From: Lachnospiraceae bacterium
GTDB taxonomy: Bacteria; Bacillota; Clostridia; Lachnospirales; Lachnospiraceae
Length of the DNA stretch: 64,000 nt
NCBI GenBank assembly: GCA_017460885.1
Contig: JAFUAB010000001.1
Span: forward strand, 1 to 64,000
Reading direction: 5' to 3'
Part shown: positions 1-64,000 of the stretch, one piece after another
Numbering within the stretch: position 1 is the first letter of the stretch
Layout: each line of letters opens with the position of its first letter
Translations under genes and position numbers: made by a program
Notes under the pieces: model-generated
The model's database searches: none
What the model saw: only the letters and a program-made list of their open reading frames with translations
What the model was told of the DNA's origin: nothing

Positions 1-122
1 AACTTGATCATTTGTCTTGCCCAGGCATCCATATGCTGCTTCAGAAAGCCTCGGCGTAGCCCGCTACGCCTGCGTTTTCTTCATTGCATATGAATGCCTG
101 TGCTTCGCCAACTGTTCAAGTT
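1..122. repeat. 122-bp imperfect palindrome
   Basis: The two halves are reverse complements with some mismatches. AACTTGA at 1-7 pairs with TCAAGTT at 116-122, AGGCAT..CATATG near 23-35 pairs with CATATG..ATGCCT near 87-99, and the core GGCGTAGC/GCTACGCC sits at 53-70 with a 2-nt loop. It lies upstream of the sugar operon and no gene covers it. It could be a MITE-like repeat, a transcript-end hairpin of the gene off the left edge, or a structured RNA; the sequence alone does not decide. Confidence 0.75.
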
Positions 123-136
123 ATTTATGAACAGTT
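110..136 (+). repeat. Hairpin overlapping the base of the 122-bp palindrome
   Basis: AACTGTTCA at 110-118 pairs perfectly with TGAACAGTT at 128-136 across a 9-nt loop. It uses bases 116-118, which are also needed to close the outer stem of the large palindrome, so the two folds compete. No long T-run follows, so this is not a canonical terminator. Confidence 0.6.
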
Positions 137-215
137 CCTAATTGACCGACTCAGGAATATGACAGGAACCCAACCGTGGTTTCGCTGAGATAAGTATGAA
201 TAATGATAGGGTAAA

Positions 216-288
216 TGTCAAGCGCTTGACAGAAAATTTAAAAAATTTATGTCAAGCGGTTGGCAGAAAATGATTAAGGTGTTATGCT
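216..288 (+). promoter_or_regulatory. LacI-type operator pair and promoter of the sugar operon
   Basis: A perfect 16-bp palindrome TGTCAAGCGCTTGACA lies at 216-231 and a diverged copy TGTCAAGCGGTTGGCA at 250-265, 34 bp apart. The second copy supplies a -35 hexamer TTGGCA (260-265), followed after 17 bp by a -10 TATGCT (283-288). A third half site, GTCAAG, lies at 292-297. The palindromes have the central CG typical of LacI-family operators. The likely ligand is the LacI-type regulator encoded at 4973-5956. Repression by occlusion of the -35 is inferred. Confidence 0.75.
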
Positions 289-345
289 TGCGTCAAGTGG
301 TAAGGAAAACACGAATTTTTTTTTCAAAGTAATGGAGGTATCAAA

Positions 346-1671
346 ATGAAACTTAAAAGAATTGCTTCACTGGCAATGAGCGTTGTACTTACGGCAGCAG
401 TATTGACAGGCTGCGGCGGAGCATCGGGCGACACACAGAGTGCTTCTGCCGATACGGGCAGCGCAGCAGCAAGCTCCGGCGGATCCGGAGACGGCGTGAC
501 GATCACAATGCTCAATTCCAAGATGGAGATCCAGGAGCAGCTTGAGAAGATCGCAAAGACTTATACGGAGAAGACCGGTGTCGGCCTCGAGGTTTATTAC
601 TCAAGCGATACTATCGCAGCTCACCTGTCCACACGCTACGCATCCAACGAGCCCTACACACTTTCGATGGTAGATGCCAAGGATGTATACTCACTTGCAG
701 CAGAGCATGCGGTTGACTTAAGCTCCGAGAGCTGGGTTGGTAATACTACCGAGGCGATCAGCATAGACGGTAAGGTATACGGATTCCCGGTATGCGTTGA
801 GGCGAGAGGCGTTATCTATAACGGTGACGCTATCAAGAAGATCACGGGCAAGGATTTCGATCCCTCTTCGGTAAGCACACTCGATGCTTTCTCATCACTC
901 ATTGATGAGCTTAAGGCAGGCGGAATGGAAAGTCCTGTCGGAATCATGAAGGAAGACTGGTCTCTGGCAGCACATTATCTTGCAGAGGTATATGAGCAGC
1001 AGAGCGATCCCGACGCGTTTATCAAGGGTCTTCATGAGGGATCAACACATATGGGCGACGATGCGGTATTTAATTCGATGATGGATACCTTTGATGTGCT
1101 CAAGACTAACAACTATGCAGCATCCAGCGCAATCTCCGCAGAGCGTGAGGTTACCGAGCAGAAGCTTGCAGAGGGTGAGATCGCGTTTATGTTTGGCGGT
1201 AACTGGGACTGGTCCGTGATCAATCAGTATGATTACACCGACGGACTCGGCATGATGCCCGTTCCCCAGAATGCCGGCACTGACGCCAACACCAAGCTTG
1301 TCGGAGGCGGTTCCAAATACATCTTCATCGACTCTTCAAGCAACACATCCGAAGCACAGGTTCAGGCTGCAAAGGATTTTCTGAACTGGCTTGTTAACGA
1401 TTCCGAAGGACAGAGCTTCCTGGTTAATGACTGTGCGCTTGTTCCCGCCTTCTCTAATATCACTCTTGAAGTAGCAGATCCTCTGGGCAAGTCTGTTAAG
1501 GCTTATGCCGACAAGGGAGCCCTCATCGGAAACTACAACTATCTTCCCGATGATCATTATGCAAAGCTCGGCGCAGCATTCCAGGAGTATCTTGCAGACC
1601 AGACAAACCGCAGCGAGTTTGCGGATAAGATCGACAGCTACTGGCAGGCAACCACACCTACCGAGCATTGA
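346..1671 (+). CDS. Sugar ABC transporter substrate-binding lipoprotein
   Basis: Extracellular solute-binding protein of the family 1 (sugar) type, 441 aa. It has a basic N-terminus, a hydrophobic segment and a lipobox ending in LTGC, so it should be lipid-anchored outside the membrane. A Ser/Gly/Ala-rich linker precedes the bilobal domain. A GGAGG site lies upstream of the ATG. It is first in an operon with two permeases, GH32, a LacI regulator and GH36, which points to sucrose- or raffinose-type oligosaccharides as ligand; the substrate is inferred from context. No ATPase gene is nearby, so a shared MsmK-type ATPase elsewhere is expected. Confidence 0.88.
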   Translation: MKLKRIASLAMSVVLTAAVLTGCGGASGDTQSASADTGSAAASSGGSGDGVTITMLNSKMEIQEQLEKIAKTYTEKTGVGLEVYYSSDTIAAHLSTRYASNEPYTLSMVDAKDVYSLAAEHAVDLSSESWVGNTTEAISIDGKVYGFPVCVEARGVIYNGDAIKKITGKDFDPSSVSTLDAFSSLIDELKAGGMESPVGIMKEDWSLAAHYLAEVYEQQSDPDAFIKGLHEGSTHMGDDAVFNSMMDTFDVLKTNNYAASSAISAEREVTEQKLAEGEIAFMFGGNWDWSVINQYDYTDGLGMMPVPQNAGTDANTKLVGGGSKYIFIDSSSNTSEAQVQAAKDFLNWLVNDSEGQSFLVNDCALVPAFSNITLEVADPLGKSVKAYADKGALIGNYNYLPDDHYAKLGAAFQEYLADQTNRSEFADKIDSYWQATTPTEH

Positions 1672-1731
1672 TGTCTATAATGCGGCTCATAGCGATATGG
1701 GCCGCAATTCTTATGAAAGTGAGGAAAGGCC

Positions 1732-2607
1732 ATGAAACAAAGCAAGTTTTCTTATAAGCTTTCACAGTTTCTGATGTTTGCCGGACCGGCGGCTCTTCTT
1801 TTTGCCGGTACCGTTATTGTTCCGTTTATCTATGGACTTTATCTTACCTTTACCAGCTGGGACGGAGTTTCCCGCACCAAACCCTTTGTGGGAATGGCCA
1901 ATTACATGGCGGCGTTTTCCGACACGGCATATTGGCAGGCTCTCGGCAGGACGGTATTATATTCCTTCTTCTCGGTCATACTGATCAATATAGTTGCATT
2001 TGCGCTTGCGTATCTTGTGACGAGCGGGGTGAAGGGACAGAATTTCTTCCGCGCAGGATTCTTTATTCCGAACCTGATAGGCGGTATCGTTTTGGGTTAT
2101 GTTTGGAAGTTTGTGTTTAACCGTGCGTTTGTCTCGATCGCCGAGACCTTTGGCGGCAAGGGCGCATCTCTTCTTTCCACACCCCACGGTGCAATGCTGA
2201 GTCTGATAATCGTATCGGTATGGCAGTATGCGGGTTATATGATGCTGATATATGTAGCCGGGTTCATGAGCGTTTCGGAGTCACTTAAGGAAGCCGCCAT
2301 GATCGACGGATGCACACCCGCACAGGCCATGAAGAATGTTACGATCCCGCTTATGCGTTCCAGCTTCGTACAGTGTATCTTCTTAAGCATTACCCGCTGC
2401 TTTATGGTATACGATGTGAACCTGTCACTGACCAAGGGCGAGCCCTTCAATTCCTCGGTAATGGCAGCGATGCATGTGTATAATCAGGCGTTTACCTACA
2501 AGAACTACGGAACCGGTCAGGCCGAGGCACTCATACTGTTTGTGATCTGTGCGGTAGTAGGCGTGACACAGGTATATATCGGTAAGAAAGGGGAGGTGGC
2601 TGCATAA
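1732..2607 (+). CDS. Sugar ABC transporter permease (MalF/MsmF type)
   Basis: Inner-membrane permease of 291 aa with about six hydrophobic helices. It carries the cytoplasmic EAA loop that docks the ATPase (KEAAMIDGCTPAQAMKNVTIP, around residues 187-207). The first helix lies near residues 14-37. It starts 60 nt after the binding-protein gene behind GAGGAAAGG and overlaps the next permease by one base (TAATG), so the two are translationally coupled. It should pair with that permease to form the membrane pore for the sugar delivered by the lipoprotein. Confidence 0.88.
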   Translation: MKQSKFSYKLSQFLMFAGPAALLFAGTVIVPFIYGLYLTFTSWDGVSRTKPFVGMANYMAAFSDTAYWQALGRTVLYSFFSVILINIVAFALAYLVTSGVKGQNFFRAGFFIPNLIGGIVLGYVWKFVFNRAFVSIAETFGGKGASLLSTPHGAMLSLIIVSVWQYAGYMMLIYVAGFMSVSESLKEAAMIDGCTPAQAMKNVTIPLMRSSFVQCIFLSITRCFMVYDVNLSLTKGEPFNSSVMAAMHVYNQAFTYKNYGTGQAEALILFVICAVVGVTQVYIGKKGEVAA

Positions 2608-3467
2608 TGAACGAATCCGAAAAGGCTTTACAGAAAAAGCGTATCATGCATTTTATAATGCTGATAGTTCTCATCATTTTGTTCTTCCTTTTTATCTCTC
2701 CGTTTTTGCTGGTAGTGATAAATGTATTCAAGACCAAGGCCGATATCACCTCGAATCCGCTGGCGCTCATCGGCAAGCATGGCTTCACCGTCAAGAACTT
2801 CCCCGAAGCAATGCGTAAAATGGACTTCTGGAAGGTGTTCTTCAACTCGCTGTGCATAACGGTATTTTCGACGGTCCTGACTATCATTTTCTCTGCAATG
2901 GCAGGTTTCGTGATCGTCAGAAACAAGTGGATAGCATGCACCGCACTGTTCTCGCTGATGATCGCGTCAATGGTAATTCCCTTCCAGGTGCTGATGGTTC
3001 CGTTAGTATCCGTTTACGGAGGGATCTTTGGTGTACTTAACCACAGGCTTACGCTGATCCTGCTGCACGTGGGATTCTCGGTATCGATGGCGACCTTCAT
3101 GTTCCATGGGGCAATACATACCAATATACCCCTGGAGCTGGAGGAGGCGGCATTCCTGGACGGATGCTCCAGATGGCAGACCTTCTGGAAGATAGTATTT
3201 CCTCTGCTTACGCCTACGATAGCGACTGTAGCGATCATAGACGCCATGGCATTCTGGAATGATTACCTGCTTCCGAGCCTCGTTCTGCAGAAAAAGGAAC
3301 TGTATACTATTCCGATAGCGACACAGAGCTTCTACGGAACCTATTCAACGGATATAGGACTTGTAATGGCCGCGCTGCTGCTTGCTATGCTGCCCATCCT
3401 GATACTCTACGTATTCCTTCAGAGGTATATCGTAAAGGGTGTTACATCCGGAGCAGTCAAGGGCTGA
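2607..3467 (+). CDS. Sugar ABC transporter permease (MalG/MsmG type)
   Basis: Second permease of the sugar importer, 286 aa, about six membrane helices. It shows a clear EAA loop (LELEEAAFLDGCSRWQTFWK, around residues 174-193) and an N-terminal helix near residues 15-35. The start overlaps the stop of the upstream permease. A 177-nt gap containing a small hairpin but no convincing gene separates it from the GH32 gene. Family assignment is firm; substrate is inferred from the neighbouring hydrolases. Confidence 0.88.
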   Translation: MNESEKALQKKRIMHFIMLIVLIILFFLFISPFLLVVINVFKTKADITSNPLALIGKHGFTVKNFPEAMRKMDFWKVFFNSLCITVFSTVLTIIFSAMAGFVIVRNKWIACTALFSLMIASMVIPFQVLMVPLVSVYGGIFGVLNHRLTLILLHVGFSVSMATFMFHGAIHTNIPLELEEAAFLDGCSRWQTFWKIVFPLLTPTIATVAIIDAMAFWNDYLLPSLVLQKKELYTIPIATQSFYGTYSTDIGLVMAALLLAMLPILILYVFLQRYIVKGVTSGAVKG

Positions 3468-3644
3468 TACAGGGAAATGTTTACGGAAATGCTGACCAGA
3501 GCGTTTCCTGATGGAGATAATTTTACGGGCTCGTCGTCAGATGAGTCCCGTTTTGATTCATTGCGGTGCTGCAGATATGATAATCCCGGAAGGACGACAG
3601 GCAGCCCGCACACGAGATTTCACAGACCCGATTGGAGAATAAAA

Positions 3645-4955
3645 ATGGAGATTCAGATAAGTGTTACAAAAAAATATATAGCGATCCCGGTATGGACGGA
3701 ACCTGTGGAAGCGGTGTCCTATCATCTTGATATATATGACGGATCCGCAAAGCTGTATCACTGGATGCTGCCGGACGTAAAGTCGGACGGTACGGACCGG
3801 GAGCCCGATTATTATGCCTTTCTTCCCGCATCCCTGCAGGAAAGGGAAAAGACCGGATCCGGAGAAATGCCGGCCGGTCAGCATATCCTCAGGATCGAAA
3901 CCGATGCGCCGTTCTTTGACGGTAAATATATCTACGAGACCGACGAACCCGATTATGCATCAAAGGACAGCGTGGAATGCATTCATTACCATGCATCCTA
4001 CGGCTCCATAAACGATCCCAACGGGATGGTATATGACGGCAGGCTCTGGCATCTGTATCACCAGCATAATCCCATGAACAACCGATGGAGCAATATGACC
4101 TGGGGTCATGCGGTATCCGAAGACCTCGTGCATTTCAGATTCACCGGAGACGTACTTTTTCCGGATGATGAGGGCGTTATTTTTTCCGGGTGCGGCATCG
4201 TCAACGACAGGGAATGCTTCGGACTGGATAAAAATGTGCTTTTGTTCTTTTATACCTATGCCTGTGAAAGGATTGAAAACGGAACGAAAAACCGGTATTT
4301 TACACAGCGTATGGCGTATTCCGTCGACGGGGGCAGCACTCTGGTCAGATATCCGGGTTGGGAGCTTCCGACCATAGAGGGAGAGAACAGGGATCCCAAG
4401 ATTTTCTGGCATAGAGAAAGCAATGCTTATATAATGGTACTGTATCTTACCGGAAACCGTTTCCGGATACTCAGATCCGCTGATCTGGAGAATTGGGAGA
4501 CAACCTGTGAGATGAACCTTCCTCCCATGTGGGAATGTCCCGATCTGCTTCGTTTTTCGGATGATCTATGGGCGTTTGTAAGCGCGGACGGGTATTATCT
4601 GCTGGGAGGCTTTGACGGATATAAATGGACGGCTGAGTCCGGGATGCAGACATTGTATGCGAATGACCTGCCCTATGCCGCGCAGACTTTCTCGGGGACG
4701 GATGGACGCACAATCCAGGTTTCATGGATCAGAACCGTTAACAAAGGAGAGAACTGGCACGGTATGATGACCGTTCCGAGAGAGCTCTCATTGGGAACGG
4801 ATGAAAACGGCCCCTACATCCGTCAGAGTTTTGTAAAAGAAGCGTTATCTTATATAAAAAAGAATAAAGAAGGGGCAGCTGTGATAGAGGACAGATATAT
4901 CAGGGAGTCGCTGGATGAACGCGGCAGGATCCTCTCCGTGGAACAGCTGTTTTAG
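3645..4955 (+). CDS. GH32 beta-fructosidase (sucrose/fructan hydrolase)
   Basis: Glycoside hydrolase family 32, 436 aa, no signal peptide, so probably cytoplasmic cleavage of terminal fructose. The three family motifs are present: NDPNG (123-127, nucleophile D124), RDP (249-251, transition-state Asp) and WECPD (296-300, acid/base E297). I chose ATG 3645 because TTGGAG precedes it; upstream in-frame sequence is not family-like. About 120 residues precede the propeller and the protein ends soon after it, leaving little room for the usual C-terminal beta-sandwich. Between the permeases and a LacI regulator, it would handle the fructose end of sucrose or raffinose. Confidence 0.85.
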   Translation: MEIQISVTKKYIAIPVWTEPVEAVSYHLDIYDGSAKLYHWMLPDVKSDGTDREPDYYAFLPASLQEREKTGSGEMPAGQHILRIETDAPFFDGKYIYETDEPDYASKDSVECIHYHASYGSINDPNGMVYDGRLWHLYHQHNPMNNRWSNMTWGHAVSEDLVHFRFTGDVLFPDDEGVIFSGCGIVNDRECFGLDKNVLLFFYTYACERIENGTKNRYFTQRMAYSVDGGSTLVRYPGWELPTIEGENRDPKIFWHRESNAYIMVLYLTGNRFRILRSADLENWETTCEMNLPPMWECPDLLRFSDDLWAFVSADGYYLLGGFDGYKWTAESGMQTLYANDLPYAAQTFSGTDGRTIQVSWIRTVNKGENWHGMMTVPRELSLGTDENGPYIRQSFVKEALSYIKKNKEGAAVIEDRYIRESLDERGRILSVEQLF

Positions 4956-4972
4956 AGAAAAGGTACAGACCA

Positions 4973-5956
4973 ATGGCAAATGTTACTATCAAAGATGTGG
5001 CCCGGGATGCCGGAGTGGCTGTTGAAACCGTTTCCAGGGTACTTAATAACAGGGGCTATATCAGTCAGAAGACCAGGGACAAGGTCGAAGCCTCAATGAA
5101 GCGTATAGGATATATACCGAATTCCTTTGCGCAGGGATTGTCCAAAAAAAAGATGGACTGCATCGCAGTCATAGTTCCGCATATAGTTCACCCGTATTTT
5201 TCAACGGTAATCTCCGAACTTGAAAATGTCGCAAGCGAGAGAGGATATAAGGTATTTGTTTATAATTCCGGCGGTGATAAGAATAAAGAGAAATATCTGC
5301 TGAAATTATGCCAGAGCAGCTTCATCTCGGGTGTTCTGCTTTTTTCCTCGGAGATCTCGGCGAGGTTTCTTAAAAGTGTCCAGCTTCCGGTCGTGCTGGT
5401 GGAGAGAGGCCCCGTAGGCAATTCCGTTAATGTGCAGTGTGACAATGTGACCGGCGGAGGGCTGGCTGCACGGCATCTCATATCCAAAGGCTGCAAAAGA
5501 CCGATAGTGATCGGGACGGCAAATACTGAGGGTATGCCCGGTGACAAGAGAGAAGAAGAGTTTACCGAAGTGTGTGCCCGGTCGGACGTGGATGTTGTAA
5601 GCTACCGCGCTTCGGAGGATCAGTATGCGTCACTGGATTATCACGCCGAGATCGAGAAGGCGCTTGAGGAGAATCCCGGCTGTGACGGCATATTTGCGAC
5701 TTCCGATCTGATAGCGGCGCAGGTGATACAGATATGCCACAGGAGGAACATCCGTATTCCGGAGGATATCAAGCTGATCGGGTTTGATGATGTACCGCTG
5801 GCGGGGCTGCTGACGCCTGCCCTCACGACGATACGACAGCCGATACACGACATCGTAAAGTGCGCGGTGGATTCGATAGAGAGGCTGAGCGAGGGAGAGA
5901 CGACCGAAAGGAATATTATTCTGCCTGTGGAGCTGGTTGAGCGGGAATCTACGTAG
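4973..5956 (+). CDS. LacI-family transcriptional regulator
   Basis: 327 aa, with an N-terminal LacI helix-turn-helix (VTIKDVARDAGVAVETVSRV, from residue 4) and hinge, followed by a periplasmic-binding-like effector domain that ends in the usual DDVPLAGLLTPALTTIRQP stretch. It lies 17 nt after the GH32 gene inside the sugar operon. Likely target: the palindromes at 216-265 upstream of the binding-protein gene. It is probably a repressor released by the imported sugar or a hydrolysis product; the effector is not identifiable from sequence. Confidence 0.9.
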   Translation: MANVTIKDVARDAGVAVETVSRVLNNRGYISQKTRDKVEASMKRIGYIPNSFAQGLSKKKMDCIAVIVPHIVHPYFSTVISELENVASERGYKVFVYNSGGDKNKEKYLLKLCQSSFISGVLLFSSEISARFLKSVQLPVVLVERGPVGNSVNVQCDNVTGGGLAARHLISKGCKRPIVIGTANTEGMPGDKREEEFTEVCARSDVDVVSYRASEDQYASLDYHAEIEKALEENPGCDGIFATSDLIAAQVIQICHRRNIRIPEDIKLIGFDDVPLAGLLTPALTTIRQPIHDIVKCAVDSIERLSEGETTERNIILPVELVEREST

Positions 5957-5959
5957 GGG

Positions 5960-5989
5960 GATGCACCGGAGAACCGTCCCCGGTGCATC
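5960..5989. repeat. REP-like hairpin with CCGTCCCCGG motif
   Basis: GATGCACCGG (5960-5969) and CCGGTGCATC (5980-5989) form a perfect 10-bp stem with a 10-nt loop. It sits between the regulator and the GH36 gene and has no T-run, so it is not a standard terminator. The loop and 3' arm carry CCGTCCCCGG (5974-5983), a motif that recurs in other intergenic gaps: 20036-20045, 22882-22890, 24403-24411 and, diverged, 24433-24442. Confidence 0.7.
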
Positions 5990-6011
5990 TGATGATATGG
6001 AGGAATGAACA

Positions 6012-8240
6012 ATGGCAATAACATATGATGAAGCAAAACGGCTTTTCTGTCTGACAACGCGTAATACCGAGTATCAGATTAAGATCAATGATATAGGTAT
6101 TCCCGTTCACGCCTATTACGGGCGGAGGATCGGTGGATCCGATATGAGCAGGCAGCTGGCGCAGGCCGACAGGGGCTTTTCGGGGAATCCATATGAATGC
6201 AGGCTTGACAGAGGACTGTCACTTGATACCATGCCTCAGGAGTATACCGGTGCCAATGTCGGTGATATGCGTGTGAGCGCCCTTGAACTCAGTGGGATCG
6301 GGGGAAGCATGAGCTGTGATCTCAGATATGCGGGTCATGACATCAGACACGGCAAGTATACGCTGAAGGGTCTTCCGTATGTAAGGGAGAAGAGCGGTGC
6401 CGGAGATAAAACCGATACCCTTGAAATAACACTGACTGATACGATAGCACAGATCGAGGTCAGGCTTCTTTACGGTGTTTTTGAAGATAAGGATGTCATA
6501 ACCAGAACAGCGCTGATCCGGAATACCGGAACAGAAAAGATCGTATTGAACAAGGCCGCATCGATGTGCATTGATTTCCCATATGCAGACCTGGATCTGA
6601 TACATTTCCACGGACGGCACTGCATGGAGAGACAGTTTGAGCGGACTGCCATCGGTCATGACTGTATATCAGTCGGATCACGCAGAGGTATGTCCAGCCA
6701 TCATAACAATCCCTTTGTGATACTCGCAGACCGTAACACCACCGAAAATTGCGGAGACGCATACGGTTTTATGCTCATGTACTCGGGGAACCACCGGGCC
6801 GAAACGGAAAAGGACTTTCTTGACAGCACCAGGCTTGTGATGGGAATAAATGATGCCAATTTCTGCTGGCATCTGGAGCCGGGTGAGGAATTCACTGCGC
6901 CGGAAGTGATCATGACTTATACGCGGGAAGGCTTAAACCGTCTGAGCGGCAATTATCACCGTATAATACGTGAAAACGTGATCGACGGTAAATATTTCGA
7001 TATAAAGAGATCTGTTCTGATCAACAACTGGGAAGCCACATATTTTGATTTCAATACGGAGAAGATCCTCAGGCTGGCGGATGAAGCCCATGCTCTCGGA
7101 ATAGATATGCTGGTTCTGGACGATGGCTGGTTCGGAAAGCGCAATGATGACAACACCGGTCTCGGTGACTGGTTTGTAAATGAGGAAAAGCTTCCGGGAG
7201 GCCTTAAGGTTATTGCCGACGAGGTAAACAAAAGGGGAATGAAATTCGGTCTGTGGTTTGAGCCCGAGATGGTCAATGAGGATTCGGAGCTGTACAGGGC
7301 TCACCCCGACTGGGCGCTGGCAGATCCCGGCAGGAAGCCGATGCTTTCCAGAAACCAGATGGTGCTCGATATGTCGAGAGAGGATGTCAGGGATTATCTT
7401 TTTGATTCCATCAGCCGGGTGCTTGGCAGCGCAAATATCGAATATGTCAAATGGGACTTCAACAGATCCGTCGCCAATTTTTTTTCGCATAAGCTTCCGG
7501 CCGAAAGGCAGGGAGAGCTTGGCCATCGCTTTGTGCTGGGGACCTACGAATTGCTGGACAGGCTGCTTAAAGCCTTCCCGAAGCTGATGATAGAAGGCTG
7601 CGCGGGCGGAGGCGGCAGGTTTGATGCCGGAATGCTGTTTTACTGTCCGCAGATATGGACATCCGACAATACCGACCCGATAGCGAGACTGAAGATCCAG
7701 TCCGGAACCTCCTACGGATATCCGCCGTGCACTATGGGAGCGCACGTATCGGCATCGCCCAACCATCAGACCAGGAGAGGGACCGATATAAACACGAGAA
7801 GCATTGTGGCACAGTCAGGGACCTTCGGATATGAGCTGGATCTGTCATCAATATCCGATGAAGATAAGAATGAGATCAGAAAACAGATTGATGATTTTCG
7901 TAAATATGATAAACTGACAAGGAACGGCGACTACTACAGACTGAACGGATCCGGCAGCGGTGACGGCTTCACCTGTTGGGAGTTTGTTTCTACGGACCGT
8001 AATGAAGCGCTGGTGAGCATAGTCGTAACGGATACGGAGGCAAACGCAAAATTTCCGTATGTACGTTTACGGGGACTGGACGAGGACTCGATATACAGTA
8101 TTGAAGGGACGGATACAGAGTTTACCGGAGCAGCACTTATGTACGGAGGCTTTGTCTTTGGTGAGCTGATGCTGTCCGACAGATATTATAAGGACGAGTA
8201 TCCGTCCATGCAGGTTCATTTCGTGAGGAAGGACATATAA
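6012..8240 (+). CDS. GH36 alpha-galactosidase
   Basis: 742 aa, the usual length for family 36 (RafA/AgaR-like) alpha-galactosidase, which removes terminal alpha-1,6-galactose from raffinose or melibiose. An N-terminal beta-supersandwich (about 1-330) is followed by the catalytic barrel, where KWDFNR holds the nucleophile D482 and SDNTDP the acid/base D552, and a short C-terminal beta-domain. No signal peptide, so cytoplasmic. GGAGG lies upstream of the ATG. With GH32 and the importer it gives a complete intracellular raffinose route to galactose, glucose and fructose; the pathway is inferred. Confidence 0.92.
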   Translation: MAITYDEAKRLFCLTTRNTEYQIKINDIGIPVHAYYGRRIGGSDMSRQLAQADRGFSGNPYECRLDRGLSLDTMPQEYTGANVGDMRVSALELSGIGGSMSCDLRYAGHDIRHGKYTLKGLPYVREKSGAGDKTDTLEITLTDTIAQIEVRLLYGVFEDKDVITRTALIRNTGTEKIVLNKAASMCIDFPYADLDLIHFHGRHCMERQFERTAIGHDCISVGSRRGMSSHHNNPFVILADRNTTENCGDAYGFMLMYSGNHRAETEKDFLDSTRLVMGINDANFCWHLEPGEEFTAPEVIMTYTREGLNRLSGNYHRIIRENVIDGKYFDIKRSVLINNWEATYFDFNTEKILRLADEAHALGIDMLVLDDGWFGKRNDDNTGLGDWFVNEEKLPGGLKVIADEVNKRGMKFGLWFEPEMVNEDSELYRAHPDWALADPGRKPMLSRNQMVLDMSREDVRDYLFDSISRVLGSANIEYVKWDFNRSVANFFSHKLPAERQGELGHRFVLGTYELLDRLLKAFPKLMIEGCAGGGGRFDAGMLFYCPQIWTSDNTDPIARLKIQSGTSYGYPPCTMGAHVSASPNHQTRRGTDINTRSIVAQSGTFGYELDLSSISDEDKNEIRKQIDDFRKYDKLTRNGDYYRLNGSGSGDGFTCWEFVSTDRNEALVSIVVTDTEANAKFPYVRLRGLDEDSIYSIEGTDTEFTGAALMYGGFVFGELMLSDRYYKDEYPSMQVHFVRKDI

Positions 8241-8241
8241 A

Positions 8242-11136
8242 ATGAATATGCATGATTATCTGCTGAGCATACAGTACGTTACCATAACGCTGCTGTTTGC
8301 GGAATTGCTGATCGTTTTCGTGAGATGGAAGAATCAGATACATTCATATCTTTTCCTGGGATGTATCGCAACGTTTATCAGCAATGTCGGATATCTGCTT
8401 GAAATGAAGGCCGGCTCCGAGGAAGCATATATCACTGCTCTTAAGCTGTCGTATCTGGGAAGGGTCTGGATAGTTGTGTCCTTTTTCCTGTTTACGGCAA
8501 AAATGTGCAGGATACGTCTTCCCAAAGGACTGGTCTTTTTTCTGCTGATCGTACATGTGGGGATCTACACATCGATACTTGACATAGGAAGCAGTAATCT
8601 CTATTATACCGGTTATCAGTTTGTTTCCGATCCGGTATTCCCCAAATTCTATCATAGCAACGGGATCCTGCATGACCTGTTTATGGCATTGAATGTGGTC
8701 TTTGCGGTCATTTCAATGACGTGGGTGATACGTTCCTATCGCAGGGAAAGGAGCCATAAGGCAAAGATCAGATTTCTGATGCTGCTCATGTCATTCGGGG
8801 TGCAGGCTCTCTCACTTGTTCTGCAGGTTACCCATGCCTTCAGATTAACCGATTTCTATGACATCACCATGCCCGGAACCCTGATCGGAACCGTTTTCAT
8901 GCTGATCGGTATTTTCGGGTTCGATCTGTTGGGCACCAGGGAAATAGCCATAGATTTCGTTATAGACAGGATTTCCGAGGGTATCATAGCCGTGGATAAT
9001 GACGGCAGAATCCAGTATTACAATGAACCCGCCGAGAAGCTGTATCCGGAGTTTACCGCCTTTTACCGGACAGAGCAGGCGGACGGGGATCCGGAGGATA
9101 CCGGTGAAATCCGGGATGCCTCTGCTGAGAAGCCCGGGGAAACGGTTTTGGCGGATAAATCCCACAGGAATCCCCCAAAGCCTAAATATACTCCATATGA
9201 CATCATAGCGTTTATCGATGCCGCGGCCGAAGCCGGAGAGACCATCAGCTTAAATGACCGTATATATACTCCCGAGAAAAATGACCTGAAATATAAGGGC
9301 GAAAACTACGGCAGGATCTATGCTCTTGTGGATGATACAGAGCATTACCGTTATATGGATGAGCTTCAGAAGCAAAGGGATATAGCCGACAGTGCAAATG
9401 CCGCCAAGAGCAGGTTTCTGGCCAGCATGTCCCATGAGATCAGGACCCCTATCAATGCGGTACTCGGCATGGATGAGATGATACTTCGCGAATCCAGGGA
9501 AAAAGGCATCCGCGCATATGCATCGGATATCATGTCCGCGGGTAAGAACCTGCTTTCGCTTATCAATGACATTCTGGATCTGTCAAAGGTCGAAGAGGGT
9601 AAGATGGAGATCATTCCGGTGCAGTATGATCTGTCTTCGCTGATCAACGATCTGATCAACATGATCCGCGAAAGGGCGCTGAAAAAGGGACTGAAGTTTA
9701 ATGTGGAAGCAGATGAATCCATTCCGAATATCCTGTTCGGCGACGAGATCCGTATCAGACAGTGTGCGATGAATCTTTTGACCAATGCGGTCAAATATAC
9801 CGAGGCCGGTGAGGTTAACCTGAGGGTATCCTACAGGGAGTCGGGGGGAGATCACATTCTTCTCGGGATCACCGTGGAGGATACCGGTATAGGCATGAAG
9901 GCCGAGGATATGGAGAATCTCTTTTCTCCCTACAAGCGTATTGAAGAGAAGAGAAACCGCAGTATAGAAGGAACCGGACTCGGAATGAGCATCACCAGAC
10001 AGCTCCTGGAGCTGATGGGAAGCACTCTGCAGGTTAAGAGCGAATACGGTAAGGGATCGGTATTTTCCTTCGAGGTGGATCAGAGCGTGGTCAGTCGTGA
10101 TGTGATCGGGAACCTTGCAGCCCGTCTGAATGACAGACCGGAGCAGCTGCATGAGTATCACGAGCTTTTCCATGCGCCGGACGCATGTATCCTGGTGGTG
10201 GATGATACGGAAATGAACCTGACGGTGATACGGAATCTGCTTAAAAAGACCGGTATACGGATAGACACCGCGATGTCCGGAATGGAGGCTGTACAGCTGA
10301 CCCTGAACAAGAGCTACGATGTTGTCTTCATCGATCATATGATGCCCGATATGGATGGTATCGAGACCCTGTCAAGGATACGGGAATCCGACCGTAACAG
10401 GGACATTCCCGCAGTGGCACTGACGGCCAACGCGGTTTCAGGTGCCAGAGAGATGTATCTGGAAGCCGGATTTACGGACTATCTCTCCAAGCCTGTAGAC
10501 GGTGAAAAGCTTGAGAGACTTCTGGCAAATATGATCCCGGCGGAAAAACAGATCAAGCCCGAAAACGATGAACGGCAGGAGCTGGATGAGCGGGAGGGAC
10601 TTGAGAACTGCGGATCGATGAAGGGCTATCTGTCGGTTCTGTCCGTATTCCATCAGACCGCTGCCGCAAAGGCCGATGAGATAGAACGTCTGTATAAAAT
10701 GGGAGATATACCAATCTACACCGTAAAGGTACATGCATTAAAGAGCTCGGCGCGTATCATAGGCGCTTCGGCACTGTCCGAGCTGGCAAGGCAGCTGGAG
10801 GACGCAGGCAACAGAAATGACATTGAGTTTATCCGGAATAACACCGACAGGCTCCTTAACATGTTCAGGACGCTGGATGAAGGACTGACCTGGCTGGATA
10901 ATACTGAACCGGATGAGGAGCTGGCTCCGATAGGGGATAAGGAGCTTAAGGACGCTTATATGGCCGTGGTTGAGATCGCAGGATGCATGGACTTTGGGAT
11001 GATGCAGGAGCTGTTTAAAGGACTTGGGAGATTCAGTTTTCCCGAGGCAGACAGAGCCCGTTTCGACAGGCTCGAAAAGGAACTGACGGAGCTTGACTGG
11101 GACGGCATGATCAAAACCGCCGGAGAAGGGCTTTGA
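8242..11136 (+). CDS. Hybrid sensor histidine kinase (7TM - PAS-like - HisKA - HATPase - REC - HPt)
   Basis: 964 aa. The first ~230 residues form about seven hydrophobic helices of the histidine-kinase N-terminal 7TM type. A PAS-like segment follows, then HisKA with SMSHEIRTP (phospho-accepting H398), an HATPase with GTGLGMSI, and a receiver domain with phospho-acceptor D698 in FIDHMMPDMDG. An HPt domain has H831 in VHALKSS, and ~90 residues of unassigned tail follow. It begins one base after the GH36 stop, so it may be co-transcribed with the sugar genes. No partner response regulator lies in the window. The ligand is unknown. Confidence 0.88.
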   Translation: MNMHDYLLSIQYVTITLLFAELLIVFVRWKNQIHSYLFLGCIATFISNVGYLLEMKAGSEEAYITALKLSYLGRVWIVVSFFLFTAKMCRIRLPKGLVFFLLIVHVGIYTSILDIGSSNLYYTGYQFVSDPVFPKFYHSNGILHDLFMALNVVFAVISMTWVIRSYRRERSHKAKIRFLMLLMSFGVQALSLVLQVTHAFRLTDFYDITMPGTLIGTVFMLIGIFGFDLLGTREIAIDFVIDRISEGIIAVDNDGRIQYYNEPAEKLYPEFTAFYRTEQADGDPEDTGEIRDASAEKPGETVLADKSHRNPPKPKYTPYDIIAFIDAAAEAGETISLNDRIYTPEKNDLKYKGENYGRIYALVDDTEHYRYMDELQKQRDIADSANAAKSRFLASMSHEIRTPINAVLGMDEMILRESREKGIRAYASDIMSAGKNLLSLINDILDLSKVEEGKMEIIPVQYDLSSLINDLINMIRERALKKGLKFNVEADESIPNILFGDEIRIRQCAMNLLTNAVKYTEAGEVNLRVSYRESGGDHILLGITVEDTGIGMKAEDMENLFSPYKRIEEKRNRSIEGTGLGMSITRQLLELMGSTLQVKSEYGKGSVFSFEVDQSVVSRDVIGNLAARLNDRPEQLHEYHELFHAPDACILVVDDTEMNLTVIRNLLKKTGIRIDTAMSGMEAVQLTLNKSYDVVFIDHMMPDMDGIETLSRIRESDRNRDIPAVALTANAVSGAREMYLEAGFTDYLSKPVDGEKLERLLANMIPAEKQIKPENDERQELDEREGLENCGSMKGYLSVLSVFHQTAAAKADEIERLYKMGDIPIYTVKVHALKSSARIIGASALSELARQLEDAGNRNDIEFIRNNTDRLLNMFRTLDEGLTWLDNTEPDEELAPIGDKELKDAYMAVVEIAGCMDFGMMQELFKGLGRFSFPEADRARFDRLEKELTELDWDGMIKTAGEGL

Positions 11137-11153
11137 ATCTCATTGCTCAAAAA

Positions 11154-11218
11154 TGAAAATGATTCCCAAATCTATTGACAACTAAAATACTGCATTTTAT
11201 AATTGGGAACGGTTCTCA
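11154..11218 (+). promoter_or_regulatory. znu promoter flanked by two Zur-like boxes
   Basis: A consensus sigma-A promoter, TTGACA (11175-11180), 17 bp, TATAAT (11198-11203), lies 52 nt ahead of znuA. On the upstream side is TGAAAATGATTCCCAA (11154-11169). Overlapping the -10 end is TTGGGAACGGTTCTCA (11203-11218), whose reverse complement TGAGAACCGTTCCCAA matches the first box at 12 of 16 positions. The pair suits a zinc-loaded Fur/Zur dimer bound on each side of the promoter; the regulator is probably the product of 13879-14331. Confidence 0.75.
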
Positions 11219-11254
11219 GATTTAAGAGGCCGTTCTCTTTTTGGTTTTGGATGT

Positions 11255-12241
11255 ATGAAGAAAACAGTTTTGTCTATCATAATGCTGATCCTTACGGCCG
11301 GACTGCTTGGCGGATGCGGGAGAGCCGCTAAGACCGCGGAGGCAGACAGTCTGACGGAAAGCGATCCCGGTGAGCGGATTTCGGTAGTTGCTACGATCTT
11401 TCCGGAATATGACTGGGTTATGAACGTAGTGGGAGACAATCCCGGGAATGTTGAGGTTACGATGCTTCTCGATAACGGGGTGGATATGCACAGTTTCCAG
11501 CCTGTGGCCCGGGATATAATGAAGATCTCATCCTGCGATCTGTTCATATATGTGGGCGGAGAATCCGACGACTGGGTGGAGGATGCGCTTAAGGAAGCAG
11601 TCAATAAAGACATGGTTGTTCTCAATCTGCTGGACATACTCGGAGACAGAGTCAGAGAGGAAGAGTTTGTCGAAGGTATGCAGGGTGGGCCCGAAGAAGA
11701 TCCGGAATATGACGAGCATGTCTGGCTCTCTCTGACAAATGCCGGGATCCTCGTGCAGAGTATCTCGGAGGCTATGCAGCGCATCGATCCTGCTGATGCC
11801 GCAAAATACGCATCAAACGCCGAAGCTTATATCGAAAAGCTGAATTCGCTTGATGAAGAATACCGCTCTGCCATACGGGATGCATCCGGAGATACCCTCC
11901 TGTTCGGAGACAGGTTTGCCTTCAGATATATGACCGACGATTACGGACTGAGATACTATGCGGCATTTGAGGGATGTTCCGCAGAGACCGAAGCCAGCTT
12001 TGAGACCGTTATGTTCCTGGCAGAGAAGACAGATGAGCTTTCGCTGCCCTGTGTCCTTACCCTGGAGGGGAGCGATCACAGACTGGCTGAGACGATCGTA
12101 CTGACCACGTCAGATAAGGATCAGCGTATACTCTCGCTTGATTCGATGCAGTCGGTTTCAAAAGATGACGTTCAGGCAGGAAAGACATATCTGAATATAA
12201 TGTCGGAGAATCTGGAAGTGCTCAAAGAGGCACTGAGGTGA
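11255..12241 (+). CDS. znuA: Zinc/manganese ABC transporter binding lipoprotein
   Basis: 328 aa member of the metal-binding (cluster A-I) solute-binding family. The N-terminus has a lipobox (LLGGC). Candidate metal ligands include the His in MHSFQP after the first beta-strand and the His in DEHVWLS mid-protein. The His-rich acidic loop of many ZnuA proteins is short here. It is first of a three-gene operon with an ATPase (4-nt gap) and a permease, behind a promoter with Zur-like boxes. Zinc is favoured over manganese because of the Zur-like control and Fur-family neighbour, but the metal is inferred. Confidence 0.85.
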   Translation: MKKTVLSIIMLILTAGLLGGCGRAAKTAEADSLTESDPGERISVVATIFPEYDWVMNVVGDNPGNVEVTMLLDNGVDMHSFQPVARDIMKISSCDLFIYVGGESDDWVEDALKEAVNKDMVVLNLLDILGDRVREEEFVEGMQGGPEEDPEYDEHVWLSLTNAGILVQSISEAMQRIDPADAAKYASNAEAYIEKLNSLDEEYRSAIRDASGDTLLFGDRFAFRYMTDDYGLRYYAAFEGCSAETEASFETVMFLAEKTDELSLPCVLTLEGSDHRLAETIVLTTSDKDQRILSLDSMQSVSKDDVQAGKTYLNIMSENLEVLKEALR

Positions 12242-12244
12242 TGT

Positions 12245-12964
12245 ATGCCGTTACTTAAGATCGAGGATCTTTCTCTGGGATATGATTCCCGGACCATATT
12301 GGAAAATCTGAATTTCTCGGTGGAGGCCGGGGACTATCTCTGTATAGTCGGAGAAAACGGTTCGGGCAAGTCCACGCTTATGAAGACTATTCTTGGCCTG
12401 CAGCAGCCTATAGGCGGACGTATCATAGCCGGAGACGGACTGACACGTACCGGGATAGGTTATCTGCCGCAGCAGACCGAGGTTCAGCGTGATTTTCCGG
12501 CGTCAGTCAGGGAGATAGTTCTCTCGGGATGTCAGAGTCATACGGGACTCAGACCCTTTTACAGTAAAGAAGAAAAAAAGCTTGCTGCGGAGAGCATGGA
12601 GAGAATGGATATTTCACAGCTGGCCGGCAGATGCTATCGTGAGCTTTCGGGCGGACAGCAGCAGAGGGTGCTTCTTGCCAGAGCCCTGTGTGCCACACGA
12701 GAACTTCTGCTTCTTGATGAGCCTGTGGCGGGGCTGGATCCCTTGGCTACCGCGGAGATGTATGAGCTGATCGACAGTCTGAATAAAGAAGGTGTCACGA
12801 TAATAATGGTTTCGCACGATATAGTCTCATCCATGAAGTATGCGAGTCATATCCTGCATATCGGGTCGGAATTGTTCTTCGGAACGCGTGATGAGTATAT
12901 GAGCAGCGATACAGGCAGGTATTTCTACAGGCAGTCGGAGAACGGAGCCTGTCCTGAGGTCTGA
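12245..12964 (+). CDS. znuC: Zinc-type ABC transporter ATP-binding protein
   Basis: 239 aa cytoplasmic ATPase. Walker A GENGSGKS begins near residue 38, the signature LSGGQQQR lies in mid-sequence, Walker B is LLLLDEP, and an H-loop SHD follows. It is adjacent to znuA and 10 nt ahead of znuB. It powers metal import through ZnuB. Confidence 0.9.
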   Translation: MPLLKIEDLSLGYDSRTILENLNFSVEAGDYLCIVGENGSGKSTLMKTILGLQQPIGGRIIAGDGLTRTGIGYLPQQTEVQRDFPASVREIVLSGCQSHTGLRPFYSKEEKKLAAESMERMDISQLAGRCYRELSGGQQQRVLLARALCATRELLLLDEPVAGLDPLATAEMYELIDSLNKEGVTIIMVSHDIVSSMKYASHILHIGSELFFGTRDEYMSSDTGRYFYRQSENGACPEV

Positions 12965-12974
12965 AGGAGACGAA

Positions 12975-13808
12975 ATGATTGATGCATTGATCCTTTATAT
13001 GTCATATCCCTTTGTCAGATATGCGGTCATAGTAGGAGTACTGGTCGCACTGTGCTCATCGCTGCTTGGAGTGACACTGGTGCTCAAGCGGTATTCCTTC
13101 ATCGGCGACGGTCTTTCACATGTCGCTTTCGGCGGGATCGCGATCGCCAGTGTTTTTAATCTGACCAATCAGATGCTGATAGTTCTGCCGGTGACGATCA
13201 TCAGCGCGATATTACTTCTGAAGGGCGGTAAGAATGTACGGATCAAAGGTGACGCGGCGATAGCAATGATCTCTGTAGGGGCGCTTTCCTTCGGATACCT
13301 GCTCATGAATATTTTTTCCACGTCCTCAAATCTCTCCGGAGATGTATGCAGCACCCTTTTCGGATCAACCTCGATACTGACGCTCACGTCCAGGGAGGTC
13401 CGCCTCTGTGTGGCACTTTCCGTGGTGGTTGTGATCATCTTTATACTTTTTTACAACAAGATCTTTGCGGTGACCTTTGATGAGGACTTTGCGAGGGCTA
13501 CCGGCGTCAGGGCAGACAGCTGCAATCTGCTGATCGCCGTTGTTATAGCAGTGGTGATAGTTCTTGCAATGAATCTGGTGGGGTCGCTTCTGATATCTGC
13601 ACTTGTGATCTTTCCGGCGTTGTCCGCAATGAGAATTTTCAAGAGCTTCAAGAGTGTTACCTGGTTTTCGGCAGTTCTGTCCGTGATCTGCGCCCTGGCG
13701 GGACTGATTGTCGCGATACCGGCGGGTACGCCCGTGGGATCCACGATAGTGGCGGCGGATGTTCTTGCCTTTGCGGTCTGCTGTCTGATCGGCAGGGTAA
13801 GGGCTTAG
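12975..13808 (+). CDS. znuB: Zinc-type ABC transporter permease
   Basis: 277 aa, about eight to nine hydrophobic helices of the ABC-3 metal permease family. Typical elements are GDGLSHVAFGG near residue 45 and the C-terminal LVGSLLISALVIFPALSAM stretch. GAAGGAGA precedes the ATG. It is last in the znu operon, converging on the Fur-family gene across a 70-nt gap with a hairpin. Confidence 0.9.
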   Translation: MIDALILYMSYPFVRYAVIVGVLVALCSSLLGVTLVLKRYSFIGDGLSHVAFGGIAIASVFNLTNQMLIVLPVTIISAILLLKGGKNVRIKGDAAIAMISVGALSFGYLLMNIFSTSSNLSGDVCSTLFGSTSILTLTSREVRLCVALSVVVVIIFILFYNKIFAVTFDEDFARATGVRADSCNLLIAVVIAVVIVLAMNLVGSLLISALVIFPALSAMRIFKSFKSVTWFSAVLSVICALAGLIVAIPAGTPVGSTIVAADVLAFAVCCLIGRVRA

Positions 13809-13816
13809 GAAACGCT

Positions 13817-13874
13817 GATCAAAGCGCTTTCCTCACGGTTCGTATCGTCAGGAGGAAGAGCCGGTGCTTTGATC
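13817..13874. terminator. Hairpin between convergent znuB and fur-family genes
   Basis: GATCAAAGC (13817-13825) pairs with GCTTTGATC (13866-13874), and an inner TTTCCTC/GAGGAAG stem stacks within. The hairpin fills the gap between convergent genes and could act from either strand, but neither side has a long T-run. Confidence 0.5.
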
Positions 13875-13878
13875 TGTA

Positions 13879-14331
13879 TCATATAGACCTGGAGGATTCT
13901 CCGTAACGGATGTGACTGTTGCTGCATTCCTCGCACAGACCGTACAGTACGGTACGGAGAGGATCGAGTTTGAAGCCGTGACGGCTGGCCAGATGGGATT
14001 CGATGCTTTTGAGTTCGTCACAGTTCATATGGATCAGTTTGCCGCATTTCTCACATTTGCAGTGAAAACAGAAATCACCCTCAGCGTGGTCATGCTCATC
14101 CACATATTCAAAGCATGCGGGAGTATTTGAATCGAGTATATACTTATTGATCAACCCCTCGTCCACCATGCTTTCGAGCTGTCTGTATATCGTGGACTGG
14201 CCGATGGAGGTGCCCTCTTTTCTGAAGTGCTCACATACATCGGCAGCGGTAACGTGTCTGCCCGCCATCGATCTTAAGTAATCGAGAAGTATGTCTCTTT
14301 GTTTTGTTTTATATCTGGTCCCTGTGGTCAT
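13879..14331 (-). CDS. zur: Fur-family metalloregulator, probably Zur
   Basis: 150 aa. A winged-helix N-terminus (TAADVCEHF..STIYRQLESM) is followed by the dimer/metal domain. Structural-zinc Cys pairs are seen as CxxC in CEKCGK and CEEC near the C-terminus. His residues in the EYVDEHDHAEGDF region provide regulatory ligands. Fur, Zur and PerR are hard to tell apart by sequence, but a convergent znuACB operon with Zur-like boxes favours zinc sensing. The start has a GGAA ribosome site, and a long palindrome at 14374-14410 lies upstream. Confidence 0.78.
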   Translation of the reverse strand: MTTGTRYKTKQRDILLDYLRSMAGRHVTAADVCEHFRKEGTSIGQSTIYRQLESMVDEGLINKYILDSNTPACFEYVDEHDHAEGDFCFHCKCEKCGKLIHMNCDELKSIESHLASRHGFKLDPLRTVLYGLCEECSNSHIRYGESSRSI

Positions 14332-14373
14332 CTGTTCCTTTCATTCCGATACGACCTGATATATGGACAAGGT

Positions 14374-14410
14374 CAAAATCCTCATCCAAACAAGTTTGAT
14401 TCGGATTTTG
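14374..14410. promoter_or_regulatory. 37-bp imperfect palindrome upstream of zur
   Basis: CAAAATCC (14374-14381) and GGATTTTG (14403-14410) form perfect outer arms, and inner bases match in part (13 of 18 arm positions overall). It lies about 45-80 nt upstream of the fur-family start, so it may be an operator. It does not resemble the boxes at the znu promoter, so direct Zur autoregulation is not evident. Confidence 0.45.
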
Positions 14411-14486
14411 TCCCTTTTGCCCCTAATATCATAATATATAGTAATGATCGGTCTGCGGGTTGTCAAGGAATGGCAGCGGTACAATT

Positions 14487-14524
14487 GGGCGTGGAAATAC
14501 ATCCGTGTATTTCCAAACACGCCC
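14487..14524. repeat. Inverted repeat in zur-purF-like gap
   Basis: GGGCGTG-GAAATACA pairs with TGTATTTC-CACGCCC across a TCCG tetraloop, with a 4-nt CAAA bulge on the 3' arm. It is a stable 38-nt hairpin without a T-run, so possibly a repeat remnant or an RNA structure. Confidence 0.6.
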
Positions 14525-14682
14525 TGTCCCATCCATGGTACAGGCCGGAGCTCTGTTTCGCGGGGAAAGACAGGATCAATCGGTCTGTCCTTAACATTTC
14601 CGTAAAAACAGGATGGAAAACGGACTTATTTGTGTTATATTGTTATAGAAAAAAAACGGAACCTGATCGGTGAACCCAATTA

Positions 14683-14774
14683 GTTTACATAACATGAACG
14701 CTGGTTAACATAATAATAATCGGGTTTACATAAAAAGAACAAAATTGACATAATGCTGATAGAGGTTTACATAA
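14683..14774 (+). promoter_or_regulatory. Five phased copies of GTTTACATAA
   Basis: Copies begin at 14683 (GTTTACATAA), 14704 (GTTAACATAA), 14724 (GTTTACATAA), 14744 (ATTGACATAA) and 14765 (GTTTACATAA). The steps are 21, 20, 20 and 21 bp, close to two helical turns, so all face the same side of the DNA. The fourth copy includes TTGACA and the fifth CATAAT, so promoter elements may be built into the array. It ends 23 nt before the PurF-like start. The same decamer occurs three times, inverted, at 18130-18212. It is probably a regulator binding array; the protein is unknown. Confidence 0.7.
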
Positions 14775-14797
14775 TATATATGCCGGAGGAATGAATA

Positions 14798-16204
14798 ATG
14801 AGTGGATTTTTCGGAGTAGCATCCAAAGACAACTGTATTTTTGACCTGTATTTCGGAACTGATTACCATTCTCATCTCGGTACGCGCAGAGCCGGTATGG
14901 CGGTTTACGGAGAGGACACCGGCTTTTCCAAGTCTATCCACAGTATAGAGAACACTCCCTTCAGAACCAAATTTGATAAGGAGCTTAACGACCTGCCCGG
15001 TACAATGGGTATCGGCTGTATCTCGGATTACGAAGCCCAGCCCATACTTGTGAGATCACATCACGGATCCTTTGCGATCACTACCGTCAGCAAGATCAAT
15101 AATGCGGACGAGCTGGTCAGGGAGATCGTGGACGACGGTACGCATTTCTTTGAGATGAGCAACGGTGAGATCAATGCGACGGAGCTTGTAGCCGCTCTTA
15201 TCAACCGGAAGGAAAACCTTATCGAAGGAATCAGATACGCCCTTGATGTGGTGGAGGGCTCGCTGTCTATGCTGGTTCTGACGCCAAAGGGAATATATGC
15301 TGCAAGAGATAAGTTCGGACGTACCCCGGTGATCCTCGGTAAGAAGGACGGCGCCAGGTGCGCCTGCTTCGAGAGCTATTCCTACCTGAATCTCGGCTAT
15401 ATTGATGATCGCGAGCTCGGTCCCGGTGAGATAGTCGTATTTGATGCGGACAGTGTAAAGACGCTTGTAAATCCCGGTAAGAAAATGAAGGTATGCACTT
15501 TCCTCTGGGTATATTACGGGTACCCTTCAGCGGTATACGAGGGGGTCAACGTGGAGGAGATGAGATACCACTGCGGTGCGAACATGGCCAAACGTGATAA
15601 TGTCAAGGCGGATGTCGTAGCCGGTGTGCCGGATTCCGGAACGGCCCATGCCGTGGGGTATGCCAATGAGTCGGAGATACCATTCTCAAGACCGTTTATA
15701 AAGTACACACCAACCTGGCCGCGCAGCTTTATGCCCACCATTCAGACCAAACGCAATCTGATCGCACGGATGAAGCTCCTTCCGGTGCATCAGCTGATCA
15801 AGGACAAGAGTCTGCTGCTCATTGACGATTCCATAGTCAGAGGCACTCAGCTCCGTGAGACCACGGAATTCCTGTATGAAAGCGGTGCCAAAGAGGTGCA
15901 TATCAGACCTGCGTGTCCGCCGCTTCTGTATGGCTGCAAATACCTGAATTTTTCGCGATCCGGTTCGGAAATGGAACTGATCACCCGGGCTGTCATACAG
16001 GAAATAGAGGGAGATGACGTTTCCGACGAAGTATTGAAGGAATATGCGGATCCCGATTCCGAGAAATACGAACAGATGGTAGAGGGTATCCGTAAGAAGC
16101 TTAATTTTACGTCGCTCAGGTTTAACAGGCTGGATGATATGCTTGATGCGGTCGGACTGCCTGCCGAAAACCTGTGTACCTATTGCTGGAACGGAGAAGA
16201 ATAA
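14798..16204 (+). CDS. Amidophosphoribosyltransferase-like protein lacking the catalytic Cys
   Basis: 468 aa PurF homologue: an Ntn glutamine-amidotransferase-like N-terminal half and a phosphoribosyltransferase half with an intact PRPP loop (LLLIDDSIVRGTQLRE, D343-D344). In true PurF the mature N-terminus is Cys1, the glutaminase nucleophile; here the protein starts MSGFFGV with Ser in that place. No upstream in-frame start restores a Cys. It is therefore unlikely to use glutamine in the standard way; ammonia use or another PRPP-dependent role is possible. It is not beside the pur cluster at 39-43 kb. GGAGGA precedes the ATG. Confidence 0.85.
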   Translation: MSGFFGVASKDNCIFDLYFGTDYHSHLGTRRAGMAVYGEDTGFSKSIHSIENTPFRTKFDKELNDLPGTMGIGCISDYEAQPILVRSHHGSFAITTVSKINNADELVREIVDDGTHFFEMSNGEINATELVAALINRKENLIEGIRYALDVVEGSLSMLVLTPKGIYAARDKFGRTPVILGKKDGARCACFESYSYLNLGYIDDRELGPGEIVVFDADSVKTLVNPGKKMKVCTFLWVYYGYPSAVYEGVNVEEMRYHCGANMAKRDNVKADVVAGVPDSGTAHAVGYANESEIPFSRPFIKYTPTWPRSFMPTIQTKRNLIARMKLLPVHQLIKDKSLLLIDDSIVRGTQLRETTEFLYESGAKEVHIRPACPPLLYGCKYLNFSRSGSEMELITRAVIQEIEGDDVSDEVLKEYADPDSEKYEQMVEGIRKKLNFTSLRFNRLDDMLDAVGLPAENLCTYCWNGEE

Positions 16205-16209
16205 TCTGT

Positions 16210-17208
16210 ATGGAAGTTGTGCTGATACCCGCATACAAGCCGGATAACAGACTGACCGAACTTGTGGAGGGTCTTATAAAGGATCCTACGATAGGGGTTC
16301 TTGTTGTGGACGACGGCTCGGGGCCGGAATATGAGGATATTTTCGGCAGACTTGCGGGAAAGGCGGTCGTGATAGCCCATGAGGTCAACCTTGGCAAGGG
16401 AATGGCTCTTCGCACCGGGCTGTCAGAGGTTATAAGGCATTATCCGGAGTGTACATGTGTGATATTTGCGGATTCCGACGGGCAGCATCCGGTTCCGGAT
16501 ATACTTGCGATCAGGGATAAGTGTCTTAAGGAGGACTCCTTTATCCTTACGACCAGGATCTTCGGTAAGATGCCTTTTCGATCGAGGATAGGCAACAGCT
16601 TTATACGGCTGATGTATGCTGTTTTAAATCATCAGTATTACAGCGATAATCAATGCGGTCTCAGGGCTTTTCCGGTTTCCATGACGGAAATGATGATGGA
16701 AGTTCCGGGCGACCGTTATGAATATGAGATGGCTATGCTCATCCGTGCCGAAAAGACGGGGGTGCGCATAGTCCCTTTTTATCGTGAGGCGGTTTATATG
16801 GAAGACAATGCTTCGTCCCATTTCAGACCGGTGGCCGATTCCGTGAGGGTCGTGGGACGTATGAGCATGTCGGAGCTGCCCTCAATTGTGGGAGCTGTGA
16901 TCAGAATGATCACGATGATCATGATACCCTACAGCGGTGTAAAGGCGGTGATCGTTTATGCCGTCGCGGGACTTATTAGCGGGATACTTACGACTCTGAT
17001 GTACTCGCTGATATACATACAGTCCGGCTACCGGGATGCCGGCAGGGAGATCTGCTGGCGAGTGATCACCGATATCATTACGGCTGCTGCGGCCTTCGGG
17101 CTGTCCTCGCTGACGGGAATGCACAGGATGGCGGCTTTTTTGATCGCTGTAACAGTGTTCTGGCTGGTCAAATACCGGATCCTGAAGCTGCTGTCGGCAG
17201 GAAAGTGA
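16210..17208 (+). CDS. GT2 glycosyltransferase fused to GtrA-like membrane domain
   Basis: 332 aa. Residues 1-~220 are a DPM1/GT-A type glycosyltransferase with VVDDGSG and the DSDGQHP metal motif. The C-terminal ~110 residues contain about four hydrophobic helices resembling GtrA, which moves lipid-linked sugars across the membrane. I chose ATG 16210 because GGAGAAG lies just upstream and the strand-1 motif EVVLIPAYKP follows directly. It begins 5 nt after the PurF-like stop. Likely role: making or flipping a polyprenyl-phosphate sugar for envelope decoration; the sugar is unknown. Confidence 0.8.
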   Translation: MEVVLIPAYKPDNRLTELVEGLIKDPTIGVLVVDDGSGPEYEDIFGRLAGKAVVIAHEVNLGKGMALRTGLSEVIRHYPECTCVIFADSDGQHPVPDILAIRDKCLKEDSFILTTRIFGKMPFRSRIGNSFIRLMYAVLNHQYYSDNQCGLRAFPVSMTEMMMEVPGDRYEYEMAMLIRAEKTGVRIVPFYREAVYMEDNASSHFRPVADSVRVVGRMSMSELPSIVGAVIRMITMIMIPYSGVKAVIVYAVAGLISGILTTLMYSLIYIQSGYRDAGREICWRVITDIITAAAAFGLSSLTGMHRMAAFLIAVTVFWLVKYRILKLLSAGK

Positions 17209-17303
17209 AGGTAATGCATGAAGGAGCCGGGGAAACAGGGATAAGCGATGAATGAAAGAAGCCGGGAAGTGGCTTTGGGAAAAAGAAATGAAGAGGAAAA
17301 ACT

Positions 17304-18086
17304 ATGGTTTCTGATATTTTCTGGGGATTGATGATCCCCTTTATAGGCACATCGGCGGGAGCGGCCTGCGTGTTTTTTATGCAAAAGGAATTGTCCCGTA
17401 TGGTGCAGAGGGCGCTTACGGGGTTTGCCGGAGGCGTGATGGTTGCGGCTTCTATCTGGAGCCTGCTGATACCGGCCATGGAACAGTCGGAACCGATGGG
17501 AAAGATTTCGTTTATTCCGGCGGTAGTGGGCTTCTGGGGCGGTATACTGTTTCTGCTGCTGCTGGATGATGTGATACCGCATCTGCATATGAATGCGGAA
17601 AAAGCCGAGGGCCCCAAGAGCAAGCTGGCAAGGACCACCATGATGGTGCTGGCGGTGACTCTGCACAACATACCCGAGGGCATGGCGGTGGGAGTTGTAT
17701 ATGCCGGGTATCGTTCGGGTTCGGCTCTGATCACGGCCGGCGGAGCACTTGCACTGTCATTGGGGATCGCCATACAGAATTTCCCGGAGGGAGCCATCAT
17801 TTCAATGCCCCTTCATGCGCAGGGAAGAAGCAAGGCCAAGGCATTTGGGGACGGAGTTCTCTCCGGAGCGGTAGAGCCGGTTGCAGGACTGCTGACCATA
17901 CTTCTGGCGGGGTTTATTGTACCGGCGATGCCATATCTGCTCAGCTTTGCCGCCGGTGCGATGATATATGTGGTGGTCGAGGAGCTGATCCCGGAGATGT
18001 CTGAGGGCGAGCATTCCAATATCGGAGTAGTGATGTTCGCTGTGGGGTTTACGCTGATGATGACGCTGGATGTGGCGCTGGGGTGA
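17304..18086 (+). CDS. ZIP-family divalent metal transporter
   Basis: 260 aa, about eight hydrophobic helices. The two signature metal-site motifs are present: HNIPEGMAVG in helix IV and QNFPEGA in helix V, with His replaced by Gln in the second. A cytoplasmic loop carries HLHMN. GAGG lies ahead of the ATG. ZIP proteins move Zn2+ or similar ions into the cytoplasm. It sits between the glycosyltransferase and the second GTTTACATAA array. Metal specificity is not readable from sequence. Confidence 0.88.
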   Translation: MVSDIFWGLMIPFIGTSAGAACVFFMQKELSRMVQRALTGFAGGVMVAASIWSLLIPAMEQSEPMGKISFIPAVVGFWGGILFLLLLDDVIPHLHMNAEKAEGPKSKLARTTMMVLAVTLHNIPEGMAVGVVYAGYRSGSALITAGGALALSLGIAIQNFPEGAIISMPLHAQGRSKAKAFGDGVLSGAVEPVAGLLTILLAGFIVPAMPYLLSFAAGAMIYVVVEELIPEMSEGEHSNIGVVMFAVGFTLMMTLDVALG

Positions 18087-18129
18087 GAGTGTGATGGGAT
18101 TGAATGAGGTGAAATGAAACCGTGTTGAG

Positions 18130-18212
18130 TTATGTAAACCTCATACAGCGGATTGAGTGGTTTGAGTTATGTAAACTGATGTGACATTCGTGGTGAATTG
18201 AATTATGTAAAC
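18130..18212 (-). promoter_or_regulatory. Three inverted copies of the GTTTACATAA decamer
   Basis: Read on the plus strand as TTATGTAAAC at 18130-18139, 18167-18176 and 18203-18212, spaced 37 and 36 bp. Flanks are also shared: the first two read TGAGTTATGTAAAC, the third TGAATTATGTAAAC. They fill the gap before the Gfo/Idh gene and are in opposite orientation to the array at 14683-14774, so the two arrays bracket the PurF-like, GT2 and ZIP genes. The binding protein is unknown. Confidence 0.7.
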
Positions 18213-18231
18213 TGAGAGGAGGATATGCGAG

Positions 18232-19209
18232 ATGAAGTTGGCGATATTGGGAGCGGGCGGAATAGCTTCCACAATGGCGAATACGATCAGATATCTGGAT
18301 GAGGTGGAGTGCTATGCCATAGGCTCGCGCAATATAGACAAGGCTAAGGCTTTTGCGACAGAATACGGATTCGAGAAGGCTTACGGCTCGTATGAAGAGC
18401 TGTTGGATGATCCGGCAGTAGAGCTGGTGTATATAGCGTTGCCTCATTCACATCACCATGAATGGACTATCAAGGCTCTGAACGCAGGCAAGCATGTGCT
18501 GTGTGAAAAGGCTTTTGCGGTAAATGAAAAACAGGCGCGCGAGATGATCGAGCTGGCCGAAAAGAAGGGGCTTTTACTGACGGAGGCGATCTGGACCAGA
18601 TACATGCCCTCCAGAGAGATAATCATGCACATTATCGAAAAGGGAACCATTGGCCGCGTGAGGACAGTCTCGGCCAATCTGGGCTACAGGATAGACATGA
18701 ATGACCGTCTGGTCAATCCGGAGCTTGCGGGAGGCGCTCTCCTTGATCTGACCGTCTATCCGCTCAACTTCGCAAGTATGGTCTGGGGAGACGATATCCG
18801 CAGGATCTCGGCTTCCTGCGTTAAGACAAACACCGGAGTTGACGGACAGGATACCGTAATGATCGAGTATCAGGACGACCGTATGGCAAGTCTTTTTACA
18901 ACCATTTACACACTGACCAACCGTATGGGACTGATCTGCGGAACGGAAGGATATATCGAGGTTCAGAACATTAACAATCCCGAACAGATCCGTGTATATT
19001 CACCCGACAGGAACGGTCCGGCAATGATAGAGTGCATTGATGTGCCCGAACAGATCACAGGATATGAGTACGAGGTTCTTTCCAGTATAAAGGCTATCCG
19101 GGAGGGGAGGACGGAATGTCCTGAAATGCCTCATTCCCAGACGATCCAGATCATGTGCCAGATGGATGAGATAAGACGTCAGTTTGGGATCGTATATCCT
19201 TTTGAATAA
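18232..19209 (+). CDS. Gfo/Idh/MocA-family oxidoreductase
   Basis: 325 aa. The N-terminal NAD(P) Rossmann fold has GAGGIAS near residues 7-13. The family EKP-type motif appears as EKAFAVN near residue 88. A C-terminal alpha/beta sheet dimer domain follows. The family oxidises or reduces sugars, inositols and dihydrodiols; the substrate cannot be told here. AGAGGAGG precedes the ATG with a 9-nt spacer. It directly follows the three-copy decamer array and is followed by a terminator-like hairpin. Confidence 0.85.
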   Translation: MKLAILGAGGIASTMANTIRYLDEVECYAIGSRNIDKAKAFATEYGFEKAYGSYEELLDDPAVELVYIALPHSHHHEWTIKALNAGKHVLCEKAFAVNEKQAREMIELAEKKGLLLTEAIWTRYMPSREIIMHIIEKGTIGRVRTVSANLGYRIDMNDRLVNPELAGGALLDLTVYPLNFASMVWGDDIRRISASCVKTNTGVDGQDTVMIEYQDDRMASLFTTIYTLTNRMGLICGTEGYIEVQNINNPEQIRVYSPDRNGPAMIECIDVPEQITGYEYEVLSSIKAIREGRTECPEMPHSQTIQIMCQMDEIRRQFGIVYPFE

Positions 19210-19210
19210 G

Positions 19211-19241
19211 GAAAGGGGGCAGAACGACAGCCCCCTCTTTC
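19211..19241 (+). terminator. Terminator after the oxidoreductase gene
   Basis: GAAAGGGGGC pairs with GCCCCCTCTTTC across a 9-nt loop, two bases after the oxidoreductase stop. The tail is only weakly T-rich. It stands between convergent genes and may serve both. Confidence 0.6.
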
Positions 19242-19287
19242 TGAGATGATGAGATTTTTTGGAATCATTTATCACTTATCATCATAT

Positions 19288-19833
19288 TTATGAAACAAGT
19301 CCCGCCTTGAGAAGTGGTTTGCGTACTAACTTTCCCAATATGTTGGCGATCACGACCTTAGCCAGATCAATAGGGATAAACGGGATCACGCATACGCTGA
19401 GAGCATAACCGATCTCGCAGTCCATCTGGATAACGAACCATGCAGTTCCGAATACATAATCGACAGCAATACCGATGATCATGCCGATCACGGTCCATAT
19501 CAGATTTCCTTTGGTCTTTTCAAAGAAGAAACCGCTGATCAGTGCCAGAGGGATAAAACCGATCAGGTATCCGCCGGTAGGTCCTGCCAGCTTGGCAAGT
19601 CCGCCCTGATATCCGGAGAATACGGGCAGTCCGAAGGCACCCAGCAGCAGATAGATGCAGTAGCTGATCACGGCTCCCTTCATACCTACCAGATAAACCG
19701 ACAGGCAGATGATAAGTATTGTCAGCGATACGGGAATGGGGCCGATCGGGATCGATATCGGACCGAATATGCACAGCAGAGCCGCCACGATCGCATAGGT
19801 TGTCAGAGTGTAGATTTTTGTTTTGTTTTCCAT
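19288..19833 (-). CDS. bioY: Biotin ECF transporter S component BioY
   Basis: 181 aa, about six hydrophobic helices, with the family stretch GPTGGYLIGF near residues 87-96 and VGMKGAVISY earlier. BioY binds biotin in the membrane and works alone or with the shared EcfAAT module. The start at 19833 follows a GGAG site; a longer in-frame extension upstream has no membrane or family character. A BirA operator overlaps its promoter (19968-20021), which independently supports biotin as substrate. Confidence 0.92.
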   Translation of the reverse strand: MENKTKIYTLTTYAIVAALLCIFGPISIPIGPIPVSLTILIICLSVYLVGMKGAVISYCIYLLLGAFGLPVFSGYQGGLAKLAGPTGGYLIGFIPLALISGFFFEKTKGNLIWTVIGMIIGIAVDYVFGTAWFVIQMDCEIGYALSVCVIPFIPIDLAKVVIANILGKLVRKPLLKAGLVS

Positions 19834-19967
19834 GAGGAAGTCTCCTTTGATGTTTTTATGATCTGAAATGACGATCATACTGTCATTTCCCGAAACAGCT
19901 GCGTTCCGCCGCCTGATGCGTGAATTCATCGAAGAAATCCCGCGCCGGCTCCGCAACGCCGGGTGAT

Positions 19968-20021
19968 AATATAACATGAATAACCACAATTGTCAACCCG
20001 ACACATCCACACGGTTAACAA
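19968..20021 (-). promoter_or_regulatory. bioY promoter with BirA operator
   Basis: On the minus strand, TTGTTAACC (20021-20013), 14 bp, GGTTGACAA (19998-19990) matches the BirA box of Firmicutes. The second arm contains the -35 TTGACA (19996-19991), followed after 17 bp by -10 TATATT (19973-19968). Biotinyl-AMP-bound BirA would block the -35. No biotin synthesis genes are in the window. Confidence 0.85.
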
Positions 20022-20090
20022 TTCAAAAATGACACCCGGGGACGGGGCTCCGCTGAACGGAACCGATTATTACGGAGTGGTCGGGGAAGA

Positions 20091-21068
20091 ATGTATGGGG
20101 TTTTGAATGTGAAGCGAAATTCATTAAAAGACAACAATATCTGGAAAATAATACTTGCCGTATCACTTGGAATCGTATTTGTTATGGGACTTATCAGCAG
20201 CGCCCTTGAGATCGGGGAAAGGTTCGGCAGAGTTCATATCAGTCTGGAGATTCTTTTCTATGTCCTGATCGCAGTGGTGGTCATAGGAGGGATCGTTTAT
20301 CCTCTGGTCGGAGTTTTTTTCTCTCCGATATTTTCGTTGGAAAAGCTCCACAACGCCGACGGATCCGCCAGAAAGAAGTGGTGCAGGCTGCTTGTAAACA
20401 ATCTTTTGGAAAATGTCGAGCTTACCGACGAGGAACAGGAGCAGGTTAAGGGTTTTCTGAAGCTTGAGGACGAGACCGACGACAAACTGATCGAATTCTT
20501 TGACCGCAAGATCGCTCCACAGATCGATACAGAAATATATGATACAGCCAAAAAGATTTTTATCATCACAGCTGTATCCCAGAATTCGTTATACGATATG
20601 CTCGGTATGGCATCCGCAAACTTCACCCTTATCAAAAGGATCACGGAGATATGCGGCTTCCGGCCGAGTAATGCACAGGTGCTTAAGCTGTATATAAGGG
20701 TTCTTTCGATGACGCTTCTGGCCGGAAATCTGGAGGACATGAATATCGAAGAGCTTATTCCTCTGGCTACGGAGGGAGTGCTTGGCAAAACACTTGGTAT
20801 AGTCGCTGCCTCAGCGGCCCAGGGTACGATCAATGCCCTTACGTCGCTTCGCATTGCGGCTATCACCAAGAACTACCTGCTGAACGCCGATGTCTCACAG
20901 ACACGCAGGGAGCTCCGCAAAAAATCCTATGCTGAGGCTTTTGCCATACTCAAAAATATCCTGAAGCAGGGAATGAACGATAAGGTGAAGGATCCCGTAA
21001 GACACTTTTTCGACAGACACAAAAAGACGGCGGAAAAGGAACTGATTACCGAAAATGCGTCACAGTGA
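20091..21068 (+). CDS. DUF697 (YcjF-like) membrane protein
   Basis: 325 aa. Two hydrophobic helices lie near residues 18-36 and 50-75. The C-terminal half matches the DUF697 pattern: an alpha-helical stretch with LGMASANFTLIKRITEICGF and an Ala/Gly-rich LGIVAASAAQGTINALTSLR hairpin. The family is often linked to small GTPases, but none is adjacent here. The start is uncertain: ATG 20091 has a close GGGGA, and GTG 20109 is an alternative. Function unknown. Confidence 0.6.
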   Translation: MYGVLNVKRNSLKDNNIWKIILAVSLGIVFVMGLISSALEIGERFGRVHISLEILFYVLIAVVVIGGIVYPLVGVFFSPIFSLEKLHNADGSARKKWCRLLVNNLLENVELTDEEQEQVKGFLKLEDETDDKLIEFFDRKIAPQIDTEIYDTAKKIFIITAVSQNSLYDMLGMASANFTLIKRITEICGFRPSNAQVLKLYIRVLSMTLLAGNLEDMNIEELIPLATEGVLGKTLGIVAASAAQGTINALTSLRIAAITKNYLLNADVSQTRRELRKKSYAEAFAILKNILKQGMNDKVKDPVRHFFDRHKKTAEKELITENASQ

Positions 21069-21128
21069 CGGCCTGACGGATCCGCCCGATTGCTTCCGGT
21101 GGTTACAGAATGTATCTGCGTTTATTCA

Positions 21129-21183
21129 CTTGACGAGAGTAAAGTAAATGAGTATAATCAGAATATACTTTACTATCGTCAAG
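21129..21183 (+). promoter_or_regulatory. Promoter wrapped in an 18-bp inverted-repeat operator
   Basis: CTTGACGAGAGTAAAGTA (21129-21146) and TACTTTACTATCGTCAAG (21166-21183) are inverted repeats matching at 17 of 18 positions. The left arm contains a -35 TTGACG (21130-21135), and the -10 TATAAT (21153-21158) lies in the 19-bp spacer, 17 bp downstream. Binding to both arms would cover the whole promoter, as in self-repressed toxin-antitoxin operons. The presumed ligand is the HTH protein of the downstream gene pair. Confidence 0.8.
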
Positions 21184-21192
21184 TTAACGTGG

Positions 21193-21250
21193 CGCAGGAG
21201 TGGCTGAAATGCGGAAGTTAAGTCAGTGCGACGCAGGAGTGGCTGAAATG
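21193..21250 (+). repeat. Direct repeat duplicating a ribosome site and start codon
   Basis: CGCAGGAGTGGCTGAAATG occurs at 21193-21211 and again at 21232-21250, offset by 39 nt (13 codons). Each copy contains GGAG and an ATG 8 nt later, in the same frame, so the kinase gene has two near-identical start contexts. Confidence 0.85.
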
Positions 21251-22066
21251 AGGGATATATGCCATGAATTGAAAGATATGCGGTATTTAAACTGGGCTAA
21301 GACCAAGCATTCATCAGGAACAGCCGGGTCTTTTTTGAAATCATACGATGATACCGGATATATTAAAAAATATTACAAGCTTTCGGACTATGCGCCGGGC
21401 AAAGGGATAGTGGGTCACGAGTGTATCAATGAAATAATCGTACAGAGATTATTGGGATTATTGGGTATCGAACATCTGGAATACAGGCTTATTCATGCTA
21501 TTGTAACGATTGATGATGAAGAGCATGAGACCTGGCTGTGTGAGTCTGATGACTATAAGAATAAAGGTGAATCAAAACTGGCACTAGAAGATTTTTATGC
21601 TGCGTACAGAGTATCAGATGAAACACCTTTTGACTTTTGTGTACGAATGGGGTGGGGAGATATTATCTGCGATATGCTGGTATTGGATTATCTGATCCTT
21701 AATCGTGACAGGCACGGAGCCAACATCGAGGTCCTTCGGGACAGAAAAAGCAGAAAAAACAGACTGTCGCCTCTTTTTGACCACGGCCTGAGCTTGATGT
21801 GCCGGTGCCGTACCGAAGAAGATATTCTGAATTTCAATGTTATGGAAGATAAAAGGGTTCAATCTTTTATAGGTACAAACAGTGCGCTCGAGAATCTGAC
21901 GATCGTACCCAGGGATCATATCAGGAATTTGATAAATTCACATAAAATGACAGATAAAACCGAAGATGTTCTGTTGACGGGAATATCCGAGATCATGTCG
22001 GAAGCGTTCTGTCATAAAATCTGGGAAATGATATCCGGGAGGTGGAACTTCCTTGGCAGTATTTGA
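21209..22066 (+). CDS. HipA-like kinase-domain protein
   Basis: 285 aa from ATG 21209 (GGAG 8 nt upstream); ATG 21248 has a duplicated, equally good site. The catalytic core looks like HipA/PI4K-type kinases: LILNRDRHGAN gives the D-R-H-x-x-N loop (D170 and N175 counted from GTG 21200), and LFDHGLS supplies the metal-binding Asp (D194), like DFG. It is shorter than HipA (~440 aa) and lacks the HipA N-terminal subdomain. It overlaps the next gene by 14 nt. Role as toxin or regulatory kinase is inferred. Base composition is more AT-rich than neighbours, suggesting transfer. Confidence 0.72.
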   Translation: MRKLSQCDAGVAEMRDICHELKDMRYLNWAKTKHSSGTAGSFLKSYDDTGYIKKYYKLSDYAPGKGIVGHECINEIIVQRLLGLLGIEHLEYRLIHAIVTIDDEEHETWLCESDDYKNKGESKLALEDFYAAYRVSDETPFDFCVRMGWGDIICDMLVLDYLILNRDRHGANIEVLRDRKSRKNRLSPLFDHGLSLMCRCRTEEDILNFNVMEDKRVQSFIGTNSALENLTIVPRDHIRNLINSHKMTDKTEDVLLTGISEIMSEAFCHKIWEMISGRWNFLGSI

Positions 22067-22877
22067 AATAAGAGATGCAGCCGAAAAGACCGGTGATGAA
22101 GACTTTCTGACAGGTTTTTTGTTCTATTATGAAAAATCACGCCGGTTTTATGTTGAGCTTCTAAGTGAAAATGATGAGTGGTCCGCTCCGTTTATTTTTG
22201 CCAGAGGCGTTTCAAAAGGAATATTCAGCTTCGGACCGCCCTTGGCAGACAGTTTTGTCCGCCAAAGGATCATTCCGCATGACAGGCAGAATCTTGGCAG
22301 CATATTAAAGGTTAACAAACTTCGGGAATACGATGAATACAGATTGCTGCTGTTAAGTGAAGGAAGATGTTCGCAGGATGATCTTTATCTGAAAAAGACG
22401 GATACAGAACTGCTGCCAGAGGAAATATTACAGCGCCTTGGGCGTAAGGTGAAGGATGTAATCCCTATGGAAGGGCATAAACTGACGGTTTTCTTTAATG
22501 ACAAAACAGTCAGACTGTGTCATCTTGATGAATTGGTAAAGGGTAGAAGAGAGTTTGATAAAATTCTCTCAGACAGTGAGATATTTATGGCTGTCAAACT
22601 GTCACCCGGCGGAAACGGCATTGAATGGGGCACTGAAAGGATTCTATCTGCCGAAGAATTGCGTGAAAATGGCGCACCGACCGAGATCAGTTATGAGAGT
22701 CTGCTTTCATTTGTAAAATACAGACTTGCAGATACGACAGAGACTGCGGCATTAATAGACTGCAGCAGACAGTATATCGGACAATTGGTCAGGGAAGAGA
22801 GGCTTCATTCGGTAAGGGAAGGCTCGAACAACAACCTGTTTTTGAAGAGTGAGATTGAAGCTTCGTTCAGGGGATGA
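22053..22877 (+). CDS. DUF2442/HTH partner of the HipA-like kinase
   Basis: 274 aa, starting at TTG 22053 behind GGGAGGTGG (7-nt spacer), overlapping the kinase by 14 nt. Residues 1-~130 are an unassigned region. About 140-210 resembles DUF2442 (VFFNDKTVRLCHLDELVKG..IEWGTERILSAEEL). The last ~45 residues form an excisionase/MerR-like helix-turn-helix (ETAALIDCSRQYIGQLVREE). It is not a HipB/XRE antitoxin. It most likely binds the inverted repeat at 21129-21183 and may inhibit or be a substrate of the kinase; both are inferences. Confidence 0.6.
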   Translation: MAVFEIRDAAEKTGDEDFLTGFLFYYEKSRRFYVELLSENDEWSAPFIFARGVSKGIFSFGPPLADSFVRQRIIPHDRQNLGSILKVNKLREYDEYRLLLLSEGRCSQDDLYLKKTDTELLPEEILQRLGRKVKDVIPMEGHKLTVFFNDKTVRLCHLDELVKGRREFDKILSDSEIFMAVKLSPGGNGIEWGTERILSAEELRENGAPTEISYESLLSFVKYRLADTTETAALIDCSRQYIGQLVREERLHSVREGSNNNLFLKSEIEASFRG

Positions 22878-22986
22878 ACCACGGGGACGGAGTCTGAAGT
22901 GTTACGGAAGAGACCGTCGGATGAGAAGATCACATGACTCCCTGTAGCGACAACGTAATTTCCGTAGGAGTTATCACTGCAAACTA

Positions 22987-23029
22987 AGGAACTGTAGCGA
23001 AATGACTAAGTAATTCTGCTACAGTTCCT
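22987..23029. repeat. Hairpin AGGAACTGTAGC / GCTACAGTTCCT
   Basis: A perfect 12-bp stem (22987-22998 with 23018-23029) encloses 19 nt. The word AGGAACTGT or its complement also appears at 131-139 and just after the ABC exporter stop near 53439-53447, always intergenic, which suggests a dispersed element. Confidence 0.65.
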
Positions 23030-23141
23030 AATGTGTATTGGAGATATCGACTCTGACAGGTCCTTTTCTGATAATGAGGATGAATTTGATCAGAGATGTC
23101 GTATAAGTTGAGGTTTCCGGAGCCGGATCATTTCTAAATAA

Positions 23142-23238
23142 ATCCCCAGTTGCATAGTGCTGAAATCCCCAAAATAAGGGCTTTTGCTTAGCACGGAACT
23201 CGCATAATCACTGGGATCAACACTATGCAAATAGGGAT
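23142..23238. repeat. 97-bp element with 18-bp terminal inverted repeats
   Basis: ATCCCCAGTTGCATAGTG (23142-23159) and CACTATGCAAATAGGGAT (23221-23238) match at 16 of 18 positions. The size and ends look MITE-like. It lies just upstream of a broken Rpn-type transposase. Confidence 0.6.
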
Positions 23239-23318
23239 TCTGCCATAATTCTGCTCATCCGATTGACAATCACCACTGCTTGATTTATTGTAAAACCAAC
23301 AGATACAAGGAGTTTTGC

Positions 23319-23985
23319 ATGCGCAAAGAGACTGCACAAAGCATCATCGCAGCCGGCGAGATCGGAGCCAAATACGATAGTGTCGCCAAGAATCTGTGGC
23401 ATGTATCCTATGATCAAGAGGGGCATATATTACGCGGCCCGGGAGATAAGCTCGCAGCTTAACTACGTTACGGAGCAAACCAACTATAGTGACGTATCGA
23501 AGGTCATAAGCATCTGGATCATCAATGACGATTCAATTTCGCTGGATCTCCAGAATACGGCCACAAGGTATTACTTCACAAAGGAAGACTTCATCGGAGT
23601 TACTGATGAACCGAGGGAGGATTATGACCTGCTTGAAGTGATCATGATCCGCCGCGGTGAACGTAAAGAGATAACGGACACGATATTTAAATATCTGCAG
23701 AGCGTATATGAAGCAAACCTGAAAGAAATAGACAAGTATACTCCGGCAAGTTCTAATCCGGAGATTGTTAAGGAGGTGGAATCCATGCCCAGTATGAGCC
23801 AGGTAATCTATAATAGAGGACTAACAGAAGGAATATCTCAGGGAATATCTCAAGGCAGAGAAGAGGGGCAAAACCAGCTTATTGAGGCATTTAACCGCCT
23901 ACAAAAAGGAGAGAGCCGCGAAGACATCATCAAATCGGGGATTGATGAGCATACGGTTGATCTGGCTATGACCCTTCGCAAATGA
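23319..23985 (+). pseudogene. Rpn/PD-(D/E)XK-family transposase, internally deleted
   Basis: The start (ATG 23319, AAGGA upstream) encodes MRKETAQSIIAAGEIGAKYD.., the usual N-terminus of Lachnospiraceae Rpn-family recombination-promoting nucleases. After ~25 residues the family sequence stops and resumes in another frame at KRGIYYAAREISSQL (about 23413 on), which normally lies ~80-100 residues later, so the PD-(D/E)XK core is lost. The C-terminal part, including the Gln/Gly-rich GISQGISQGREEG tail, stays open to 23985. Deletion plus frame change make it a remnant. Confidence 0.75.
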
Positions 23986-24019
23986 ATAATGGCTTTTGAA
24001 CAAGCATAATTATTACATG

Positions 24020-24051
24020 CGGCGGGGTTATGATCACCCCGCCTTTAATTT
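24020..24051 (+). terminator. Intrinsic terminator after the Rpn remnant
   Basis: GGCGGGGT (24021-24028) pairs with ACCCCGCC (24036-24043) across a 7-nt loop, followed by TTTAATTT. Confidence 0.8.
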
Positions 24052-24180
24052 CAGAATATACGCCGTCCCATACCTGGACGCGATATGCAGTGCCAGATGA
24101 CTGTTGTTGACCGGCTCGAGGAATTTGCAGAACCAGACGATCTGGTCAGGGATGGAGCGGTCTTCGCGGTAGATGTATAT
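24034..24180 (-). pseudogene. Possible C-terminal gene remnant
   Basis: The minus strand is open for about 60 codons and reads as plausible protein, ending ASRYGTAYILKLKAG before TGA at 24036-24034. No ATG start exists; upstream it runs into the 200-bp palindrome and a stop. I do not recognise the family. It may be the end of a gene destroyed by the palindrome's arrival, or chance. Confidence 0.25.
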
Positions 24181-24371
24181 CAATATACAACCCCGGTAAC
24201 GATCAGCTCGATTTTCGTTAAATCAGAAACGAATCTTCGCAGATACGCGCTGTGAAACCGCACCGTTCAAACGAAGTGCGTTTGCGGTTTCACGCAGCGT
24301 ATCAAGAGGATGAGTTATCTGATTTAGAAAATCGGTAGCGTGTTACCGGGGTTATATATTTGATATACATC
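24172..24371. repeat. 200-bp imperfect palindrome
   Basis: Matching arm segments run from the ends to the centre: GATGTATATCAA/TTGATATACATC (24172-24183, 24360-24371), CCCCGGTAAC/GTTACCGGGG (24191-24200, 24342-24351), GATTTTC and AAATCAGA with their complements, then GTGAAACCGCA/TGCGGTTTCAC (24252-24262, 24283-24293) round a 20-nt loop. It could extrude as a cruciform or fold as a ~100-bp RNA hairpin. A MITE or structured RNA is possible. Confidence 0.75.
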
Positions 24372-24509
24372 TCCACCATTCCCCGAAAATGGATTAAAAT
24401 AACCGTCCCCGTGATCCAGCGCGCCGCAGGAACCGTCTCCGGTACATCTGTGCATATTTGCAATAATGTGATAGAATGAAAGATATATTTACCAATGGGA
24501 GAGGTTCAT

Positions 24510-25286
24510 ATGAATCAGCAGGAACGAAGGATATGGCTTATAGACTATCTGAGGAACGAATCACCCGATCTGGCGGATGTCGGTATTCCGGGAGATGAGT
24601 CTGCCCAGAAGGATCTTTTGCGTGCGCTTATGAATGTGAGGCCGCCCAAGGCGATCAGCGATGAATTCCTGCAGATCCAGGACACGTATCTGACATCGGA
24701 AGCCGAAGCGGCAGGGATCGTGAACATCAGTGACCTTACTCATTTCGGCAGGGACAAAAGACTGTATCTCTGGCAGGGAGATATCACCACTCTCAGATGC
24801 GATGCCATCGTGAATGCAGCCAATCCTCAGATGAGGGGCTGCTTTATTCCTTTGCATAAATGCATCGACAACTGCATTCATTCCAAAAGCGGAATCCAGC
24901 TCAGACTCAAGATGGACGAGCTGATGCGCAGGCAGGGTCATGACGAACCTGTGGGAAGCGCCAAGATCTCCCCGGCTTATAATCTGCCCTGCGAATATGT
25001 GATACATGTGGCAGGGCCTATTGTATATGATGAGCTTGAGGATGAGCATATAGAGCAGCTTACCACCTGTTACAGAACCTGTATGGAGGTGGCTGAGCTA
25101 TATAATCTGACCAGCATAGCATTTTGCTGTATATCCACAGGTGAATATCATTTTCCGAGGGATGAGGCTGCCCGGATAGCGACCGATACGGTCAGGAAAT
25201 ATCTGAATGAACATTCTTCGGACATCAAGGTTATCTTTAACGTTTTTTCGGATGAAGATCTGGAGCTCTATACCCATCTGCTCTGA
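24510..25286 (+). CDS. Zinc-type macrodomain protein-ADP-ribose hydrolase
   Basis: 258 aa. An N-terminal helical region (~1-85) precedes a macrodomain with IVNAANPQMRGCFIPLHKC, where C111, H116 and C118 are the zinc ligands of the Zn-Macro subclass, followed by CIDNCIH. These enzymes remove ADP-ribose from proteins and are often encoded with SirTM, GcvH-L and LplA; none is adjacent. I chose ATG 24510, 5 nt after GGAGAGG. It lies at the edge of the accessory region, followed by the fumarase genes 15 nt later. Confidence 0.88.
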   Translation: MNQQERRIWLIDYLRNESPDLADVGIPGDESAQKDLLRALMNVRPPKAISDEFLQIQDTYLTSEAEAAGIVNISDLTHFGRDKRLYLWQGDITTLRCDAIVNAANPQMRGCFIPLHKCIDNCIHSKSGIQLRLKMDELMRRQGHDEPVGSAKISPAYNLPCEYVIHVAGPIVYDELEDEHIEQLTTCYRTCMEVAELYNLTSIAFCCISTGEYHFPRDEAARIATDTVRKYLNEHSSDIKVIFNVFSDEDLELYTHLL

Positions 25287-25301
25287 ATCGCGGGGAACAA
25301 A

Positions 25302-26159
25302 ATGAACACTGAATCTATACGCAATATTGATGTGAAGGACATAACGGACTGCATCGTCCGTCTCTGCATTGAGGCCAACGAGTCGCTTCCGGAGGATATC
25401 AGGGCGGCACTTGACAGATACAGGGATCTTGAGAAAGAGGATCTGCCCCGGGGTATCCTGGAAAAGATCATGGAAAATTATCATATCGCGGACGAGGAAC
25501 ACGTACCCATCTGTCAGGATACCGGAATGGCGGTCATCTTTATGGAGATAGGTCAGGACGTTCACTTTACCGGAGGAGATCTGCGCGAAGCGGTGGACGA
25601 GGGAGTGCGCCGCGGATATACGGAAGGGTATCTTCGCAAATCCGTAGTGACGGATCCGGTGCGCCGGGGCAATACCGGAGACAATACTCCGGCCATGCTC
25701 ACCACCGAGATAGTTCCCGGAGACAGAGTCAGGATCACCGTAGCGCCCAAGGGCTTCGGAAGCGAGAATATGAGCGCTGTTAAGATGCTCAAGCCTTCAC
25801 AGGGACTCGATGGGGTTAAGGCTTTTATAATCGATACGGTCAGGACGGCAGGTCCCAACCCCTGTCCGCCGATGGTGGTGGGAGTAGGGATAGGCGGAAC
25901 CTTCGACAAGGCAGCGCTCATTGCCAAAAAGGCATTGCTCCGCCCTGTTGACTCATCAAACCCTGATCCGTATTATGCCGATCTGGAAAGAGAGCTGCTG
26001 GATCGCGTCAATGAACTGGATATAGGTCCCCAGGGACTCGGCGGCGTAACTACCGCTCTGGGACTGAATATCGAAACCCTGCCCACGCATATAGCCGGGC
26101 TTCCGGTAGCCGTCAACATCAGCTGCCACGTCACCAGACATAAGACGGAGGTTATCTGA
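25302..26159 (+). CDS. Class I fumarate hydratase / L-tartrate dehydratase, alpha subunit
   Basis: 285 aa, matching the N-terminal domain of two-subunit iron-sulfur hydro-lyases. Cys residues suited to the [4Fe-4S] cluster occur in PICQDTG (~71), GPNPCPP (~189) and ISCHVTRH near the end. It catalyses reversible hydration of fumarate to malate, or dehydration of tartrate; sequence alone does not settle which. The beta subunit gene starts 2 nt later. Confidence 0.87.
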   Translation: MNTESIRNIDVKDITDCIVRLCIEANESLPEDIRAALDRYRDLEKEDLPRGILEKIMENYHIADEEHVPICQDTGMAVIFMEIGQDVHFTGGDLREAVDEGVRRGYTEGYLRKSVVTDPVRRGNTGDNTPAMLTTEIVPGDRVRITVAPKGFGSENMSAVKMLKPSQGLDGVKAFIIDTVRTAGPNPCPPMVVGVGIGGTFDKAALIAKKALLRPVDSSNPDPYYADLERELLDRVNELDIGPQGLGGVTTALGLNIETLPTHIAGLPVAVNISCHVTRHKTEVI

Positions 26160-26161
26160 AG

Positions 26162-26701
26162 ATGAAGAAGAATATCACGCTTCCGCTTACGGAAGAAACG
26201 GCCAGGAGCTTACGGGCGGGAGACGAGGTGTATCTGACGGGATATGTATACACATCCAGGGACGCCGGACACAAGAGAATGTGCGAGGCACTCGCCCGCG
26301 GGGAAAAGCTCCCTTTTGATCCCATGGACAGTGTTATATATTATGTGGGACCGAGCCCCGCTAAGCCGGGACAGGTCATAGGTTCCGCAGGCCCCACCAC
26401 CAGCGGCAGGATGGATGCTTACGCCCCCATGATGATGAGTGTGGGAGCCAGGGGTATGATAGGTAAGGGAGCCCGTTCGCAGGAGGTCATCGACGCCATG
26501 AAAGAGTATGGCGGAGTATATTTCGGAGCCATAGGCGGAGCCGGAGCCCTGCTTGCAAAATGCATCAAAAGCGCGGAGCTCATCGCCTATGAGGATCTGC
26601 AGTCGGAGGCACTCAGGAAGCTGTATGTTGAGGATTTCCCTGTTACGGTCATAATAGACAGCCTTGGAAACAATCTGTACGACAGAAACAGAAGGATCTG
26701 A
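26162..26701 (+). CDS. Class I fumarate hydratase / L-tartrate dehydratase, beta subunit
   Basis: 179 aa, equal to the C-terminal domain of class I hydro-lyases, with the swivelling-domain motifs GPTTSGRMD (~78-86) and GAIGGAGALLAKC. It assembles with the product of 25302-26159. Two-subunit fumarases are common in anaerobic Clostridia. Confidence 0.87.
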   Translation: MKKNITLPLTEETARSLRAGDEVYLTGYVYTSRDAGHKRMCEALARGEKLPFDPMDSVIYYVGPSPAKPGQVIGSAGPTTSGRMDAYAPMMMSVGARGMIGKGARSQEVIDAMKEYGGVYFGAIGGAGALLAKCIKSAELIAYEDLQSEALRKLYVEDFPVTVIIDSLGNNLYDRNRRI

Positions 26702-26735
26702 ATTCAGGATCCAAACGACTTGGGAGTGATTACGG

Positions 26736-27776
26736 ATGAATACCCAAAAGGATACCGCGGGTACTGACAGCATGCGGTCCGGCCTGATCAGGTGGGCTGT
26801 GGTAGCCGCCCTGCTGGTGTTTGTGTTTTGCTGGAAAAAAGAAGAGATATATGAGGCGGCCGGCGAGATCAGGCATCTGCCGGTGACGACGGTGATGATA
26901 TGCCTGGTGCTGGCCATCATGTATTTTGTGTTCGAGGGTGGAGTGATCATGCTCATCTCTACGGAGAACGGACGCAGATTAAGATTTAACCAGGCCTTTG
27001 GCTGTAGCCTTTATCACGCGTTTTATAAGTTTGTCAGCCTCGGAGTCATATCGGGAATAGCGGAGGTCTTTTATCTGCATTCCGAAGGAATATCGTTGGG
27101 CAAGTCCACCGGGATGTCTCTGATCAGATATACATTACTGCGGATCGCGACCGCTCTGATCGGAGTCGCCGGGACGGTCATACTGGCGGTAAACGGTCAT
27201 GCGAGGCTGCATTCGCTCAGGGTGTTTGTTATACTCGGTATGCTTGTATCCCTCGTGATAGCGTTCATGATGTTCGCCATCAGCTTTTCCCACAGATTCG
27301 CCGTTGCGGTCAAAAGGTTCGCGGGCTTCGTATTTAAGAAGAATCCGGGCAGACGTGATAAGGTCTGCGTACAGATCGACAGATTTAACGAGGCGGGCAA
27401 GAGCACCTGGAGGAACAAAACAGAGATAGTATGCGGAATAGTACTCAGCTTACTTCAGCTGCTGTGCTGGAACGCGATCCCGGCGGTGATATTTGCATCG
27501 CGTTTTGAAGTGGATTTTCCGGAATGCATATCCGTAATGACGGTAGTAAATATGCTTGGAGCGGTTATGATAGCTCCTGCGGGTGTCGGAACTCTGGAAT
27601 ATCTCTTTTCGCTCTTCTATTCGGGCGTCTACGGAGTTATGTCAACCGCAGCGCTGATCTTATACAGGTTTTTCACGATGGTCGCCCCGTGCATACCGGG
27701 AATAGCAGCGGTACTTACGCATGGCAGAGCCGAAGTGATCACCGGAAAGGAAGAAGCAATTGAAAAACGGTATTGA
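26736..27776 (+). CDS. Lysylphosphatidylglycerol synthase TM / flippase-like protein
   Basis: 346 aa, seven or eight hydrophobic helices, resembling the LPG-synthase transmembrane (UPF0104) region without a catalytic synthase domain. Typical features are the SLYHAFYKFVSLG-type helix and the late MIAPAGVGTLEYLFSLFYSG motif. Such proteins are proposed lipid or lipid-sugar flippases; the substrate is not known. It overlaps the next gene by 17 nt. Confidence 0.8.
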   Translation: MNTQKDTAGTDSMRSGLIRWAVVAALLVFVFCWKKEEIYEAAGEIRHLPVTTVMICLVLAIMYFVFEGGVIMLISTENGRRLRFNQAFGCSLYHAFYKFVSLGVISGIAEVFYLHSEGISLGKSTGMSLIRYTLLRIATALIGVAGTVILAVNGHARLHSLRVFVILGMLVSLVIAFMMFAISFSHRFAVAVKRFAGFVFKKNPGRRDKVCVQIDRFNEAGKSTWRNKTEIVCGIVLSLLQLLCWNAIPAVIFASRFEVDFPECISVMTVVNMLGAVMIAPAGVGTLEYLFSLFYSGVYGVMSTAALILYRFFTMVAPCIPGIAAVLTHGRAEVITGKEEAIEKRY

Positions 27777-28305
27777 TGTCAAAAAAATGGTACTTTCCGC
27801 ACTCTTTATCGCGATAGGGCTTGTCCTGCCTTTCCTGACGGGATCCAATCCGACTATCGCGAAGATAATGTCCCCTATGCATATTCCGATACTGCTCTGC
27901 GGGATGGTGTGCGGATGGAAATACGGTCTGCTGACAGGGATCATCACGCCGCTTCTCAGGTCATTGCTTTTCGGCATGCCGGTCCTGATGCCCAATGCGG
28001 TCGGAATGGCGTTCGAGCTGGGCACATACGGGCTTGTGATTGGACTTTTGTATATCATCTTCCGCAAAAAGGGAATCGTCGGTATTTACATCAGTCTGAT
28101 AATCGCGATCATCGCTGGACGTATAGTTTGGGGACTTATCAGTCCTCTTACCTATGGGATAGCCGGAGATGAATTTTCGTTTGCCGTATTTCTGGCCAAG
28201 GGCTTCACCAATCAGATACCCGGCACGATCACCACGCTGATCATAGTACCGCTTATAATGGTGGCACTTCTTAAGGCCGGACTTGCAGACGGACCGGAAA
28301 AATGA
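27760..28305 (+). CDS. ECF transporter S component, substrate unassigned
   Basis: 181 aa with about five or six hydrophobic helices and the family N-terminal pattern KKMVLSALFIAIGLVLP. It begins at TTG 27760 behind GGAAAGG, inside the end of the flippase-like gene; ATG 27787 is a weaker alternative. It should capture a vitamin or similar micronutrient for a shared ECF energising module that is not in the window. It overlaps mntP by 4 nt. No riboswitch was seen to reveal the substrate. Confidence 0.75.
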   Translation: MKNGIDVKKMVLSALFIAIGLVLPFLTGSNPTIAKIMSPMHIPILLCGMVCGWKYGLLTGIITPLLRSLLFGMPVLMPNAVGMAFELGTYGLVIGLLYIIFRKKGIVGIYISLIIAIIAGRIVWGLISPLTYGIAGDEFSFAVFLAKGFTNQIPGTITTLIIVPLIMVALLKAGLADGPEK

Positions 28306-28946
28306 CGACACTTCCCCTTTTGATATTTCTGATCAACAGCATAGCTTTGGGCATAGGACTTGCCATGGATGCGTTCTCTGTTTCTCTTGCCAACGGACTC
28401 CACGAGCCGGAAATGGGCAGAGGCAGGATGAATCTGGTGGCCGGTACCTATGCTTTTTTTCAGTTTGCGATGCCCTTGATCGGATGGATATGCGTAAGAG
28501 GGATCGCATCGGCCTTTACGGCTTTTCAGGTGGCTATTCCGTGGATCGCGCTTGTACTGCTGCTTTTTCTCGGGATCAAGATGCTGGTCGAGGGCATCAG
28601 GGTGCGTCGTGATGGGATGGAGTGTGAACACTGTCTCAAACGTGAATGCGGAGGCTGTGAACATGACCGCACCGATGAGCACAGGCGGCTTTCTTTGCCC
28701 ATGCTTCTGCTGCAGGGGCTGGCTACATCGATAGACGCCCTTTCGGTAGGATTTACGATAGCCTCATACGGAATGACCGAAGCCTTTGGTGCATGTCTGA
28801 TAATATCGGCAGTCACGTTCTTTATCTGTATTGCCGGTCTGATCATCGGCCGTACGTTAGGCACCAGACTCGAGTGGAAGGCATCCGTATTGGGCGGGAT
28901 CATTCTTATAGCCATAGGTATCGAGGTCTTTGTCAGTGCGCTGTGA
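28302..28946 (+). CDS. mntP: Manganese efflux pump MntP
   Basis: 214 aa, six hydrophobic helices as two three-helix repeats. Each repeat carries the conserved Asp motif: GLAMDAFSVSLANG (~21-34) and IDALSVGFT (~146-154). The loop between the halves is Cys-rich (CEHCLKRECGGCEH), an unusual possible metal-binding element. ATG overlaps the upstream stop (ATGA), so it is coupled to the ECF gene. No yybP-ykoY-like leader is seen. Confidence 0.9.
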   Translation: MTTLPLLIFLINSIALGIGLAMDAFSVSLANGLHEPEMGRGRMNLVAGTYAFFQFAMPLIGWICVRGIASAFTAFQVAIPWIALVLLLFLGIKMLVEGIRVRRDGMECEHCLKRECGGCEHDRTDEHRRLSLPMLLLQGLATSIDALSVGFTIASYGMTEAFGACLIISAVTFFICIAGLIIGRTLGTRLEWKASVLGGIILIAIGIEVFVSAL

Positions 28947-29009
28947 GCCTGTCCCCGGTCCCGGAAGAGAAAGCGACAGTCTGTGGGCAATCCCGCGATA
29001 AAAGAAAGG

Positions 29010-29038
29010 CTGACAGATGCATTATTAAATGATATAAT
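29010..29038 (+). promoter_or_regulatory. Promoter of the hydroxyacid dehydrogenase operon
   Basis: CTGACA (29010-29015), 17-bp spacer, TATAAT (29033-29038), about 92 nt upstream of the dehydrogenase ATG. The leader has no clear attenuator. Confidence 0.7.
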
Positions 29039-29129
29039 GGTTTCCGTGCGGCTATGCGCTGCATTATTATAGCGGGCGGTAAAAAAATGTCGTTTGCTTG
29101 TTATTTCTCAATAATCAGGAGTCTGTGTT

Positions 29130-30119
29130 ATGAAACTTGTTCTGTTTGCAGCTAAGGATTATGACATCAAATATTTTGAAAGGGTCAGAAAAGCATCCTT
29201 CCCGGATATCGAGATCGAATATCTGGATTATGAGCTCGAACCCAGGACCGCGGCGTTTGCCGGGGATGCGGATGCGATATGCGCATTTGTCAGCGCCAAT
29301 GTCGGAGCCGAGACCCTCGGAGTTCTTTCGCAGTGCGGGGTGAGAGCCGTACTGATGAGATGCGCCGGTTATAATAATGTAGATGTCAACAAGGCTAAAG
29401 AGCTCGGCATAGCGGTTAAGCGTGTGCCGGCTTATTCACCCGAGTCGATCGCCGAGCATGCCATGACTCTGGCGATGTCGGTAAACCGTCATATCCACAA
29501 GGCTTATGTCAAGGTCAGAGAGAATGACTATACGCTCAAGGGACTTCGCGGGCATCAGATGTTCGGCAAGACCGCCGGCATCGTTGGAACCGGTAAGATC
29601 GGAGCAGCCATGTGCCGTATATGCCATGGCTTCGGAATGAATGTCATCGCCTATGACATGTACGAGAATCCTTCTCTTAAGGATTATGTCGAGTATGTTT
29701 CGCTGGATGAGCTTTTTGCCCGCAGTGATCTGATCTCGCTTCACTGCCCGCTGACCGATGATACCTATCATATGATCAATATCGATAATATCAAAAAGAT
29801 GAAGAATGATGTGATCCTTGTCAATACCTCCAGGGGAGCACTGGTCGATACCGATCAGCTGATCGAGGGCATACGCCTGGGTAAATTCCTGGGAGTCGGA
29901 CTCGACGTATATGAAGAGGAGACGGGCAATGTATACGAGGATCGTTCGGATGAGATCATGATGCATTCCGTAACATCACGCCTGCTGTCATTCCCCAATG
30001 TGATAATCACTTCACATCAGGCTTTTTATACCAGAGAGGCGGTTATCGCGATCGCCGAGACCACCTTGCAGAATATGGTCGATGCCATAAACGGGGTCAG
30101 CACCGGCAACGACTGCTGA
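29130..30119 (+). CDS. D-2-hydroxyacid dehydrogenase (D-lactate / aryl-lactate type)
   Basis: 329 aa. The NAD site is GIVGTGKIGAAM (~149-160). The catalytic triad is visible as Arg in NTSRGALVDT, Glu in GLDVYEEE and His in TSHQAFYT. It reduces a 2-keto acid to the D-hydroxy acid with NADH. D-lactate is the default call. Its position 70 nt ahead of iorAB raises an aryl-pyruvate substrate, giving phenyl- or indole-lactate; this is inference. Confidence 0.85.
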   Translation: MKLVLFAAKDYDIKYFERVRKASFPDIEIEYLDYELEPRTAAFAGDADAICAFVSANVGAETLGVLSQCGVRAVLMRCAGYNNVDVNKAKELGIAVKRVPAYSPESIAEHAMTLAMSVNRHIHKAYVKVRENDYTLKGLRGHQMFGKTAGIVGTGKIGAAMCRICHGFGMNVIAYDMYENPSLKDYVEYVSLDELFARSDLISLHCPLTDDTYHMINIDNIKKMKNDVILVNTSRGALVDTDQLIEGIRLGKFLGVGLDVYEEETGNVYEDRSDEIMMHSVTSRLLSFPNVIITSHQAFYTREAVIAIAETTLQNMVDAINGVSTGNDC

Positions 30120-30189
30120 AATATTATATCCGTGCCGAAAAGGTGCGCACAACCAGGGAACGCAGGACTGCGGTCAAAGGAGAGAAATA

Positions 30190-31938
30190 ATGAGTACAAG
30201 AGAACTGATGCTGGGCAATAAGGCCCTGGCGAGGGGCCTGTATGATGCGGGCTGCCTTTTTGCCTCAAGCTATCCGGGTACACCGAGTACCGAGGTTACC
30301 GAGGAGATCGCTAAATTTGATGATGTATATTCGGAATGGGCACCCAACGAAAAGGTCGCTATGGAAGCAGCCTTCGGTGCGTGTCTCGGCGGAGCCAGAT
30401 CCTTCTGCGCCATGAAGCATGTCGGACTCAACGTGGCTGCGGATCCGCTGTTTACGATGTCGTATACAGGGGTCAATTCCGGTCTGATCGTGGTTGTGGC
30501 GGATGATCCCGGCATGCATTCATCACAGAACGAGCAGGACAGCAGGCACTACGCCAGGGCTTCCAAGGTTCCGATGCTTGAACCCTCCGATTCTGCCGAG
30601 GCATATGCCTTTCCGGCCATTGCCTACGAACTCTCCGAGAAATACGATACTCCCGTGATCATCAGGATGTGCACGAGAGTGAGCCATTCCCAATCCATAG
30701 TGGAACCCGGAGAGAGAAACGTGGTCCGCAAGAGCTACGAAAAGAATATTCCAAAGAATGTCATGACTCCCGCCAACGCCATCCGCCGTCATCCTTTCGT
30801 CGAGGAGCGGATGAATAAGCTGAAGGAATACGCCGTGAGCTCACCGCTTAACCGTGTGGAGATGGGAGATAAGTCTCTGGGCATCATTACCTCGGGCACT
30901 TCATACCAATATGTTAAGGAAGTGTTCGGCGATAAATGCTCTGTGCTGAAGCTCGGAATGGTATATCCCCTGCCGGATGATCTGATCCGGGATTTTGCGT
31001 CCAAAGTAGACCGACTGGTGGTGGTTGAGGAGCTTGATCCTTTTATTGAAGAGCATTGCCGTTCCATGGGACTTGAGGTCTCGGGCAAGGATCTGCTTCC
31101 TATATGCGGAGAGTTTTCACAGACGATGATAGCGAAGGCGCTCGGAGTCGAGGTCCCCGAGGGACTTAAGCTCGATGAGAACATCCCCGTGCGTCCTCCC
31201 GTTATGTGTTCCGGATGTCCTCACAGAGGCCTGTTCTATTCGCTTAAGACCAATAAATGCACGGTGCTTGGAGATATAGGCTGTTATACGCTGGGTGCCG
31301 CCGCACCTCTCGGAGCCATGGAGATGACTCTTTGCATGGGAGCGTCCTTAAGCGCGGTACACGGCTTCAATAAGGTGGGTGGAGAGGATACAGCGTCAAA
31401 GACCGTAGCGGTTATAGGCGATTCCACCTTTGTACATTCGGGAATGACGGGACTGGCCAATATCGCGTATAACCAGTCGGATTCGACTGTGATCATACTT
31501 GACAACTCCATTACGGGCATGACCGGACATCAGCAGAATCCAACCACCGGCTACAACATCAAGGGTGATCCCGCCGGTAAGATCGACCTGGAGTCGCTTG
31601 TGCGTTCCTTCGGCATAGATCACGTCAGGGTAGTGGATCCTTACGATCTGGCGGCCTGCGATAAGGCGATAAAAGAGGAACTGGCATATAAGGGACCTTC
31701 GGTCATTATTTCCAGACGTCCCTGTGCATTGCTCAAATATGTTAAGCATAAGGCTCCGCTTAAGGTTGACAGGGATAAATGCATCGGCTGCAAGTCCTGT
31801 ATGAGGATAGGCTGCCCTTCCATTTCCATGAAGGACGGAAAGGCCTGCATAGACCAGACCATGTGTGTCGGCTGCGGCGTATGCGCTCAGCTGTGTCCTG
31901 TGGGAGCAATAGTTTCAGACGAAGGAGAGGAGGCATAA
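30190..31938 (+). CDS. iorA: Indolepyruvate ferredoxin oxidoreductase, alpha subunit
   Basis: 582 aa, the normal length. An N-terminal pyrimidine-binding domain (SSYPGTPSTEV) is followed by a thiamine-PP domain with CSGCPHRG, GDIGCYTLG and GDSTFVHSG..N. A C-terminal pair of [4Fe-4S] ferredoxin motifs follows (CIGCKSCMRIGCP and CVGCGVCAQLCP). The enzyme decarboxylates aryl-pyruvates to aryl-acyl-CoA, reducing ferredoxin. The gene is followed at 1 nt by iorB. Confidence 0.95.
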   Translation: MSTRELMLGNKALARGLYDAGCLFASSYPGTPSTEVTEEIAKFDDVYSEWAPNEKVAMEAAFGACLGGARSFCAMKHVGLNVAADPLFTMSYTGVNSGLIVVVADDPGMHSSQNEQDSRHYARASKVPMLEPSDSAEAYAFPAIAYELSEKYDTPVIIRMCTRVSHSQSIVEPGERNVVRKSYEKNIPKNVMTPANAIRRHPFVEERMNKLKEYAVSSPLNRVEMGDKSLGIITSGTSYQYVKEVFGDKCSVLKLGMVYPLPDDLIRDFASKVDRLVVVEELDPFIEEHCRSMGLEVSGKDLLPICGEFSQTMIAKALGVEVPEGLKLDENIPVRPPVMCSGCPHRGLFYSLKTNKCTVLGDIGCYTLGAAAPLGAMEMTLCMGASLSAVHGFNKVGGEDTASKTVAVIGDSTFVHSGMTGLANIAYNQSDSTVIILDNSITGMTGHQQNPTTGYNIKGDPAGKIDLESLVRSFGIDHVRVVDPYDLAACDKAIKEELAYKGPSVIISRRPCALLKYVKHKAPLKVDRDKCIGCKSCMRIGCPSISMKDGKACIDQTMCVGCGVCAQLCPVGAIVSDEGEEA

Positions 31939-31939
31939 T

Positions 31940-32518
31940 ATGGATTCCGGAAATATAATGATAGTCGGAGTCGGAGGTCAGGGAAGCGTGCTCGCAAGTA
32001 AGCTGCTTGGACACCTCTTTCTCTCCGAGGGTTTGGATGTTAAAGTATCTGAAGTACACGGAATGTCACAGAGAGGCGGCTCCGTTGTGACATATGTCAG
32101 ATATGGCCAAAAAGTTGCTTCACCCATCATCGATCCCGGTGAAGCGGACATTATCGTATCATTTGAGCTGCTGGAGGCCGCACGCTGGGCCTCTTATCTC
32201 AAAAAAGGCGGACGCATAGTGACCAACACACAGCAGATCGATCCCATGCCGGTCATTACCGGAGATGCGGAGTATCCCGGAGACCTGGTTGATAAGATGA
32301 CCGCTGCCGGGGCGCAGGTGGATGCGCTTGACTGTCTGTCGCTGGCAGAGGAGGCCGGCAGTGTGAAGGCCGTCAATCTGGTGCTTCTCGGCAGACTTTC
32401 GCATTATTTCGATATATCCGAGGAAGCATGGATGGCTTCTCTTGAGGCTTGCGTTCCCGCCAAAGCCATAGATATCAACAAAAAAGCCTTTGAATCAGGT
32501 AAAAACAGCCGTGTCTGA
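31940..32518 (+). CDS. iorB: Indolepyruvate ferredoxin oxidoreductase, beta subunit
   Basis: 192 aa gamma-type domain of 2-oxoacid:ferredoxin oxidoreductase, with IVGVGGQGSVLASKLLG at the N-terminus and EVHGMSQRGGSVVTYVR around 39-55. It completes the enzyme with IorA; the two genes are nearly contiguous. An acyl-CoA synthetase gene follows 30 nt later. Confidence 0.95.
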   Translation: MDSGNIMIVGVGGQGSVLASKLLGHLFLSEGLDVKVSEVHGMSQRGGSVVTYVRYGQKVASPIIDPGEADIIVSFELLEAARWASYLKKGGRIVTNTQQIDPMPVITGDAEYPGDLVDKMTAAGAQVDALDCLSLAEEAGSVKAVNLVLLGRLSHYFDISEEAWMASLEACVPAKAIDINKKAFESGKNSRV

Positions 32519-32548
32519 TAACGCTGAAAGTATAAAGGAGAAAAAACG

Positions 32549-34192
32549 ATGCCTATCACAGAACTCTTAGTCCGCAACGCTACATATTACAAGGATGAGG
32601 TTGCTCTGGTGGAACTCAATCCGGACGTGGGCAGTGTGCCTAATGTTACATGGAGGGAGTATTCACTGATCGAATCCAAAAGGGGAGGCGCCTTCCGAAA
32701 GCAGCTCACCTGGGGTGAATTTGATACCAGAGCCAACAGATTTGCGAATCTGCTCCTTACCAGAGGTATCAAGAAGGGCGATAAGGTTGCGATCCTTCTG
32801 ATGAACTGTCTGGACTGGCTGCCGATCTATTTCGGTATACTCAAGACCGGCGCACTGGCAGTACCTTTAAACTACCGTTACGATGCCGGCGAGATCCAGC
32901 ACTGTCTGAAGCTTGCGGATGTGGATGCGCTTGTTTTCGGACCCGAATTTATCGGCCGCGTGGAGGACAGCCTTCCTCTCTGCCCCAGGATCAAAAACTG
33001 CTTCTATGTGGGCGAGGACTGCCCGTCCTTTGCCGACAGCTTTGATAAACTGATAGAGTTCTGTTCCACCAAGGCTCCGGCGATACTGATCACCGATGAT
33101 GACGACGGTGCGATCTATTTTTCATCCGGTACCACGGGCTTTCCCAAGGCTATACTTCATGCCCACAGAAGTCTGACTCACTCGGCAACCGTAGAGCAGA
33201 AACATCACGGACAGACCCATGATGACGTATTTCTGCTGATCCCTCCGCTTTACCATACCGGTGCCAAGATGCACTGGTTCGGTTCATTGATGAGCGGAAG
33301 CCGTGCCGTGATACTCAGGGGAGTTAATTCCGAATGGATCATCAGATCTGTCAGCGAGGAGAGATGTACGATAGTCTGGCTGCTGGTACCCTGGGCGCAG
33401 GATATACTGGATGCCATTGACAGCGGTAAGATCAAGCTCGAGGATTACGAGCTGAGTCAGTGGAGACTTATGCACATAGGCGCACAGCCCGTGCCTCCGT
33501 CGCTGATCAAGCGCTGGAAGGAGGTCTTCCCTCATCATCAGTACGATACCAATTACGGCCTGAGCGAATCCATCGGACCCGGCTGCGTGCATCTGGGAGT
33601 TGAGAATATCAATAAGGTCGGTGCCATCGGAATACCGGGCTACGGATGGGAAGCGAAGATCGTCGATCCCGACAGAAATGAGATAAAGGACGGCGTAGGC
33701 GAGCTGGCGGTTCGTGGCAACGGTGTCATGAAGTGCTATTACAACGATCCCAAATCCACGGAGGAGATCCTGGGAGAGGACGGATGGCTCTACACCGGGG
33801 ATATGGCCGAGAAGGATGCTGACGGCTTCATCTATCTGGTAGACCGCAAGAAAGACGTTATCATCAGCGGAGGCGAGAACCTGTATCCTGTTCAGATCGA
33901 GGATTTTCTGCGCACCAATGATGCGATCAAGGATGTGGCTGTCATCGGACTGCCCGACAAGAGACTCGGAGAGATAGCTGCCGCCGTTATCTCGGTCAAG
34001 GACGGCATGAGCCTGACGGAAGAAGAGGTCAATGAGTTCTGTACCGCTATGCCCAGATACAAGAGACCCCGCAAGATCATATTTGCGGAGGTGCCGCGCA
34101 ATCCCACAGGCAAGATCGAGAAGCCTCTGCTTCGCAAGCGCTACGGCAGCGAATATCTGGTTGCCGAGCAGAATGAGATCAAGATAGACTGA
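32549..34192 (+). CDS. AMP-forming acyl-CoA synthetase (ANL superfamily)
   Basis: 547 aa. The P-loop is YFSSGTTGFPKA, then YGLSES, the A8 region YTGDMAEKDADGFIYLVDRK, and a C-terminal NPTGKIEKPLLR with the catalytic Lys. It joins a carboxylic acid to CoA through an acyl-AMP. Next to iorAB it most likely handles aryl-acetates or similar acids, but acyl specificity cannot be read directly. GGAG precedes the ATG, and a Na+/solute symporter gene follows, perhaps importing the acid. Confidence 0.85.
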   Translation: MPITELLVRNATYYKDEVALVELNPDVGSVPNVTWREYSLIESKRGGAFRKQLTWGEFDTRANRFANLLLTRGIKKGDKVAILLMNCLDWLPIYFGILKTGALAVPLNYRYDAGEIQHCLKLADVDALVFGPEFIGRVEDSLPLCPRIKNCFYVGEDCPSFADSFDKLIEFCSTKAPAILITDDDDGAIYFSSGTTGFPKAILHAHRSLTHSATVEQKHHGQTHDDVFLLIPPLYHTGAKMHWFGSLMSGSRAVILRGVNSEWIIRSVSEERCTIVWLLVPWAQDILDAIDSGKIKLEDYELSQWRLMHIGAQPVPPSLIKRWKEVFPHHQYDTNYGLSESIGPGCVHLGVENINKVGAIGIPGYGWEAKIVDPDRNEIKDGVGELAVRGNGVMKCYYNDPKSTEEILGEDGWLYTGDMAEKDADGFIYLVDRKKDVIISGGENLYPVQIEDFLRTNDAIKDVAVIGLPDKRLGEIAAAVISVKDGMSLTEEEVNEFCTAMPRYKRPRKIIFAEVPRNPTGKIEKPLLRKRYGSEYLVAEQNEIKID

Positions 34193-34287
34193 CGTAAGGG
34201 GAATACGGATCAAACCGCATTTTCCGCAGGCCGGTTTATATACACAATGTGAGATTGTGAGGATTAATTGATTGGAGGAATTATGAA

Positions 34288-35832
34288 ATGATCATCAAGG
34301 TATTAATGCTAATCGTGTTTTTCGGGGTAATGATAGGAGTAGGTCTTTACTGCCGCAAAAATGCAACAGACGTGGGCGGATTTGTTCTCGGCGGACGTAA
34401 TGTGGGACCGTGGCTGACTGCCTTTGCATACGGTACGTCCTACTTTTCGGCGGTTATATTTGTGGGTTATGCCGGACAGTTTGGATGGAAGTACGGTATC
34501 GCCGCCACCTGGGTAGGTATCGGCAATGCCCTTCTGGGATCACTTGCCGCATGGGCGGTTCTGGGCAGACGTACACGAATTATGACCCAGCATCTGGATT
34601 CTGCCACTATGCCTGACTTCTTCGGCAAGAGATTCGATTCGAAGGGGCTTAAGATAGGCGCATCCGTTATCGCGTTTATTTTCCTGATCCCTTATACGGC
34701 ATCCCTTTACAACGGACTTTCACGTCTGTTCGGTATGGCCTTTAATATGGACTATACGGTATGTATCGTGGTCATGGCCATCCTGACCGGAATATATGTT
34801 ATCGCGGGCGGATATATGGCTACCGCGATCAATGATTTCATACAGGGTATCATCATGCTGATCGGTATCTGTGCCGTTATCGGTGCGGTACTTAATTCCA
34901 GGGGCGGACTCATGAGCTCGCTCGGAGGACTTGCTGCGATCACGGATGAATCGGTGTCGACGATACCCGGAGTGTTCAATTCCTTCCTCGGCCCCGATCC
35001 TTTAAACCTGTTCGGAGTTGTCATACTTACTTCACTCGGTACCTGGGGACTCCCGCAGATGGTTCAGAAATTCTACGCCATCAAGAGCGAGGATTCGGTC
35101 AAAAAGGGAACGATAATTTCCACGTTCTTCGCGATCGTGGTTGCGGGCGGATGCTATTTCCTCGGCGGCTTCGGACGGCTTTTCTCCGATCAGATCGATA
35201 TCGCCGCAGACGGATATGATTCGGTCGTTCCGACCATGCTTTCCAACCTGCCCGACATACTGATCGCCATCGTGGTGATCCTTGTGCTCAGTGCTTCGAT
35301 GTCCACATTGTCATCACTTGTGCTCACATCCAGCTCGACCATCACCATCGACCTGATCAAGGACAATATCGTCAAGGATATGGATGAAAAGAAGCAGGTG
35401 TTCATAATGAGAGTCTTCGTAGTCATCTTTATCGTGATTTCGGCAGTTATCGCCATCATACAGTACAAGAACGGAGTTACCTTTATCGCACAGCTGATGG
35501 GCGTATCATGGGGAGCTCTGGCAGGTGCATTCCTGGCACCGTTCATGTACGGACTTTATTGGAAAAGGACTACCAAGGCGGCATGCTGGACAAGCTTTAT
35601 CTTCGCCACGGTGGTAATGATACTTAATATGTTTATCAGGTCTTCCTTCCCGGCACTTCTTCAGTCACCCATCAATGCAGGTGCGTTTACGATGATCGCC
35701 GGACTGATCCTGGTGCCCCTTGTCAGCATGTTTACGCCGGCACCCGACAAGACCAGGGTCGAGGATGCATTCAAGGGCTATGACGAAAAGGTGCTCGTAT
35801 CAAAAAAGAGAGCATTGGAGGATGCCGAGTAA
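34288..35832 (+). CDS. Sodium:solute symporter (SSS family)
   Basis: 514 aa, about 13 hydrophobic helices. Family pattern includes the N-terminal DVGGFVLGGRNVGPW, GTWGLPQMVQKFYA mid-protein, and the Na+-site region ILVLSASMSTLSSLVL. It uses the sodium gradient for uptake. Following the acyl-CoA synthetase gene, it may carry an organic acid or amino acid; the substrate is unknown. GGAGGA lies ahead of ATG 34288. Confidence 0.87.
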   Translation: MIIKVLMLIVFFGVMIGVGLYCRKNATDVGGFVLGGRNVGPWLTAFAYGTSYFSAVIFVGYAGQFGWKYGIAATWVGIGNALLGSLAAWAVLGRRTRIMTQHLDSATMPDFFGKRFDSKGLKIGASVIAFIFLIPYTASLYNGLSRLFGMAFNMDYTVCIVVMAILTGIYVIAGGYMATAINDFIQGIIMLIGICAVIGAVLNSRGGLMSSLGGLAAITDESVSTIPGVFNSFLGPDPLNLFGVVILTSLGTWGLPQMVQKFYAIKSEDSVKKGTIISTFFAIVVAGGCYFLGGFGRLFSDQIDIAADGYDSVVPTMLSNLPDILIAIVVILVLSASMSTLSSLVLTSSSTITIDLIKDNIVKDMDEKKQVFIMRVFVVIFIVISAVIAIIQYKNGVTFIAQLMGVSWGALAGAFLAPFMYGLYWKRTTKAACWTSFIFATVVMILNMFIRSSFPALLQSPINAGAFTMIAGLILVPLVSMFTPAPDKTRVEDAFKGYDEKVLVSKKRALEDAE

Positions 35833-35888
35833 CAGAAGGAAGCGCTTTTGGACGGTGAGTCCGCAGATCCCGCTTTTCGGAGGTTTAA

Positions 35889-36572
35889 ATGGAACAGTAC
35901 AAACAGGAATTCATACATTTTATGCTGGACTGTGAGGTCCTTAAGTTCGGCTCGTTTACGTTAAAGAGCGGCCGTCAGTCCCCTTTCTTTATGAATGCAG
36001 GAGCCTATGTCACCGGTTCCCAACTTAAAAAGCTCGGTGAGTATTATGCCCGTGCGATACATGAGACCTACGGTGATGATTTTGATGTGCTTTTCGGACC
36101 TGCCTACAAGGGTATTCCGATCAGTGTTGTCACTGCGATCGCCTATGCCGGGCTCTACGGTAAGGAGATCAGATACTGCTCTGACCGCAAGGAGCTGAAG
36201 GATCACGGTGCCGACAAGGGAGGCTTCATAGGAAGTCCTCTTAAGGACGGAGACCGGGTGGTCATGATAGAGGATGTGACGACCTCCGGCAAGTCCATGG
36301 AGGAGACAGTACCCAAGGTACGCGGTGCGGCCGATGTTGAGATCATCGGACTGATGGTCAGTCTGGACCGGGGTGAGAGAGGTCAGGATTCGGACAGGAG
36401 CGCTTTGTCGGAGATCTCCGACAGATACGGTTTTAAGACGGGGGCCATATGCGCCATGAGCGATGTGGTTGAGGTCCTGTATAACAAGCCGGTCAACGGC
36501 CGCGTATACATAGATGATGAACTGAAGGCATCCATTGACGCATATTACGAGGAGTACGGAGCACGCAGCTGA
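35889..36572 (+). CDS. pyrE: Orotate phosphoribosyltransferase
   Basis: 227 aa. The PRPP loop is VVMIEDVTTSGKSMEET (~119-135). The flexible-loop region is DRKELKDHGADKG with catalytic Lys. FGPAYKGIP contributes the pyrophosphate site. It makes orotidine 5'-phosphate in pyrimidine synthesis. GGAGG precedes the ATG. It overlaps the next gene by one base; no other pyr gene is near. Confidence 0.95.
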   Translation: MEQYKQEFIHFMLDCEVLKFGSFTLKSGRQSPFFMNAGAYVTGSQLKKLGEYYARAIHETYGDDFDVLFGPAYKGIPISVVTAIAYAGLYGKEIRYCSDRKELKDHGADKGGFIGSPLKDGDRVVMIEDVTTSGKSMEETVPKVRGAADVEIIGLMVSLDRGERGQDSDRSALSEISDRYGFKTGAICAMSDVVEVLYNKPVNGRVYIDDELKASIDAYYEEYGARS

Positions 36573-36892
36573 TGGCCCGCAGGTCGAGGATCATTTTTAC
36601 AAATAACGAACAGTCTGACAGGGGTATCATGTCTGTGATATTGGGCGTGATTTGTATATGCTCGCTTCTGTACAGCTGTATATACAGTTATCTCAAAGAG
36701 GGAGAAGTAGTTGAGCACCGCTTCGGAGCGGCGCTCATACTTACCCTCTTTTTTGCGATAGCCGGGCTGATCCTTGCGGCCCTGGGCAGAAATGCGGCGG
36801 ACAGATATAAACTTATCCCCACGATAGGGATAGTATTGAATTCGGCCGTGATACTGGCGCTTGCGTTCATTTTGTGGATAGGACTTTATTGA
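36572..36892 (+). CDS. Small membrane protein, three helices
   Basis: 106 aa with three hydrophobic segments (about 20-37, 51-70 and 83-104) and a basic N-terminus. It is coupled to pyrE by a TGATG overlap and followed by the M29-like gene after 10 nt. It resembles small uncharacterised Lachnospiraceae membrane proteins; no function can be assigned. Confidence 0.65.
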   Translation: MARRSRIIFTNNEQSDRGIMSVILGVICICSLLYSCIYSYLKEGEVVEHRFGAALILTLFFAIAGLILAALGRNAADRYKLIPTIGIVLNSAVILALAFILWIGLY

Positions 36893-36902
36893 AGGAGCGT
36901 TT

Positions 36903-38981
36903 ATGGAAGAACACAGGATCCGGGAACTTCAGATCGATATAAACAGTCTTTTGGAAAGCGGCGTTTTTTCGGAGAATGATAAGCTTCATGATTATTTCAC
37001 GGAGGTTATCGGATTTGCTTCACGGCTTTGCTCGGTCTGGGGGCGTTTTCATAAAATGGAAGAGGACAGGCAGGTCATACCGTTGGAGGAGCTTATAGAT
37101 ATCAACGCCGGACTGTACGAGCAGATACTTCCGGAGAACTACTCCTCGAGTTATGTAAACCCTGAGTATGCCGTTAAGGCATTCGGGACAGACATCGGCA
37201 GACTGCTCTGCGCCATATCGGCTGAGATCAGAGCGGCCATCCCCTCTGTTTTCGGTAAGGATTTATCCGGCTTTGTATCCCGGCTTTTGCTTATTCTGGA
37301 TACTGCGCGTGCTGCATCGGAGGATTTGAGCGCAGAGTCTCTCAGATCTGTTTTTTACAAATATTATCATGATAATCTGCCGTTTGAGCAGAAAAAAAAG
37401 CTTCATTCACAGCTGGTTCCGGGATCTATGGATCTCTTTGCGGAATATGAGCTTGAGGATTTTCTTTTGTTTGCCTCTGACAGGGACAACAGAGGGGCTC
37501 TGCTGTATGTGGCTCTTTGGACCGGTGAATATATCACGGATAACGAACTTGAGGTCATGGATAAACTGTGCAGCCTGCCCGGCAGGGAGCTGGTGAATAT
37601 GGCACGCACATACGTAAACGGGTATGTCAAGGGCTTCGCGATGACGTCCAAGGATATCAGCATCAAAAAGACTGCAGAGATCAGATTTAATCTGGGTTTT
37701 TTGCCTATGGCGGTTATCGCGGGACATATCTTAAAAAGGGAGCATGGTCTGGATACCTCTGTGATGAGAGCAGGCTACAGCATATTTACAGGACGCAGTG
37801 TGGAAAAAAACGGTTTCTTTGGCGCCAATCCCAATCCACAGTATGATCTGGATCACAAGGATGATCTGAGCCTGATCATAGATGAGAGTCTTGTCGATCA
37901 CAGACTGAACGTACTTAAGGAAAGCTATGAGGAACTCAAAAAGGAAGCCCGTCTCTACGGCGGCCCTGCTGTGATAGAGATCTTCGGTGAACCCGAATTT
38001 ACACCGGTGACCAAACCCGAGGCTGCCTCCTATGACGATAAAACCCGTCCGCTCACTCTCAGATATATGTCTGAGGCCGGAGTGATCACCAATACATATA
38101 TTCCGGGAGAAGAGAGAAGCTTCACGATCATCGCATACCCGATGCCCTCTATCGGAGATAACTTTGACGAGGTATTCGATGCGACCGTTTTGATCAATAA
38201 CCTGGATTATGAACTCTACAGAGATATACAGCAAAAACTCATAGATGCCCTCGATACCGCCGAATACGTGGAGGTATGCGGTCGGGACGGCAACAGTACC
38301 GACTTAAGGGTTAAGCTGCATACATTGACCGATCCGATACATCAGACCAATTTTGAGAACTGCGTGGCGGATGTGAACATTCCCGTCGGAGAAGTGTTTA
38401 CATCTCCGGTGCTGGAGGGTACGAACGGGGTACTGCACGTTAAGCATGTGTTCCTGAACGGTATCGAATACCATAACCTGACCATACGGGTCAAGAACGG
38501 CTTTACCTCGGAGTACAGCTGTGACGAGGGTGCTAAACTCATAGAGGACAACATTCTTTTCCATCACCCGTCTCTTCCGATGGGGGAGTGCGCCATAGGC
38601 ACCAATACAACGGCATATGTGCTTGCCCGCAGGCTTGGGATCGAGAGCCGGTTTCCGATACTTATCGCCGAAAAGATGGGACCTCATTTTGCGTTCGGCG
38701 ATACCTGCTATTCCCATGAGGAGGATCTGAAGACCTTTAATCCGGACGGAAAGCAGATAATCGCACGTGAGAACGAGGTTTCCCGTAAGCGTATATCCGA
38801 TCCGGCTTCCGCATATTTCAACTGTCACACGGACATCACCGTTCCGTATGACGAACTGGGACGTCTGAGTGCAGTCCTGCCGGATGGTTCGAAGGTTGAC
38901 ATAATTCTGAACGGAAGGTTCGTTCTTGAGGGCTGTGAACCGCTCAATGCGCCTTTTGACGAAAACTTTTTAAATTCTTAA
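36903..38981 (+). CDS. M29-like aminopeptidase
   Basis: 692 aa, longer than classical M29 aminopeptidases (~410 aa). The C-terminal ~350 residues carry the likely metal site: Glu in MGECAIGTNT, H595 in HFAFGDTCY, and H642/D644 in CHTD. The N-terminal ~330 residues are mostly helical and unassigned. No signal peptide, so probably cytoplasmic. GAAGGAG precedes the ATG. Peptidase activity is inferred from the ligand pattern; the extra N-terminal half is unexplained. Confidence 0.65.
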   Translation: MEEHRIRELQIDINSLLESGVFSENDKLHDYFTEVIGFASRLCSVWGRFHKMEEDRQVIPLEELIDINAGLYEQILPENYSSSYVNPEYAVKAFGTDIGRLLCAISAEIRAAIPSVFGKDLSGFVSRLLLILDTARAASEDLSAESLRSVFYKYYHDNLPFEQKKKLHSQLVPGSMDLFAEYELEDFLLFASDRDNRGALLYVALWTGEYITDNELEVMDKLCSLPGRELVNMARTYVNGYVKGFAMTSKDISIKKTAEIRFNLGFLPMAVIAGHILKREHGLDTSVMRAGYSIFTGRSVEKNGFFGANPNPQYDLDHKDDLSLIIDESLVDHRLNVLKESYEELKKEARLYGGPAVIEIFGEPEFTPVTKPEAASYDDKTRPLTLRYMSEAGVITNTYIPGEERSFTIIAYPMPSIGDNFDEVFDATVLINNLDYELYRDIQQKLIDALDTAEYVEVCGRDGNSTDLRVKLHTLTDPIHQTNFENCVADVNIPVGEVFTSPVLEGTNGVLHVKHVFLNGIEYHNLTIRVKNGFTSEYSCDEGAKLIEDNILFHHPSLPMGECAIGTNTTAYVLARRLGIESRFPILIAEKMGPHFAFGDTCYSHEEDLKTFNPDGKQIIARENEVSRKRISDPASAYFNCHTDITVPYDELGRLSAVLPDGSKVDIILNGRFVLEGCEPLNAPFDENFLNS

Positions 38982-39117
38982 TACAATATCGTGGTTTTTT
39001 ACTATATCCGCGACACTAAATGTGGTATACTGATATGGATAATGTACCCGTAACTGCATCTATATCTTGTGTTTGAGAGCAGTTACATGAATTTTGTCGG
39101 ACATTACGGAGGAAGAC

Positions 39118-39618
39118 ATGCCACAGGTATCTATAGTGATGGGCTCTGACTCGGATATGAGTGTGATGAGCAAAGCAGCGGACATTCTCGATAAATTCGG
39201 AATATCATATGAAATGAGGATCATTTCCGCACACCGTGAACCGGATGTGTTTTTTGAATATGCAAAGGGTGCTGAGGACAGGGGAGTGAAGGTTGTCATA
39301 GCCGGAGCGGGCATGGCTGCCCATCTGCCCGGTATGTGCGCGGCGATCTTTCCGATGCCCGTCATAGGCATTCCGATGCATACAGCTTCTCTCGGCGGCA
39401 GGGATTCCCTGTATTCCATAGTTCAGATGCCGAGCGGTATCCCGGTGGCTACGGTTGCCATCGGAGGAGGAACCAACGCCGGCATACTTGCCGCCAGGAT
39501 CCTTGCGGTATCCGATCCGGAGCTTCTGGACAGACTTAAGAGCTATACCCGGGAGATGTGCGAGAGCGTACAGTCCAAGGATGCACGTCTTCAGGAGGTC
39601 GGCTATAGGGATTATTAA
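39118..39618 (+). CDS. purE: N5-carboxyaminoimidazole ribonucleotide mutase
   Basis: 166 aa class I PurE. MGSDSDMSVMSKA at the N-terminus binds the substrate phosphate, and SAHREPD (~41-47) holds the catalytic His. It converts N5-CAIR to CAIR. ATG 39118 follows GGAGGA closely; an upstream TTG in frame is unlikely. It heads the purE-purM-purN-purD run. An extended -10 (TGGTATACT, ending 39031) and a GTAACTGC/GCAGTTAC hairpin (39048-39087) lie in the leader. Confidence 0.95.
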   Translation: MPQVSIVMGSDSDMSVMSKAADILDKFGISYEMRIISAHREPDVFFEYAKGAEDRGVKVVIAGAGMAAHLPGMCAAIFPMPVIGIPMHTASLGGRDSLYSIVQMPSGIPVATVAIGGGTNAGILAARILAVSDPELLDRLKSYTREMCESVQSKDARLQEVGYRDY

Positions 39619-39680
39619 ACCGTAAGGCTGCCGACGCAGCACGGCCCCGAACTGTTGATATGATCTAAACGGAGGATGAT

Positions 39681-40706
39681 ATGGATTACAAGAGCGCAGG
39701 AGTTGATATCGAAGCCGGCTACAAGAGTGTCGAGCTGATCAGAAAATCAGTAGAGAGCACCGTACGTCCCGAAGTTCTGGGAGGACTCGGAGGCTTCGCC
39801 GGAGCGTTCTCGATGAACGCCGTTAAGGGGATGACCGATCCTGTACTGGTGTCCGGTACCGACGGAGTCGGCACCAAGATCAAAGCCGCCTTTATACTGG
39901 ACAAACACGATACTGTCGGGATCGACTGCGTAGCCATGTGCGTCAACGACATAGCGTGTGCCGGCGGTGAGCCGCTGTTCTTCCTCGACTATATAGCCTG
40001 CGGCAGAAATTATCCCGAAAAGATAGCGTCCATAGTATCCGGTGTGGCCGAGGGCTGCAGACAGGCGGGATGCGCTCTGATCGGAGGAGAGACCGCGGAA
40101 CATCCCGGACTTATGCCTGAGGATGAGTATGATCTCGCAGGATTTGCGGTCGGTGTTGTGGACAGACCGAAGATGATCACGGGAGAAGGTATACGTCCCG
40201 GTGATGCGCTTGTGGGGCTTCTGTCCAGCGGCATACACTCAAACGGCTTTTCGTTGATACGCAAGATCTTCGACATGACTCCGGACAGCCTGAACAGACA
40301 TTACGACGAACTCGGAGCCACCCTGGGAGAAACCCTTCTGACACCCACCAGGATCTACGTCAGGGCACTTAAGGCTCTTACGGATGCCGGTATAGTCATC
40401 AAGGGTGCAAGCCATATAACCGGCGGCGGCTTCTATGAGAATATCCCGAGAATGCTTCCCGAGGGATGCGCGGTCAGAGTTGAAACCGCATCCTATACCG
40501 CACCTCCCGTATTTAAGCTTATCCAGCAGACCGGCGGTATCTCGGACCGGATGATGTACAATACCTATAACTGCGGACTGGGCATGGTTCTGGCCATAGC
40601 TCCCGAACAGGCCGACGAGGCTGTGCGCGTGTTAAAAGTTGCCGGCGAAAAGGCGGTGATCGCGGGCGAGGTCGTTTCCGGAGAAAGGACGGTCGAGATA
40701 TGCTGA
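39681..40706 (+). CDS. purM: Phosphoribosylformylglycinamidine cyclo-ligase
   Basis: 341 aa, typical length. The motifs DGVGTKIKAAF (~60-70), GGETAEHPGL and GITGGGF-like HITGGGFYENIPRM are present. It closes the imidazole ring to give AIR. GGAGGA lies before the ATG. It overlaps purN by 7 nt, so the two are coupled. Confidence 0.95.
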   Translation: MDYKSAGVDIEAGYKSVELIRKSVESTVRPEVLGGLGGFAGAFSMNAVKGMTDPVLVSGTDGVGTKIKAAFILDKHDTVGIDCVAMCVNDIACAGGEPLFFLDYIACGRNYPEKIASIVSGVAEGCRQAGCALIGGETAEHPGLMPEDEYDLAGFAVGVVDRPKMITGEGIRPGDALVGLLSSGIHSNGFSLIRKIFDMTPDSLNRHYDELGATLGETLLTPTRIYVRALKALTDAGIVIKGASHITGGGFYENIPRMLPEGCAVRVETASYTAPPVFKLIQQTGGISDRMMYNTYNCGLGMVLAIAPEQADEAVRVLKVAGEKAVIAGEVVSGERTVEIC

Positions 40707-41323
40707 GGATCACCGTGCTCGTATCCGGCGGCGGTACCAATCTGCAGGCGATAATAGATGCCATCGGTGAAGACAGGATACACAATGCCGGCATAGTACG
40801 CGTCATCAGCAACAATCCGGGCGCATATGCCCTGGAAAGGGCACGCGGGGCAGGCATAGATGCGCTCTGCATTTCTCCCCGGGATTTTCCGGACAGACCT
40901 GCGTATTATGAAGCCCTGACGGCGGCGCTTAAGGAAGCGGACACTGAGCTTGTGGTACTGGCCGGATTTATGGTGGTGCTGCCTGAGTCCGTGATCAGGG
41001 AATATGCCGGACGGATCATCAACATACATCCGTCTCTCATTCCTTCCTTCTGCGGAACCGGATTCTACGGTATCAGGGTGCATGAGGAGGTACTGAAGCG
41101 CGGAGTTAGGGTGACCGGAGCAACGGTTCATTTTGTGGACGAGGGGACAGATACCGGACCGATCATACTTCAGAAGGCCGTGGAGGTCAGGGATGATGAT
41201 ACGCCCGAGATCCTGCAGCGAAGAGTGATGGAAGAGGCCGAATGGCAGATAATGCCGCGGGCCATAGATCTGATAGCAGCGGGACGTGTGGAGATCCGGG
41301 ACGGCCGGACATTTATCCGTTGA
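40700..41323 (+). CDS. purN: Phosphoribosylglycinamide formyltransferase
   Basis: 207 aa. LVSGGGTNLQAIID binds the ribonucleotide. LAGFMVVLP and NIHPSLIPSF hold the catalytic Asn and His, and VDEGTDTGPI carries the Asp. It transfers formyl from 10-formyl-THF to GAR. The ATG lies inside the end of purM. Confidence 0.95.
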   Translation: MLRITVLVSGGGTNLQAIIDAIGEDRIHNAGIVRVISNNPGAYALERARGAGIDALCISPRDFPDRPAYYEALTAALKEADTELVVLAGFMVVLPESVIREYAGRIINIHPSLIPSFCGTGFYGIRVHEEVLKRGVRVTGATVHFVDEGTDTGPIILQKAVEVRDDDTPEILQRRVMEEAEWQIMPRAIDLIAAGRVEIRDGRTFIR

Positions 41324-41392
41324 AATAAGATCCGTACATAAAGTCAGGGCTGACCCATGCTCTGACATCAGCTGTATCAATCGGAGGAAAAC

Positions 41393-42667
41393 ATGAAAGT
41401 ATTCGTTATAGGCAGCGGAGGCAGGGAACATGCGATAGTTACCTCGCTCTCCAAAAGCAGCAGAGTGGATAAGATATACTGCGCCCCGGGCAATGCCGGC
41501 ATAGCCGCACTGGCCGAGTGCGTACCGATAAAGGCCATGGACTTTGACGGGCTTCTAAAGTTTGCACAGGAAAAGCAGATCGACCTGACCGTTGTCGGAA
41601 TGGACGACCCGCTGGTGGGAGGCATTGTTGATGTGTTCGAGGCAGCAGGCATGAGAGTATTCGGTCCCAATAAGGCTGCCGCGATCCTTGAGGGCTCAAA
41701 GGCCTTTTCCAAGGATCTGATGAAAAAATACAATATCCCAACGGCTTCATACGAGAATTTTACCGATCCCGGAGAGGCCATGAATTATCTAAAGACAGTC
41801 AGATTTCCCGTAGTTCTCAAGGCTGACGGACTTGCCCTCGGCAAGGGAGTGCTGATCTGCAACAGCTTAAAGGAGGCCATGGACGGAGTGAGGACCATCA
41901 TGACCGACAGGAAATTCGGCGATTCGGGCAATACCATGGTGGTGGAAGAATTTCTTACCGGTCGCGAGGTTTCGGTATTGTCGTTTGTGGACGGCAGGAC
42001 TATCCGGATCATGGATTCGGCACAGGATCACAAGAGAGCTTATGACGGAGACGAGGGACCCAATACCGGAGGGATGGGCAATTTCTCGCCGAGTCCTTTC
42101 TATACATCCGAGATCGATGAGTACTGCCGCAAGCATATATATCAGCCTACGGTTGACGCAATGGCAAAGGAGGGACGTCCGTTCAAGGGAGTCATCTTTT
42201 TCGGACTGATGCTTACAGAGGACGGTCCCAAGGTGCTTGAGTACAATGCAAGGTTCGGCGATCCCGAGGCACAGGTAGTGCTCCCGAGACTTAAGAATGA
42301 TATCGTGGATATCTTTGAGGCCTGTATTGACGGTACACTGGATCAGACCGAGCTGGAGTTTGAATCGGACAAGGCTGCGGTATGCGTGGTCCTTGCCTCG
42401 GACGGATACCCCGTTTCCTACGAAAAGGGATTTCCGATCACGGGACTTGAGAATTTCGAAGGAAAAGATGACTATTACTGTTTCCATGCCGGCACTGCGC
42501 TAAAGGACGGACAGATCGTTACCAATGGAGGAAGAGTACTGGGCATCACCGCTATAGGCAGGGATCTGAAGGAGGCCCGTTCCAAAGCGTATGAGGCGAC
42601 GGAATGGGTATCCTTCGAGAACAAATATATGAGGCACGATATAGGACATGCCATAGACGAGGCATAG
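41393..42667 (+). CDS. purD: Phosphoribosylamine-glycine ligase
   Basis: 424 aa ATP-grasp enzyme: N-terminal VIGSGGREHAI, ATP-grasp core with VLKADGLALGKGV, and RFGDPEAQVVLPRL for metal binding. It makes GAR from phosphoribosylamine and glycine. GGAGGA precedes the ATG. purF, purL, purC and purH are not adjacent. Confidence 0.95.
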   Translation: MKVFVIGSGGREHAIVTSLSKSSRVDKIYCAPGNAGIAALAECVPIKAMDFDGLLKFAQEKQIDLTVVGMDDPLVGGIVDVFEAAGMRVFGPNKAAAILEGSKAFSKDLMKKYNIPTASYENFTDPGEAMNYLKTVRFPVVLKADGLALGKGVLICNSLKEAMDGVRTIMTDRKFGDSGNTMVVEEFLTGREVSVLSFVDGRTIRIMDSAQDHKRAYDGDEGPNTGGMGNFSPSPFYTSEIDEYCRKHIYQPTVDAMAKEGRPFKGVIFFGLMLTEDGPKVLEYNARFGDPEAQVVLPRLKNDIVDIFEACIDGTLDQTELEFESDKAAVCVVLASDGYPVSYEKGFPITGLENFEGKDDYYCFHAGTALKDGQIVTNGGRVLGITAIGRDLKEARSKAYEATEWVSFENKYMRHDIGHAIDEA

Positions 42668-42669
42668 AT

Positions 42670-42972
42670 ATGGCCGGGTTTGATGTATTCAATCTGAGAA
42701 ACAGCATCAATGATGACGCCCCCGATAAATGCGAGTTTTGCGGGGGTGCTGTGAAATATTCCGGATTGGGAGAATACATCTGCGAAAAGTGCGGAAAGAC
42801 CAGCTTCGACAGCTACGGACGCGTCAGGAATTATCTGGAGAGCAATCCGGGAGCCACGGCGATAGAGGTCAGCCACATGACCGGAGTCAGTAAGGCCGTG
42901 ATAAAAAAACTGATAGACAGCGATCGTATCCAGCATATGCCCTACCGGCATAAGAACGATCAGGATATATAA
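42670..42972 (+). CDS. Zinc-ribbon / HTH protein (YvyF-like)
   Basis: 100 aa. Two CxxC pairs (CEFCGG and CEKCGK) form a small zinc ribbon, followed by a helix-turn-helix (AIEVSHMTGVSKAVIKKLID). This resembles the small YvyF/flagellar-operon regulator family, but no flagellar gene is present. It starts 2 nt after purD. Probably a small regulator; target unknown. Confidence 0.65.
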   Translation: MAGFDVFNLRNSINDDAPDKCEFCGGAVKYSGLGEYICEKCGKTSFDSYGRVRNYLESNPGATAIEVSHMTGVSKAVIKKLIDSDRIQHMPYRHKNDQDI

Positions 42973-43009
42973 ATATAGTTTAATATACATTAATGGAGGA
43001 ATCATCATT

Positions 43010-44344
43010 ATGAAAAAAAGCAGAACAGCCCGTTTTATCGGAATGCTCGCAGCAACAGTAATGTCGGCGGTGCTCATGTCCGGAGTATTCGGCATCACGG
43101 CTCTGGCCGATTCCAAGGGTACCGTCACCGTCAATGACGCCAAGGTGAGAAGCGATGCTTCTACCGATGCCGGCACGCTGACCAAGGTCAACAGCGGAAC
43201 GGAGGTAACCGTTACCGATGAGAAGTCGGATTCTTCCGGAAACGTATGGTATCATGTGACTCTTTCCGACGGAACGACGGGATATATACGTTCGGATCTG
43301 ATGACCGTTACAGCCAGCACGGATTCCGATCAGTCGACCGAGACCGCTCCCGAAAGCGCTGGGGGGTCGGACGCTGCACCCTCAGGCGGCGGGAATGTGG
43401 TTAACGGGATCGATGTTTCGGCTGTTTCGATCCCGGACGGCGTTACCGCACAGGATTATCAGAGCGCCAAGATCAACGTCGATACCGGTAAGGTCAGAGC
43501 GGATGCTTCCACCAATGATGATATAGTGGCTCAGCTTGCCAGAGATACGGATCTGGTAATCGCTGGCTCCAAACTGGGCAGTGACAGCAAGACCTGGTAT
43601 TACGTGGCATTTCTGGACGGCGGAGCACAGAAGACCGGCTATGTCCGCTCGGATCTGGTGAGCATGGGAGAGGTTATAGTGATCTCCGCTCCGGAGAGTC
43701 CCGAGAGCACCGGTATGGCTGAAGATACCTCCGCAGAGGCGCCGGCAGAGCCCGAGGTAAACAATGATTACGAACTGGTTTACACCGACGACGGCACGGG
43801 CAACAACGTGTGGTATCTGTATAATCACATCGACAACACCAGGGAAAAGCTTCAGGAGCTCCTTGATTACGCCGATGCACAGGCAAACAAGACTGCGGAA
43901 TATACTTCAACCATCCAGAAGTTCAAGATAATGAGCATTGTCCTCGGAGTTCTTCTCGGTATCTGTATCATCGCTCTCATCATCATGATCGTTAAGCTCG
44001 TGAGCGGCGGTTATGAATATGAGGAGGATGATGAAGAGGAAGAAGAGGTAGAGGAAGAAAAGTACGAAACACGCCGTCCCCGCGAACGTGAGCGCAAGAG
44101 CAAACAGAGACGCTACGAAGAGGATGATGAGGACGAGGATGATGACGACGATGATGACGATGACGAGCCCGCGCCTCCGGCACGCAGGGCTCCCGCCAAA
44201 GCATCATCCAAAGCTTCCTCCCGTGAACGTGAGGCCGCTCCCGCCAAGACGGCAACGGCACCGGCCAAAAAAACCAAGCCCAAGAACTTTATGCTGGATG
44301 ATGATGATTTTGAATTTGAATTCCTGAACATGGATGATAAATAA
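43010..44344 (+). CDS. Bacterial SH3-domain membrane protein with acidic cytoplasmic tail
   Basis: 444 aa. A signal peptide/anchor (~10-33) is followed by two SH3b domains (about 37-105 and 155-225, each with VRxDAST and TGYxRSDL), an acidic linker, and one membrane helix near 305-330. The tail is low-complexity Glu/Asp/Arg-rich and includes a run of nine Asp, then Ala/Lys-rich sequence ending in FMLDDDDFEFEFLNMDD. The SH3b part should face the wall and the tail the cytoplasm. It may sense or bind wall glycans. It lies 14 nt ahead of clpC. Confidence 0.72.
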   Translation: MKKSRTARFIGMLAATVMSAVLMSGVFGITALADSKGTVTVNDAKVRSDASTDAGTLTKVNSGTEVTVTDEKSDSSGNVWYHVTLSDGTTGYIRSDLMTVTASTDSDQSTETAPESAGGSDAAPSGGGNVVNGIDVSAVSIPDGVTAQDYQSAKINVDTGKVRADASTNDDIVAQLARDTDLVIAGSKLGSDSKTWYYVAFLDGGAQKTGYVRSDLVSMGEVIVISAPESPESTGMAEDTSAEAPAEPEVNNDYELVYTDDGTGNNVWYLYNHIDNTREKLQELLDYADAQANKTAEYTSTIQKFKIMSIVLGVLLGICIIALIIMIVKLVSGGYEYEEDDEEEEEVEEEKYETRRPRERERKSKQRRYEEDDEDEDDDDDDDDDEPAPPARRAPAKASSKASSREREAAPAKTATAPAKKTKPKNFMLDDDDFEFEFLNMDDK

Positions 44345-44358
44345 TTAACGGAGCAAGA

Positions 44359-46803
44359 ATGAAACCCGAATATACCGACAAAGCGCGCATAGCCCTGGAG
44401 CTTGCATCAAGATCCGCATCGAGTCTGGGGCAGAGCTATATAGGCACCGAACACATACTTCTGGGTCTCGTCAAGGAGAACACGGGAGTAGCTGCCAAGG
44501 TGCTGATAGATAACGGAGTTACGGCAGAGCAGCTGACGGAGATGATCAGCGATCTGCTGGCTCCCGACAGGACCAGTACGTTGCTCGCGGATAAGAGAGA
44601 TTACTCTCCGAGGGCGCGTAATGTACTGGACGAAGCCGCCAGGCAGGCGGAACGGTTCAAAAGCGACCGTATAGGTACAGAGCATCTGCTGCTTGCGATC
44701 CTCAGGGAATCCGACAGCATAGCGCTCAGACTTCTTGTGACTCTGGGGATCTCCGTCCAGAAGCTGTACAGCGATGTGCTGGTCAGCATGGGCGTGGATC
44801 CTTCTGCCTATAAGGATGCGATCGGTCAGGCATCCAGATATAAAAAATCCGAAGGTATCCTCAATAAGTATTCCCGGGATCTGACAGCCCTCGCGGCTGA
44901 AAACAAGCTTGATCCCGTGATCGGACGGAACGACGAGATCCAGCGGGTCATCCAGATCCTTTCCAGGCGTACCAAGAACAATCCGTGTCTGATCGGTGAA
45001 CCCGGCGTGGGCAAGACGGCGATCGTCGAGGGCCTCGCGATACGGATAGTCAACGGAGAGGTTCCCTTTACGGTTCAGAATAAGCGGGTGCTTACACTGG
45101 ATCTTTCCGGCATGGTAGCCGGCTCCAAGTACAGAGGCGAATTCGAGGAGAGGATCAAACGGGTGATGAGCGAGGTCATCGAGGATGGCAATATCATCCT
45201 TTTCCTCGATGAGATACATACCCTGATCGGCGCGGGCGGTGCCGAGGGCGCGATCGATGCCTCCAATATACTTAAACCCTCCCTGGCCAGAGGCGAGATC
45301 CAGCTGATAGGTGCGACCACGATCTCCGAGTATCGTAAATACGTTGAGAAGGATGCGGCTCTCGAACGCAGACTTCAGCCGGTTACCATTGAGGAACCTG
45401 ATACGGAGGAGTCCATCCGCATACTTCAGGGCGTGGTTCACAAGTATGAAGAACATCACAAGGTGACTATCACGGAGGAGGCGATCGTTTCGGCGGTGAC
45501 ACTCTCCGACAGATATATCAACGACAGGAATCTTCCAGACAAGGCCATTGACCTGATAGACGAGGCCGCGGCAGCGGTCCGTCTTCATACCACCTCGCAG
45601 CCGGCCAAACTCACCCAGATGGCTGATGAGATATCGAAGATCGAGGATCAGATAGTCCGTTCGATGAAGATGGAAGCTTACGGACAGGCCGGGGAGCTCA
45701 GACGTCACCAGATAGAGCTCAGGAAAAAATATGAGAAAGCGCTTCATCGCTTCGAGACCAACGAACAGCAGAAGCTCTTTACCGTTACAGGCGAGGATAT
45801 AGCATCCGTGGTTTCGGTATGGACCAAGATCCCTCTTAACAAGCTCGAAGAAAAGGAATCCGAGCGGCTGCTTAAGCTGGAGGATACCCTGCATAAGAGA
45901 GTGATCGGACAAAATGAGGCCGTGACGGCTCTGTCCGCCGCCATCAGGCGGGGCAGGGTGGGATTGCAGGATCCGGGCAGACCGATTGGATCCTTCCTTT
46001 TCCTGGGTCCCACGGGCGTCGGCAAGACAGAGCTGTGCAAGGCTCTTGCAGAGGCCATGTTCGGCTCCGAGAATGCCCTGATCAGGGTGGATATGTCCGA
46101 ATATATGGAGGGCCATGCCGTATCCAAGATGATTGGTTCTCCTCCCGGCTATGTGGGGTTTGACGAGGGCGGACAGCTCAGCGAAAAGGTCAGACGCAAT
46201 CCTTATTCGGTGGTTCTTTTTGATGAGATCGAGAAGGCGCATCCGGATGTGTTCAACATACTTCTGCAGGTCCTTGACGACGGACATATAACCGATTCCA
46301 AGGGGCGCAAGGTCAGCTTTAAGAATACGATCCTGGTCATGACATCCAACGCGGGAGCAATGCGCATCATGGAACCCAAGAACCTGGGATTCGGAGCCGG
46401 AGATACCGCGGAAAAATCCTACGAAAAAATGAAATCCTCAGTTATGGAGGAGGTCAAAAAGATATTCAAGCCCGAGTTCATTAACCGTATTGACGAGATC
46501 ATGGTATTCCACCCTCTGACCGAGGATGATCTGATGAGAGTCGTTAAGCTCCTGAGCTCGAATCTGACTTCCAGATGCCGCTCGCAGATGGGTATAGAGC
46601 TTAATATGACCGATAAGCTGAACAAATATATCGTCAATAAGTTCTCGGATCCCAAGATGGGAGCCCGTCCCCTTAAGAGAGCCATCCAGTCGTTCGTTGA
46701 GAATCAGCTGGCGCAGGAGATTCTTTCGGGCAATGTCCGACAGGGCGAGAAAGTTACCGCATCCGTTAAGGATGACAAGATAAAGTTTACAGTACGGAGG
46801 TAA
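44359..46803 (+). CDS. clpC: ATP-dependent Clp protease ATP-binding subunit ClpC
   Basis: 814 aa AAA+ unfoldase. Double Clp-N repeats (1-145), D1 with GEPGVGKT (213-220), a mid-domain with a UVR-like stretch (~420-455), and D2 with GPTGVGKT (550-557). It feeds proteins to ClpP in heat-shock and quality control. The usual ctsR-mcsA-mcsB neighbours are absent; instead it follows an SH3 membrane gene. GGAG lies before the ATG. Confidence 0.95.
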
Positions 46804-46807
46804 AAAA

Positions 46808-47221
46808 ATGTCAGTTATTGAGGAATTGATCAGAACCGAATCCGATGGCAGCATAAGCTTCGGCAATCATTCTCTTAAGGAGAAAGCCAAGAAGGAAGGC
46901 TTTGAGAGTGCGGGCGATATTTATAAGGTTAAGACCTTCGCTACAATGACCAAGCTTGAGAAGAACGGTCTTTTCCTGTATGAATCGGTACCGGGCACAA
47001 GCGTTTCATCTCTGAAGGAAACCGCGGACGGAGTTGCATTCACCGTATCGGGAAGCGGAGATGCACAGATCACTGTCGGCCTGACGGAGTCCACGGATTA
47101 CAATGTCAGAGTGGAGGGCGTGGATATCGCCAAAATGAGCACCAATATGGGCGGCAAGCTTGTTATCTCGCTGGAGCTTGGCGAAGGCGAAGAGAAGAAG
47201 GTTGAGATAACCAAGGCGTAA
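46808..47221 (+). CDS. Small conserved protein of unknown function
   Basis: 137 aa, no signal peptide or membrane helix. Residues ~15-40 are charged (LKEKAKKEGFESAGDIYKVK); the rest is beta-rich and ends acidic. Similar proteins appear in Lachnospiraceae under loose names such as endosialidase, which I do not trust. GGAGG of its ribosome site lies in the end of clpC, so the genes are co-translated, and radA follows after 2 nt. Confidence 0.65.
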   Translation: MSVIEELIRTESDGSISFGNHSLKEKAKKEGFESAGDIYKVKTFATMTKLEKNGLFLYESVPGTSVSSLKETADGVAFTVSGSGDAQITVGLTESTDYNVRVEGVDIAKMSTNMGGKLVISLELGEGEEKKVEITKA

Positions 47222-47223
47222 AG

Positions 47224-48588
47224 ATGGCTAAGAGTAAAAGCGTCTTCTTCTGTCAGCAGTGCGGATATGAGTCCGCCAAATGGATGGGGCAGTGTCCGGG
47301 GTGTAAGGAATGGAACACATTTACCGAAGAACCCGTGATGATAACTGCGGCTAAAAAATCCTCCGCATCGCGTCAGGGCAAGCTGCCCGTGCCGATATCG
47401 ATCTCGGACATATCACTGGTTCATGAGGACAGACAGTCGACCGCGATCGGCGAGCTGGACCGGGTTCTCGGAGGCGGGATCGTTCCCGGATCACTGATCC
47501 TGATCGGAGGGGATCCCGGGATCGGCAAGTCCACTCTGCTGATGCAGGTATGCCGTAACATTGCCGATACCGGCAGGGATATTCTGTATATATCAGGCGA
47601 GGAAAGCCTGACCCAGATCAGGCTCCGTGCCGAGAGGATAGGCGCTTTTAACGACAGTCTTAAATTCTTATGCGAGACGGATCTCGAGATAATAGAAAAC
47701 AGCATCTCTCATGAGCATCCGTCGTGTGTGGTCATAGATTCGATCCAGACCATCAGCAGTCCGGATGTCTCATCGTCTCCGGGATCTGTTTCACAGGTCA
47801 GGGAGTCTACCAATATCCTGCTCAGGATAGCCAAGACGCTGAACATATCTGTCTTTATAGTTGGACATGTGACCAAGGAGGGAACCGTTGCAGGCCCCCG
47901 TGTTTTGGAACACATGGTGGATACCGTGCTCTATTTTGAAGGAGACAGGCATGCCTCATACAGAGTACTGAGAAGTGTAAAGAACAGATTCGGCTCCACC
48001 AATGAGATCGGTGTTTTCGAAATGAGGGAGGAAGGTCTGGTCGAGGTTGAGAATGCCAGCGCCTATATGCTGGAGGGCAGGCCGGAGGATGCCAGCGGAA
48101 GCGTGGTTGTCTGTTCGATGGAAGGAACAAGACCGATTCTTCTGGAGATCCAGGCCCTTGTTACCCGGACTTCGTTTGGATTGCCCAGACGACAGGCAGC
48201 GGGGGCGGATTATAACCGTGTGAATCTGCTGATGGCCGTGTTGGAGCGCCGTACGGGACTGAAGCTGGGGGATTGCGATGCCTACGTCAATCTGACCGGA
48301 GGCATAAGGATCTCGGAGCCCGCCCTGGATCTCGGTATGGCCATGGCCATAGCGTCAAGCTTCAAAAACAGACCCCTCGATCCGCACACCGCAGTGTTCG
48401 GTGAGGTCGGACTCTCCGGAGAGGTCAGGAGCGTGAGCCAGGCGGAATCCCGCATCAAGGAGGCTTCGAGGCTCGGATTTACGACATGCGTTGTTCCGAA
48501 GAGCAATGCGGATAAACTGAAAGGCATTAAGGATATCAGGATCATAGGAGTCGCGTCTCTGGATGATGCGATGGCGCTGATGCAATAG
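47224..48588 (+). CDS. radA: DNA repair protein RadA
   Basis: 454 aa. The N-terminal zinc finger CQQCGYESAKWMGQCPGC is followed by a RecA-like core with GGDPGIGKST (95-104), the RadA-specific KNRFGSTNE-type motif, and a C-terminal Lon-like domain. It promotes branch migration in recombination. In many Firmicutes it follows clpC, as here. Confidence 0.95.
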   Translation: MAKSKSVFFCQQCGYESAKWMGQCPGCKEWNTFTEEPVMITAAKKSSASRQGKLPVPISISDISLVHEDRQSTAIGELDRVLGGGIVPGSLILIGGDPGIGKSTLLMQVCRNIADTGRDILYISGEESLTQIRLRAERIGAFNDSLKFLCETDLEIIENSISHEHPSCVVIDSIQTISSPDVSSSPGSVSQVRESTNILLRIAKTLNISVFIVGHVTKEGTVAGPRVLEHMVDTVLYFEGDRHASYRVLRSVKNRFGSTNEIGVFEMREEGLVEVENASAYMLEGRPEDASGSVVVCSMEGTRPILLEIQALVTRTSFGLPRRQAAGADYNRVNLLMAVLERRTGLKLGDCDAYVNLTGGIRISEPALDLGMAMAIASSFKNRPLDPHTAVFGEVGLSGEVRSVSQAESRIKEASRLGFTTCVVPKSNADKLKGIKDIRIIGVASLDDAMALMQ

Positions 48589-48602
48589 ATTTGGCATATT
48601 TT

Positions 48603-49730
48603 ATGGAAGAAGAGAAGAAGCGGTCATGGGCAAAGAAAAACGTTCCCTGGCTGATAATTGAGATCATATTGCTCATCTTATCCTTAATAGTTCTGTATGT
48701 GGTTACGATCACGACTCATTCCGTCAGAAAAACAGAGCTGGATAAGTCGAATATTCTGATCAATCCTTCGCCGGAGGAAACCGAGGAGGAGGCGGCCGAT
48801 CCTGCAGGCAAAGGCAGTGTAGTGTCCGCATCCAGAAAGACCTCCGGAAAGGGCGTGAGAAACGTTGCCCTTTTTGGAGTGGATTCCAGAGACGGAAACT
48901 TAAGCAAACGTACCCGCAGCGATACCATGATCATCGCATCCGTCGACCAGGATACCCATCAGATCAGGCTGATGAGCGTATATCGTGACACCTATCTCAA
49001 TCTCGGAAATGATACCTATACCAAGGCCAATGCCGCTTATGCCAAGGGAGGTCCCGAACAGGCCATCAATATGCTCAATATGAACTTTGATCTGGATATC
49101 ACGGATTACGTGACCATCGGATTCGAGGGTCTGAGTGAGGCGGTGGATGCGCTCGGAGGCGTTGAAATAGATATAGCGGTGGACGAGATCGCACATCTGA
49201 ATAATTATCAGCGGAGCATGTACCTGAACGAAGACGGTTCGGGGGAACTGAATGAGGATATCATCGAAGTGTATGATGACGGACTGCAGACCCTCAACGG
49301 ACTGCAGGCTACCGCATACTGCAGGATCAGATATACCGCCGGCAATGATTACAAAAGAGCGGAAAGACAGCGTACTGTCATAGCGAAGCTGCTGGAGAGA
49401 GCCAAATCCTCATCCGTATCCAAGCTATCCAAAGCCGTTATGGCGATAATGCCTCATGTCGAGACCTCGCTGAGCGTGGATGAGGTCATCCGTCTGCTGG
49501 GGGATGTTTCCGAGTATTCAGTGACGGAATCGGACGGACTTCCGTTTGAAGCCTATCGTTACCCGGCTAAGCTCGGCGCCGACGGTTATTGTATCGTTCC
49601 AACAGATCTTGAGAGCAATGCGAGAGCGCTTCATTCGATCCTGTATCCCGATGAGAAATACGAACCCTCCGATAACCTGAAGAGGATCAGCAAAGAGATA
49701 TCCGACAGAACCTCTCCCTATATCCCATAG
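48603..49730 (+). CDS. LytR-CpsA-Psr family wall glycopolymer ligase
   Basis: 375 aa. One N-terminal helix (about 16-38) anchors an extracellular LCP domain with DSRDGNLSKRTRSDTMII (conserved Arg/Asp), SVYRDTYL and CRIRYTAGNDYKRAERQR. It joins teichoic-type polymers or capsule to peptidoglycan. ATG 48603 is preferred over an in-frame TTG 12 nt earlier; neither has a strong ribosome site. It lies between radA and the ABC exporter pair. Confidence 0.88.
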   Translation: MEEEKKRSWAKKNVPWLIIEIILLILSLIVLYVVTITTHSVRKTELDKSNILINPSPEETEEEAADPAGKGSVVSASRKTSGKGVRNVALFGVDSRDGNLSKRTRSDTMIIASVDQDTHQIRLMSVYRDTYLNLGNDTYTKANAAYAKGGPEQAINMLNMNFDLDITDYVTIGFEGLSEAVDALGGVEIDIAVDEIAHLNNYQRSMYLNEDGSGELNEDIIEVYDDGLQTLNGLQATAYCRIRYTAGNDYKRAERQRTVIAKLLERAKSSSVSKLSKAVMAIMPHVETSLSVDEVIRLLGDVSEYSVTESDGLPFEAYRYPAKLGADGYCIVPTDLESNARALHSILYPDEKYEPSDNLKRISKEISDRTSPYIP

Positions 49731-49747
49731 ATGCACCAACCACAATC

Positions 49748-51568
49748 ATGAAACGTCTTTTGAAATATCTGCAAAACTACAAGATCCAATGCGTCCTCGC
49801 ACCTCTCTTCAAGATGCTCGAGGCTACCTTTGAACTTTTTGTTCCGCTTGTCATCGCCGCGCTCATCGACCGTATCTCCGATTCGGGGCTGACGGGGGAC
49901 AGATCCTTTATCATCAGATGCTTCGGACTGCTCATCCTGTTGGGCACAGTAGGCCTTGTCAGCTCCTGCACGGCGCAGTTTTTCGCGGCAAAGGCTGCCA
50001 CCGGCTTTTCAAAGGAGCTGCGGCATGATCTGTTTAAGACACTGCTTGATCTGAACTTCACGCAGATAGATAATCTCGGTACTTCCACTATGATCACCAG
50101 AATGACAGCGGACGTCAATACGGCGCAGAATGCCGTCAACATGTTCCTGCGTCTGTTCCTGAGATCTCCGTTTATCGTCGCGGGAGCCGTGGTCATGGCC
50201 TTTACGATCGATATTCGGGCGGGATTACTGTTTATTGCCGTGGTGGCAGTGCTTGCCCTGGTGGTCGTGCTGATCATGCGATACAATATACCGATGCTCA
50301 AGAAGGTTCAGGGCAATCTCGATGATGTGCTCACACTTACCAGAGAGAATCTGGCGGGAGCGAGAGTGATACGGGCTTTCACTGCCGAGGAGAGGAGACA
50401 GTCGGAATTTACGGACACCAACGGTTCGCTGACCGATCTGCAGCTTAAGGCCGGCAGGGTATCCGGCCTCATGAATCCGTTGACCTATGTGATCATCAAT
50501 CTGGGTATAGTGGTCCTGATCGAAGTCGGCAATATCAGGGTATCGGCAGGAAGCCTGACTACGGGTCAGGTAGTGGCTCTCTATAATTATATGTCACAGA
50601 TACTGCTGGAACTGATCAAGTTCGCGAATCTGGTTGTTTCCATGAACAGGGGACTTGCCTCCGCTGCCCGTATCGGCAGTGTATTTGAGATAGGTGAGGG
50701 TACTGATGTTAATCACGGGATCTCCGCCGCGGACGTTAATTCAAAGGAACCGGTCAACACTTCTGTCCCGGCTCCCGAACCGCTGCATCCCGGACACAAC
50801 GGGGTAAACGCCCCCCCTTCGGTTGAATTCAGATCGGTTTATCTCAGATATCATGCCGACGCCGACGAATCCCTCAGCAATATCTCCTTCAGCGTGAAGC
50901 CCGGTGAGACCATCGGTATCATCGGTTCCACAGGCTCCGGGAAGACTTCTCTGGTCAATATGATACCGGGCTTCTACAAGGCCACATCCGGAGAAGTGCT
51001 TGTAGGAGGAACCGATGTCAATGATCTGGATCCCGCGGAACTGAAGGGGGCAATAGGAGTTGTTCCTCAGAAGGCCGTGCTGTTTGAGGGTACGATAGCT
51101 GATAACCTCAGATGGGGAAAAACCGATGCTACGGACGAAGAATTGAACGAAGCGGTCAGACTTGCGGCGGCCGAGGATATTGTGAGTGCGAAGGGCGGTC
51201 TGGATGCCGAAATTGAACAGAGCGGCCGGAATCTGTCCGGCGGACAGCGTCAGCGTCTGACAATAGCCAGGGCGCTGGTACGCAGGCCCGGGATACTGAT
51301 ACTGGACGATTCCTCATCGGCTCTCGACAACATGACCGATCGCAGGCTCAGGGACAATCTCCGGGCGCTGGACTATCGTCCCACCGTTTTTATTGTTGCG
51401 CAGCGGTGTGCTTCGGTCCGGGACGCCGACCGTATAATCGTCCTCGATGACGGAGAGATGGCGGGAACGGGCACCCATGATGAACTGATGCGTACCTGTG
51501 ACGTATACAGGGAGATATATGAGTCCCAGTTTGGCAAGGAAGACGGAACCGGAAAGGAGGGCGGCTGA
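49748..51568 (+). CDS. Heterodimeric ABC exporter subunit, degenerate NBD
   Basis: 606 aa: six-helix transmembrane domain (~1-320), a Ser/Pro-rich linker (~330-370), then the ATPase. Walker A is GSTGSGKT (393-400) and the signature LSGGQ (496-500). Walker B has D521 where the catalytic Glu should be, so its own site is degenerate. It pairs with the next gene, which overlaps by one base. Substrate unknown. Confidence 0.88.
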   Translation: MKRLLKYLQNYKIQCVLAPLFKMLEATFELFVPLVIAALIDRISDSGLTGDRSFIIRCFGLLILLGTVGLVSSCTAQFFAAKAATGFSKELRHDLFKTLLDLNFTQIDNLGTSTMITRMTADVNTAQNAVNMFLRLFLRSPFIVAGAVVMAFTIDIRAGLLFIAVVAVLALVVVLIMRYNIPMLKKVQGNLDDVLTLTRENLAGARVIRAFTAEERRQSEFTDTNGSLTDLQLKAGRVSGLMNPLTYVIINLGIVVLIEVGNIRVSAGSLTTGQVVALYNYMSQILLELIKFANLVVSMNRGLASAARIGSVFEIGEGTDVNHGISAADVNSKEPVNTSVPAPEPLHPGHNGVNAPPSVEFRSVYLRYHADADESLSNISFSVKPGETIGIIGSTGSGKTSLVNMIPGFYKATSGEVLVGGTDVNDLDPAELKGAIGVVPQKAVLFEGTIADNLRWGKTDATDEELNEAVRLAAAEDIVSAKGGLDAEIEQSGRNLSGGQRQRLTIARALVRRPGILILDDSSSALDNMTDRRLRDNLRALDYRPTVFIVAQRCASVRDADRIIVLDDGEMAGTGTHDELMRTCDVYREIYESQFGKEDGTGKEGG

Positions 51569-53439
51569 TGGCACTGGAAACCAGCGGCTTTGTGCCGAAG
51601 GGTAATCTGAATACCGACGATTCCGCCCTCGGTAAGTCCGGACGCAGGGATACGATACGCAGGGTCCTGGACAGGCTTGTACGGTTCAGGTTCCTTATAT
51701 TGGTCTCGCTGCTCATGGCGGTGGTATCGGTGGTGTTTACGCTGCTCGTTCCGATACGCATAGGCAGCGCCGTTGACTGCATCAGCGGTCTGGCGTCGGG
51801 TGACGCGGCCGGTACCCAGGCCGATATCCTGCGTGCCTCATTGCGGGATAACCTGATACGGGCTGCGGTATATGCGGTTATCGTAGGACTGTCTACATAT
51901 ATCATGAATCTTGTCAACAACCGGATCACTTATCTGACCGTACGGGATATACGCAACGATACGCTGGCTAAGATCTCTCACCTGCCTCTCTCTTATATCG
52001 ATTCACATTCGCAGGGAGATATAGTCAGCCGTGTGGTTGCCGACGCAGACCAGTTTGCGGACGGACTTCTTATGGGCTTTACCCAGGCCTTTACGGGGAT
52101 AATGACGATCATAGGCACTCTTGTGTTCATGCTCAGAATGAATATAGCGGTAACCCTTGTGGTCGTGTGTGTGACCCCGCTGTCCCTTTTCATAGCAAGG
52201 TTCATATCCTCCCGGACGTATATGATGTTCAGGGATCAGAGTATAGAACGCGGTGCCCAGACTTCGCTGATAGACGAGATGATAGGCAACGAAAAGGTGG
52301 TCAAGACCTTCAATAAGGAAGCGGATGTCCTCAGGGAATTTGACGAGATCAACGAAAGGCTCACCAGTGCGGGACTGAAGGCGATCTTTTATTCATCGCT
52401 TACAAACCCCTGCACCAGATTTGTCAATGCGGTTTGCTATGCACTGGTTGCGATGACCGGCGCCTACTTTGCGGTTCTGACGCAGTCGGGCAGTACCGGA
52501 ACGCTTATAAACGGGATAACAGTGGGTACGCTGACGGTATTTCTCTCTTATGCTAACCAGTATACCAAGCCCTTCAATGAGATATCCAGCGTGATCTCCG
52601 AGCTTCAGAATGCGATCGCCTGCGCCGCCAGGGTTTTTGAGATAATGGACGAGGAACCGGAGAGCTCCGATGAGGGGCTGCCGGATATGGGAGAGGCAGC
52701 AGGCAGGGTTGATCTGTCGGATGTGGATTTCTCATATGTTCCCGACAGGGAATTGATAAAGGATCTGAATCTCAGCGTCGCTCCCGGACACCGTGTGGCG
52801 ATCGTCGGTCCTACCGGCTGCGGCAAGACCACGATCATTAATCTGCTGATGAGGTTCTACGATGTAGACAGCGGAAGGATATGTGTGGACGGATCCGATA
52901 TCTGTAAGATCACCAGGAAGTCACTGAGAAATTCGTACGGTATGGTACTGCAGGATACCTGGCTTGCCAGGGGCACGATCGCAGACAATATCCGTTTCGG
53001 AGCACCGGATGCCGGATTGGAGGAGATCAAAGAGGCAGCCAAAGCAACGGGAGCCCACAGCTTCATCCGCAGGCTCCCGGACAAATATGACACCATGATC
53101 GGCGAAGGAGGTGTTTCTTTGAGCCAGGGACAGATGCAGCTGCTGTGTATCACCCGTGTCATGCTGAACATTCCGCCGATGCTGATCCTGGATGAAGCCA
53201 CATCTTCCATCGATACCCGTACGGAAATGAGGATCCAGGACGCTTTTCACAAGATGATGAAGAACAGGACCAGCTTTATCGTCGCCCACAGACTCTCGAC
53301 CATCAGGGAGGCGGATGTGATACTCGTGATGAGGGACGGCTCGATAATTGAACAGGGCAGTCACGAGACGCTGCTTGCAAAGGGCGGGTTCTACTCGGAG
53401 TTGTATAATTCACAGTTCCGGGAAAAGCAGCCTCAATAA
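51568..53439 (+). CDS. Heterodimeric ABC exporter subunit, catalytic Walker B
   Basis: 623 aa. An N-terminal cytoplasmic extension (~45 aa) precedes six helices, then an ATPase with GPTGCGKT (414-421) and intact Walker B D542-E543. The signature is LSQGQ (518-522) instead of LSGGQ. That weak signature faces the degenerate Walker B of the partner, leaving one consensus site, as in BmrCD and TM287/288. A terminator-like structure follows the stop. Confidence 0.88.
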   Translation: MALETSGFVPKGNLNTDDSALGKSGRRDTIRRVLDRLVRFRFLILVSLLMAVVSVVFTLLVPIRIGSAVDCISGLASGDAAGTQADILRASLRDNLIRAAVYAVIVGLSTYIMNLVNNRITYLTVRDIRNDTLAKISHLPLSYIDSHSQGDIVSRVVADADQFADGLLMGFTQAFTGIMTIIGTLVFMLRMNIAVTLVVVCVTPLSLFIARFISSRTYMMFRDQSIERGAQTSLIDEMIGNEKVVKTFNKEADVLREFDEINERLTSAGLKAIFYSSLTNPCTRFVNAVCYALVAMTGAYFAVLTQSGSTGTLINGITVGTLTVFLSYANQYTKPFNEISSVISELQNAIACAARVFEIMDEEPESSDEGLPDMGEAAGRVDLSDVDFSYVPDRELIKDLNLSVAPGHRVAIVGPTGCGKTTIINLLMRFYDVDSGRICVDGSDICKITRKSLRNSYGMVLQDTWLARGTIADNIRFGAPDAGLEEIKEAAKATGAHSFIRRLPDKYDTMIGEGGVSLSQGQMQLLCITRVMLNIPPMLILDEATSSIDTRTEMRIQDAFHKMMKNRTSFIVAHRLSTIREADVILVMRDGSIIEQGSHETLLAKGGFYSELYNSQFREKQPQ

Positions 53440-53480
53440 GGAACTGTAACAGATCCTAAGCGCTTCCTTAATATTTTTTT
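53437..53480 (+). terminator. Terminator-like hairpin after ABC exporter pair
   Basis: TAAGGAA (53437-53443, including the stop codon) pairs with TTCCTTA (53464-53470), with an inner CTGT/ACAG stem, followed by ATATTTTTTT. Confidence 0.5.
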
Positions 53481-53490
53481 AAGATATTTG

Positions 53491-53521
53491 TTGTATAGAG
53501 CTTGGTGTGTTATGATATAAT
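53491..53521 (+). promoter_or_regulatory. Possible promoter of the STAS operon
   Basis: A consensus -10 TATAAT (53516-53521) lies ~100 nt before the STAS gene. The best -35, TTGTAT (53491-53496), is 19 bp upstream and weak. Confidence 0.4.
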
Positions 53522-53619
53522 GAAGTCCTGGAAGACAATCATGGTAATAGTCTTGAAGGACATGACATCATATATGTAAATGATGTTAAAAAGTTTGAGT
53601 TTCGTTTGGAGGTAAAAAA

Positions 53620-53922
53620 ATGTTAAACATCGAAAAGAAATCCAACGGTGCGGAAGATCTGACCTTTGTTCTTTCGGGCAGACTTGATACAACGACTTCT
53701 CCCGATCTGGATAATGAAGTCAAGGCTTCTCTTGACGGAGTTAAGGAGCTCGTTTTTGATATTACTGATCTTCAGTATATTTCCAGTGCGGGCCTGAGAG
53801 TCCTGCTCAGCGCACAGAAGGTTATGAACAAGCAGGGAAGCATGATCGTTAAGAATCCTTCCGATGAAGTAAAAGAGATCTTTGATGTAACAGGGTTTGC
53901 GGATATCCTCACTATCGAATAA
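53620..53922 (+). CDS. STAS-domain anti-sigma factor antagonist
   Basis: 100 aa single STAS domain. The phospho-acceptor serine lies in YISSAGLRVL (S55/S56), as in SpoIIAA and RsbV. Unphosphorylated antagonist would bind the anti-sigma kinase. GGAGG precedes the ATG. It is followed after 11 nt by a putative kinase gene and, four genes on, by a PP2C phosphatase, the three parts of a partner switch. Confidence 0.88.
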   Translation: MLNIEKKSNGAEDLTFVLSGRLDTTTSPDLDNEVKASLDGVKELVFDITDLQYISSAGLRVLLSAQKVMNKQGSMIVKNPSDEVKEIFDVTGFADILTIE

Positions 53923-53933
53923 AGGAGGATGCC

Positions 53934-54566
53934 ATGCAGACAGACAAAGTTAAGGTAGACGGATGGGGCATCGGCAGGGACGAGGCTCTTGAGCTTGCGG
54001 AGCGTTTTTCCGAGTATGAGGGGCTTGACAGCAGGACCTCCATGCGGATCAGACTTCTTGCCGAGGAGACTCTCGGTATGGTTACGGCCATCGCAGAGGA
54101 TTTTGATGCGGTATTCTGGCTTGAGAGTACCAAAGACGGAAATGCCATCATACATCTGGATGCGGAGACGGATATGGATTTCCGCAAGAAGGATGCCTTT
54201 ATAGCCGCTTCCAGAGATAAGAAGAACGAGGCGGCAACCGGTATCATGGGCAAGATCCGCGAGATCATAGAGAACGGTATGTACAGCATGGATGAAGCCG
54301 GCAGCCTTCAGGCGGAATACGGCGGCAATGTGCTTATGTACAGTTCAATGGGTATGTGTGATGTTTCCGCATCACCGGCCGTGGATTATATGTGGTCACT
54401 TGAGAGATATCGTGAGAGTGTCGAGGTGAATAAGGACACCGATCCGGCATCGGGTTATGCCTGGGATGAGCTTGAGAAATCCATAGTCGGCAACATCGCG
54501 GATGATGTCAGAGTATCCGTCAAAGGCAGCAGGATAGAGATGGCAATAGAAAAGAAGATCAAATGA
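53934..54566 (+). CDS. Putative anti-sigma / HATPase-like protein
   Basis: 210 aa. Residues ~10-75 resemble the start of an RsbW-type GHKL domain (ALELAERF..IRLLAEETLGMV), but the N-box Asn and glycine-rich lid are not obvious, so ATP binding is uncertain. It is encoded directly after the STAS antagonist with GGAGG before the ATG. Role as the switching kinase is inferred from position. No sigma factor gene is in the window. Confidence 0.6.
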   Translation: MQTDKVKVDGWGIGRDEALELAERFSEYEGLDSRTSMRIRLLAEETLGMVTAIAEDFDAVFWLESTKDGNAIIHLDAETDMDFRKKDAFIAASRDKKNEAATGIMGKIREIIENGMYSMDEAGSLQAEYGGNVLMYSSMGMCDVSASPAVDYMWSLERYRESVEVNKDTDPASGYAWDELEKSIVGNIADDVRVSVKGSRIEMAIEKKIK

Positions 54567-54586
54567 TCTGACGGATGTGATCGAAG

Positions 54587-55348
54587 ATGTATTTCAGTCC
54601 CAGGAAGCATATTTTATCCAATGTGATATTGTTTGTTACCGTGATCAGATTCATCGGTTTTTGCTTATCGGGACTGGCGCGTGTGATAATTCGCAAGGGC
54701 GGTTTTGAGCCTGACATGGCAGACAGTTATATCTGGCGTGTTCAGTCCCTGACCGCTCTGCTTAGTGTTATTGCTTCTGCGGCGGTCTTTACTTACGGTC
54801 TTGTCAAGATCCGTAAATTCATTTCAGTGGTTCCCGAAGAGGAACGTGCTGAAATGGCTGCGCTGCAGGAGGAAACCTTCGGAGAAGGAAATTCCAATCT
54901 CAATGCCGAGATCATACGTAAGCTTCTGGAAACCTGGTTTGTGATCTTCGTAGGCGTTCAGCTTATGTACGAGGTCTTTTCGGAGGTATACCGTCATTTT
55001 GCGCTGGGTCTTTATCAGGCAGTCGTCAAATATGCCGGTATCACCAGCGAAACCTATACTTCACTCTACAATCTTTCCCACAGCTTTAAATATCAGGGCA
55101 TGCTCATTGCCCTGCTGCTGGGAGTTATTATGACCGCTATCTTCCTGGATGATAAGACTCTCATGCTGGTCACGATACTTGCAGCCAGTGTATATCTTCT
55201 GTCCGCTACGGGACTGGAGATGATGACGTTTTCGGTCATGGGACAGGATGTCGGGATCGTTTGGTCCAGCGTGGTCTTTCATATGATAGATACCATCGGG
55301 ATGATCGGACTGGCATTGTATCTGAGGGTAAAATATAACGGGGTTTGA
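54587..55348 (+). CDS. Integral membrane protein of unknown function
   Basis: 253 aa with about six hydrophobic helices (first ~10-35, last ~225-245) and an acidic loop near residues 85-108. No family is recognised. It lies between the putative anti-sigma gene and the GGDEF gene (6-nt gap), so it probably belongs to the same signalling operon. Confidence 0.6.
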   Translation: MYFSPRKHILSNVILFVTVIRFIGFCLSGLARVIIRKGGFEPDMADSYIWRVQSLTALLSVIASAAVFTYGLVKIRKFISVVPEEERAEMAALQEETFGEGNSNLNAEIIRKLLETWFVIFVGVQLMYEVFSEVYRHFALGLYQAVVKYAGITSETYTSLYNLSHSFKYQGMLIALLLGVIMTAIFLDDKTLMLVTILAASVYLLSATGLEMMTFSVMGQDVGIVWSSVVFHMIDTIGMIGLALYLRVKYNGV

Positions 55349-55354
55349 TCGATT

Positions 55355-56527
55355 ATGGCAGACTTAAAGCAGCTTATGTCAGTCGTTCTTCCGGACAGGA
55401 TCGGGGAACTGATCGTTACTGATCTTGATTGCAGGATGATAACCAGAAATCACGGACTGGATTTCGATGATGCGAAGTGGCGTTCCTGGTCGGTGACGTT
55501 TGAAGCGGATTTTCCGGAGTCCAATGAACTGGAATGGGAGATTGCCGACAGGGAGAGCGACTGTTATTATAAGGTCCGCTCTTTTCTTATATCGGGTGAC
55601 AGCCCCGGTGCGGACGGTCAGGACTGTATCGTTCACCATATCGTGGATGTTAGCGAGTATGCGGAGCTTTTCCGCGACCTGTCGGTTTACAGCGGTGAGC
55701 TCCGCAGGATATCACAATGCCAGAGCAGACTGATTAGCAGTATTTCCAATGAACCGGAGGACTGCCTGCCGATAGCATTGGATTTCTTCGGAGCGGAAAC
55801 TGCAGTGCTTAAGATCTGGTTTCGGGAGAGGGAGACAGTCTATGTCAGAACCCGCGACGGCTCGGATACGGTGACGGACGAATCCGGGCTTACAGAGCTT
55901 TGCGGCTACAGGGGGATAGGCGGAGAGGGCTATTCGATGCTCATATCCCGGACGGGTGAGTCCAGTGAAAGGCTCAAAAACCTTCTTTCCGGAGAATACA
56001 GGCTCTTTATCGAGAATACCCTGCTCAAAAAGACCATCATATATGATAGTGAGCATGATATCATGACCGATATGTACAATCGTGTCAAATTCTCGGATCT
56101 GGCAGCGACGGAGGTTCATGAATACAGAAGCGTGGCCATTTTAAATCTGGATGTCAATTATCTCAAGAGGACAAACGACGAGCACGGTCATGAAGCAGGC
56201 AACCTGCTGCTGATCAAGGCCGCCAAAAGCCTGAAGGCGATCTGCTCCGACACCGTATACGGTTTCAGGATGGGCGGTGATGAGTTTATGGTCATGGCCG
56301 GCAACATCAGCCGTTCCGAAGGGGAGGAGCTTGTGAAAAAATGGCGGGAGGCACTCGGGCGGATCAATGAGGAGGAGCCTTTTCCGGAGTGTGTAATGGC
56401 ATGCGGATTTGCCTATGCCGAGGCACCCTTTGTATTAAGAGAAGTGATAGATGAGTCGGATGCTCTGATGTATGCGGACAAGAGGGCGATCAAATTATCC
56501 AGAGGAGAGGATCCCGACGCAAGATGA
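55355..56527 (+). CDS. GGDEF-domain diguanylate cyclase
   Basis: 390 aa, no membrane helix. The first ~220 residues are a PAS/GAF-like input region. The C-terminal GGDEF domain has an intact active site, FRMGGDEF (GGDEF at 307-311), and no upstream RxxD inhibitory site is evident. It should make cyclic di-GMP. It overlaps the PP2C gene by 4 nt (ATGA). Confidence 0.85.
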   Translation: MADLKQLMSVVLPDRIGELIVTDLDCRMITRNHGLDFDDAKWRSWSVTFEADFPESNELEWEIADRESDCYYKVRSFLISGDSPGADGQDCIVHHIVDVSEYAELFRDLSVYSGELRRISQCQSRLISSISNEPEDCLPIALDFFGAETAVLKIWFRERETVYVRTRDGSDTVTDESGLTELCGYRGIGGEGYSMLISRTGESSERLKNLLSGEYRLFIENTLLKKTIIYDSEHDIMTDMYNRVKFSDLAATEVHEYRSVAILNLDVNYLKRTNDEHGHEAGNLLLIKAAKSLKAICSDTVYGFRMGGDEFMVMAGNISRSEGEELVKKWREALGRINEEEPFPECVMACGFAYAEAPFVLREVIDESDALMYADKRAIKLSRGEDPDAR

Positions 56528-58698
56528 AAAAGATCAAGAACCTTGTTATAGGCGGAATACAGAATAAAATATTCAATCTTGTACTGCTGACCATAATCCT
56601 GCTGATGGGAGCGTATACAGCGGTCATACTTTATCAGGCCTCCAGGCTTTCCGGCATAGTCAGTGAGACAGGCGAAAAGCAGACGACGTCCATGCGTACG
56701 ATCTCGGAGGAGACAATGACCTCGGTGATCAATGCCAGTCTCGGCCAGTCCACCCAGCTGGAAGCATATATTACCAATGATATATTTGCGCATCTGATCA
56801 GCGAGGTCGATATGATGTGGGATTATGCGCACAGGCTTTACGCAGATCCCGGCGGTTATCCCCCGGGGCATGCGGCACCTCCTTCTGCAGCAAATGACGG
56901 TACCGTCTGTACGCAGCTGCTGACCGAGGAGGGTATAGACGTTGATTCTCCGGCTGTGGCAGCGGATCTTGCGCTCGTATCCAATATGTCGGATCTGCTG
57001 AATTCACTCTATGTCAGTGAGGAACTGGTGAACGCGTGCTTCATAGGTACCGAGCAGGGAATATTGCTGATCAGCGATGAGGTTTCCGGCACCAAGGTGG
57101 GAACTGACGGTACGCCGATCGATTTTAACGTACGCGAAAGACCCTGGTACAGGGGAGCCGCCGACAGCGGCGAAATATATATGACCGAGCTCTATATCGA
57201 CGGTTTTACCGGACTGCTTGGACTGACATGTTCGAGACCCGTATACGATCTCTCGGGTAACCTCAGGGCAGTTGTGGGAGCCGATCTCTTCCTTGGATCC
57301 ATGCAGGAAGCCGTTCAGGAATCCAATAACGGCGGCAGCTTTGTCTGTGTGATAAACGAGAACGGGCATGTGGTATTCTCACCTGAGACCGAGGGAATAT
57401 TCAGGGCAGATGTGAACGAGGATTCCGAGGATCTGAGGGAAGCCGCCGATCACGAACTGGCGAAATTTGTAGGTGACGCCATGTCCGGGGTTACCGATGT
57501 GAGGCTTGTCGAAACCTCTGAGGGGCTTTATTATATGGCGGGTGCTCCGATGGAGTCCGTCGGATGGGCGTTGATCTCGCTTGTGCCTAAGGAGGTTGCG
57601 GATCAGCCTACCGTTATGATGCAGGAAAAGTATGATGATATCAATGCGGAGGCGGTTAAGGCCTACCGCGGCAGCATGGATTCCGCCAAGGTTATGATGC
57701 TCGTAATACTGGCGGTGCTGAGCATACTGGCCGTCGGCAACGGACTTATCCTGTCCAAAAAGATAGTCAGTCCCATCAATAAGATGGCCGAGTCGGCCAA
57801 GGCGATCAGCGGCGACAATCCCGAGTTTAAGATGGATCCGGCATATATGACCGGTGACGAGATAGAGATACTGGCGGATTCCTTCGTCGAGCTGTCCGCC
57901 AAGACCAGACGCTATATCGGCGATATCACCAGGATCACCGCGGAGAAGGAACGCATCAGTGCGGAGCTCAACGTCGCCTCCCAGATACAGGGCGATATGT
58001 TGCCCAGTATTTTCCCTCCCTATCCGGATCGTGACGAGTTTGATCTCTATGCGAATATGAATCCTGCAAAGGAGGTCGGCGGGGATTTCTTTGATTTCTT
58101 TATGACGGACGACGATCATCTCGTACTGGTCATGGCCGATGTTTCAGGCAAGGGCGTTCCTGCGGCGCTTTTCATGGTGATCGCCAAGACTCATATCAAA
58201 AACAGGGCGCAGATGGGCGGTACGCCATCTGAGATACTTGCCTACGTCAATGACCAGCTCTGTGAGGGCAATGAGGCGGAGCTCTTTGTGACCGTATGGC
58301 TGTGCATACTGGAGATCTCAACCGGTAAGTGTACGGTGACCAATGCCGGACATGAGCATCCGGTGGTAAGGCGCGACGGCGGAAGATACGAGTTCGAGAT
58401 CTACAAGCATTCACCGGCCGTGGCAGTCATGGAGGGAATGCAGTTCGAGGAGCATGTATTCCGGCTTAATCCGGGCGACAGCATCTTTATCTATACGGAT
58501 GGTCTGGCGGAAGCAACGGATCCCTCGGACGAGCTGTTCGGAAGCGCGCGCATAATAGAGGCCCTGAACCGTGCTCCGGAGGCGTCACCCAGGCAGGTTC
58601 TGACCAATGTGGGCCGGGCAGTTTCCGAATTTGTCGGCAAAGCTGAACAGTTTGACGATACAACCATGCTGTGCCTCAAATACTTTGGTAAAAAATGA
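56524..58698 (+). CDS. Cache-HAMP-PP2C (SpoIIE) phosphatase
   Basis: 724 aa. An N-terminal helix (~17-39) is followed by a large extracellular dCache-like sensor (~45-370, with NVRERPWYRGA), a second helix (~385-405), HAMP (~407-460), then a PP2C domain with VGGDFFDFF and MADVSGKGVPAALFM metal-binding Asps. It should dephosphorylate the STAS antagonist in response to an outside ligand. The STAS gene lies 2.9 kb upstream in the same operon. Confidence 0.9.
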   Translation: MKKIKNLVIGGIQNKIFNLVLLTIILLMGAYTAVILYQASRLSGIVSETGEKQTTSMRTISEETMTSVINASLGQSTQLEAYITNDIFAHLISEVDMMWDYAHRLYADPGGYPPGHAAPPSAANDGTVCTQLLTEEGIDVDSPAVAADLALVSNMSDLLNSLYVSEELVNACFIGTEQGILLISDEVSGTKVGTDGTPIDFNVRERPWYRGAADSGEIYMTELYIDGFTGLLGLTCSRPVYDLSGNLRAVVGADLFLGSMQEAVQESNNGGSFVCVINENGHVVFSPETEGIFRADVNEDSEDLREAADHELAKFVGDAMSGVTDVRLVETSEGLYYMAGAPMESVGWALISLVPKEVADQPTVMMQEKYDDINAEAVKAYRGSMDSAKVMMLVILAVLSILAVGNGLILSKKIVSPINKMAESAKAISGDNPEFKMDPAYMTGDEIEILADSFVELSAKTRRYIGDITRITAEKERISAELNVASQIQGDMLPSIFPPYPDRDEFDLYANMNPAKEVGGDFFDFFMTDDDHLVLVMADVSGKGVPAALFMVIAKTHIKNRAQMGGTPSEILAYVNDQLCEGNEAELFVTVWLCILEISTGKCTVTNAGHEHPVVRRDGGRYEFEIYKHSPAVAVMEGMQFEEHVFRLNPGDSIFIYTDGLAEATDPSDELFGSARIIEALNRAPEASPRQVLTNVGRAVSEFVGKAEQFDDTTMLCLKYFGKK

Positions 58699-58815
58699 CC
58701 AATACTCTTTGTTGGATATTTGTTGGATAATCTGTGGTATGATCCATGTAATAAATTCAGGATCATACCTTTTTTATGCGATAAGGTTTTTCCGGTGAGA
58801 CAGAGGTTCATACGG

Positions 58816-59997
58816 ATGAGATCATTATTATATAACAGATTTACGGCTGTTACGACAGCCGCGGCGATCGCGGCATTGACTTTCACGGGATGCGGCAGTG
58901 CGCCAGGCACAGACCTGCCGGAGGCTTCGGAGGAGACTTCGGTGCAGACCGAAAGCTCCGTGGAGGAGATGACGGCACAGGAAGCGCCTGTACAGATCGC
59001 GGAAGAAAAGACTGAGGAGACAAGTAAAACCGGGACCGTTACCGTCGGAGACGATAATGCCTCGGTAAAGATAGGCATGGTCACGGATACCGCCGGTATC
59101 AACGATCATTCCTTCAACCAGAGTGCATGGGACGGACTGCTCTTCCTTAACGATAATCTGAATGCCAGGGTCAGCTATATCCCGGCTGCCGGAACTGATG
59201 AATTTGTCGCGGACTTAAGCAGGCTGGCGGATGAAGGCAATGACGTGTGCTGGGGTATAGGATACCAGTTCGCGGATGCGATCCTTGATGCGGCCGAAAT
59301 GTATCCGGATAAGCATTTTGCGATCGTGGATTATATGTTTGACGAGATACCGGATAACGTGACCTGCGCGATGTTTAACGCGGAGGAGCCTTCCTTTCTG
59401 GTTGGTTATATCGCGGGCCGGTGTACACAGTCCGGCAAGGTCGGATTTGTGGGCGGCATGGACGTGGAAGCACTTCATGCCTTTCAGTACGGCTATATGG
59501 CAGGTGTGGAGCAGGCTGACAGTGAGACGGGCGGCAGTACCGAAGTGCTCTGCGAATATATAGGAACTTTTGATGATGCCGCGAAGGGCAGACAGGTTGC
59601 CGAGGCCATGTACGACGAGGGCTGCGATGTGATATTCCATGCGGCGGGCGGAGCCGGCGTGGGAGTCATAGAGGCAGCGGCCGATATGGATAAATATGTG
59701 ATAGGTGTGGATTGCGACCAGTCCTATCTGGCTCCCGGCAACGTACTTACAAGCGCTGTCAAGAAGGTGGATGTGATCGTCTCCAACATATCCGTTCAGT
59801 ACGGAATGGGTGACAATATAGGCGGGAGAATGATAAAATACGGATTGAAGGAGCATGCGGTCGGTATTCCCGACGAACATCCCCTGGTCAGCGATGAGAT
59901 CTATGATGCGGCCAAAGCCCTGGAGCAGAAGATAATGTTCGGCGGGCTTGAGGTGCCCTTTGACGAAGCCTCATATGACGCCTTCTCTCCGCAGTGA
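58816..59997 (+). CDS. BMP-family (PnrA-like) substrate-binding lipoprotein
   Basis: 393 aa. A lipobox (TFTGC) follows the hydrophobic N-terminus, with a Glu/Thr-rich linker to ~75. Next comes a BMP/PnrA domain with DTAGINDHSFNQSAWDG and GFVGGMDVEALHAFQYG. Family members bind nucleosides or act as signal-binding proteins. ATG 58816 was chosen because the signal peptide follows directly. No BMP-type permease is adjacent, so it may feed a sensor, possibly the Cache phosphatase; this is speculative. Confidence 0.85.
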   Translation: MRSLLYNRFTAVTTAAAIAALTFTGCGSAPGTDLPEASEETSVQTESSVEEMTAQEAPVQIAEEKTEETSKTGTVTVGDDNASVKIGMVTDTAGINDHSFNQSAWDGLLFLNDNLNARVSYIPAAGTDEFVADLSRLADEGNDVCWGIGYQFADAILDAAEMYPDKHFAIVDYMFDEIPDNVTCAMFNAEEPSFLVGYIAGRCTQSGKVGFVGGMDVEALHAFQYGYMAGVEQADSETGGSTEVLCEYIGTFDDAAKGRQVAEAMYDEGCDVIFHAAGGAGVGVIEAAADMDKYVIGVDCDQSYLAPGNVLTSAVKKVDVIVSNISVQYGMGDNIGGRMIKYGLKEHAVGIPDEHPLVSDEIYDAAKALEQKIMFGGLEVPFDEASYDAFSPQ

Positions 59998-60073
59998 TCA
60001 CCGGTTTATATATAAGGGTTACGATAATTTTAAGTGTATACTTTGATGATTTGCTTTAAAGGAGGTAAAAATT

Positions 60074-63013
60074 ATGAAAAAAACGATATCGCTCATTCTT
60101 GCGATTGTTCTGTCCATGACGGTATTCTTCACGAATATCTCGGGCATAATCATGATCGCAAGAGCTCAGGACGTCTTCGACGGAGGAGATTCGTCCTCGG
60201 AAACTTCATCGGATCAGGTCAGCGCCGATCAGATGGGTGAAGACAGCGATGGCTGGGATGCCGAATGGGAAGAGATAATGCGTCAGGCGGCCGAAGAAGA
60301 AGAAGCCCGTCAGGCAGCATACGAGGAAGCTGCCAGAGAGGCTGAGGAAGAGGCCAGAAAAGCGGCAGAACAGGCTGAATACGAAGAGGCCATCAGAAAG
60401 GCAGAGGAAGAGCAGAAAAAGGCCGAGGAGGCGCGCAGGGCTCAGGAAGAGAAGGAGAAGGCCGAGCAGGATTCCAGATACTCACTGAGTATTTCAGCCG
60501 GATCTGCCGGGTTGACGAATATAGATTTCGGTGCCGCTTACATCGGTGAAGAGAGAGATTATGTACCTCTTTTGATCAGCAATGTAGGCAATAATGCCGT
60601 GGATCTAATCTATACGGAATCAGGGGATGCCGACGGTGCGTTCTCGATAAGCGTACGCGGTGACAAGGTGCATCTTGAACCCGGAGAGAGTGCGGGTTTC
60701 TATGTAAGCATGTCTTCGAGACTGGGTCAGGGCACATATAATGCCGTATACTATTTTGCGGATGCGAACAGAGACCCCGGATTCACCAGAGGAGTTTCCG
60801 TACCTGTCAAGGGATCGGTCATAGGAGAGACATCTGCGATCAAGAGTGTCGTCGTATCACCCTCTAAGGCTACGATCGCAGTGGGATGCAGCTACAGGTT
60901 CAATGTTGTTGTAAGCGGTACGGGCAACTATAATGACGATGTTGTATGGTATATTTCCGGTGAAAAGGCCGGCGGAACCTATATTGATGATGATGGTGTC
61001 CTGACGGTCGCATCCAATGAAACATCAGGCAATATCAAGATATATGCCGCTTCTTTGCAGGACGGCACCAAGACGGGGTCAGCATCTGTCTCACTTCAGA
61101 GAAACAGCTATAATGTAAATGCATATGCGGATCCCGCTAACGGCGGCGGCGTATCCGGCGGTGGGGCCGTGACCGAGGGAGGCAGTGTGACGATCTCGGC
61201 AGCACCCAACAAGAATTATTATTTTGCGGGCTGGTATCAGGATGGTAAGAAGGTATCGACCTCAACCAACTATACGATTAAAAATGTAAAGTCTAACATC
61301 AATATAGCCGCGAAATTTGCACAGAACTATGTGACCGTCAAGGCAGAGCCCAATAACAGCGACGCCGGTAACGTAGTAGGCGGCGGCAACATAACCTACG
61401 GCGGAAGCACTACCCTTTCCGCAAAGGCATATAACGGATATGTGTTTACAGGATGGAAAGAGGGTGACACCATCATCAGCAGGGATGCTTCGCTCAAGCT
61501 CAATAACCTGACGGTCGATCGCAAGATAACGGCAATTTTTGCCAAGACCACGCATACTCTGACTATTGCTGCATCTCCCGTGGAGGGCGGTTCCGTCAGC
61601 GGTGCGGGTACATATCAGCTCGGACAGAGCGCAACGATCAAGGCAACCCCGGCCAGTGGTTATGAATTCCGCGAATGGCAGGTTAACAATCAGGTAGTCA
61701 GCAGAGACGCAAACTACAAGATCGACAAGATCGAGCATGATTATACGATCACCGCTGTATTTGTTAAAAAGGGCATCACATCCTTTGAAATATCCGCAGG
61801 TGTGGCTACTACAGGCGGATCCATCAGTCCCAGTGGCAAATCTCTTGTGGCACAGGGACAGAACGTGACCTATACCATCACTCCCAAGACCGGATACGGT
61901 ATCCTGGCGGTAGCGGTAGACGGCAATCAGGTGGGAGCTGTCAAGACATATACATTTACCAATGTTCAGGGACCTCATACGATATCCGCTGCTTTTGTGC
62001 AGACCGATAAGAGTGTAGCTGCAAATTCAACGACCAATACCGCATCCGCTACGGTCAAGAAGGTTGAACCCGTAAAAAAGACTACGAGCAATACGGCCAC
62101 GGCGACTTCCACGGTCAAGATAGAGGATGCGGCAGAAGGACTTGCCGGAGATGATTATGTTGAGGAGATGGAGGATCTTGAAAGCATTGCTATACCTACC
62201 GATGAGCAGCTTGGAGTGACCGAGGCTTCCGAAGACGAGGTATATTCCGAGGTAACCAAGATGCTTGGAGTGTCTATGTCTGAGGTAAAGAATATGATCG
62301 AAGTCGGCAATATCGAACCGGTAGTTGAAGCCGCTTTCTATACCGGAGTATTCAATGCCTACGACAATAATGATTTTGAGCCAAAGTCTATGACTCAGAT
62401 GAGCGCCGACTATCAGAATATGAGCCGGGAAGAGCTGATGCTTACGTCTCATGATGCGATCATGCCTTCACTGACCAACTTAAGCGAGGTTGTGAACGGA
62501 ATGCTCACCAAGGAAGATGTGCTTACCATGGCACAGGGCGGAAAGCTGGATCTTGCCATCAGTCTTACCAAAGAGGATGGGGCAGATGCCGTTACGGAGC
62601 GTATAATGAAAAATGCCGTGGGCCAGAAGCCTCTCCAGTATTTCGATCTGACGATGCTCAAGAGCTCCGGAGGATATACCGAAAAGATTACCGAACTTCC
62701 TGTCAGCATGGAGGTTGTTATCGAGATTCCCGATGAAATATACAAGAGCGGCAAGACATATTCGGTGCTTCGCGTTCACAACGGACAGCTCAGCCTGCTC
62801 CCTGATCTGGATGATGATCCCAAGACGATCACCTTCCGTACCGACCGGTTCTCGGCATATGCCATTGCCCAGGAGGTCGCCACATCCAGATCACTCGTAA
62901 TGTGGCTTTGCGGAGGAGCTCTGGTTGCTTTCGGAATTGCGCTAACGTGCTTCCTGATCCTGATAAGTCATCAGAGGAAGTGGAGAAAGGCGCATAAACA
63001 TGGACATGCATGA
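60074..63013 (+). CDS. InlB-repeat surface protein with coiled coil and TM anchor
   Basis: 979 aa. Signal peptide (~1-34), Glu/Ala-rich coiled coil (~70-135), an ASH-like beta domain (~140-250), a BIG2 Ig-like domain (~252-345), and four InlB B-type repeats (~348-625, with FAGWYQDGKKV, FTGWKEGDT and FREWQVNN). A Thr/Ser/Lys linker leads to an acidic alpha/beta C-terminal region and one membrane helix near 945-968. It is a membrane-anchored envelope protein, perhaps an adhesin or wall receptor. AAAGGAGG precedes the ATG. Confidence 0.8.
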   Translation: MKKTISLILAIVLSMTVFFTNISGIIMIARAQDVFDGGDSSSETSSDQVSADQMGEDSDGWDAEWEEIMRQAAEEEEARQAAYEEAAREAEEEARKAAEQAEYEEAIRKAEEEQKKAEEARRAQEEKEKAEQDSRYSLSISAGSAGLTNIDFGAAYIGEERDYVPLLISNVGNNAVDLIYTESGDADGAFSISVRGDKVHLEPGESAGFYVSMSSRLGQGTYNAVYYFADANRDPGFTRGVSVPVKGSVIGETSAIKSVVVSPSKATIAVGCSYRFNVVVSGTGNYNDDVVWYISGEKAGGTYIDDDGVLTVASNETSGNIKIYAASLQDGTKTGSASVSLQRNSYNVNAYADPANGGGVSGGGAVTEGGSVTISAAPNKNYYFAGWYQDGKKVSTSTNYTIKNVKSNINIAAKFAQNYVTVKAEPNNSDAGNVVGGGNITYGGSTTLSAKAYNGYVFTGWKEGDTIISRDASLKLNNLTVDRKITAIFAKTTHTLTIAASPVEGGSVSGAGTYQLGQSATIKATPASGYEFREWQVNNQVVSRDANYKIDKIEHDYTITAVFVKKGITSFEISAGVATTGGSISPSGKSLVAQGQNVTYTITPKTGYGILAVAVDGNQVGAVKTYTFTNVQGPHTISAAFVQTDKSVAANSTTNTASATVKKVEPVKKTTSNTATATSTVKIEDAAEGLAGDDYVEEMEDLESIAIPTDEQLGVTEASEDEVYSEVTKMLGVSMSEVKNMIEVGNIEPVVEAAFYTGVFNAYDNNDFEPKSMTQMSADYQNMSREELMLTSHDAIMPSLTNLSEVVNGMLTKEDVLTMAQGGKLDLAISLTKEDGADAVTERIMKNAVGQKPLQYFDLTMLKSSGGYTEKITELPVSMEVVIEIPDEIYKSGKTYSVLRVHNGQLSLLPDLDDDPKTITFRTDRFSAYAIAQEVATSRSLVMWLCGGALVAFGIALTCFLILISHQRKWRKAHKHGHA

Positions 63014-64000
63014 AAAAAACTCTTTATTGGAAATATATAAGGGCGAGGATCTGGAGTACGACCAAAGCCTGACCTGGCTCGACCTGTTTAAGAAATGTGT
63101 AAAAAAAGGTCCCGATGCGCTTGCGGTCTCTGCGGATAACGGTACCTATACATACAAAGAGCTGGATGATGCATCCGACAGATTTGCGAGGTATCTGCTC
63201 GGCAGGGGAGCCGGACGCGGTGATTTCGTCATACTTAAGCTGGACCGGATCAGGGAATTTATCGCAGCGGCAGCAGGTACCCAAAAGGCAGGCTGCGCAT
63301 ATATACCTGTGGATCCCTCCTATCCCGAAGACAGGATCAGATATATGACAGAGGATTCCGGGGCGGATATCGTGATCACCGCGGATGATATAGAAGAGGC
63401 ATTTGATTCGGAAAGTCTGTACGACCCCGGGAATACTGCGATCAGTATTCCCGGGGCCGGGTCGTCGGATACGGCATATATGATCTATACCTCAGGCTCC
63501 ACGGGACGCCCCAAGGGTGTAAAGATACTTCAGAGCTCACTTATGAATTTTACGCTGTCGGTAAGCCATCTTCTGGGACTGACCGGGGCTGACCGTATCC
63601 TGGCATACAGAACTTTTTCGTTCGATGCTCATATTGGGGATTTCTATCCTACTCTAATCTCGCAGGCTTCCGTTCATATCATAGGAGAGGACAGACGGAG
63701 AGATCCGGGTGATATAGCGGATTATATACGTGAAAACAACATCACCGGCGGTGGATTTACGACCTCGGTGGCAAGGCTCCTGATCACACAGTATGAGCTT
63801 CCGATGCGCTTTATCACCGCCGGCGGAGAGGCTCTTTACGGGATCACGGGACTTCCTTCGATGCGGATAATAAACGAATACGGACCGACCGAATGTACCA
63901 ATGACAGCACATGGTTTGAGCTGACTCCCGGTGTCACCTATGATAAGGTTCCCATAGGAAGACCCATGCCGAACATGTGGTGTTTTGTGGTTGATGATAA
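63000..64000 (+). CDS. NRPS-type amino-acid adenylation domain protein, cut at window edge
   Basis: 333 codons are open to the end. Adenylation core motifs are clear: YTSGSTGRPKGV (A3), FSFDAHIGDFYPTL (A4), NEYGPTEC (A5) and IGRPMPN. The start ATG 63000 has GGAGAAAGG 8 nt upstream and overlaps the InlB-type gene by 14 nt, so translation is coupled. It activates an amino or hydroxy acid as acyl-AMP; downstream carrier domains are off the window. It could be a full NRPS or a DltA-like enzyme; the motifs favour NRPS. Confidence 0.85.
   Translation, partial: MDMHEKNSLLEIYKGEDLEYDQSLTWLDLFKKCVKKGPDALAVSADNGTYTYKELDDASDRFARYLLGRGAGRGDFVILKLDRIREFIAAAAGTQKAGCAYIPVDPSYPEDRIRYMTEDSGADIVITADDIEEAFDSESLYDPGNTAISIPGAGSSDTAYMIYTSGSTGRPKGVKILQSSLMNFTLSVSHLLGLTGADRILAYRTFSFDAHIGDFYPTLISQASVHIIGEDRRRDPGDIADYIRENNITGGGFTTSVARLLITQYELPMRFITAGGEALYGITGLPSMRIINEYGPTECTNDSTWFELTPGVTYDKVPIGRPMPNMWCFVVDD

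What the first reader, a model, noticed from the sequence alone, without database searches (positions are those of the whole stretch)
21129..22877. HipA-like kinase plus DUF2442-HTH protein: a possible new TA-like or defence module
Two coupled genes sit behind a promoter fully covered by an 18-bp inverted repeat. The kinase keeps the D-R-H-x-x-N and D-H-G residues but lacks the HipA N-terminal domain. The partner is not HipB/XRE but an N-terminal unknown domain, DUF2442 and an excisionase-like HTH. Local sequence is AT-rich and lies in an accessory region with repeats and a broken transposase.
Basis: partly seen in the sequence, partly recalled or inferred. Interest (0 to 1): 0.75.

Follow-up and report, generated by a model that had tools for sequence, protein, structure and literature searches.

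The report
Kinase toxin with fused antitoxin-repressor
Two overlapping genes in a gut-type bacterium look like a poison-and-antidote pair in which one protein probably both silences a HipA-like kinase and switches off their shared promoter, a layout seen in scattered Clostridia that I did not find described in the papers I could search.

Summary
21248-22066 encodes a 272-aa HipA-like kinase core; 22053-22877 encodes a 274-aa partner overlapping it by 14 nt. In a 299-genome same-family sample 30 genomes carry such a kinase, and 30 of 30 have the partner directly downstream. The promoter repeat is two copies of a palindromic operator (YTTGACGnnCGTCAAR), present in 61 of 63 relatives against 7 of 790 other genes, and not found (0 of 8) where the partner lacks its DUF2442-HTH part. 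Five relatives have lost or degraded the kinase but keep a full-length partner; the reverse was not seen. No neighbour gene is conserved in the loci examined. Both proteins weakly match PADLOC's candidate defence system PDC-M03, and the kinase groups with HipI-type rather than HipA/HipT kinases. The partner's N-terminal domain is probably related to the HipS antitoxin domain, but only through an intermediate profile; the direct comparison fails. Best reading: a HipS-type toxin-antitoxin module whose antitoxin once gained a DUF2442-HTH repressor. New variant of a known kind.

The parts
21129..21144 (.). operator copy 1, CTTGACGAGAGTAAAG, overlapping the -35 box TTGACG (21130-21135)
   Evidence: 14 of 16 to YTTGACGnnCGTCAAR; 61 of 63 relatives have at least one site of 13 or more; one of two such sites in the only pair in the own genome
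21153..21158 (+). -10 box TATAAT, 17-bp spacer from TTGACG
   Evidence: read from the sequence; promoter function inferred
21168..21183 (.). operator copy 2, CTTTACTATCGTCAAG, between the -10 box and the gene
   Evidence: 14 of 16 to the consensus
   Evidence: 25-nt arms, 88% complementary, 13 nt apart
21178..21255 (+). 39-bp tandem duplication carrying RBS and ATG twice (alternative kinase start 21209)
   Evidence: not seen upstream of the kinase in the two closest relatives L004 and L005
21248..22066 (+). HipA-like kinase core, 272 aa, probable toxin
   Evidence: HipA_C E 3.2e-5; PDC-M03A E 3.2e-11; catalytic residues invariant in 25; 100/99 support with HipI-type kinases against HipA/HipT
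22053..22877 (+). partner, 274 aa, TTG start, probable bifunctional antitoxin and repressor
   Evidence: always next to the kinase in 30 of 30 genomes
22053..22406 (+). partner N-terminal domain (residues 1-118), probably HipS-like, with the invariant P75-x-x-R78-Q79-N80 loop
   Evidence: PDC-M03B match at residues 71-111; profile match to PDC-M03B N-domain 96% over 41 columns, none to Couple_hipA directly; stands alone as the partner in 8 HTH-less loci
22449..22670 (+). DUF2442 region (residues 133-206)
   Evidence: PF10387 E 0.0012 in the window protein, best 4.3e-9 among 25 relatives
22734..22865 (+). excisionase/MerR-like HTH (residues 228-271)
   Evidence: HTH_17 E 0.016, best 7.3e-8 in relatives; excisionase PHROG 4691 E 7.9e-10

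Best explanation
A two-gene toxin-antitoxin module. The first gene makes a HipA-like Ser/Thr kinase core without the HipA N-terminal lid; when free it would phosphorylate an essential host protein (by analogy an aminoacyl-tRNA synthetase) and stop growth. The second gene makes a fused antitoxin and repressor: its N-terminal, probably HipS-like domain sits on the kinase near the Gly-rich loop and blocks it, while DUF2442 and the HTH bind two palindromic operators that cover the -35 box and the stretch after the -10 box and repress the operon. Overlapping genes couple their translation. Loss or displacement of the partner would free the kinase and derepress the promoter together. Shown: pairing, overlap, catalytic residues, operator conservation, co-occurrence of operator and HTH, loss of kinase with retention of partner. 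Inferred: toxicity, neutralisation by the N-domain, DNA binding, target, trigger.
For: Pair conserved: 30 of 299 same-family genomes have a kinase match of 105 bits or more and 30 of 30 have the partner directly downstream (26 full-length partners, 4 short; one kinase, G262, is broken by a stop). 72 of 80 genome-collection loci show the kinase ORF overlapping the partner by 8-38 nt. Operator: 61 of 63 loci reach 13 of 16, dinucleotide shuffles 1.7%, other genes 7 of 790; 25 of 25 in the first homologue set, which overlaps the other. 0 of 8 loci whose partner is the N-domain alone, and 0 of 2 HIRAN-type loci, reach 13 (Fisher p 4e-9 and 9e-11, not corrected for relatedness). HTH-bearing kinases form one clade (97/88) inside the short-partner kinases, so the repressor part looks gained once. 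Kinase lost or degraded with a 268-272-aa partner kept in L074, L089, L127, L131, L133; 0 kinases without partner. 25 of 25 kinases match PDC-M03A at E 0.001 or better and 23 of 25 partners match a PDC-M03B model at E 1 or better, best 2.2e-5. Neighbours: of 702 neighbour ORFs in 50 loci the commonest family, an ABC transporter, occurs in 8.
Against: No experiment. The N-domain has no direct profile match to the HipA/HipS domain (0.2%; joint profiles 0.4-6.3%), only a two-step chain of 96% and then 89%. DUF2442 and HTH are below Pfam cut-offs in the window's own protein. The operator class (C or T at the ends) follows the tree and is not better predicted by HTH columns than by others (top 20 columns: 9 N-domain, 7 DUF2442, 4 HTH), so that test gave no support for direct contact. 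The HTH-less loci are also more distant kinases, so their lack of operator is confounded with ancestry. Three partner-only genomes include fragments, so partner loss also occurs. L127 and L131 are near-identical and count as one event.
Confidence: 0.75

Rival explanations
1. The same module, but selected as an anti-phage abortive-infection system (a PDC-M03 relative): a phage event displaces or destroys the partner, the kinase shuts the cell down.
For: Weak matches of both proteins to PDC-M03A/B, a candidate, not validated, system. The analogous HipA-like kinase + DUF3037 pair (PDC-M66, DS-6/HipAD) was reported to defend, with the kinase needed and loss of the partner toxic (passages of PMC12548924 and PMC13092281). 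Patchy occurrence.
Against: No defence assay. PADLOC scan of 146 neighbours in 25 loci gave scattered hits (94 families at 1e-10, the best-represented in 4 members) and no background set was run, so a defence-island link is undecided. The window's flanks show no recognised defence genes among the five proteins scanned.
Confidence: 0.35
2. A signalling pair, not a toxin: the kinase phosphorylates the partner (or the partner's HTH) and thereby relieves repression of the operon and perhaps other targets; no poisoning is involved.
For: Operator and HTH conserved together; kinases regulating repressors are a known theme (recalled).
Against: In the own genome only the module's promoter carries a pair of sites, so there is no evident regulon; the kinase family is that of known growth-inhibiting kinases; a kinase without partner was not seen (30 of 30) whereas partners without kinase were.
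Confidence: 0.15
3. A classical hipBA or hipBST operon seen in a diverged form.
For: HipA_C similarity.
Against: Gene order is reversed, there is no HipB/XRE protein, the kinase separates from 22 HipA and 3 HipT sequences with 100/99 support, and true hipB-hipS-hipT operons occur separately in the same family (L187-L189).
Confidence: 0.05

Closest known systems
hipIN (HipI kinase + HipN = HipS-like + HIRAN); PADLOC PDC-M03 appears to be this type
   Same: Short kinase core first, partner downstream with a HipS-like N-terminal domain; weak profile matches of both proteins; kinase tree groups them (100/99).
   Different: HIRAN domain is replaced by DUF2442 + HTH; the paired palindromic operator is not found upstream of the two HIRAN-type loci examined. 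That PDC-M03B equals HipN is my reading of L164/L165 and the description in PMC8262856.
hipJS (HipJ kinase + HipS)
   Same: Kinase first, small HipS-type antitoxin second, as in the 8 HTH-less relatives.
   Different: The window's antitoxin carries an added DUF2442-HTH repressor part; HipJ sequences themselves were not available to compare.
hipBST
   Same: Functions of HipS (kinase blocker) and HipB (DNA-binding autoregulator) are both needed; HipT also lacks the lid.
   Different: Here the two functions appear fused in one protein with a different DNA-binding domain, and the toxin gene comes first. hipBST is present separately in the family.
hipMP (HipM + HipP with gamma-delta-resolvase similarity)
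   Same: Kinase first, putative DNA-binding antitoxin second.
PDC-M66 / DS-6 / HipAD (HipA-like kinase + DUF3037/DUF1829)
   Same: Two genes, HipA-like kinase with a non-HipB antitoxin.
   Different: Partner domains differ; 1 of 25 kinases matched PDC-M66A (E 4e-4).
dhiTA (DUF4160 toxin / DUF2442 antitoxin)
   Same: DUF2442 in an antitoxin that lowers its own promoter's activity (passages of PMC8198452).
   Different: Unrelated toxin; no HipS-like domain or HTH mentioned.

Membership tests
HipA-like kinase superfamily | Gly-rich loop, catalytic N-x-D-R-H and Mg-binding D-x-G motifs | tested here: met
   Invariant in 25 homologues; HipA_C 25 of 25 at E 1 or better, best 3.2e-5; window score 24.1 below the 30.5 cut-off
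hipBA | HipB (XRE-type) antitoxin gene next to a kinase with N-subdomain 1 | tested here: not met
   Partner has no XRE match; kinase has no Couple_hipA domain; no Couple_hipA match in the own genome
hipBST | three genes in the order HTH protein, HipS, HipT | tested here: not met
   Two genes, kinase first; kinase outside HipT clade
hipIN / PDC-M03 | partner with HipS-like plus HIRAN domain | tested here: not met
   No HIRAN match in the partner or 25 relatives; DUF2442 and HTH instead
hipIN / PDC-M03 | HipI-type kinase core | tested here: met
   PDC-M03A E 3.2e-11; 100/99 grouping with two HIRAN-type kinases, on long branches
HipS-like antitoxin | homology of the N-domain to HipS / HipA N-subdomain 1 | tested here: inconclusive
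   Partner vs PDC-M03B N-domain 96%, PDC-M03B N-domain vs Couple_hipA 89%; partner vs Couple_hipA 0.2%
Type II toxin-antitoxin module | toxin inhibits growth and antitoxin relieves it | not testable with these tools
   needs expression tests
Type II toxin-antitoxin module | autoregulation through an operator at the promoter | tested here: inconclusive
   Conserved operator in 61 of 63 loci and its co-occurrence with the HTH; binding not shown
Anti-phage defence system | protection against phage | not testable with these tools
   needs phage assays; neighbour scan without background is undecided

The most novel reading that the evidence does not exclude
A distinct, Clostridia-wide Hip kinase family with its own gene organisation (kinase first, then a HipS-like-DUF2442-HTH protein), in which one protein is both kinase plug and operon repressor, so that a single invader-triggered displacement at once frees the toxin and induces more of it, serving abortive infection.
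Probability: 0.25. Interest if true: 0.78.

Novelty: new variant of a known kind. Interest (0 to 1): 0.6.

Why it matters
In hipBST the kinase blocker (HipS) and the DNA-binding autoregulator (HipB) are separate proteins. Here evolution seems to have joined the two jobs in one protein by adding an unrelated DNA-binding part to a HipS-type antitoxin, once, together with the appearance of a paired operator. Relatives with the short antitoxin, and relatives that lost the kinase, are ready-made natural comparisons for how toxin-antitoxin modules acquire transcriptional control. It also gives DUF2442, known from dhiTA antitoxins, a second toxin partner class.

Tried and rejected
Considered and rejected: chance ORFs (homologues and pairing); plain hipBA or hipBST; a single 50-bp hairpin as regulatory RNA (the arms are two operators; RNA folding was not run); a conserved functional neighbour; a mainly phage- or plasmid-borne system (partner: no match in 50,697 phage records; kinase: one partial 27.8% match; both genes in 1 of 72,556 plasmid records, P. 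xylanivorans pNP95; 2 viral-contig loci from pattern scans; an earlier single-sequence scan gave one weak partial match, L053).

Led nowhere: direct and joint profile comparison of the N-domain with Couple_hipA; residue-operator covariation (not enriched in the HTH); PADLOC neighbour scan (no background set). The solved-structure search gave CtkA for the kinase (E 1.1e-5) and only insignificant hits for the partner (best NE0471, E 0.16).

Rows dropped before counts: in the operator count 9 of 72 kinase loci (no start called or under 150 bp upstream). Of the 8 of 80 loci without a kinase ORF: L064 and L104 are contig edges, L111 has a truncated partner, the other five are discussed. Seven of 57 loci dropped in the neighbour clustering, and 4 of 150 listed neighbour ORFs left out of A3 (three near-repeats in L067, one very long ORF in L073); some of the 146 ORFs are probably spurious. 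L225, L229, L230, L233 and L236 had no recognisable kinase beside them and were left out of the operator-HTH table. L222 has a broken kinase without a proper start, so its upstream stretch is uncertain.

Full report
What is there. The window holds two co-directional genes. Kinase: ATG 21248 to stop 22066, 272 aa; partner: TTG 22053 to stop 22877, 274 aa; they overlap by 14 nt. A 39-bp tandem duplication just upstream repeats the ribosome-binding site and ATG, giving an alternative in-frame start at 21209; it is not seen in the two closest relatives, so 21248 is taken as the start. Module GC is 42.4% against 50.3% for the window.

The kinase. Pfam sees only HipA_C, below cut-off (E 3.8e-5), but 25 of 25 homologues match it at E 1 or better, and the loop S22-S-G-T-A-G27, K44, N152-R-D-R-H-G-A-N159 and D178-H-G180 are invariant. 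It has no HipA N-terminal domain. A tree of 61 kinases puts the 26 with HTH-type partners in one group (97/88), the 8 with short partners around them, and two HIRAN-partner (HipI-type) kinases beside these with 100/99 support, apart from 22 HipA and 3 HipT kinases from the same family (midpoint root, some long branches).

The partner. It has an N-terminal domain (residues 1-118) unknown to Pfam, a DUF2442 region and an excisionase/MerR-like HTH. PADLOC's PDC-M03B, from a candidate defence system, matches the N-domain at residues 71-111 (E 0.0019; 23 of 25 relatives at E 1 or better, best 2.2e-5), and PDC-M03A matches the kinase (E 3.2e-11; 25 of 25 at 0.001 or better). Two full PDC-M03B proteins fetched here have a further C-terminal region (L164, L165), which I read as the HIRAN domain of HipN described in PMC8262856 (results section read). 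Profile comparison links our N-domain to the PDC-M03B N-domain (96%, 41 columns) and that domain to Couple_hipA (89%, 82 columns); controls (reversed profile, DUF2442 and HTH parts) gave under 2%. The direct comparison gives 0.2%, and joint profiles at most 6.3%. Relation to HipS is therefore probable, not shown. If right, the invariant P75-x-x-R78-Q79-N80 loop lies about where HipS carries the tryptophan that plugs HipT (Trp65; passages of PMC10627512); that placement is my inference from the register.

Conservation. In 299 same-family genomes 30 have a kinase match of 105 bits or more (weaker hits are other HipA-type kinases), and all 30 have the partner directly downstream: 26 full-length, 4 the N-domain alone; one of these kinases, in G262, is broken. 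Three genomes have a partner or its remains without a kinase. A related genome of the same genus lacks it (G041). The genome-collection scan found 314 relatives of the partner, of which the best 80 were kept, from Lachnospiraceae, Oscillospiraceae/Ruminococcaceae and other Clostridia, with single loci labelled Erysipelotrichaceae and Synergistaceae. In 72 of 80 the kinase ORF overlaps the partner by 8-38 nt.

The operator. Upstream of the kinase, 61 of 63 usable loci reach 13 of 16 (44 reach 14), against 1.7% of dinucleotide shuffles and 7 of 790 other genes in the same loci (the consensus came from the same family, and -35 boxes contribute part of the match). Of the 63, 27 had two sites and 34 one by the 200-nt count. 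The own genome has 9 palindromic places within two mismatches, fewer than the 15 of the reversed control pattern, and the two at this promoter are the only pair. None of 8 loci whose partner lacks DUF2442-HTH, and neither of two HIRAN-type loci, reaches 13 (best 10-12); a distant HTH-type locus, L228, has 13. With the tree, this suggests one gain of the repressor part and operator together. Relatedness is not corrected for, and a finer test, whether HTH residues predict the operator variant, gave nothing beyond ancestry.

Loss pattern. Five loci keep a 268-272-aa partner but not a working kinase: L074 (kinase absent, partner directly behind two operators of 14 of 16), L127 and L131 (near-identical; most of the kinase deleted, operator of 14 kept), L089 (only the start region left, site of 12 of 16), L133 (kinase degraded, no site within 260 nt of the partner). 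Kinases without partner were not met in the kinase-led search (0 of 30). This asymmetry fits a toxin and antitoxin, though five loci in four events at most is modest.

Context. Neighbour ORFs share little: in 50 loci and 702 ORFs the commonest family, an ABC transporter, appears in 8 loci at varying places; 146 near neighbours from 25 loci hit 137 Pfam families, none in more than 3 members. A PADLOC scan of them gave scattered hits, without a background set, so a defence-island link is undecided. The pair occurs on one plasmid, Pseudobutyrivibrio xylanivorans pNP95, annotated hypothetical; it is nearly absent from phage records.

Reading. The best account is a HipS-type toxin-antitoxin module whose antitoxin is fused to its own repressor. 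Toxicity, neutralisation, DNA binding, target and trigger are inferred. Closest described systems are hipIN and hipJS (same order, HipS-type partner, no DUF2442-HTH), hipBST (same functions in separate proteins) and the HipA+DUF3037 defence pair PDC-M66/DS-6/HipAD (passages of PMC12548924 and PMC13092281). DUF2442 has antitoxin precedent in dhiTA, where antitoxins lowered promoter activity (passages of PMC8198452). No paper found describes this architecture; supplements could not be opened, and HipP of hipMP is known to me only by its description.

Noticed in passing
window 22987-23036: A hairpin repeat dispersed in the genome: 27 further matches at E 0.001 or better in the own genome (some are the two strands of one place), several as opposite-facing pairs about 125 bp apart, MITE-like.
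   Followed up: partly
window 23141-23163 and 23217-23239: Inverted repeat, 23-nt arms, 87% complementary, 53 nt apart, between the module and the PDDEXK_2-like remnant.
   Followed up: no
window 23380-23985: ORF with a weak match to PDDEXK_2 nuclease-type transposases (E 0.0041), possibly a remnant.
   Followed up: no
window 24495-25286: Macro-domain protein matching protein-ADP-ribose hydrolase NF003163 (E 8e-100, above its cut-off).
   Followed up: no
L187, L188, L189: Complete hipB-hipS-hipT-like operons in the same bacterial family.
   Followed up: partly
L238 47-3342: Antitoxin-type partner at the edge of a viral contig beside genes that look like phage terminase subunits (by eye, not scanned).
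   Followed up: no
L231 1149-2322 and L232 938-2108: Deeply diverged kinase + short HipS-type-like pairs (P-x-T-R-E-N instead of P-x-x-R-Q-N) in other Clostridia families.
   Followed up: partly
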